DNA of 22,147 bases from a virus. Both the position numbers and the translations under genes were made by a program. Position 1 is the first letter of the stretch; every line of letters begins with the position of its first letter. The notes beneath the pieces are model-generated. The model ran no database searches. It was not told the origin of the DNA and saw only the letters and a program-made list of their open reading frames with translations. Shown one piece after another: positions 1 through 22,147 of this stretch. Where the stretch lies: IMG/VR virus record IMGVR_UViG_3300050120_000144, positions 1 to 22,147 of that record, one strand, 5' to 3'.

Positions 1-2082
1 TTGCTTGGCATCGGAGCCTTTGCTGGTTATTCCCTTGGTGGTCCCGATCATCGTATGAAGGATGCCTTCTATGGTGCACTCGCCGGTATTGGTGCAGGGG
101 CTATTACCTTTAGAGGTATTGCCCGTGTTGTACATGATGTGAGGAGTGCCGACACACTACCGAGGGCTAGTTCTACCCTTGATAAGTTGGAGGGCAGTCT
201 TGCAAAGTTGCAACGGCATACAGACATGGTACAGACACAGATGGCTGCCGCACAAGGTGCTGATAGCCTTAATATTGCACACTCTATTGAAGGTGATACC
301 TCTATCAAGTTGACGCCGGGGCAGCAGAAGGTTAAGGAGACTGCGCAAGCTCTTTATACGCATATCAGGGATATGGCGAAAGCTGCCGGTATGAGTATGA
401 AGGAGTTGGAGAATTACACAACTCATTTGTTCAAGCCGACGGAGGCTAATAAGGCAATTATTGATGCCTTCAATAAGCAGCAATCTACTCCGCTGAGTAA
501 AAATTCTCCCTTCACCAAGACTCGTAAATTGAGGATGAGTCTTGCGGATGCAATCGCTAAGGGTATGGAATTAAAGCATGATAACTTTGCAGATACATTT
601 GCGGAGTATTATAAGTCAATACTAGGAGCTATTCATACTAAGGTAGCGATTGATACCCTTCGTGTTGCTACCGATCTAGAGAAGCGTCCTCTTATTGCTA
701 AGACAAGTATGGCACCTTATGGGTATCAGGTAATTAATCATCCTGCCCTTCGAGGTCTATCAATTCATCCTGCCATTGCGGCAGAAATGTCTCATATGTT
801 TGATGTGCATACGCCTACGCACCTAGGCTTCGCGTATCAATTTGTCAACTCGGCATTGAAGAGGATTGCTTTCGTAGGAAGTTTATTCCATGGGCAAACT
901 CTTTCTGATGTGCAAATGGGCATGTCCCTTAATCCATATAAGAATGTTGAGACTACCCTTAAGGCAGTTGCGGGAAGTACGGAATTTCAGAAGGCCTTAA
1001 AGAATCCGCAACCTGGGGATTTCGTAGATAAATTAATTGAGCAAGGACTTCCAGTACCCTCCAACTCTACTGGATTTACCGAAGATATTGGTAAGAATAT
1101 GTCTGAGGGGTTTAAATATATTGAAACACAACTCAATGCACTCTTTCCAGGGCTTGGTAATATTTCCCGAGGGGCTGCTGCCTTAGATCATCTTAATACA
1201 TGGATTATTTTTAATAGAATTGGCGGTGGCTTGATGGGGCAAGGAGCCCATATAATGTTTGGCAAGTTGAAGATGAATTGGTTAAAGGAGATAGAAGAAG
1301 CTCCTACTAAAATCATGCCCTCTGATGAGGAGTTAAGAAGGCGGGCTGTTGCAGTATCTACTAAATCTTTTGGTAGTTTGAATTGGAGAAGAATGGCTAA
1401 TGAGGTGCATAATAAGTACATGCGCGCTTTCTTAATGTCTACCTTTTCTCCTGCTGGGCGTAGGTCTATTCAATCAATTATGTTGGCTCCTGAATGGCTG
1501 GCTTCTACTACCCTGCACTGGACTAAGGCCCTCTTTGGTAAGGGTGAGGGGAGTCCGTTCCGTCCATTAAATGATGTTGATCTTCATAGGGCTTGGTTGC
1601 TTAAAAGTTTATTCTATTCTACCCTCTTTGGCAATGCCCTTAACTATATGTTCTCTGGGCATTCCATGATGGATAATAAGGATCAATTTATGATTGACCT
1701 TGGGGATGGGCAGAAAACTCCTTGGATGAAGGAGCTGTCTGACTTTCCACGCCTTATTATGGATCCAGCACAGGAGATATTAAATAAACTTGCACCGATT
1801 CCTAGGCTTGCTTTGCAGCAATTTACCGGGAAGGAGTATCTATCTGCGAAGGGTTATTCTCCTACCCTTAAGACTGCTGGCGACCGTGTACAGAACGCCG
1901 TTGATACAATGTCTCCTTTCTCCATGTCGCAGAATAATACTGGAGGATTGAAGGCAGATGTTGCTAGTATGTTGGGACATCCCATTTACGGCATGACTCC
2001 TACTACAAAGAGGGATGCAGAAATGAAAAGGAAGCAGGAATTGTTACGGGAAAAAATGTCTAAATTGTCCGGAGGTCAATAA
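1..2082 (+). CDS. Large virion-associated protein, C-terminal part
   Basis: The frame is open from the first base to a TAA at 2080-2082, giving 693 visible residues. It is probably the C-terminal part of a longer protein, since the TTG at base 1 has no visible upstream context. The first about 45 residues are Gly/Ala-rich and hydrophobic, followed by long Lys-rich helical stretches (about 50-130) and mixed helical sequence; the end is charged. No catalytic motif is recognised. Its position immediately upstream of a tail-type protein and the lysis cassette, its size and its composition suggest an internal virion, ejection or large 'polyvalent'-type protein. That is inference from context. The stop overlaps the next start (TAATG), and the next gene's Shine-Dalgarno GGAGG lies inside this gene's last codons, so the two are translationally coupled. 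Confidence 0.6.
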   Translation: MLGIGAFAGYSLGGPDHRMKDAFYGALAGIGAGAITFRGIARVVHDVRSADTLPRASSTLDKLEGSLAKLQRHTDMVQTQMAAAQGADSLNIAHSIEGDTSIKLTPGQQKVKETAQALYTHIRDMAKAAGMSMKELENYTTHLFKPTEANKAIIDAFNKQQSTPLSKNSPFTKTRKLRMSLADAIAKGMELKHDNFADTFAEYYKSILGAIHTKVAIDTLRVATDLEKRPLIAKTSMAPYGYQVINHPALRGLSIHPAIAAEMSHMFDVHTPTHLGFAYQFVNSALKRIAFVGSLFHGQTLSDVQMGMSLNPYKNVETTLKAVAGSTEFQKALKNPQPGDFVDKLIEQGLPVPSNSTGFTEDIGKNMSEGFKYIETQLNALFPGLGNISRGAAALDHLNTWIIFNRIGGGLMGQGAHIMFGKLKMNWLKEIEEAPTKIMPSDEELRRRAVAVSTKSFGSLNWRRMANEVHNKYMRAFLMSTFSPAGRRSIQSIMLAPEWLASTTLHWTKALFGKGEGSPFRPLNDVDLHRAWLLKSLFYSTLFGNALNYMFSGHSMMDNKDQFMIDLGDGQKTPWMKELSDFPRLIMDPAQEILNKLAPIPRLALQQFTGKEYLSAKGYSPTLKTAGDRVQNAVDTMSPFSMSQNNTGGLKADVASMLGHPIYGMTPTTKRDAEMKRKQELLREKMSKLSGGQ

Positions 2083-3320
2083 TGGGACGCGCAGATTTTC
2101 TTCAACTCGGTGACTGGAATACCGTATGTTGGCAGTGCGGCTTTAAGGCGAAGGCATCTACCCTTGTACGCAACTGGCAGGGGTACTATGTTCACCCAGA
2201 GCATAATGAGCCTAGGCAGACACAAGACTTTGTGAGGGGTGTGCCGGATAATCAAACTGCACCATGGGTGCAACCACTGCCTGCGGCTATCTACACCTAC
2301 ACCAATATTCAACTAGGGCAGGGGGATGGCGTTAATAAGTCATTTCAGTTGGGATGTGGTTTATATAATGTTACTGTAACATCGGCAAAGGTTAGTAATA
2401 ATTATACCTTTACTGCAAATGCGTTGCTATTTGGTACTTGGGATGGTATTACAAACACAGCACAACTTACCAGTCCTTTCGGTGATAATACTACTTCAGT
2501 AAATGTCACCGCGACGCACCGCACGGACTGGCAGGGGCGGCAGTTGCTGTATCCGACGGCGCGGACGAACATGCTCAAGCAGAGTGACAATCTGAATGTT
2601 GCACCGTGGGGCGGCAATCCAACCAAGACCTTGACTGCTACGCTTTATGCCGGTGTCATCCCGTATTTTGAAATCAAGAAGACAACCACAAGCAATTCGG
2701 AATCACTTTCTCAGAATACAGGCTATAGCGCCGCTATCGGTGACGTTGCGCAACTGCGCATTGCCATGCGTGCGGGAACAAAAACAAACGGCAGTGTCGG
2801 CATTAACGGCACAGGAGACAATTGGGGGCCGAACGCAAACAGTTCTGCGGTCATCGTCTCAGGTCCGGGCACTATAACGCAGGCATCAGGCGGTTACTTT
2901 ACGATAACCGGGTTGACTACCACCGCCGACACAGTTGTTCTTATTACGCGAACTTTCGTTGTCGCGCAGACCACTGTGTCGGTCTACCTGTATCCGGGTA
3001 CCCCGATCAGCGTTACCATCGGTGACAGCAATCTTTTTACTGCCGCGATGTTTACGCTAAACGGCGGCACGATGGGCGCGCATATTTCCACCACCACCGC
3101 AGCCGTCACCGTCACCGACTACACCTATACCAACGCGGGTGTTGTGTCGCTGGGACAGGTGCCTGATGCGACGGCGTCTTTGGATTGGGATGGCACGGGT
3201 ACGGTTGACTCTATTACCTCCCCAGCGTATACTACTAATGGAACTGGTTTAATAACCTTTACAACCCCTCCAATAGCCTATGCAATAGTAACAGCTTCGG
3301 GGAAGGAGACAATGGCATGA
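2082..3320 (+). CDS. Tail or receptor-binding type protein with N-terminal Cys/His knuckle
   Basis: A 412-residue protein starting at ATG 2082 with GGAGG seven bases upstream. The N terminus has a CxxC...HxxH arrangement (C16, C19, H38, H41) before a conserved-looking 'DFVRGVPDNQTAPWVQP' stretch, a pattern I associate with small podophage/siphophage structural proteins. The rest is Thr/Ser/Gly-rich beta-strand sequence, including 'LYPTARTNMLKQSDNL' near residue 155, as in phage tail or carbohydrate-binding modules. The N-terminal and last ~45 codons are A+T-leaning like neighbours, whereas about 2500-3190 is clearly G+C-richer with different codon choice, suggesting a swapped central module. 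Function as virion attachment or minor tail protein is inferred. It ends in an ATGA overlap with the holin. Confidence 0.6.
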   Translation: MGRADFLQLGDWNTVCWQCGFKAKASTLVRNWQGYYVHPEHNEPRQTQDFVRGVPDNQTAPWVQPLPAAIYTYTNIQLGQGDGVNKSFQLGCGLYNVTVTSAKVSNNYTFTANALLFGTWDGITNTAQLTSPFGDNTTSVNVTATHRTDWQGRQLLYPTARTNMLKQSDNLNVAPWGGNPTKTLTATLYAGVIPYFEIKKTTTSNSESLSQNTGYSAAIGDVAQLRIAMRAGTKTNGSVGINGTGDNWGPNANSSAVIVSGPGTITQASGGYFTITGLTTTADTVVLITRTFVVAQTTVSVYLYPGTPISVTIGDSNLFTAAMFTLNGGTMGAHISTTTAAVTVTDYTYTNAGVVSLGQVPDATASLDWDGTGTVDSITSPAYTTNGTGLITFTTPPIAYAIVTASGKETMA

Positions 3321-3550
3321 TATCTCGTATTAAGGGTATGTTGATACCGAATTGGAGGGACTGGAAACGCATGTATACTACATGGTTCCATCTTGCAGGA
3401 CTTCTGTTCTCCGGGATTGGTACAGGGCTTGCCCTTGTTTATGGTTCCCTTGATTCCATACAACATTCCCTTCTGCCAACTTGGGCTACCTACCTTATCA
3501 TCTTCTTAATTTTTCTTGGCGCAGCCATAGGGAAGTTTATACGACAATGA
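3317..3550 (+). CDS. Holin (DUF7940-like), 77 aa
   Basis: Holins open the inner membrane at lysis. This protein starts with a basic, Trp-containing N terminus (LIPNWRDWKRMYTTWFHLAG) followed by two hydrophobic segments, about residues 23-43 and 56-74, and ends in a short basic tail. The 'LIPNWRD' opening and the two-segment layout match the phage holin family that I know as DUF7940; that assignment is from memory. The start codon overlaps the preceding stop (ATGA), with GGAAGGAG about eight bases upstream. The next gene, the endolysin, also begins in an ATGA overlap, so holin and endolysin are made in a coupled way. Confidence 0.75.
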   Translation: MISRIKGMLIPNWRDWKRMYTTWFHLAGLLFSGIGTGLALVYGSLDSIQHSLLPTWATYLIIFLIFLGAAIGKFIRQ

Positions 3551-4023
3551 CTATTTCAAAGTGGAAAAAGATTGCTATTGGGGGAGGCAGTTCGGCCATT
3601 CTATTAGCTGCGCTGGTTGGGTATTTTGAGCCTTCCTCAACACCTGGTGTACCCTATCAGGATGTTACGGGGGTGTGGACTGACTGCGGGGGAAATACGC
3701 ACAATGTTAATCCGAAGGCCCCATTAGATGTTTCTCTTTGTGGGAAGATAGATGATAATAATGAGAAAGATGCATTGCGATCCCTAGATGCCGTGGTTAC
3801 TGTACCACTTACAAATAATCAAAAGGCAGCCTTTGCTGACCTTATTTATAATGTAGGGGAGGGTAAATTCAATCACTCTACTATGTTGCAATTAATTAAT
3901 GGAGGGAAAGTACAGGAGGCCTGTAAGGAGTTATTGCGTTGGGTATATGCAGGAGGGAAGAAACTGCCAGGATTAGTAGCTAGGCGGCAAGCAGAATACA
4001 CAATTTGTATCACACCTAACTAA
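3547..4023 (+). CDS. SAR endolysin, GH24 lysozyme (muramidase), 158 aa
   Basis: Cleaves the peptidoglycan glycan strand. An N-terminal basic stretch is followed by a Gly/Ala/Ser-rich weakly hydrophobic segment (about residues 9-25), typical of a signal-anchor-release endolysin rather than a cleaved signal peptide. The GH24 catalytic triad is visible as E28, D39 and T45 in 'YFEPSSTPGVPYQDVTGVWT'; the E-to-D gap is two residues longer than in T4 or P21 lysozyme. Later residues 'NNQKAAFADLIYNVGEGKF' match the conserved GH24 helix. Several cysteines (for example C47 and C65) could control activation by disulfide exchange. The start was chosen at ATG 3547, which overlaps the holin stop, rather than an upstream in-frame ATG inside the holin gene. 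Confidence 0.85.
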   Translation: MTISKWKKIAIGGGSSAILLAALVGYFEPSSTPGVPYQDVTGVWTDCGGNTHNVNPKAPLDVSLCGKIDDNNEKDALRSLDAVVTVPLTNNQKAAFADLIYNVGEGKFNHSTMLQLINGGKVQEACKELLRWVYAGGKKLPGLVARRQAEYTICITPN

Positions 4024-4032
4024 GGATAATTT

Positions 4033-4293
4033 GTGGCCACACTTCCTCCAGATATTAAGCATAAGGTAAATGTTACCTTGTCTACCGCAGCAATCATATT
4101 CATCGCAGGTGTTATATTCAATGCAGGCATGCAGTATGATATTATTAGTAATATAAGGCAGCATCAATCAATACAGGATGTGCAAATTACTTCCCTTCAA
4201 AATCAATTGCAGCCAATCAATCAACAGTTGGCAAGGCAGTCACAGTTGTTGGAGGATATTAAAGAGGAAATAACCTCACGGTCAAGGAGATAA
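4033..4293 (+). CDS. Membrane protein with coiled coil in lysis cassette, 86 aa
   Basis: Starts at GTG 4033 with AAGGAT upstream, ten bases after the endolysin stop. One transmembrane segment (about residues 15-35, 'LSTAAIIFIAGVIFNAGMQY') is followed by a Gln-rich amphipathic helix with heptad character (about 40-78) and an Arg/Ser tail. I do not recognise a family. Its place between endolysin and spanin and its single-TM plus coiled-coil layout suggest a second holin, an antiholin or a holin-partner protein; these are inferences. It ends three bases before the i-spanin start, so it belongs to the same transcription unit. Confidence 0.7.
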   Translation: MATLPPDIKHKVNVTLSTAAIIFIAGVIFNAGMQYDIISNIRQHQSIQDVQITSLQNQLQPINQQLARQSQLLEDIKEEITSRSRR

Positions 4294-4296
4294 TAC

Positions 4297-4794
4297 ATGC
4301 TCACTTTTCTTAAACCCTATGAATGGTTGATTGGGCTTATTATCCTATTACTTCTTGTGGTAGGATTGTGGGGATTTGGCGCGCGAGAGTTTCGTAAGGG
4401 GGTATTGGAGCAGCTCGGTAAGGATAAAGCCGCGGCCCTTGTAGTACAGACAAAGGGAGAGGCCGTTTCTACTAAGGTTGAGACACGTTACATTACTCGT
4501 GTACAGGTTATCCACGATGCTGGTACTACAATCATCAAGAAGGTCCCTATCTATGTTACACATGAAGATTCCTCTCGCTGCGTTGTTAATAATGGCTTTG
4601 TGCAGTTGTGGAACGACGCGAATAAAATGCAGCTTTCCAACGCCTCCCCCCTCTCTTATGCAAAAGCCAGTTCCGTTGTCCTCACAGACATTGCAACACA
4701 GCACGTCAGGGAAGCAAACCTCTACCACCAACAGTACGAACAATTGAAGGCACTTCAGGATTGGGTCACGCAAGAACAGAAGGCGTATAAATGA
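4297..4794 (+). CDS. Rz: i-spanin (Rz-like), 165 aa
   Basis: Inner-membrane spanin subunit that, with the outer-membrane lipoprotein spanin, fuses inner and outer membranes in the last step of lysis. One N-terminal transmembrane segment (about residues 10-28) is followed by a periplasmic domain. The sequence 'VVNNGFVQLWNDAN' (about residues 89-102) and the C-terminal 'LYHQQYEQLKALQDWV' are typical of Rz-type proteins in podophage and siphophage lysis cassettes. The o-spanin gene is embedded in another frame of the second half, the usual nested architecture. GGAG lies upstream of the ATG. Within the nested portion base use shifts toward C-rich codons, presumably because two frames are constrained. 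Confidence 0.8.
   Translation: MLTFLKPYEWLIGLIILLLLVVGLWGFGAREFRKGVLEQLGKDKAAALVVQTKGEAVSTKVETRYITRVQVIHDAGTTIIKKVPIYVTHEDSSRCVVNNGFVQLWNDANKMQLSNASPLSYAKASSVVLTDIATQHVREANLYHQQYEQLKALQDWVTQEQKAYK
4553..4747 (+). CDS. Rz1: o-spanin (Rz1-like) lipoprotein nested in i-spanin, 64 aa
   Basis: Out-of-frame ORF wholly inside the i-spanin gene. Start taken at ATG 4553, nine bases after AGAAGG; ATG 4562 is the alternative. It encodes a short signal peptide ending 'LLIMALCSC', with Ser-Cys as the likely lipobox junction (LCS/C), then the diagnostic Rz1 proline run 'FPTPPPSLMQKPVPL' and a polar Ser/Thr/Asn tail. After lipidation it would sit in the outer membrane inner leaflet and bind the i-spanin C terminus. 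The lipobox is slightly non-canonical (Cys at -2). The proline motif makes the assignment strong despite the short length. Confidence 0.85.
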   Translation: MLHMKIPLAALLIMALCSCGTTRIKCSFPTPPPSLMQKPVPLSSQTLQHSTSGKQTSTTNSTNN

Positions 4795-4802
4795 AATGTG
4801 AG

Positions 4803-4817
4803 GTAACAAATTGTTAC
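4803..4817. promoter_or_regulatory. 15-bp palindrome copy 1 (GTAACAAATTGTTAC)
   Basis: Perfect 7-bp inverted repeat around a single central A, lying nine bases beyond both the rightward i-spanin stop and the leftward small-gene stop, so between converging transcription units. It is one of five copies in the window, all intergenic or touching a stop codon. There is no room for an RNA loop, so a dimeric protein-binding site is more likely than a terminator. Confidence 0.7.
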
Positions 4818-4825
4818 GAGGTTCA

Positions 4826-5014
4826 TTATGTTAAGGGGATCCAAGTATTATCCTTAACCCAATCTTCGGCCTCTCGCAAAGACTTAAATTTAGTTATAAT
4901 TGGTAAGACACAAACCCCACAATTTACATAAGTATACTCAAACTCACCTGTATTATTATCAATAACCGCAAAGGCATCTTTTTTCTTAACAATTGTATAT
5001 GTAGTTAATTTCAT
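4826..5014 (-). CDS. Small hypothetical protein, 62 aa
   Basis: Starts at ATG 5014, overlapping the stop of the upstream ATPase gene (ATGA), with a strong GGAGGG seven bases upstream; the longer in-frame start lacks such support. It is the last gene of the leftward block. The sequence reads as a compact alpha/beta protein: 'LTTYTIVKKKDAFAVIDN' then 'FKSLREAEDWVKDNTW', ending 'IPLT'. The beta-strand start with an 'EAEDWV' helix resembles small phage proteins that modify host processes, but no family is recognised. Confidence 0.65.
   Translation of the reverse strand: MKLTTYTIVKKKDAFAVIDNNTGEFEYTYVNCGVCVLPIITKFKSLREAEDWVKDNTWIPLT
4830..4858. other. Inverted repeat at convergent gene ends
   Basis: GTTAAGG (4830-4836) and CCTTAAC (4852-4858) form a 7-bp stem with a 15-nt loop inside the last codons of the leftward 62-aa gene. 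It could act as a transcript-end structure at the convergence point, but it has no U-tract, so a terminator role is only a weak possibility. Confidence 0.3.
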
Positions 5015-6219
5015 GATTTCCCTCCAATCCATTCATACGCCTTATCTTGACTATCCACCACTAGCTTAGTCTTAAGGCAGCCCATTTGCACCAAGGTTGT
5101 TTCAATCTGCGTTAGGGTAAAGGCATCAACATCCCGATAGAATCTTGATAGTACGGTGCGCCTCGTTGTGTACTGTACTTTTTCTATGTAATTTTTAATC
5201 GTTTCGGTAGCATCGCTGCTCTTACTCTTACCGAAGCCGCCAAATGTCTTATACATATTATGTTCGGCATCCAATAGATATTGTAATGCCCTTTCAAAGT
5301 CAGGCACCGTTATCTTGAGGTCATCCCCCCTTGCCGCGCTGCAAACAAGCATCAACTTACGAAGGTGTGTTGCCCTTCGCTCACAGTAGCCGGCGAATCT
5401 TGGGTCGTCAATGGCGGGGTGTCCTTCCCCCGTTAGGCGGTCTTGTTCAATGTACCATGATACGTATGCTTGCTTGGCGTCGGGAGTCATGGTTACTTCC
5501 CCTGCTAACTTGCTTACCCTCTCTAGGTCATTGATTAACATTCCCCGCAGTTCGGTTTCCCTAACGGTGAGGGTATGTTCGGGGACTATTTTCCTCTTAT
5601 GCTCCTCCACAATGAAGATGATGCGGCTGGTGAATCCACCGCCGACAGCTTCATGAGGAATCATGCTTTGAATCCAGTCGGGGGCTGTTCCGCCCATAAG
5701 GTTAAGGCAAAGTCCGTGAAGGGTATCCTTACCGCGCCCAACAGTTTCATATTCCCAGTCATCTTTGGAATCGTACCAATCAGTAAGATTAGATAGGTAC
5801 GCAATATCCCCTTGCCCAAGGAAAACGGATAACTCCTCAGAGAATGCCGTAACTGCACAATGATACTTAACTTTACCATCAGAAGGGTCCTGAAAGTTAA
5901 CGGATGCTCGTTTCATTGCAAGGATCATTGCCTGTCTACCGCTGCTACTCTCAGGTGTGACAGTGACCCCAGGTATCTCCTTTAAGATATCCTTTGCAAT
6001 GCCCAGTGCGGTACCTTTTCGTGTACGCCCGGAAGGGCCAATAAGGACAACGTATAGGTTGGGGTAGATGATTTCATGACCCCACCTTAGATAGATCCTC
6101 CTCTGCAATGCCCCTGCTACCGAACTTAAACTACACCATTGATGATAGGAGATAGGGGACTCCGTACTATCGGTGTACTCAAGGTATGAGTCTAACCAAT
6201 TAGTGAGTTCCCGTGCCAT
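5011..6219 (-). CDS. DUF3987-type ATPase, putative replicative helicase, 402 aa
   Basis: P-loop protein of the type found as DUF3987 or YfjI-like proteins in phage replication regions, likely DNA helicase or helicase-primase component. Visible motifs: Walker A-like GPSGRTRKGT (61-70), Walker B-like 'FSEEL' (126-130), and an arginine-containing 'GGGFTSRIIFI' (193-203) that fits an Arg finger or sensor. The C-terminal about 70 residues look like a winged-helix module ('TTRRTVLSRFYRDVDAF', 'TLTQIETTLVQMGCL'). Start taken at ATG 6219 with AAGGGA upstream; a TTG six codons earlier is possible. It overlaps the polymerase gene end by 20 bases. Family is well supported; helicase activity is inferred from context. 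Confidence 0.75.
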   Translation of the reverse strand: MARELTNWLDSYLEYTDSTESPISYHQWCSLSSVAGALQRRIYLRWGHEIIYPNLYVVLIGPSGRTRKGTALGIAKDILKEIPGVTVTPESSSGRQAMILAMKRASVNFQDPSDGKVKYHCAVTAFSEELSVFLGQGDIAYLSNLTDWYDSKDDWEYETVGRGKDTLHGLCLNLMGGTAPDWIQSMIPHEAVGGGFTSRIIFIVEEHKRKIVPEHTLTVRETELRGMLINDLERVSKLAGEVTMTPDAKQAYVSWYIEQDRLTGEGHPAIDDPRFAGYCERRATHLRKLMLVCSAARGDDLKITVPDFERALQYLLDAEHNMYKTFGGFGKSKSSDATETIKNYIEKVQYTTRRTVLSRFYRDVDAFTLTQIETTLVQMGCLKTKLVVDSQDKAYEWIGGKS

Positions 6220-7738
6220 GTGTATCCCTTGTTGCAAGGAGATTAATTATATCGGCATGTTCTTTGAGTTTCTGCATACCTTGTTTATTGTGTTGCTTGT
6301 GCATGCCGCCCCAATTCAATCCACACTTGGCATCGGTGGCAATCTTGAATTCGTTGCCGTTGTATGTGATTGTCGGACTGGTGTAATCGTAGATGCGGTG
6401 CATCATGTTATTGTACTTGTCTTTGTCCAACACGGCTTCGATTGGCACCTGCATTAAGATTGAATCGTGTACCTGTGCCAGTATGTCAATGTTGAGGTGT
6501 TGTGTTAGGTACTCATCATTGTAGATACGGACCATTCCTTGATTAAGGGAATCAACAACAGTCGATTGCGGGATCATACTGTAGGCTGACTTCCACAGGT
6601 CATCACCCCATTCGCCCATGAAACGAACCCGACGCCCGAAACAGTTTGTAAGTGTGCGGTCTTTCTGGAGTTGCCTCTTTACTACTTCGTATCCCAATCT
6701 AATGCCAGGGTAGATTTCGTGGTAGAGGTTAATAATTCGCTTGGCCTCAGCTTCATCCATTTCATTGATAAGGGCGAAATTTCTATACCGCTCATCATAG
6801 TTCAACCCGTGGTTGGATTTCTTTCCACACTGCCGAAGGGACATACTGCGGGGCCATTCCCTTGTGTATAACTTATTGAGGACTTCATCCTCTATGCGCA
6901 ACTTATGGATTGCCTCTGCGCTTGTGGCATGACCTACAATGTCATCCTCGTATGCGATTATCTCTGCGGGGAGGCCGAACATCAAGGAGGCCGTATGACA
7001 ATGCACATCGACACCTTCCTTGATTGCCTTAATCATGTTCGCATCGTTGCCGAAGTAGGCAACTACAACCCACTCGGCTTGCTTTTTGTCTACCTCGATT
7101 AGGACATATCCATCATCTGCCACAAGGAACTTTTTAAATTCCTGCGGTAGATTCTGGAAATTCATTCCGGTGCCGAATACAGTTTTACTACTGGATAACC
7201 GACCGAATTTAGTACCTCTAGGATTATATGCTCCTCGCAGACGGTCATCCGCATCAAAATTAATGTCGAGATATGTACCGTAGAGCTTCTGTAACCCACG
7301 AATTTCTTGCACAAGTTTTGCTTGACGAAGGCCAGGTTGCTTTGCTGTTCCTCGGACAAGTCTTTGCATTGCCATATCATCGGTCGTTACCTTCTTTGTC
7401 TTAGGGGACATGATTGTAGGCAGGCCCAACTCAATATAAAAGTAGTTGGCACAGGCCTTGCTGCTATTCACATTTAATGAATGTCCGACTAGCTCATCCA
7501 GTTCACGCTGCTTATCGGCGGCACTCTCCAACACCTCCCTCTTGGTGTCGGCCATGAGGGTGTGATTCACCTTAACGCCACGAGTCTGCATGTATGTTAG
7601 GACAGGCAGAAGGTCCATCGTCATCTTGTAGGTTGCATCGTAACCATTGGCAAGCATTGGCCAGAACTTGTCATGCATTTCGATCATGCAGGCACTGTCG
7701 AGGGCGCTGTAACGGAGGAACGATTCATCCATTTTCAT
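6200..7738 (-). CDS. Family A DNA polymerase, polymerase part carrying ExoIII motif, 512 aa
   Basis: Replicative DNA polymerase of the PolA family. Polymerase motifs: 'GRLSSS' (179-184), motif A 'IEVDKKQAEW' with metal-binding D217 and E222, motif B R302-K306-H310-Y314 in 'RQCGKKSNHGLNY', and motif C 'QVHDS' (H424, D425). The position equivalent to E. coli F762 is His, and motif C ends in Ser instead of Glu. The first residues 'ESFLRYSALDSACM' contain the Y10-x3-D14 ExoIII motif of a DEDDy 3'-5' exonuclease whose ExoI and ExoII motifs lie in the ORF at 8268-9269. Start ATG 7738 has AGGAG upstream and an in-frame stop a few codons before, so this is a separately translated half. With the other half it totals 845 residues. 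Confidence 0.9.
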   Translation of the reverse strand: MKMDESFLRYSALDSACMIEMHDKFWPMLANGYDATYKMTMDLLPVLTYMQTRGVKVNHTLMADTKREVLESAADKQRELDELVGHSLNVNSSKACANYFYIELGLPTIMSPKTKKVTTDDMAMQRLVRGTAKQPGLRQAKLVQEIRGLQKLYGTYLDINFDADDRLRGAYNPRGTKFGRLSSSKTVFGTGMNFQNLPQEFKKFLVADDGYVLIEVDKKQAEWVVVAYFGNDANMIKAIKEGVDVHCHTASLMFGLPAEIIAYEDDIVGHATSAEAIHKLRIEDEVLNKLYTREWPRSMSLRQCGKKSNHGLNYDERYRNFALINEMDEAEAKRIINLYHEIYPGIRLGYEVVKRQLQKDRTLTNCFGRRVRFMGEWGDDLWKSAYSMIPQSTVVDSLNQGMVRIYNDEYLTQHLNIDILAQVHDSILMQVPIEAVLDKDKYNNMMHRIYDYTSPTITYNGNEFKIATDAKCGLNWGGMHKQHNKQGMQKLKEHADIINLLATRDTHGTGTH

Positions 7739-7883
7739 CGGTATTCTCCTTTATATGTTCCTCTAGTATAACAATGCACCGCTTACATAATTCAACGGCT
7801 ATTGGATCAACAAACCAATATTTAGTCAGCAGTAAGGTTAAATAATCCTTTACGTCAGGTATCCCTAACTCAGACTTGCTCAT
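7725..7883 (-). CDS. Small hypothetical protein inside split polymerase, 52 aa
   Basis: One of three small genes between the two polymerase halves. Start taken at ATG 7883, preceded by GGGGGTT; it overlaps the preceding gene's end by 14 bases and the polymerase start by 14 bases. Sequence 'MSKSELGIPDVKDYLTLLL' is followed by a Cys-containing helix ('VELCKRCIVILEEHIKE'). No family recognised. The overlap with the polymerase start suggests translational coupling. Confidence 0.55.
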   Translation of the reverse strand: MSKSELGIPDVKDYLTLLLTKYWFVDPIAVELCKRCIVILEEHIKENTDENG

Positions 7884-8103
7884 AGTAACCCCCAAAATTC
7901 TTACCATTACAAAGGAGAGGTTTCACTTCATGCAATTCATCGAGGTATCGAATACCTTCTGCAAGGCACTCTTCATATGAGGAGATTGGATAACTCTCAT
8001 GTAGTTGTATTCCACCTTCACTAAGGATAAACGTCCATGTATTGAAGTTGCCGAGGCGAATTTCGATATCCCTTGTTGGGCTTGGATTCTTTAATTGTTC
8101 CAT
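7870..8103 (-). CDS. Small hypothetical protein inside split polymerase, 77 aa
   Basis: Second small gene in the gap. ATG 8103 has AGGA eight bases upstream and lies one base after the stop of the preceding gene; ATG 8112 is possible. The sequence has beta strands ('IEIRLGNFNTWTFILSEGG') followed by a helix ('SSYEECLAEGIRYLDEL') and ends in a Gly/Tyr-rich tail. No family recognised. Spacing and SD make it a credible gene, not an intron. Confidence 0.55.
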   Translation of the reverse strand: MEQLKNPSPTRDIEIRLGNFNTWTFILSEGGIQLHESYPISSYEECLAEGIRYLDELHEVKPLLCNGKNFGGYYEQV

Positions 8104-8104
8104 G

Positions 8105-8266
8105 TTATTCATCCTGACAAGTTGGGCAACTATCCTGCACCTTTCCCAATTTCTTCAACTCGAAGAAAAGGTCTTGTGCGGTGTCGAAATCTCCTGATAC
8201 ACCATCCTCATCTTGGTAGAACCATTTGTTTGTATCTGGGTCGTGAGAGATTACAAGGGTTGTCAT
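8105..8266 (-). CDS. Small acidic protein with CPxC motif, 53 aa
   Basis: First small gene after the UDG-exonuclease ORF; ATG 8266 follows that stop by one base, with GAGGAC about nine bases upstream. Sequence 'MTTLVISHDPDTNKWFYQDE' leads into an acidic helix and a C-terminal C47-P-T-C50 pair that could bind metal or form a disulfide. The longer in-frame start is rejected because it lies inside the upstream gene and lacks an SD. No family recognised. Confidence 0.55.
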   Translation of the reverse strand: MTTLVISHDPDTNKWFYQDEDGVSGDFDTAQDLFFELKKLGKVQDSCPTCQDE

Positions 8267-8267
8267 C

Positions 8268-9269
8268 TTAACTGTCCTCTTTAATATTCTTGAAGGATAC
8301 AGTGTTTTTCCAGTATTCCTGACTGCCACAGTAGATACTGCCGAGGAAGCCGAGACCCTTTTGCAGCTCAGGGAACATAATGGAATGGGCAATCATTGTG
8401 TCATGGATAGGTCCATTAACAGTAATGCCGTTTCTGGTGAGCAAGAAGGGAACATCAAACATACTGTTTTGTATGACCTTCGTACTTTTACTGTTTCCAA
8501 GTACACCTTGTATCCCTCTCCAGATGCGTAACTCCTCCTCAAGATTCCATCTCTCTGATATTGGCACCACACAGGCAAGGTCAGGTGCCGAACTGAAACT
8601 GATGCAGGATACCTCATAGTTGATTACCTCAATATCGAATCCAACAATCGTTTGCTCCTCGTAGTAGGCAAGCCAGTCGAGTGCATCCTGTATTGTAGCA
8701 TGGTTGTATACGAGTTGTCTATCCGGTCTTTTTAATTCAGGGAACTTACTCTCATCACGCGCCTTGGCAAAGTCTGCTGCCATTATGTACCTGTATGTGT
8801 ACATACCACGCAAGGCATTCATTGGGTGAAAGGTGGGAATTACCTTTCTGTTGGGAAGAAGTGTAGAAGGAAATAAATAACCACGATAAAGAGACAGGCG
8901 CCCAAGACTACATAGGGCGGCGAAAGCTGCGGGTCCACAAGCGACAATAATATTTGCCTCAACCTCAGACATTTCTGCTTGCAACATTCGCACATATTCC
9001 ATTCCCTTCTCTGTGAAGGTTGTCTTTTTCTCATCGAAGAAGAGGTTTTTATTATCAGCACGGCACTTGATAAGGTTGGTCATGTAGACCTCGCCCCTTA
9101 TCAAACCGGCATGATGGAGGCAATCCTCAAGGACTTTTCCATCGGGACCGCTAAACGGTTTACGATTACGAACATCGAAACCACTACTAAAATCCCCCAC
9201 TATAGCAATCTTACTTTTCTCATTGCCATAGGGAGGGACTTCTATTTTACCTTGCTCTGGGAGGAACAT
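8268..9269 (-). CDS. UDG-fold domain fused to N-terminal part of DEDD exonuclease, 333 aa
   Basis: Residues 20-160 resemble a family 4/5 uracil-DNA glycosylase fold: 'IAIVGDFSSG' (21-30), 'FSGPDGKVLED' (39-49), 'TNLIKCR' (64-70), and 'FHPMNALR' (148-155) at the usual HP-motif position. Residues 185-333 are a DnaQ-like proofreading domain with ExoI D212-x-E214 in 'GFDIEV' and ExoII N268..D272 in 'QNSMFDVPFL', plus 'HDTMIAHS'. The domain ends before ExoIII, which sits at the start of the polymerase ORF. UDG-like plus exo plus PolA on one chain is an arrangement I recall for SPO1-type polymerases; here the chain is divided. Start ATG 9269 has GGAG six bases upstream, within the motif GATTGGAG; a TTG 12 bases earlier is unlikely. 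Whether the UDG domain is active is unknown. Confidence 0.85.
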   Translation of the reverse strand: MFLPEQGKIEVPPYGNEKSKIAIVGDFSSGFDVRNRKPFSGPDGKVLEDCLHHAGLIRGEVYMTNLIKCRADNKNLFFDEKKTTFTEKGMEYVRMLQAEMSEVEANIIVACGPAAFAALCSLGRLSLYRGYLFPSTLLPNRKVIPTFHPMNALRGMYTYRYIMAADFAKARDESKFPELKRPDRQLVYNHATIQDALDWLAYYEEQTIVGFDIEVINYEVSCISFSSAPDLACVVPISERWNLEEELRIWRGIQGVLGNSKSTKVIQNSMFDVPFLLTRNGITVNGPIHDTMIAHSIMFPELQKGLGFLGSIYCGSQEYWKNTVSFKNIKEDS

Positions 9270-9281
9270 TGCGTTCTCCAA

Positions 9282-10517
9282 TCATTGTTTTGCGAGGAGT
9301 TTTTTCGTATCTTCCTCAACGGTCAACAGAAATTTTGCCTTGTATTCGGGGTTGATTTCAATTCCCAATACTTGAAGGCCTTGCTCGTAGCATGCCCGAA
9401 GGGTGACACCACTACCACAGAAGGGGACAAATACGAATTGCATATCTTCAAGGAAGATAGAGAGGAGGGTTTTCATCAAGTGGAGAGGACGCTGCTGTGG
9501 ATGATATGAAGGTTTATCATCACTGTAAAGGACGGTGTTCATACTGCCTTGTCTTGCCAACTTCACAGATCCCTTGCTACATACGAATAGGGTATCGTGA
9601 TTGTGTCCAAGCATGGTGGGGTCTTTCATTACGGTACCGCCATTCTTGTACCACACAAATGGTGTTGGATCAACTTTCCATCCTGCCGTTATGAGGTCAG
9701 AGTATGTTTCAATGTAACGGTCGTGGGGGAACCAATATAAAAGCCAGCAATCTTTTCCGGCAATTCTATGAAGTTCCTTTGTCAATTTTTCATTTGCATC
9801 CTTGAAGGGAGGGTCACATTCGATTAGGTTAATGTGGCCATTTGCCTTCATATGTTCCATTTGTTTGAAGGCATCACCAATTACATAATTGTCGGAGGCG
9901 CAACGGAGGGTAGCACTCAGTCCCCTCTCTTTCTGTGTACTAGCAGGATTATTTTCATGTTGCGCCATTTTACCTGCCTGGCGCCTTGCCAACTCCTGTA
10001 CGATGCTATCCTCCTCGGCCTTCTTAATGACGGTGCTGGCCTCGTCTGCGGTCTTGCATTGCTCCAAGGAGGGCAATACTTCCATCCCGGCGGCCAATCG
10101 TAGAGCACGGCTGACATTCATCGGGTTCTTATCAATCAACTCGGCTGTTTTCCTGCCTGTCCAATTGATATTTTTTTCACTATAGAGGGCATGGATTCGG
10201 GCAATCAGTTTGGCCTGTTCTTGCCAGGTGAACTCCTTGCGGTGGATGTTCTCTATCAGTTCAATCTCACGGGCATCTATCTCTCCTTCTATAACGCGAA
10301 GGAGCGCAGGCATCTCAGTAAGGCCCAAAGCCACGCAAGCTGTATAACGACGGCCACCGGCCAATAGATGTAGGTCAGAAGAAAGTGTAATTGGTTGGAG
10401 GATACCTTTCTCACGAATACTCTCCTGGAGTTCATCAATGTTGCCGAGGTCAACACGGTAGCGTTCATCGACAATAATGTCGGCTACCTTTACCATTTTC
10501 AATTTGTCTTTTATCAT
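9282..10517 (-). CDS. ParB-like domain fused to DNA methyltransferase, 411 aa
   Basis: Residues 8-95 form a ParB/Srx-type domain with the GGRR motif (54-57, 'LLAGGRRYTACVALGL'). Residues about 100-150 contain a ParB-like helix-turn-helix ('RKTAELIDKNPMNVSRALRL'). Residues about 205-411 are an S-adenosylmethionine-dependent methyltransferase: motif IV DPPF (235-238), 'RPLHLMKTLL' (343-352) and motif I FCGSG (366-370). The IV-before-I order fits the beta class, N6-adenine or N4-cytosine. It is expected to methylate phage DNA; the HTH could direct or regulate binding. ATG 10517 overlaps the Mom-like gene stop (ATGA) with GGAGGG upstream. Neighbouring Mom-like protein suggests a modification module. 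Confidence 0.85.
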   Translation of the reverse strand: MIKDKLKMVKVADIIVDERYRVDLGNIDELQESIREKGILQPITLSSDLHLLAGGRRYTACVALGLTEMPALLRVIEGEIDAREIELIENIHRKEFTWQEQAKLIARIHALYSEKNINWTGRKTAELIDKNPMNVSRALRLAAGMEVLPSLEQCKTADEASTVIKKAEEDSIVQELARRQAGKMAQHENNPASTQKERGLSATLRCASDNYVIGDAFKQMEHMKANGHINLIECDPPFKDANEKLTKELHRIAGKDCWLLYWFPHDRYIETYSDLITAGWKVDPTPFVWYKNGGTVMKDPTMLGHNHDTLFVCSKGSVKLARQGSMNTVLYSDDKPSYHPQQRPLHLMKTLLSIFLEDMQFVFVPFCGSGVTLRACYEQGLQVLGIEINPEYKAKFLLTVEEDTKKLLAKQ

Positions 10518-11326
10518 TTCAATCCCTCCAGCAGCATAGCAAGTTGTTCGGGTGTCAAATCTGCCAACAGTTTCTCGGCAGCAGTGACGGCTTTCTTTTG
10601 TACCTTTTTCTTCTCCTTCACAACCCTTGCTTTTGCTGCCGGCCGCACAACCTCCCTCCTGTTTCTCAATTCATCAAGGCGTTTCAATAACTCCTCATCC
10701 GATTGATTCTCGATAGGTGTTACTAGGTCAATTAATTGTGACACTTTCTTATCTCCATCACTCTTTGTTAGGTGGAAGATGAATTTGTGTTTGTAAAAGG
10801 ATTTCATTTTCACATAGCCCATCGCGTACATAATGGTACTATTCTTGTGTGCGTTGCTTACTTGCCTTTCTGTTTTCGGGTCGATCCACCTTGCATGAGG
10901 GCCAACTCGGCCCATGTAGAGCCAGTTGGTTGCTTTGTAAATTCCCCCACTGTGACCTTGTGCTTCGTCGGCAAATGTTACGAGCGATACAAAGCGCCTA
11001 TCCCTCCGTATGATTTTAATACTCTTTCCAAGCAGAAAGGATGCACTATTTCGGGGCGCTTCTGGGCGGATAACCAATCTAGATAGATTGAGGACCCGCC
11101 GCCAATCGCTTGCATTGACAGTGAGGGCGGTGTCTTTCGTAGGGGGTGTCCACCAAGCAATACCCATGAGGAAATTGTCTTGTTTACGGAACATCCCGTG
11201 CGTGTATATTGCGCTGGTACTCCCACCTTTCGCATAGTGAAATTCCTTTACTAAGGCTTGTGCATCTGCCAAGGGACAATCGGCAACGTACCAGTCTTGC
11301 GTGTTTAGGTTAGTGGAGGCATCCAT
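10514..11326 (-). CDS. Mom-like DNA modification protein (GNAT-type fold), 270 aa
   Basis: Core 'LNLSRLVIRPEAPRNSASF' and 'VSLVTFADEAQGHSGGIYKA' followed by 'TNWLYMGR' matches the phage Mom family, GNAT-like enzymes that hypermodify adenine in phage Mu to resist restriction. The assignment rests on remembered family patterns, so the exact product here is uncertain. After the core comes a basic linker (about 225-250, rich in Arg, Lys, Ala) and a short helical tail 'LLADLTPEQLAMLLEGLK' that also ends other proteins in this window. Start taken at ATG 11326 with AAGGTC upstream; the longer ORF would run through a terminator. It follows that terminator, so it may need its own promoter or readthrough. 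Confidence 0.75.
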   Translation of the reverse strand: MDASTNLNTQDWYVADCPLADAQALVKEFHYAKGGSTSAIYTHGMFRKQDNFLMGIAWWTPPTKDTALTVNASDWRRVLNLSRLVIRPEAPRNSASFLLGKSIKIIRRDRRFVSLVTFADEAQGHSGGIYKATNWLYMGRVGPHARWIDPKTERQVSNAHKNSTIMYAMGYVKMKSFYKHKFIFHLTKSDGDKKVSQLIDLVTPIENQSDEELLKRLDELRNRREVVRPAAKARVVKEKKKVQKKAVTAAEKLLADLTPEQLAMLLEGLK

Positions 11327-11347
11327 TCTGTTGACCTTGTAGGAATG

Positions 11348-11381
11348 CAAAAAGCCCCTTCCCCTTTTACAGGGAAGAGGC
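11348..11381 (-). terminator. Rho-independent terminator, leftward
   Basis: On the - strand GCCTCTTCCC (complement of 11372-11381) pairs over about ten base pairs with the G-rich arm complementary to 11354-11364, with a short A-rich loop, and is followed by TTTTT (11349-11353 read as A on the + strand). It lies between the DUF669-like gene stop (11402) and the Mom-like start (11326), so it should separate recombination genes from modification and replication genes. Confidence 0.8.
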
Positions 11382-11401
11382 AGACATTGCAACTTTACTT
11401 A

Positions 11402-11857
11402 TTATGCACGCCGACGGCCGGGCGCCTTACCATGGCCACCTGCAACCTCACCCCGGATTTTCGGGACACGAATTTGGTTAAACATATCACCATTTTCGTT
11501 TGGTTCTCCAAGGGCAACATCGACGAGGGCAGTCTGGCCGATCATGTTCATGGCCAAGGTGCCGGCGTCGTTGCTGTAGGGGACATTGAATAGGGCGAGG
11601 AACCTCTTCAACATCAGCAGCTTGAAGGCACCATTCTCGTCCCCTTCATACGGCAAGGTGATGTAATGACCAATCGCAGGCGCATTCAACTCAAGGTCGG
11701 TGAAGGCCAAGTTCACACGGAACATGGGCTTGCCGGGATTCTTACTGTTTGGGCCTGTCTCCTTTTCCTCACAGGAAACGATCTGGAGTTCGTAGGTGCC
11801 GAGAGCAACCGGCTTGCTTTCTTCAACGTCGTCGAGGTTTTCGGGAAGATATGACAT
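11402..11857 (-). CDS. DUF669-like protein, candidate ssDNA-binding protein, 151 aa
   Basis: Sequence 'LPENLDDVEESKPVALGTYE', a central 'NPGKPMFRVNLAF' and an OB-like run 'GHYITLPYEGDENGAFKLLM' match the DUF669/SSB-like proteins that accompany Sak4-type or RecA-like ATPases in phages. The C terminus is Gly/Arg/Lys-rich ('GGHGKAPGRRRA'), unlike the acidic tail of cellular SSB. Likely role: binding ssDNA during replication or annealing. The start ATG 11857 lacks a strong SD (AGAGAG). A GC hairpin and a copy of the 15-bp palindrome lie in the 80 bases upstream, implying a regulated start of its own. A strong terminator follows. Confidence 0.65.
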   Translation of the reverse strand: MSYLPENLDDVEESKPVALGTYELQIVSCEEKETGPNSKNPGKPMFRVNLAFTDLELNAPAIGHYITLPYEGDENGAFKLLMLKRFLALFNVPYSNDAGTLAMNMIGQTALVDVALGEPNENGDMFNQIRVPKIRGEVAGGHGKAPGRRRA

Positions 11858-11894
11858 TTTATTTTCTCTCTTTTCTCTGTTTGCCTACTCTCCT

Positions 11895-11910
11895 CGGGAT
11901 GAGGAGGCTA
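11895..11910 (-). other. GC hairpin upstream of the DUF669-like gene
   Basis: On the - strand CTCCTC and GAGGAG form a 6-bp stem around a short loop, between the palindrome at 11927-11941 and the start at 11857. The GAGGAG arm is too far from the ATG to be its SD, so a leader or attenuator role is only suggested. Confidence 0.35.
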
Positions 11911-11926
11911 TAGACTCTTGCACCGG

Positions 11927-11941
11927 GTAACAATTTGTTAC
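11927..11941. promoter_or_regulatory. 15-bp palindrome copy 2 (GTAACAATTTGTTAC)
   Basis: Reverse complement of copy 1. It overlaps the TAA stop of the leftward 64-aa gene (11938-11940) and lies 70 bases upstream of the DUF669-like start. On the - strand its right half reads TTGTTA, weakly like a -35 box, with TATAGC 15 bases on, so it could be an operator at a promoter. Confidence 0.7.
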
Positions 11942-12132
11942 ACGGTTTTTGTTATAACGGTGCCTTCGTTCTGCTTAAGAAATTCAACTGCCGTTAATCT
12001 AAATACTTCTTTATCTAATTCCCCTAACTCATTCCAAGTGTCTGCTGGCCACTCTTCCGGGAATTTTGCTAGTAGATTTTTCATGGATATCTCAAACAAA
12101 ATCTTACCTAATTCTTCCTTAGGTGAGATCAT
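11938..12132 (-). CDS. Small hypothetical protein, 64 aa
   Basis: Starts at ATG 12132 in an ATGA overlap with the Sak4-like gene and has GAGGG about seven bases upstream. Helical, acidic protein with 'EELGKILFEISMKNLLAKF' and 'TWNELGELDKEVFRL'. It sits between an annealing-type ATPase and an SSB-like protein, so a role in the same recombination module is possible; no family is recognised. The stop codon lies inside palindrome copy 2. Confidence 0.65.
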   Translation of the reverse strand: MISPKEELGKILFEISMKNLLAKFPEEWPADTWNELGELDKEVFRLTAVEFLKQNEGTVITKTV

Positions 12133-12932
12133 AGTTTACCCTCTTTTTCCAACTGCAAAATTTTCCCCAATCCCTGCCCTTCCAAGGATTTCGTGAAATC
12201 GAGGGTTACATCCTCGAAAGGATCAAGTCCCTTGATGCTGGTGCGAATTGCTGTTGTAATCTTATCTGGCACTGTTTGGAACTTATGGTGGATGTGCCCT
12301 TGACCGTCATTCTCCACCTCCGCTACGAAAATGTCACTGAAGAGGAGGGGAATCTTATTGCGCAATTGGCCGGTCATCATCGGCTGCCGAAATATACGCT
12401 TGGTCAATTCATCCTGCTTCATCTGCATGTGACCGGTCATGTAGATTGTCTTTCCTAATGATACCAATGTGCGGCATACATTAGTAAAGACTGTCATCTG
12501 CGGACCGTAATCGTCTTGCTGCGGCCAACTTCCCGGCCTTCCATTGATCGTTAGGGTTCGATCCATTATCAGATCAAGGAAGGTGGTTGCACTATCCATG
12601 CCGATAACATCAATATTATCGAAGAAACCATCTTGCAAGCGTTCGGTGAAATCCCTTTGCCAATCCTGATATACGATATTCTTGTGAGCTGTTACGGTGT
12701 CTCCTCCCTTTCCTTTACTCAATGATTGCACGTTGAGGTTAAGGGAGTCAGGGAAGAACTCTTCATATTCAACATCATATCCTCGCAATGATAACAAGGC
12801 ATTGGGGTCGAACAAATAAGCAAATTTCTTACCGGGAAGGGTGAGAAACTGCGTTGTCTTGCCACTGCCGGTGTCACCGAGAACGAGGAAACGATGCTGC
12901 GCGGTTGCTTTACTTTCGAGGGCATTTGCCAT
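12129..12932 (-). CDS. Sak4-like RecA-core ATPase, recombination protein, 267 aa
   Basis: AAA24/Sak4-type phage ATPase thought to promote single-strand annealing together with an SSB. Walker A GDTGSGKT (19-26), Walker B 'DVIGMDSATTF' with D113, and 'TIYMTGHMQMK' near residue 165 as the sensor strand typical of this family. Length is normal for the family. Its start overlaps the preceding gene by one base (TAATG) and lacks a good SD, so it is likely read by coupling. Neighbours (Cas4-like nuclease upstream, DUF669-like downstream) form a common phage recombination cassette. Confidence 0.8.
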   Translation of the reverse strand: MANALESKATAQHRFLVLGDTGSGKTTQFLTLPGKKFAYLFDPNALLSLRGYDVEYEEFFPDSLNLNVQSLSKGKGGDTVTAHKNIVYQDWQRDFTERLQDGFFDNIDVIGMDSATTFLDLIMDRTLTINGRPGSWPQQDDYGPQMTVFTNVCRTLVSLGKTIYMTGHMQMKQDELTKRIFRQPMMTGQLRNKIPLLFSDIFVAEVENDGQGHIHHKFQTVPDKITTAIRTSIKGLDPFEDVTLDFTKSLEGQGLGKILQLEKEGKL

Positions 12933-13246
12933 TAGAAGGGAATCTCATTAGTATCTACCTCTACCCACTCTCCTACAGGAATTTCTTCCTTAGTGATGGC
13001 AAGAGGGCGGGCGCTATCACGGATAGCCTCAAGGGTCATAGACCCCAACATACGGCGTGCATTATTTGCAACCTCAATTGCGACAACCTGCATGATTTGG
13101 TCGATTGCACCTGCCGAGAGGGTTACTTGTGTGGTGTTTCCATCTTCATCACGGAAGACAACCTTACCACCGTATGACTTGGGAAGGATACCTTCATTTG
13201 CAAAGGTGTAGTCATTCCAAGTTACTGCCAGTTTATCGAGTTTCAT
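12932..13246 (-). CDS. Hypothetical protein of recombination cassette, 104 aa
   Basis: ATG 13246 follows GGAG in a leader carrying the motif ACGATTGGAG. Beta-rich start 'LAVTWNDYTFANEGILP' and 'GGKVVFRDEDGNTTQV', then a helix, ending with the acidic 'VEVDTNEIPF'. The acidic tail ending in Phe resembles SSB-type C-terminal protein-interaction tips, which is suggestive only. No family recognised. It is coupled to the Sak4-like gene. Confidence 0.65.
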   Translation of the reverse strand: MKLDKLAVTWNDYTFANEGILPKSYGGKVVFRDEDGNTTQVTLSAGAIDQIMQVVAIEVANNARRMLGSMTLEAIRDSARPLAITKEEIPVGEWVEVDTNEIPF

Positions 13247-13270
13247 TTGCCTTACTCCAATCGTCTATGG

Positions 13271-13480
13271 TTAGTTTTGAATCAACGGTTGTTCATCTTC
13301 GTACCACGTTACTGCCTTCAATGTTTCCTTCGCAATTGTCCATTCCGTTATGGGGAATTTCAGATTCCCATTATGCATGCCGTAACCGAGCGGGCCGGAA
13401 TACATGCGGCAGGTTATGTAGGCACCACCACTGTCAAGGGAGAAGTAACCTCGCATACTATAGCGGGCATCAATCGACAC
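13271..13480 (-). CDS. Small hypothetical protein, GTG start, 69 aa
   Basis: GTG 13480 with AAGGGGG about six bases upstream, overlapping the nuclease stop by 11 bases. Beta-rich protein with aromatic residues ('YSMRGYFSLDSGGAYITCRM', 'GPLGYGMHNGNLKF'). No family recognised. An internal ATG eight codons later lacks an SD. Placement between nuclease and a Sak4-associated gene suggests co-expression with recombination genes. Confidence 0.6.
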   Translation of the reverse strand: MSIDARYSMRGYFSLDSGGAYITCRMYSGPLGYGMHNGNLKFPITEWTIAKETLKAVTWYEDEQPLIQN

Positions 13481-14453
13481 GGCACACCCCCTTAATCAAT
13501 TTATCAAGCTTGAGGACGTCGAACGGTTCCCACCTCTCCTCAACATATCCGGCAGGGACTTCGCTCAACTTAGTGGGGTCACTGCATGTGCTACAAATGT
13601 TGAGGAAGGGGCACTTACTGTACTTTCCATAACAGTTGTCCTCGTTGCGACGGAAGGTACCTGCCTCCAAATTCCCGTATTTCTCATATTCTGCTGTTTC
13701 ATCTTGAATTGCACCAATCCATCTCTTAGTATCGGTGATCCATTCTTGCAGCAAGGACCATTCATGTGCAACGGGGACGAATTTGAAGGCATCATGTACC
13801 TTCTTATGTACGAGGGAACAATCAACCCATACATCTTGCAACTTTGGGTAGTGAATGCTACCCATCATCTGATAGCCTTTTACTTGGGAGGCACTATTCC
13901 AACTTTCCAGGTAGTCGTTGTCGAAATTACCTTTGATACGATAGAGGGTGGTTGTTTTATGTTCAAGGACGTGGATACCACCTGCGTAATCAACAACCTT
14001 GTCGAGTTTCCCAACGTACCAGGTGTCATCAAGGCCGGGGAAAGGCATCGCCATTGGTTGTTCAATTCCGAGGACGATGCATTCCCGAATCATCCTATCC
14101 CGCTGCGTTGAGTAGGAGTAGAACATTTCATGAGCGGTGCCAGGGGTACGAGCGCCGAGGTCATCCTGCTGTTCCATGGACAACTCGAAGGTGTAATTAT
14201 CTTCCTCCCATTGCTTGCGGAAACCTTCCATGGCTAGATCGACGCGGTTACCAATGGAGAGATCTTTCCCGGCACCCCACACCTCATCCATTCCGGCATG
14301 CCAACTACTTCCGAATACCAATGCCGGAGGTTTAAGTCCACCGCCATCAGTTGTCCAACCGAGGACATGCCGCATTAAGTATTTGCGAGGGCACTCCTTG
14401 TAGGTGGAGATCATAGTATTATCTAAGTAGCGGGATTGTTTACTAAAACTCAT
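13470..14453 (-). CDS. Cas4/RecB-like PD-(D/E)XK nuclease with Fe-S cysteines, 327 aa
   Basis: Phage exonuclease of the RecB/AddB/Cas4 type. N-terminal 'MISTYKECPRKY' supplies one Cys; the C-terminal 'NCYGKYSKCPFLNIC' supplies C-x6-C-x5-C, the four-cysteine 4Fe-4S pattern of Cas4/AddB. Catalytic motif: D in 'GKLDKVVDY' and E-x-K in 'HVLEHKTTT'. Likely generates ssDNA for the Sak4-like annealing system. Start ATG 14453 has GGGAGGAT upstream, preferred over an earlier in-frame ATG inside the upstream gene. Overlaps the upstream gene by 11 bases and the downstream GTG gene by 11. Confidence 0.85.
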   Translation of the reverse strand: MSFSKQSRYLDNTMISTYKECPRKYLMRHVLGWTTDGGGLKPPALVFGSSWHAGMDEVWGAGKDLSIGNRVDLAMEGFRKQWEEDNYTFELSMEQQDDLGARTPGTAHEMFYSYSTQRDRMIRECIVLGIEQPMAMPFPGLDDTWYVGKLDKVVDYAGGIHVLEHKTTTLYRIKGNFDNDYLESWNSASQVKGYQMMGSIHYPKLQDVWVDCSLVHKKVHDAFKFVPVAHEWSLLQEWITDTKRWIGAIQDETAEYEKYGNLEAGTFRRNEDNCYGKYSKCPFLNICSTCSDPTKLSEVPAGYVEERWEPFDVLKLDKLIKGVCRVD

Positions 14454-14679
14454 TATATCCTCCCGTACCAATTGAAATACCCTTCACGATATAGGTGGGC
14501 TTAACAACCTGCTCAGAATAAAACATACCCACGGCACGAAGTACATAGGACTTTTTCCCTGTACTCTCTGTTAGGCGGGCAGCCTCTTGGTCTGCGCTAC
14601 GGCGAGTTGAGTGGCATACTACAGGATTACTTCCTCCCTGTATGTATACCATATAAAAAACTTCTGGACTTTCCATCAT
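14443..14679 (-). CDS. Small hypothetical protein, 78 aa
   Basis: ATG 14679 (or the adjacent ATG 14676) with AGGAG in a leader that is a spaced variant of the recurrent ACGATT...GGAG motif. Sequence 'FYMVYIQGGSNPVVCHSTRR' followed by a helix with 'ADQEAARLTESTGKKSYVLR' and a Tyr-rich end. It looks like a small alpha/beta protein; no family recognised. Located between the tRNA and the nuclease. Confidence 0.65.
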   Translation of the reverse strand: MMESPEVFYMVYIQGGSNPVVCHSTRRSADQEAARLTESTGKKSYVLRAVGMFYSEQVVKPTYIVKGISIGTGGYNEF

Positions 14680-14708
14680 CTTACTCCTATTGTCAATCGT
14701 TAATAGTA

Positions 14709-14782
14709 TGGAGCGTCCTATTGGATTTGAACCAATACCTATACGTTGGACCGTATCGCTCTACCCGTTGAGCTAAGGACGC
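14709..14782 (-). tRNA. tRNA with CCA-encoded end; anticodon loop 6 or 8 nt, probable Trp(CCA)-like
   Basis: On the - strand: 7-bp acceptor stem GCGTCCT/AGGACGC, D stem GCTC/GAGC, T arm ATTGG-TTCAAAT-CCAAT, discriminator T and encoded CCA; 74 nt in all. The anticodon arm is irregular: ATACG/CGTAT pairs perfectly but leaves a 6-nt loop GTCCAA; opening the last pair gives 8 nt, GGTCCAAC. If T is U33 the anticodon is CCA (Trp); if the frame shifts by one it could be read as TCC (Gly), which would fit the U discriminator but lacks U33. Isotype is therefore uncertain. Confidence 0.75.
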
Positions 14783-14791
14783 ATTCTTTTA

Positions 14792-15094
14792 TTACACATT
14801 ATCAAGGATGAGGTTATTCTCCTCATACTTGTCGAACCGATAGATCAGGAAATTAACACAGCCGAACCACTCCACCATGATTGCAGTCGCTACGGCTACT
14901 ACGGAGGGCATGTGGGATACAAGGAGGTAGTCATCATGCTCGGCATCTTTCAATCCCTCCTTGAGGGCGTCAAATACGGCGGCTATATCCCATTTTGCAT
15001 TTGTCGGTACGGTCAAATGTACAAGGGTGCCGAACTGCTCGGCATCACTGTAATCGTAACCACCGTCACCAAAGATAAATACTTTCTTTCCCAT
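14792..15094 (-). CDS. Hypothetical protein downstream of structured RNA, 100 aa
   Basis: Start taken at ATG 15094 with only a weak SD (AAGAGAA). Sequence opens 'MGKKVFIFGDGGYDYSDAEQ', with a beta strand and a Gly/Asp loop, then 'DDYLLVSHMPSVVAVATAIM' and ends 'NNLILDNV'. This looks like a small Rossmann-like or flavodoxin-like fold, but no family is recognised. Its 250-base leader holds a terminator and a 140-nt structured element, so expression could be controlled there. Confidence 0.6.
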   Translation of the reverse strand: MGKKVFIFGDGGYDYSDAEQFGTLVHLTVPTNAKWDIAAVFDALKEGLKDAEHDDYLLVSHMPSVVAVATAIMVEWFGCVNFLIYRFDKYEENNLILDNV

Positions 15095-15124
15095 CGTCTT
15101 TTTCTCTTGTTGTTCTGTTTGCCA

Positions 15125-15264
15125 TTTATAGGGAAGGTAGCTGTTATGGTTGCGATCCATACAGGTCAGCTGGGATGAAGGTCGAGTAGTGTGTGCTACG
15201 TAACAGGGACACCAGAGCCTTACCTGTGACCAGCTACATTACTGCCAACTACCTTCCCTATAAA
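15125..15264 (-). ncRNA. Candidate structured RNA, 140 nt closed by a 16-bp stem
   Basis: TTTATAGGGAAGGTAG (15125-15140) is perfectly complementary to 15249-15264. Inside are small stems: TATGG/CCATA (15145-15149 with 15157-15161), GTAG/CTAC (15186-15189 with 15196-15199) and CTGTTA/TAACAG (15141-15146 with 15201-15206). There are also competing pairings: ACAGGT (15161-15166) with ACCTGT (15222-15227), AGCTGG (15168-15173) with CCAGCT (15230-15235), and GTAGCTG (15137-15143) with CAGCTAC (15231-15237). No ORF. It could be a small RNA, a riboswitch-like leader, or a short element with terminal inverted repeats; no target duplication is visible. The strand is inferred from surrounding genes. 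Confidence 0.5.
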
Positions 15265-15312
15265 AAGGGCATACATACTCGATTGAGGGGAACAACCGAG
15301 CGGCGGTATGCC
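15262..15312 (-). terminator. Intrinsic terminator with two-part stem, leftward
   Basis: On the - strand GGCATAC/GTATGCC (15306-15312 with 15268-15274) encloses a second stem CTCGGTTG/CAATCGAG (15293-15300 with 15278-15285, one G-U pair) and is followed by CCTTTTT. It ends transcripts of the 113-aa gene and its U-tract runs into the 16-bp arm of the following structured element, so terminator and element compete for AGGG/CCCT pairing. Confidence 0.75.
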
Positions 15313-15325
15313 AGCGCCTTCGTCA

Positions 15326-15349
15326 CCTAACGCAGGGGGATACGTTAGG
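15326..15349 (-). other. Hairpin overlapping a stop codon
   Basis: CCTAACG (15326-15332) pairs perfectly with CGTTAGG (15343-15349) around a 10-nt loop and includes the TAA stop of the 113-aa gene. It precedes the intrinsic terminator by about 15 bases and may stabilise the mRNA 3' end. Confidence 0.5.
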
Positions 15350-15686
15350 CAGCCTTCTTCGCAGCCTTGACCTTCTCCAACAGGGCGGCCAGGTCCTCTG
15401 CGGACATCTGACCCAGCGCGGCCGATGCACGCTCCAACGGGGTCTTGACGGTGCGAGCACGACGGACACCCGGCTGCCATGCATCAACGAAACCCTGGAT
15501 TTCGGCGAGCGGTTTCGCCTTATTCACAAGGGCGAGGTTGCGGATGGCACGGCAGATTTCTGCCACTGCCAACTCATGCACCGTTTCCTCACCATACTGC
15601 GCCACCAGGCCCTTCAGATCTTCAGCCACATCAAACTGGACGATGATCGGTTCCGCAAGTTCCTTACTCTTTGCCTTGATATCCAT
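15345..15686 (-). CDS. Hypothetical helical protein with C-terminal 'LSxEQL' type tail, 113 aa
   Basis: ATG 15686 follows GAGGA. The protein is predicted helical: 'EETVHELAVAEICRAIRNLA', a Trp/Arg loop, then 'LERASAALGQMSAEDLAALL' and a Lys/Ala-rich end 'EKVKAAKKAA'. It aligns by eye over its second half with the 100-aa protein at 21261-21563 (KPxxE...G.R...TP...AxL..xSxEQLxAL), so the two are likely distant paralogs. The gene is G+C-richer than its flanks. It has the best sigma70-type promoter in the window about 135 bases upstream and a strong terminator, suggesting a separately expressed, abundant early product. Function unknown. Confidence 0.7.
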   Translation of the reverse strand: MDIKAKSKELAEPIIVQFDVAEDLKGLVAQYGEETVHELAVAEICRAIRNLALVNKAKPLAEIQGFVDAWQPGVRRARTVKTPLERASAALGQMSAEDLAALLEKVKAAKKAA

Positions 15687-15822
15687 TACATTTTCCTCTG
15701 CTGTTTTGTCCCCTTTGTACGGGGGCGGGTTATGCCTACCTGTGGAATTACAGGAGAGGCGGATTCTTTGTCTTTGTTTCTTGTTGGGGAATCTTTCCAA
15801 TCAATCGTTTAATCGTGTGTCT

Positions 15823-15851
15823 ATGCTATTTGATAACGTCGTGACTGTCAA
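15823..15851 (-). promoter_or_regulatory. Sigma70-type promoter, leftward
   Basis: On the - strand a perfect TTGACA (+ positions 15846-15851), a 17-base spacer and TAGCAT (15823-15828, 4 of 6 to TATAAT). It reads toward the 113-aa gene at 15686. The leader would be about 130 nt and contains a GATTGATTGGAAAG stretch but no ORF. Confidence 0.65.
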
Positions 15852-15892
15852 GCGTTTTTTCATCGTCGCAGTGTGGACCATATCACTCTAAC

Positions 15893-15911
15893 GAGAATCA
15901 CTATCAGTATC
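15893..15911. promoter_or_regulatory. Fur-box-like sequence 1
   Basis: The - strand reads GATACTGATAGTGATTCTC, matching 15 of 19 positions of the E. coli Fur consensus, about 40 bases upstream of the TTGACA promoter. Possible iron-repressor or related regulator site; the match could arise by chance in AT-rich DNA. The rest of 15687-16010, a gap of over 300 bases, holds this site, the promoter, palindrome copy 3 and a hairpin, and no gene. Confidence 0.35.
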
Positions 15912-15952
15912 ATTAACCAAAACTGCGCGTAGGTCATGTTATGCTCGGTGTG

Positions 15953-15967
15953 GTAACAAATTGTTAC
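15953..15967. promoter_or_regulatory. 15-bp palindrome copy 3 (GTAACAAATTGTTAC)
   Basis: Same sequence as copy 1, 43 bases beyond the stop of the leftward gene at 16011 and about 100 bases upstream of the TTGACA promoter. Sits next to a strong hairpin at 15981-16007. Confidence 0.7.
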
Positions 15968-15980
15968 GCTGCATTTTATA

Positions 15981-16007
15981 GAGGAGGTGCGATGTTCTGC
16001 ACCCCTC
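15981..16007 (-). terminator. Strong hairpin just after a stop codon, no U-tract
   Basis: GAGG-A-GGTGC (15981-15990) pairs with GCACC-CCTC (15999-16007): nine base pairs with one bulged A and an 8-nt loop, four bases after the stop of the gene at 16011. Position suggests transcript termination or 3'-end protection, but it lacks a run of U. Confidence 0.45.
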
Positions 16008-16010
16008 TGT

Positions 16011-16193
16011 TCATTCCTTCACTTCTTTCAATAGGCCCATGTCCTTCATGTATTTCATGAGTACGTGGGACCATTCATTCGCCTTATCCCAATTACCGCA
16101 ACGAAGGTGCGCACCGATGGATGCAGTAGCACGGCATATATCACGGTGCGACGGGGTTGGCACCTTCGTTTTCGTTAGTCGTCCCGAGGTCAT
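16011..16193 (-). CDS. Small basic hypothetical protein, 60 aa
   Basis: ATG 16193 with GAGGAA about eight bases upstream; overlaps the previous gene by 53 bases in another frame. Sequence: basic N terminus 'MTSGRLTKTKVPTPSHRDI', then 'CRATASIGAHLRCGNWDKAN' and a Met/Lys-rich helix ending 'LLKEVKE'. The two-helix 'A.hL..G.wdkA..w' pattern looks repeat-like (TPR-like), an impression only. No family recognised. Confidence 0.6.
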   Translation of the reverse strand: MTSGRLTKTKVPTPSHRDICRATASIGAHLRCGNWDKANEWSHVLMKYMKDMGLLKEVKE

Positions 16194-16353
16194 TCTTTGG
16201 TTCCTCTTTTGTCTCGACAAGCTCTGCTACGGGAAGGTGAGGTGCAAGGGCAACCTTCGCATTGTCTACGGCATTGTGTACCCCACTCAGATCACCCACG
16301 AGTGATACCAACTCAACCTTCAGGTCTTCAAAAATCTGCTCAATTTTATTCAT
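16141..16353 (-). CDS. Small hypothetical protein with acidic tail, 70 aa
   Basis: ATG 16353 with GAAGGGA eight bases upstream. A helix ('KIEQIFEDLKVELVSLVGDL') is followed by 'VHNAVDNAKVALAPHLPVAE' and a low-complexity acidic/Asn tail ending 'NENEGANPVAP'. Looks like an oligomerising helix plus flexible tail. Family unknown. It overlaps both neighbours, so the three genes 16633-16011 are one unit. Confidence 0.6.
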   Translation of the reverse strand: MNKIEQIFEDLKVELVSLVGDLSGVHNAVDNAKVALAPHLPVAELVETKEEPKNDLGTTNENEGANPVAP

Positions 16354-16633
16354 TTTCTTTCCCTTCACGTTTGATTAATGTTAGGTGACATACACGAGGC
16401 CACCATCTTTTCCCACTTGCATCCTCTACTATGTAACTCTCATGATTTCTCCACCAGCCCCGATAACGAATACCTCGAAGGTCTTTCCCAAATATGTCGG
16501 CGGGGTATGTACCGTAGGGTATTATTTGTATTACCTTTCCACTCCTTACAACGTGGTTAGGAGAAGGCTGGGAGGATACTTCATCAAGAAGGGAGAATAA
16601 TCCCTTACCTTTAGTAGCTGGAGGTTCTTTCAT
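16346..16633 (-). CDS. Hypothetical protein, 95 aa, apparently leaderless
   Basis: Only one in-frame ATG, at 16633, with no SD; instead a perfect TATAAT sits seven bases upstream, so transcription would begin at or near the A of the ATG. Sequence: 'GLFSLLDEVSSQPSPNHVVR', 'IIPYGTYPADIFGKDLRGIR', 'YRGWWRNHESYIVEDASGKR', 'WWPRVCHLTLI'. The aromatic beta-rich centre suggests a small SH3-like or nucleic-acid-binding fold; not recognised. First gene of a three-gene overlap set. Confidence 0.6.
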   Translation of the reverse strand: MKEPPATKGKGLFSLLDEVSSQPSPNHVVRSGKVIQIIPYGTYPADIFGKDLRGIRYRGWWRNHESYIVEDASGKRWWPRVCHLTLIKREGKENE

Positions 16634-16639
16634 ATGGAA

Positions 16640-16668
16640 ATTATATCACTTGTCTGCGCTCGTGGCTA
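16640..16668 (-). promoter_or_regulatory. Promoter with perfect -10, leaderless start
   Basis: On the - strand TAGCCA (4 of 6 to TTGACA), a 17-base spacer and TATAAT (16640-16645), then six bases and the ATG at 16633. A start 7 bases after the -10 would fall on the initiation codon, giving a leaderless mRNA. Confidence 0.55.
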
Positions 16669-16686
16669 TACCCACCCCTTGGCTCA

Positions 16687-17085
16687 TCAGGTAGGCACGT
16701 TTGCCTGTAGCGCATCCTTGACCATCCCCACCGTCATCACGTTGTATGGGATATCACCCACCGCTGCGATTATCCAATGTGCTAGGGCATCAGTGATCAT
16801 CACCGGCTGTGCTGGCGGTTCAAACCATGCTGGGCCGCACAAGTGATGGCGCGGGTTGTTCGCTGCGAAGTTTTCGGGATTGTTGATGCCGTCGTTCTCG
16901 CAGAACGCCATTCGGCCGGTTTCTTCTTGCTGGAATACCCATCCGATAGGTTCCGCCCTCTCGTCCGCCTCGATGCACTCGGCGTAGGCGGTGAGCATTC
17001 TCTCCACTTCCAGTTCATCAGGATTGGCGACTCGCATTCTGGCTATTGCACGGCGAATCCGCCCCACCGAATACTTAGCGCTCAT
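16687..17085 (-). CDS. Hypothetical phage protein, 132 aa
   Basis: ATG 17085 with AAGGAGA eight bases upstream. N-terminal basic helices ('GRIRRAIARMRVANPDELEV') then a compact domain with 'EPIGWVFQQEETGRMAFCEN' and 'NNPRHHLCGPAWFEPP', which resembles the 'QHEETGR' proteins common in phages of Proteobacteria, of unknown function. G+C content is clearly higher than in the polymerase or virion genes. First of the G+C-rich run; its end lies just upstream of the leaderless promoter. Confidence 0.7.
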   Translation of the reverse strand: MSAKYSVGRIRRAIARMRVANPDELEVERMLTAYAECIEADERAEPIGWVFQQEETGRMAFCENDGINNPENFAANNPRHHLCGPAWFEPPAQPVMITDALAHWIIAAVGDIPYNVMTVGMVKDALQANVPT

Positions 17086-17569
17086 GGCATTCTCCTTGGA
17101 TGGCGGCATCGAGGGCTTGATCCAAGCGTTCCCCGTGCAGCATTGATGCTTGGGGATTCGGGGCCGCGATGATGCGTTCGTCATAGATCATTTGGCGCAG
17201 CCACCTATATCGCTCAGCATCCCGCACATCCTCATCGCTCACCACGCCAGATCGCGCGGGGTGGGTGTAGACAGGCATAATGTGCGTCGGAATGTCTTCA
17301 ACATCAGGATCAGTTGGAAGGCGCTGAATAAAATCCTCGTAGCCGTTCGCATACTTAACCCACCATCCGAACGGAGCAGCCCCGCCATCGCCCTCGCCCT
17401 CGGCGTCGAGGATGGCTGCGTCGAGCTTCTTGGCGTTGAACTCGACAACTTCTTCATTCCACGAATGTCCCCAACCCTCTCCATTGGGGTAACGTCCAGA
17501 CTCACCGCGCATAACAGTCTTGCGCGTTCCGGTTTTTAGAAACTCCCTCAGCTTGTCTTTCATGCTCAT
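17075..17569 (-). CDS. Hypothetical phage protein with 'ERYRWLR' motif, 164 aa
   Basis: ATG 17569 with AAGGAA upstream and an ATGA overlap with the gene before it. A short N-terminal helix, a Gly/Trp-rich part ('RYPNGEGWGHSWNEE', 'PFGWWVKYANGYEDF') and a C-terminal 'VRDAERYRWLRQMIYDERII' that is frequent in phage accessory proteins. Function unknown. Overlaps the next gene by 11 bases. Confidence 0.7.
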   Translation of the reverse strand: MSMKDKLREFLKTGTRKTVMRGESGRYPNGEGWGHSWNEEVVEFNAKKLDAAILDAEGEGDGGAAPFGWWVKYANGYEDFIQRLPTDPDVEDIPTHIMPVYTHPARSGVVSDEDVRDAERYRWLRQMIYDERIIAAPNPQASMLHGERLDQALDAAIQGECHER

Positions 17570-17763
17570 TGGATTATTCCTTTCTCGCGCAAGGCATAGG
17601 ATGGATTTCCACATTTCGGAAGTGTGTAAATCTGTCCAGTTACAAGCCTCAACTCATAGTCACCGGCATAGCCACTAATCGTCACAATGTGATCAGGGTT
17701 CACCCATACGTGCTCGTTTCCGTGCCCTTCAGACATTTTGACAAGCAACTGCACCATTTTCAT
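17566..17763 (-). CDS. Small hypothetical protein, 65 aa
   Basis: ATG 17763 in an ATGA overlap with the upstream gene; its SD AGGAGA is embedded in the upstream gene's last codons (GAG AAG CAG GCA TGA). Beta-rich: 'MVQLLVKMSEGHGNEHVWVN', 'HIVTISGYAGDYELRLVTGQ'. Looks like a small beta-barrel protein; unknown family. Confidence 0.65.
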   Translation of the reverse strand: MKMVQLLVKMSEGHGNEHVWVNPDHIVTISGYAGDYELRLVTGQIYTLPKCGNPSYALREKGIIQ

Positions 17764-17990
17764 GCCTGCTTCTCCTTTGCGATTCGATCTGCGCGGTCTC
17801 GATACATCTTTTCGCGCATTTGCTTTGATGTTTCATTCAGGGCGACGCGGAGAAAATCCACCGACTCGGCATCGTCCATCGGAAGGTCAAGATTTACCGC
17901 AAGCAGACGCAGCGCCGTATCCGTGGAGTTGGCGAGGTCGCGCATCTTGAATGCGCCGTTGATATGAAACTCCATCGGCAACTCACTCAT
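17760..17990 (-). CDS. Small hypothetical helical protein, 76 aa
   Basis: ATG 17990 overlaps the upstream stop (ATGA) with the same 'GAGAAGCAGGCATGA' junction as at 17763. Sequence 'LPMEFHINGAFKMRDLANST', 'DTALRLLAVNLDLPMDDAES' and a basic C-terminal helix ending 'IAKEKQA'. No family recognised. Start preferred over an ORF extension 63 codons upstream that lies inside another gene. Confidence 0.65.
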   Translation of the reverse strand: MSELPMEFHINGAFKMRDLANSTDTALRLLAVNLDLPMDDAESVDFLRVALNETSKQMREKMYRDRADRIAKEKQA

Positions 17991-18304
17991 GCCTGCTTCT
18001 CCTGTTCGTCGCTCAGCTTTTCGCAGTCGTAACCTTGGCTTTTGAAAATGAGCATGTCCGCTTTTGTCTTGGCGAATTTTTCGGAATGAACGCGCCCACC
18101 GTCGCCGCTCATGTATTCCTTGTAGCAACGCCAAACACTTGTCTGTTCCTGTTCGTCGCGGTAGCGAAGGGCGGCACACCAGCCTTCCCAGCGACTACGC
18201 ATGGATTCGACCTTGTAGTCATCGTCCGCGTTGCGATCCGCGTAAAAATCAAACGGAAAACGGCAGAACTCTCGCTCAAAAGCCTCCCGGTGCATGTCGG
18301 TCAT
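17987..18304 (-). CDS. Hypothetical phage protein ('FExxF...WxxWxxA' type), 105 aa
   Basis: ATG 18304 with GGAGAT upstream, ATGA overlap with the gene before. 'REAFEREFCRFPFDFYADRN' followed by 'YKVESMRSRWEGWCAALRYR' matches the very common accessory phage protein pattern of unknown function. Ends 'LSDEQEKQA'. G+C-rich. Confidence 0.7.
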   Translation of the reverse strand: MTDMHREAFEREFCRFPFDFYADRNADDDYKVESMRSRWEGWCAALRYRDEQEQTSVWRCYKEYMSGDGGRVHSEKFAKTKADMLIFKSQGYDCEKLSDEQEKQA

Positions 18305-18492
18305 TTCTTATCTCCGTAAAAGTCATGTTTACCAATTTTGCACAGCAATCTCTTTTTCTTCACCCAAGAGGCATGATGCCCGTGCAGGATGAACATTGTT
18401 GCGCCGGGGCATATCTCGACCCTTTTATGCAATTGTACTGACTTTACTGAAATTGTAAAGTAGGGAAGCGCTAGAAGGAGGGAGGGTATCAT
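18301..18492 (-). CDS. Small protein with 'LCKIGKHDF' end (DUF1660-like), 63 aa
   Basis: ATG 18492 lies in an ATGA overlap with the previous gene, with GGGGAAGG upstream. The C terminus 'KKKRLLCKIGKHDFYG' resembles the short phage DUF1660 proteins with 'LLC.LFGHKW'. The N-terminal half is hydrophobic ('MIPSLLLALPYFTISVKSVQ') and may instead be non-coding, with a shorter form starting at ATG 18396, which lacks an SD. Confidence 0.45.
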   Translation of the reverse strand: MIPSLLLALPYFTISVKSVQLHKRVEICPGATMFILHGHHASWVKKKRLLCKIGKHDFYGDKK

Positions 18493-18698
18493 GGATACCT
18501 TCCCCTTTCCCTCTTGTAGGTGAGGTAATCTTCAATACATGCCTCCTCCAACCTCTCTAACAACCAGTCGGGTGTATCCCTCACCCATTCCTGCAATTTC
18601 TCTTGCATTTTCCAATCCGGTACTTCTGGGAGATCATCGTCGGGAGGTAACATGTTGTCGTAATTTTCTTGTGCCCTATTAAAGGCATCATTGTTCAT
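18489..18698 (-). CDS. Small acidic hypothetical protein, 69 aa
   Basis: ATG 18698 with GAGGT eight bases upstream; a TTG two codons earlier is less likely. Acidic start 'NAFNRA'-like helix ('DAFNRAQENYDNMLPPDDDL'), Trp-rich middle ('VPDWKMQEKLQEWVRDTPDW') and basic end 'YKRERGRYP'. The middle-to-end pattern occurs in phage proteins of unknown function. Stop overlaps the next start. Confidence 0.6.
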   Translation of the reverse strand: MNNDAFNRAQENYDNMLPPDDDLPEVPDWKMQEKLQEWVRDTPDWLLERLEEACIEDYLTYKRERGRYP

Positions 18699-18700
18699 TA

Positions 18701-18907
18701 TCAAGTACCTCGAATGGAGTGAAGTATGGAGAGGAGGGAACCGATTGTGAGGATAATACAGGTAGAAATTATTAGTATCTCCACTATCCAGGCTCCTTCT
18801 ACACGATCCTTTGCATCCTCAATATGGTCGTATTTACGGAGGATACGGTCATAGTTTTCTACGTCAGTGAGGAGGGTATCACGATTTCCCCTTCGCAGCA
18901 TGGACAT
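18701..18907 (-). CDS. Small membrane protein, 68 aa
   Basis: ATG 18907 with AGGAG upstream. A soluble helix ('VENYDRILRKYDHIEDAKDR') precedes one transmembrane segment (about residues 40-62, 'WIVEILIISTCIILTIGSLL'), with a short basic tail. Orientation and role unknown; could be an early host-membrane-acting protein. Stop adjacent to the next gene start. Confidence 0.6.
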   Translation of the reverse strand: MSMLRRGNRDTLLTDVENYDRILRKYDHIEDAKDRVEGAWIVEILIISTCIILTIGSLLSILHSIRGT

Positions 18908-18909
18908 GG

Positions 18910-19179
18910 TTATTCTCCTAATTCCCGTTCGTGGAGTTCGGCCTGCATTATTTCCGTTAACCGTTCGAGGGCACTGTGACGAAGGCGACGGCCCATTATC
19001 CAATACCAACCATTTCGATATTGCACCTGTACACGCTCATTGTAGAGGGCAGTCCAGGCATTCTCGAAGGCTAGCATGAAGCGGTCAATCCTTATGAAGT
19101 TATCAAGGCGTTGCGCGGTGTATGTCTCCCTCTTCCTCGCGAGGCGATGGGATAGGCGCCTCTGGTATGCGTTTGTCAT
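18910..19179 (-). CDS. Basic hypothetical protein, 89 aa
   Basis: ATG 19179 with AGGAGT ten bases upstream. Strongly basic N terminus ('NAYQRRLSHRLARKRETYTA'), then aromatic helix 'IDRFMLAFENAWTALYNERV' and 'YRNGWYWIMGRRLRHSALER'. High Arg content suggests nucleic-acid contact; no family recognised. A 7-bp hairpin lies in the 60 bases before its start. Confidence 0.65.
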   Translation of the reverse strand: MTNAYQRRLSHRLARKRETYTAQRLDNFIRIDRFMLAFENAWTALYNERVQVQYRNGWYWIMGRRLRHSALERLTEIMQAELHERELGE

Positions 19180-19205
19180 TCTTTGTTACTCCTGCAATAC
19201 CAGAT

Positions 19206-19232
19206 ATGCTCCCCTTCTTACTAGAGGAGCAT
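19206..19232. other. Intergenic hairpin
   Basis: ATGCTCC (19206-19212) and GGAGCAT (19226-19232) form a 7-bp stem with a 13-nt loop between the stop at 19241 and the start at 19179. No U-tract follows on either strand; it may be a weak terminator or processing site. Confidence 0.4.
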
Positions 19233-19240
19233 AACTTGTG

Positions 19241-19438
19241 TTACGGGAGGACGATCAACTTCCCTTTACGCATGGCATGCGTTGCGGGCTTATCCACCAA
19301 CACCGTGTTGTAGTCGGTGACAAGGCGCCATGCGTCAGCTTGCTGCTCGGCGTATTCGGCGGCCTCCTGCTCCGTTGCGAAGATAGGCATCTTCGTGTGG
19401 ACTTCCCCGGGGAGGGTTACTTGTGCGCGGTAGGTCAT
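19241..19438 (-). CDS. Small hypothetical protein, 65 aa
   Basis: ATG 19438 with GAGGAT upstream. 'MTYRAQVTLPGEVHTKMPIF' then 'ATEQEAAEYAEQQADAWRLV' and a basic end 'RKGKLIVLP'. The strand-strand-helix-strand order with a helix starting 'EQEAAEYAEQ' is typical of small phage proteins related to the family of 4826-5014 (both have a beta hairpin followed by an 'EAE' helix). Function unknown. Palindrome copy 4 lies 45 bases upstream. Confidence 0.65.
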   Translation of the reverse strand: MTYRAQVTLPGEVHTKMPIFATEQEAAEYAEQQADAWRLVTDYNTVLVDKPATHAMRKGKLIVLP

Positions 19439-19483
19439 CGTTCGATCCTCGATTGTTTGTTGCGGGTTTTGTTTGTAAATGGG

Positions 19484-19498
19484 GTAACAATTTGTTAC
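19484..19498. promoter_or_regulatory. 15-bp palindrome copy 4 (GTAACAATTTGTTAC)
   Basis: Five bases beyond the stop of the leftward gene at 19504 and about 45 bases upstream of the next start at 19438. Identical to copy 2. Confidence 0.7.
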
Positions 19499-19503
19499 TG
19501 GTT

Positions 19504-19710
19504 TTACTTCAGTTGCAGGCGATTCGTTACAATATCCATCAACTGCGCTGCTGTCAACTTTTGCAGCGCCGCATCCACCTCAACACGGGCGGGTGGAAGG
19601 GAATAACCGGGCATTATAATGCACCTGATCGGTGTCTCCACGACCCTGTTGCCAGTTCGGCAGGCGGCTCGCCGTGTTGCTGCGATGTTTCTTTGTGCAT
19701 CAGTTTGCAT
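19504..19710 (-). CDS. Small hypothetical protein with 'LTAAQLxxIV' tail, 68 aa
   Basis: ATG 19710 follows GGAGG in a leader variant ACAATTGGAG. Basic N terminus ('MQTDAQRNIAATRRAACRTG') and a C-terminal helix 'ALQKLTAAQLMDIVTNRLQ' similar in pattern to the tails of three other proteins here (10514, 15345, 21261 genes). No family recognised. Confidence 0.55.
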   Translation of the reverse strand: MQTDAQRNIAATRRAACRTGNRVVETPIRCIIMPGYSLPPARVEVDAALQKLTAAQLMDIVTNRLQLK

Positions 19711-19738
19711 TGCATCCTCCAATTGTTTTCCCGTGACC

Positions 19739-19990
19739 TCAATTGTCCAATCCTGCCCACTGCATATTCTTCGCCAGGATGTATGTTAATATATCCGTCA
19801 CTGTTACGCATCTCTCCGCTCCGTCTGGTAGGGCATCTGCCTTCGTCAACATCTCCACAATGAGGTGGAGGAAGGCAGTATGTATGAAATCGAGGGAAGG
19901 GCGATCATTCAACACCGTCAACTTCACGAGTACATGCCCGTTGTTGCGAGGAACGAACACCTCGAATTGCTCTGCTGCGAGGAGTTGCAT
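19739..19990 (-). CDS. Hypothetical protein, 83 aa
   Basis: ATG 19990 with GGAG in an ACGATTGGAG leader. 'QFEVFVPRNNGHVLVKLTVL' (beta) then a long helix 'SLDFIHTAFLHLIVEMLTKA' and 'VTVTDILTYILAKNMQW'. Soluble alpha/beta protein of unknown family. The 140 bases between its start and the next upstream stop (20134) show no gene. Confidence 0.6.
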   Translation of the reverse strand: MQLLAAEQFEVFVPRNNGHVLVKLTVLNDRPSLDFIHTAFLHLIVEMLTKADALPDGAERCVTVTDILTYILAKNMQWAGLDN

Positions 19991-20133
19991 CGTAATACTC
20001 CAATCGTTGCATTGTTGTGTTGTACATAGTGTTAGACAATCAATCGCGTCAATAGTTCAATTTATCTTTGTTTATCTTCACTTGCCTACCGTTGTTATGG
20101 GCAGAGTGGACGCCCTCGCTACACTCGGTTGCA

Positions 20134-20613
20134 TCAGCCATCCGGATACAGGATAGAGAAGCATGCTTGCCATTCCTGTTCCTCCTCAAGGGAGAGGAGA
20201 ATGTCCGCTTCTTTGCGGTCATTCAACTTTGTGAACTTATCCTTGAGTTCTCGCAATGCCTGTTCCTCCATAACCTGCGGCGGCATGCTTGTATTAACAC
20301 GAGGGAGGGAGATTGCAGCGGAGCCGTGCTGTGCTGCTAGATACAGGCTATTGGAAGTAAGGCGTTTCACCTTATTATTCTTCCCATCCCTATACGGGCC
20401 AACCTTATCAAGGAAGGCGAATCCGTCTGGCTCCTCGATGATGCCCGCTTGCCTTGCCATCCCAATCAAACTGGACAGTGCAAGGGACGTACAACTGGCG
20501 AAGGACATATTATCCCTCCTCACCTGCGCTACGTCCAATATATCCAGGATGGATATACAATCCTTCGGAGATATGCGAACGGTCGTGACCATTCCCGCCT
20601 TCATTGTTGCCAT
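20134..20613 (-). CDS. Hypothetical protein, 159 aa
   Basis: Start taken at ATG 20613 with AAGG six bases upstream. A longer reading from ATG 20688 is unlikely, because that ATG overlaps the promoter -10 TATAAT and lacks an SD. 'MVTTVRISPKDCISILDILD' opens; helical middle ('TSLALSSLIGMARQAGIIEE', a winged-helix-like feel), and a C-terminal charged coil 'QALRELKDKFTKLNDRKEAD'. Not recognised. Its promoter is built into the end of the 9-bp repeat array, so the protein may act on or be regulated by the array. Confidence 0.55.
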   Translation of the reverse strand: MATMKAGMVTTVRISPKDCISILDILDVAQVRRDNMSFASCTSLALSSLIGMARQAGIIEEPDGFAFLDKVGPYRDGKNNKVKRLTSNSLYLAAQHGSAAISLPRVNTSMPPQVMEEQALRELKDKFTKLNDRKEADILLSLEEEQEWQACFSILYPDG

Positions 20614-20686
20614 GTTATTTACCTTACTGTCTGCAATAGTGAATGTTGCTGTGCTGCTCTGTGTATCTAGTATCAGTGCGTGACTC

Positions 20687-20714
20687 ATTATAGCAGTGTG
20701 ACAGAGTGTTGCAA
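20687..20714 (-). promoter_or_regulatory. Promoter abutting the repeat array, leftward
   Basis: On the - strand TTGCAA (20709-20714, 4 of 6 to TTGACA), 16-base spacer and perfect TATAAT (20687-20692). The -35 box lies in the outermost 9-bp repeat unit. Transcription would start near 20680 and lead into the gene at 20613. Confidence 0.55.
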
Positions 20715-20876
20715 GTGTTGCACGTGTTAGTGATGTTGCACGTGTTGCGAGTGTTAATGATGTTAGTAAGCTGCATGCTTGTTTTTTAAATATTTTTTTA
20801 AGAGCATATGTCACTTACTAACACTCTAAACACTTCCAACATATACAACATATACAACACTACTAACATATACAAC
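20708..20876. repeat. Two opposed arrays of 9-bp repeats around an AT-rich core
   Basis: Left arm 20708-20770: seven contiguous 9-bp units of the form GTTRNNNRT, for example GTTGCAAGT, GTTGCACGT, GTTAGTGAT. Right arm 20814-20876: seven contiguous units of the reverse form AYNNNYAAC, for example ATATACAAC, ACTACTAAC. The innermost units are exact reverse complements (GTTAGTAAG and CTTACTAAC). The 43-bp core contains T6 and T7 runs with AAATA. The arms are equal (63 bp each). This looks like an iteron-type origin or a partition site; origin function is inferred. Confidence 0.75.
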
Positions 20877-20903
20877 ACTTCACATATTATCTTAATAAAT
20901 CCC

Positions 20904-20918
20904 ATAACAATTTGTTAC
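20904..20918. promoter_or_regulatory. 15-bp palindrome copy 5 (ATAACAATTTGTTAC)
   Basis: As copies 2 and 4 but with A for the first G. It lies 26 bases beyond the stop at 20945 and 28 bases to the right of the repeat array. Confidence 0.65.
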
Positions 20919-20944
20919 AGGATTTTCTTCAATAAAATGTACAA

Positions 20945-21169
20945 TTATTCCGGCTTTTCGATATTAAACAGAATGAATATTTCATCTGGTTGTTCACAAT
21001 AATACACATTTTCCTGTGCATTACTAATTGTGTAATTCAATTCTTCATCGAACAATCGCACGCATTTATTTCCATGCTCTTCACGCAACGATTGCAAACG
21101 AGCAATCAACACATCAAGTGTGATAGTTGCGCTTGCGAAGTAATCATGTTCTTTATTTGAGACAGTCAT
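20945..21169 (-). CDS. Small acidic hypothetical protein, 74 aa
   Basis: ATG 21169 with GGAG in an ACGATTGGAG leader; the longer ORF runs into a hairpin region. 'NKEHDYFASATITLDVLIAR', 'LQSLREEHGNKCVRLFDEEL' and an acidic/aromatic end ('EQPDEIFILFNIEKPE'). Small acidic protein of unknown family; such early proteins often bind host proteins, which is speculation here. Confidence 0.6.
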   Translation of the reverse strand: MTVSNKEHDYFASATITLDVLIARLQSLREEHGNKCVRLFDEELNYTISNAQENVYYCEQPDEIFILFNIEKPE

Positions 21170-21216
21170 GTTGTATCTCCAATCGTCAATTACACTTGCA
21201 ACATTGCAAATGCAGC

Positions 21217-21246
21217 ATTGCACTCTCGTTGTATTGAAAGTGCAAT
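21217..21246. other. Intergenic inverted repeat
   Basis: ATTGCACT (21217-21224) and AGTGCAAT (21239-21246) make an 8-bp stem with a 14-nt loop just after the stop at 21261. Neighbouring TTGCAA and TGCAAATGCAG repeats resemble units of the 9-bp array (GTTGCAAGT). No U-tract. Confidence 0.4.
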
Positions 21247-21260
21247 ACTTCACATGCAAA

Positions 21261-21563
21261 TTACATTAATCCACGTGCTTTCATCAGCGCGATCAACTGC
21301 TCTTCGCTCAGAGATGCAAGTATCTGTTCTGGAGTTTGTGCAGCTTTACGCAATCCCTGTTTATAATCACGCGCGTACAGAGTGACAGTCTCGCTAACTG
21401 GTTTTCCATCTTCGCGTGCTTGCTGTTGAAACTTGTTGACGACTTTTTGCGCAGCGAGTGCTTGCACGTCTTCAACTGTGCAGTCATCCCAGATAATCGT
21501 CACGCTTGACTTGTACGTAACATCTGCAATCTTACAACGTGACTTCGTCTGTGTATTTTCCAT
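21261..21563 (-). CDS. Hypothetical protein with 'LSEEQLIALM' tail, 100 aa
   Basis: ATG 21563 with GGAG in an ACGATTGGAG leader. Beta strand 'KSSVTIIWDDCTVEDVQALA', helix 'AQKVVNKFQQQAREDGKPVS', then 'TVTLYARDYKQGLRKA' and the C-terminal 'TPEQILASLSEEQLIALMKA'. This order fits a small phage protein family I have seen in podophages, without known function. Distant paralog of the 113-aa protein at 15345-15686. It is the first gene of the leftward block; its start faces the control region. Confidence 0.7.
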   Translation of the reverse strand: MENTQTKSRCKIADVTYKSSVTIIWDDCTVEDVQALAAQKVVNKFQQQAREDGKPVSETVTLYARDYKQGLRKAAQTPEQILASLSEEQLIALMKARGLM

Positions 21564-21698
21564 ATCAATCTCCAATCGTATCTCGCATATGAGCGTGCGA
21601 GTTTCGCTTGCTACAGATAGATAGACAATCATCTGTGCAGATAGTTCAAACTATTTTCAAATTATTTCCAGATTGCATGCCCATCCTATTAATATAAT

Positions 21699-21745
21699 GA
21701 ACCGTACAGTATACATTACACAATACAATACCGAACCGTCCAGTA
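21699..21745. repeat. Direct repeat pair GAACCGTMCAGTA
   Basis: GAACCGTACAGTA (21699-21711) and GAACCGTCCAGTA (21733-21745), 34 bp start to start, about three helical turns. The first copy directly follows a + strand TATAAT at 21693-21698. Placement in the divergent control region suggests operator sites. Confidence 0.5.
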
Positions 21746-21759
21746 CAATATGCAATGAT

Positions 21760-21818
21760 GAATGATAATCATTCGCACAATGCGATTGCATATCATAACG
21801 AGAATGATAACTATTCTC
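21760..21818. promoter_or_regulatory. Two Fur-box-like palindromes in divergent control region
   Basis: GAATGATAATCATTC (21760-21774) contains the 13-bp centre of the Fur consensus exactly; GAGAATGATAACTATTCTC (21800-21818) matches 15 of 19 consensus positions. Centres are about 42 bp apart. The whole stretch 21564-22020 between the leftward block and the + strand ORF at 22021 is AT-rich with these sites and no convincing gene apart from short ORFs. Confidence 0.45.
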
Positions 21819-22020
21819 ACTGGCAATAGGGAGGCAAATCGCGTGACTGCAAAAAATCTTAAAGGCAATTTCCTACGCGCGGAGCATTTCAAATTCCAGG
21901 TACATTATCATCGAAGGTGTTTCTGTTAAATGAAAAGGGCGTCAGTGTTTCTACGAACCTCTTGCATGTGCAGCTCCGCTGTGATACGGTCTCTGTGTAC
22001 TCCCCATACGTGCCTCCCCT

Positions 22021-22147
22021 ATGGCCATGAAAAGTAAACATGAATATCTTTTCTCCCTCCTGACGGAGGAGCAGAAGGAGGCTCTCGGCCGTGTGCAGGA
22101 CATGTTGGAGGAGGATCCCCTCTACCTTGAACATCACAGGAAGGAGG
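22021..22147 (+). CDS. Start of rightward ORF, truncated by window end
   Basis: ATG 22021 (or 22027) opens a frame that stays open to the edge: 'KSKHEYLFSLLTEEQKEALG' then 'RVQDMLEEDPLYLEHHRKE'. The helical, acidic sequence reads as genuine protein. No clear SD precedes it. The sequence AGGAAGGAGG at the very end could be an SD for a following gene, so the ORF may be short. The competing - strand ORF over this stretch reads less like protein and lacks an SD. Confidence 0.4.
   Translation, partial: MAMKSKHEYLFSLLTEEQKEALGRVQDMLEEDPLYLEHHRKE

Follow-up and report, generated by a model that had tools for sequence, protein, structure and literature searches.

An array of facing 9-bp units in an uncultured phage: probably the control site of the adjacent protein P0001 and perhaps also a replication start

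Introduction

What use could a phage have for fourteen copies of a short DNA unit, set out in two arms that face each other across an A/T-rich core? The window, which here means the whole stretch analyzed, comes from an uncultured phage and is a linear piece of 22,147 bases. Its late genes, with endolysin and spanin families, are on the left and on the plus strand. A leftward operon on the minus strand, from about 21.6 kb to 5 kb, encodes a primase, a family-A polymerase, a ParB_N-methyltransferase fusion, a Mom-like protein, a Sak4-like protein, and a PD-(D/E)XK nuclease. The array occupies an intergenic gap of this operon, with the gene at 20945-21169 on one side and the gene for P0001, a 159-aa protein (20134-20613, minus strand), on the other. 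An earlier note on this DNA had proposed a replication origin or a centromere. The array is probably the control site of P0001, and perhaps also a replication start.

Architecture of the array

Seven contiguous 9-bp units of the form GTTRNNNRT make up the promoter-proximal arm (20708-20770, plus strand), and seven contiguous units in the reversed orientation make up the promoter-distal arm (20814-20876, minus strand), on either side of an A/T-rich core of 43 bp (20771-20813). This is the layout that the earlier note had described. G1, T2, and T3 are invariant across the units, 11 of the 14 match GTTRNNNRT exactly, and the one-base departures are the two innermost units and one GTTTAGAGT. The innermost units, GTTAGTAAG at 20762-20770 on the plus strand and again GTTAGTAAG on the minus strand at 20814-20822, form a perfect inverted repeat.

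The array is far beyond chance. A pattern spanning two units, RTGTTRNNNRTGTTR, has 10 matches in the window compared to 0.02 expected, all of them within the array, and self-identity at a lag of 9 is 33/54 in each arm, where Markov resampling of the full window, repeated 100 times, reached at most 29. The view that coding does not explain the array also holds, as it is not coding. The perfect symmetry claimed for the arms has to be narrowed. The in-register match between them (43/63) is no better than in unit-shuffled versions (p=0.12), so the symmetry consists of the orientation of the units and the perfect innermost 9-bp inverted repeat. A palindrome at the level of bases, which had appeared strong by whole-sequence shuffles, was explained by the units once the arms were shuffled separately. 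About 50 other loci in viral contigs that carry the pattern were also rejected, being tandem repeats in a single direction without a dyad. No DNA match to the array region was found in annotated phage records, and an Rfam scan of the window found a tRNA alone. For this tRNA gene (14709-14782, minus strand; Rfam 58 bits), ARAGORN assigned no anticodon and gave a two-base reading.

Conservation and unit turnover in relatives

Viral contigs searched by protein and by pattern supplied five close relatives (L009/L042, L010/L065, L011/L064, L012/L053, and L022), four of which span the whole array; L022 stops inside it. The distal/proximal unit counts of the four complete arrays are 7/5, 6/8, 7/5, and 6/7, compared to 7/7 in the window. 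This means that the exact equality of the arms, part of the earlier description, is true of the 63-bp arms in the window but incidental, since the counts differ in the relatives. The core length of 43 bp is kept in all five (L022 included), and the register, the unit orientation, and both ends of the array persist as the unit number changes by 9-bp steps. Because the ends, at the promoter and at a flanking palindrome, are constant, units are gained and lost inside the arms.

Between close relatives, the array and core are 96-97% identical, compared to 90% for the P0001 gene, 88% for its leader, and 60% for the upstream flank, so that the best conserved DNA among the parts compared is the non-coding array. 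The array is genuine and selectively maintained, and it most likely consists of protein-binding sites. The suggestion of an iteron-like protein-binding array is well supported by the selective conservation, the in-register turnover of units, and the co-inheritance with the adjacent gene.

Two more distant relatives, each of about 44.5 kb, carry a different type of array. One, G7 (IMGVR 3300010371_000016), is counted as complete because of a 123-base end overlap; the other, G6 (JAGWIG010000017.1, 44,519 bases), is in a Pseudomonadota MAG. The dyad has the same location as in the window, and the order is a TG-rich distal arm, the core, a CA-rich proximal arm, and the promoter-like sequence. The core is 44-45 bp long (GGGCATGGG...AAAAAATAAAAAAAAYATATATACC) and the innermost pair is TGTGTCAAC/GTTGACACA. 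The units are of the TGTG type and irregularly spaced, mostly at 7-13 bp, which restricts the strict 9-bp period to the clade of the window. The segregation of unit orientation between the arms (p 0.27 and 0.05) is only suggestive. The earlier note had asked for relatives that keep period and symmetry despite diverged units; here the dyad and the core length persist, but the strict 9-bp period does not extend to G6 and G7. TGTG-type phages also have a small gene between the array and P0001 (about 69 aa, MKPT-EQI...; L067 4229-4438, L084 5795-6004), which is absent from the window.

The adjacent protein

Two gene products had been named as candidate binders. In the product of 9282-10517, a ParB_N domain is joined to a DNA methyltransferase. 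This fusion is rejected as the binder because it is 85-89% identical between phages with different array units and so does not track them. The product of 20134-20613, P0001, is the best-supported partner and the likeliest binder of the array. The core replication proteins keep 92-97% identity across the two array types, whereas P0001 keeps 59-61%, which is among the lowest values for the conserved early proteins; the early proteins 14443, 16346, and 16141 diverge as much or more. This co-divergence of array and P0001 is seen over two array types and seven genomes only.

Within the window's clade, P0001 is 96-98% identical and its neighbours are variable. For example, contig 3300031669_000284 has the array type of the window and a P0001 that is 97% identical, yet its flanking proteins, of 100 and 83 aa, share 72% and 55% identity with those of the window. 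In G6, the flanking proteins are 80% and 80% identical to the window's, P0001 is 61% identical, and the array type is different. The array type therefore follows P0001 and not the mosaic neighbours. Together, P0001 and the array would form a specificity cassette.

The divergence within P0001 is uneven. Between array types, identity over residues 4-16 is 38-54%, compared to 85% within the TGTG type; over the C-terminal 47 residues, a conserved tail, it is 74-87%. Segment 4-16 is where a ribbon-helix-helix protein would contact DNA. An AlphaFold2 model of the N-terminal 60 residues, of modest confidence (pLDDT 76), has an extended segment followed by helices at 13-25 and 35-52. The order of elements in this beta-alpha-alpha pattern resembles a ribbon-helix-helix, a fold that we infer from the pattern. 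The full-length model is poor (pLDDT 55), and a PDB search with it returned nothing meaningful. Pfam, PHROGs, and PDB searches gave no match in support of a ribbon-helix-helix fold, a P0001 profile compared with eight known members of that family was not significant, and no match to P0001 was found among annotated phage records.

A model of autoregulation

A predicted sigma-70-like promoter, TTGCAA-16-TATAAT with an extended -10 TG (20687-20714, minus strand), reads into the P0001 gene, and a promoter-like sequence is at the same position in relatives. Consensus promoter matches in the region number 3, compared to 2.5 expected from shuffled sequence. The earlier note had placed a promoter within the left edge of the array. 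This is the case for the -35 hexamer TTGCAA (20709-20714, minus strand), which is inside the outermost proximal unit, but TATAAT (20687-20692) is outside the array. Contiguous short direct and inverted units thus overlap the predicted promoter of the gene for the putative binder, as in omega-like operators.

The array could be considered a cis-acting binding platform for P0001, which is encoded directly downstream. Dimers of P0001 would occupy the 9-bp units of each arm contiguously and cooperatively. The geometry between the arms would be fixed by the innermost inverted pair together with the A/T-rich core of 43-45 bp, and the arms would be bridged across the core. Occupancy of the proximal arm would cover the -35 box of the promoter for P0001 and the genes that follow, and P0001 expression would in this way be autoregulated. 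We infer the identity of the binder, its ribbon-helix-helix domain, and the autoregulatory outcome. The whole reading, in which the P0001-bound array autoregulates its own promoter and the pair acts as a specificity cassette, is the simplest one, but tentative, and we would put its chances close to even. One of its difficulties is the conserved A/T core of 43-45 bp, which a repressor array as such does not need.

Alternative explanations

The array could also be a replication origin, in which iteron-like units flank an A/T-rich unwinding element and are bound by an initiator. Tandem repeats in a fixed register adjoin an A/T-rich region, as expected of an iteron origin. The core length (43-45 bp) and the perfect innermost inverted repeat, conserved even with diverged units, make an origin possible. 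The least stable DNA of the window, at both 50 and 100 bp, is the stretch at 20850-20949, which overlaps the distal arm, and the 43-bp core also ranks among its least stable parts. Iteron number likewise varies between related lambdoid phages, 4 compared to 6 (PMC7466680), and RepA_N iterons carry inverted repeats that converge on a poly-A tract (PMC7145576). The initiator would most likely be P0001, whose C terminus is more conserved than its N terminus; by analogy with lambda O, the variable N terminus would read the DNA and the conserved C terminus would recruit the phage's conserved replication proteins.

However, in the two relatives of about 44.5 kb the minimum of cumulative GC skew is 4-4.6 kb from the array, in a broad flat stretch of the late arm, and their genomes have DNA less stable than the core. 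The primase, polymerase, and recombination genes are also 6-15 kb away. Among the window proteins scanned, no replication initiator of a known family was recognised, and P0001 matches no family. The origin proposed in the earlier note is thus possible from the conserved core length and inverted repeat, but neither GC skew nor duplex stability singles out an origin at the array; we regard it as less likely than autoregulation, though a serious rival. Somewhat less probable still is a more specific proposal, that podovirus-like phages have in P0001 and the dyad array an initiator-origin pair not described before. Iterons in variable number would flank the A/T core on both sides, the DNA-reading N terminus of the initiator would co-evolve with the units, and its C terminus would contact conserved replication proteins.

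Could the element instead act as a hairpin or cruciform in single-stranded DNA or RNA, and not as double-stranded protein sites? Either strand can be folded into a long hairpin (RNA z -5.8 and -5.6; -3.1 to -3.5 in relatives), but the whole-sequence shuffles behind these values take no account of the differing composition of the arms, TG-rich in one and CA-rich in the other. When the unit columns are shuffled within each arm, the window hairpin no longer stands out (p=0.20), and with dinucleotide shuffles done arm by arm the relatives are borderline (p 0.03-0.08). With unequal arms of 5 and 7 units in existence as well, this explanation is improbable.

The pac site of phage P1 has hexanucleotide repeats on each side of the cut region. 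A packaging site of this type, read by a small terminase, is very unlikely here: in G7, about 1.2 kb separates the array from a candidate small terminase gene (helix-turn-helix-like, judged by eye), but the array is located at an early promoter and its type follows P0001.

Last, and hardly credible, is a role in partition, in which the array would be a centromere for a ParB- or ParR-like protein. Its short, contiguous repeats in both orientations beside a promoter do resemble parS of pSM19035 (PMC9499535), but the units are 9-bp and non-palindromic where canonical parS is a 16-bp palindrome, the only ParB_N protein found is the methyltransferase fusion and not a ParB with HTH, the gene content is that of a tailed phage of about 44.5 kb, and AAA_31 (ParA-type), tubulin/FtsZ, and tyrosine integrase had no match in the complete relative G007. 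For partition NTPases, this negative covers AAA_31 and tubulin/FtsZ; the search for ParM (StbA_N) had no working control. The ParB-type site of the earlier note is, with no ParA-type ATPase or tubulin/FtsZ in G007, unsupported.

Other elements of the genome

The palindrome that borders the array on its distal side (20904-20918) is a one-mismatch copy of GTAACAAWTTGTTAC, a dispersed 15-bp palindrome found in the window at 4803, 11927, 15953, 19484, and 20904 and in 8 copies each in G6 and G7. The window has 4 exact copies compared to 0 expected, and they are apparently intergenic. A TATAATAAA-like sequence is usually 4 bp ahead of the palindrome, and the A/T-rich side has the same genome direction in 18 of 21 copies (2 ties, 1 opposite), in early and late arms. 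A phage-wide operator or promoter element is possible. The flanking copy was rejected as an intrinsic terminator: the window and L067 show good pairing, but the outer stem is missing in L084, L009, and L010, and a terminator scan found none.

The divergent early/late intergenic region of the window, G6, and G7 has a pair of TACTGNWCGGTT sequences exactly 34 bp apart (window 21745/21711, minus strand; G6 5172/5138; G7 3392/3426), which are candidate paired operators or promoters. Two palindromes in the same region of the window, at 21758-21776 and 21800-21818, are candidate Fur-box-like sites; GAGAATGATAACTATTCTC has 4/19 mismatches and is present in L042 too, and ATGAATGATAATCATTCGC has 5. Similar tails, TPEQILASLSEEQLIALM, LGQMSAEDLAALLEKV, and LLADLTPEQLAMLLEGL, end the early proteins at 21261-21563, 15345-15800, and 10514-11392 (minus strand), and are perhaps a common short motif for binding a partner.

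Known systems and implications

One of the closest parallels is omega, a ribbon-helix-helix protein whose inverted and direct arrays of 7-bp sites overlap promoters (PMC9499535). The heptads of omega, the ParB of pSM19035, resemble the array in being contiguous, short, non-palindromic direct or inverted units that overlap promoters, in sets of 7-10 with a cognate small DNA-binding protein (PMC9499535), a role that P0001 would take here. However, the unit is 9 bp and not 7, the array is built as two uniform facing arms round a 43-bp core, no ParA was found here, and the fold of P0001 is only predicted. Another parallel is lambda O and ori-lambda, where an early phage gene also goes with variable-number repeats and an A/T-rich tract (PMC7466680). 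P0001 can be likened to lambda O in its variable N terminus and more conserved C terminus, and no sequence similarity between the two was found. In contrast to ori-lambda, the repeats are outside the gene, have 9-bp units, and flank the A/T core, and the origin role is putative. In RepA_N-type origins (PLE, pSK41, and pTZ2162), inverted repeats converge on a poly-A tract in a similar way (PMC7145576), but the arms here are multi-unit and no RepA_N protein was recognised in the set of window proteins that was scanned. Desulfofustis phage LS06-2018-MD01, which by its polymerase (34%) is the nearest annotated relative, has no similar array of tandem repeats in 30 kb of scanned sequence.

The locus thus ties a strikingly regular cis element to a small protein for which the libraries searched gave no recognised relative, and the phage group itself is without a close member in the annotated phage collection. 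If P0001 and the array are a self-recognition cassette, they would be a small, testable system in which a protein and its DNA units co-evolve. If the array is also an origin, it would place the replication start in a group of phages of about 44 kb for which none was found described.
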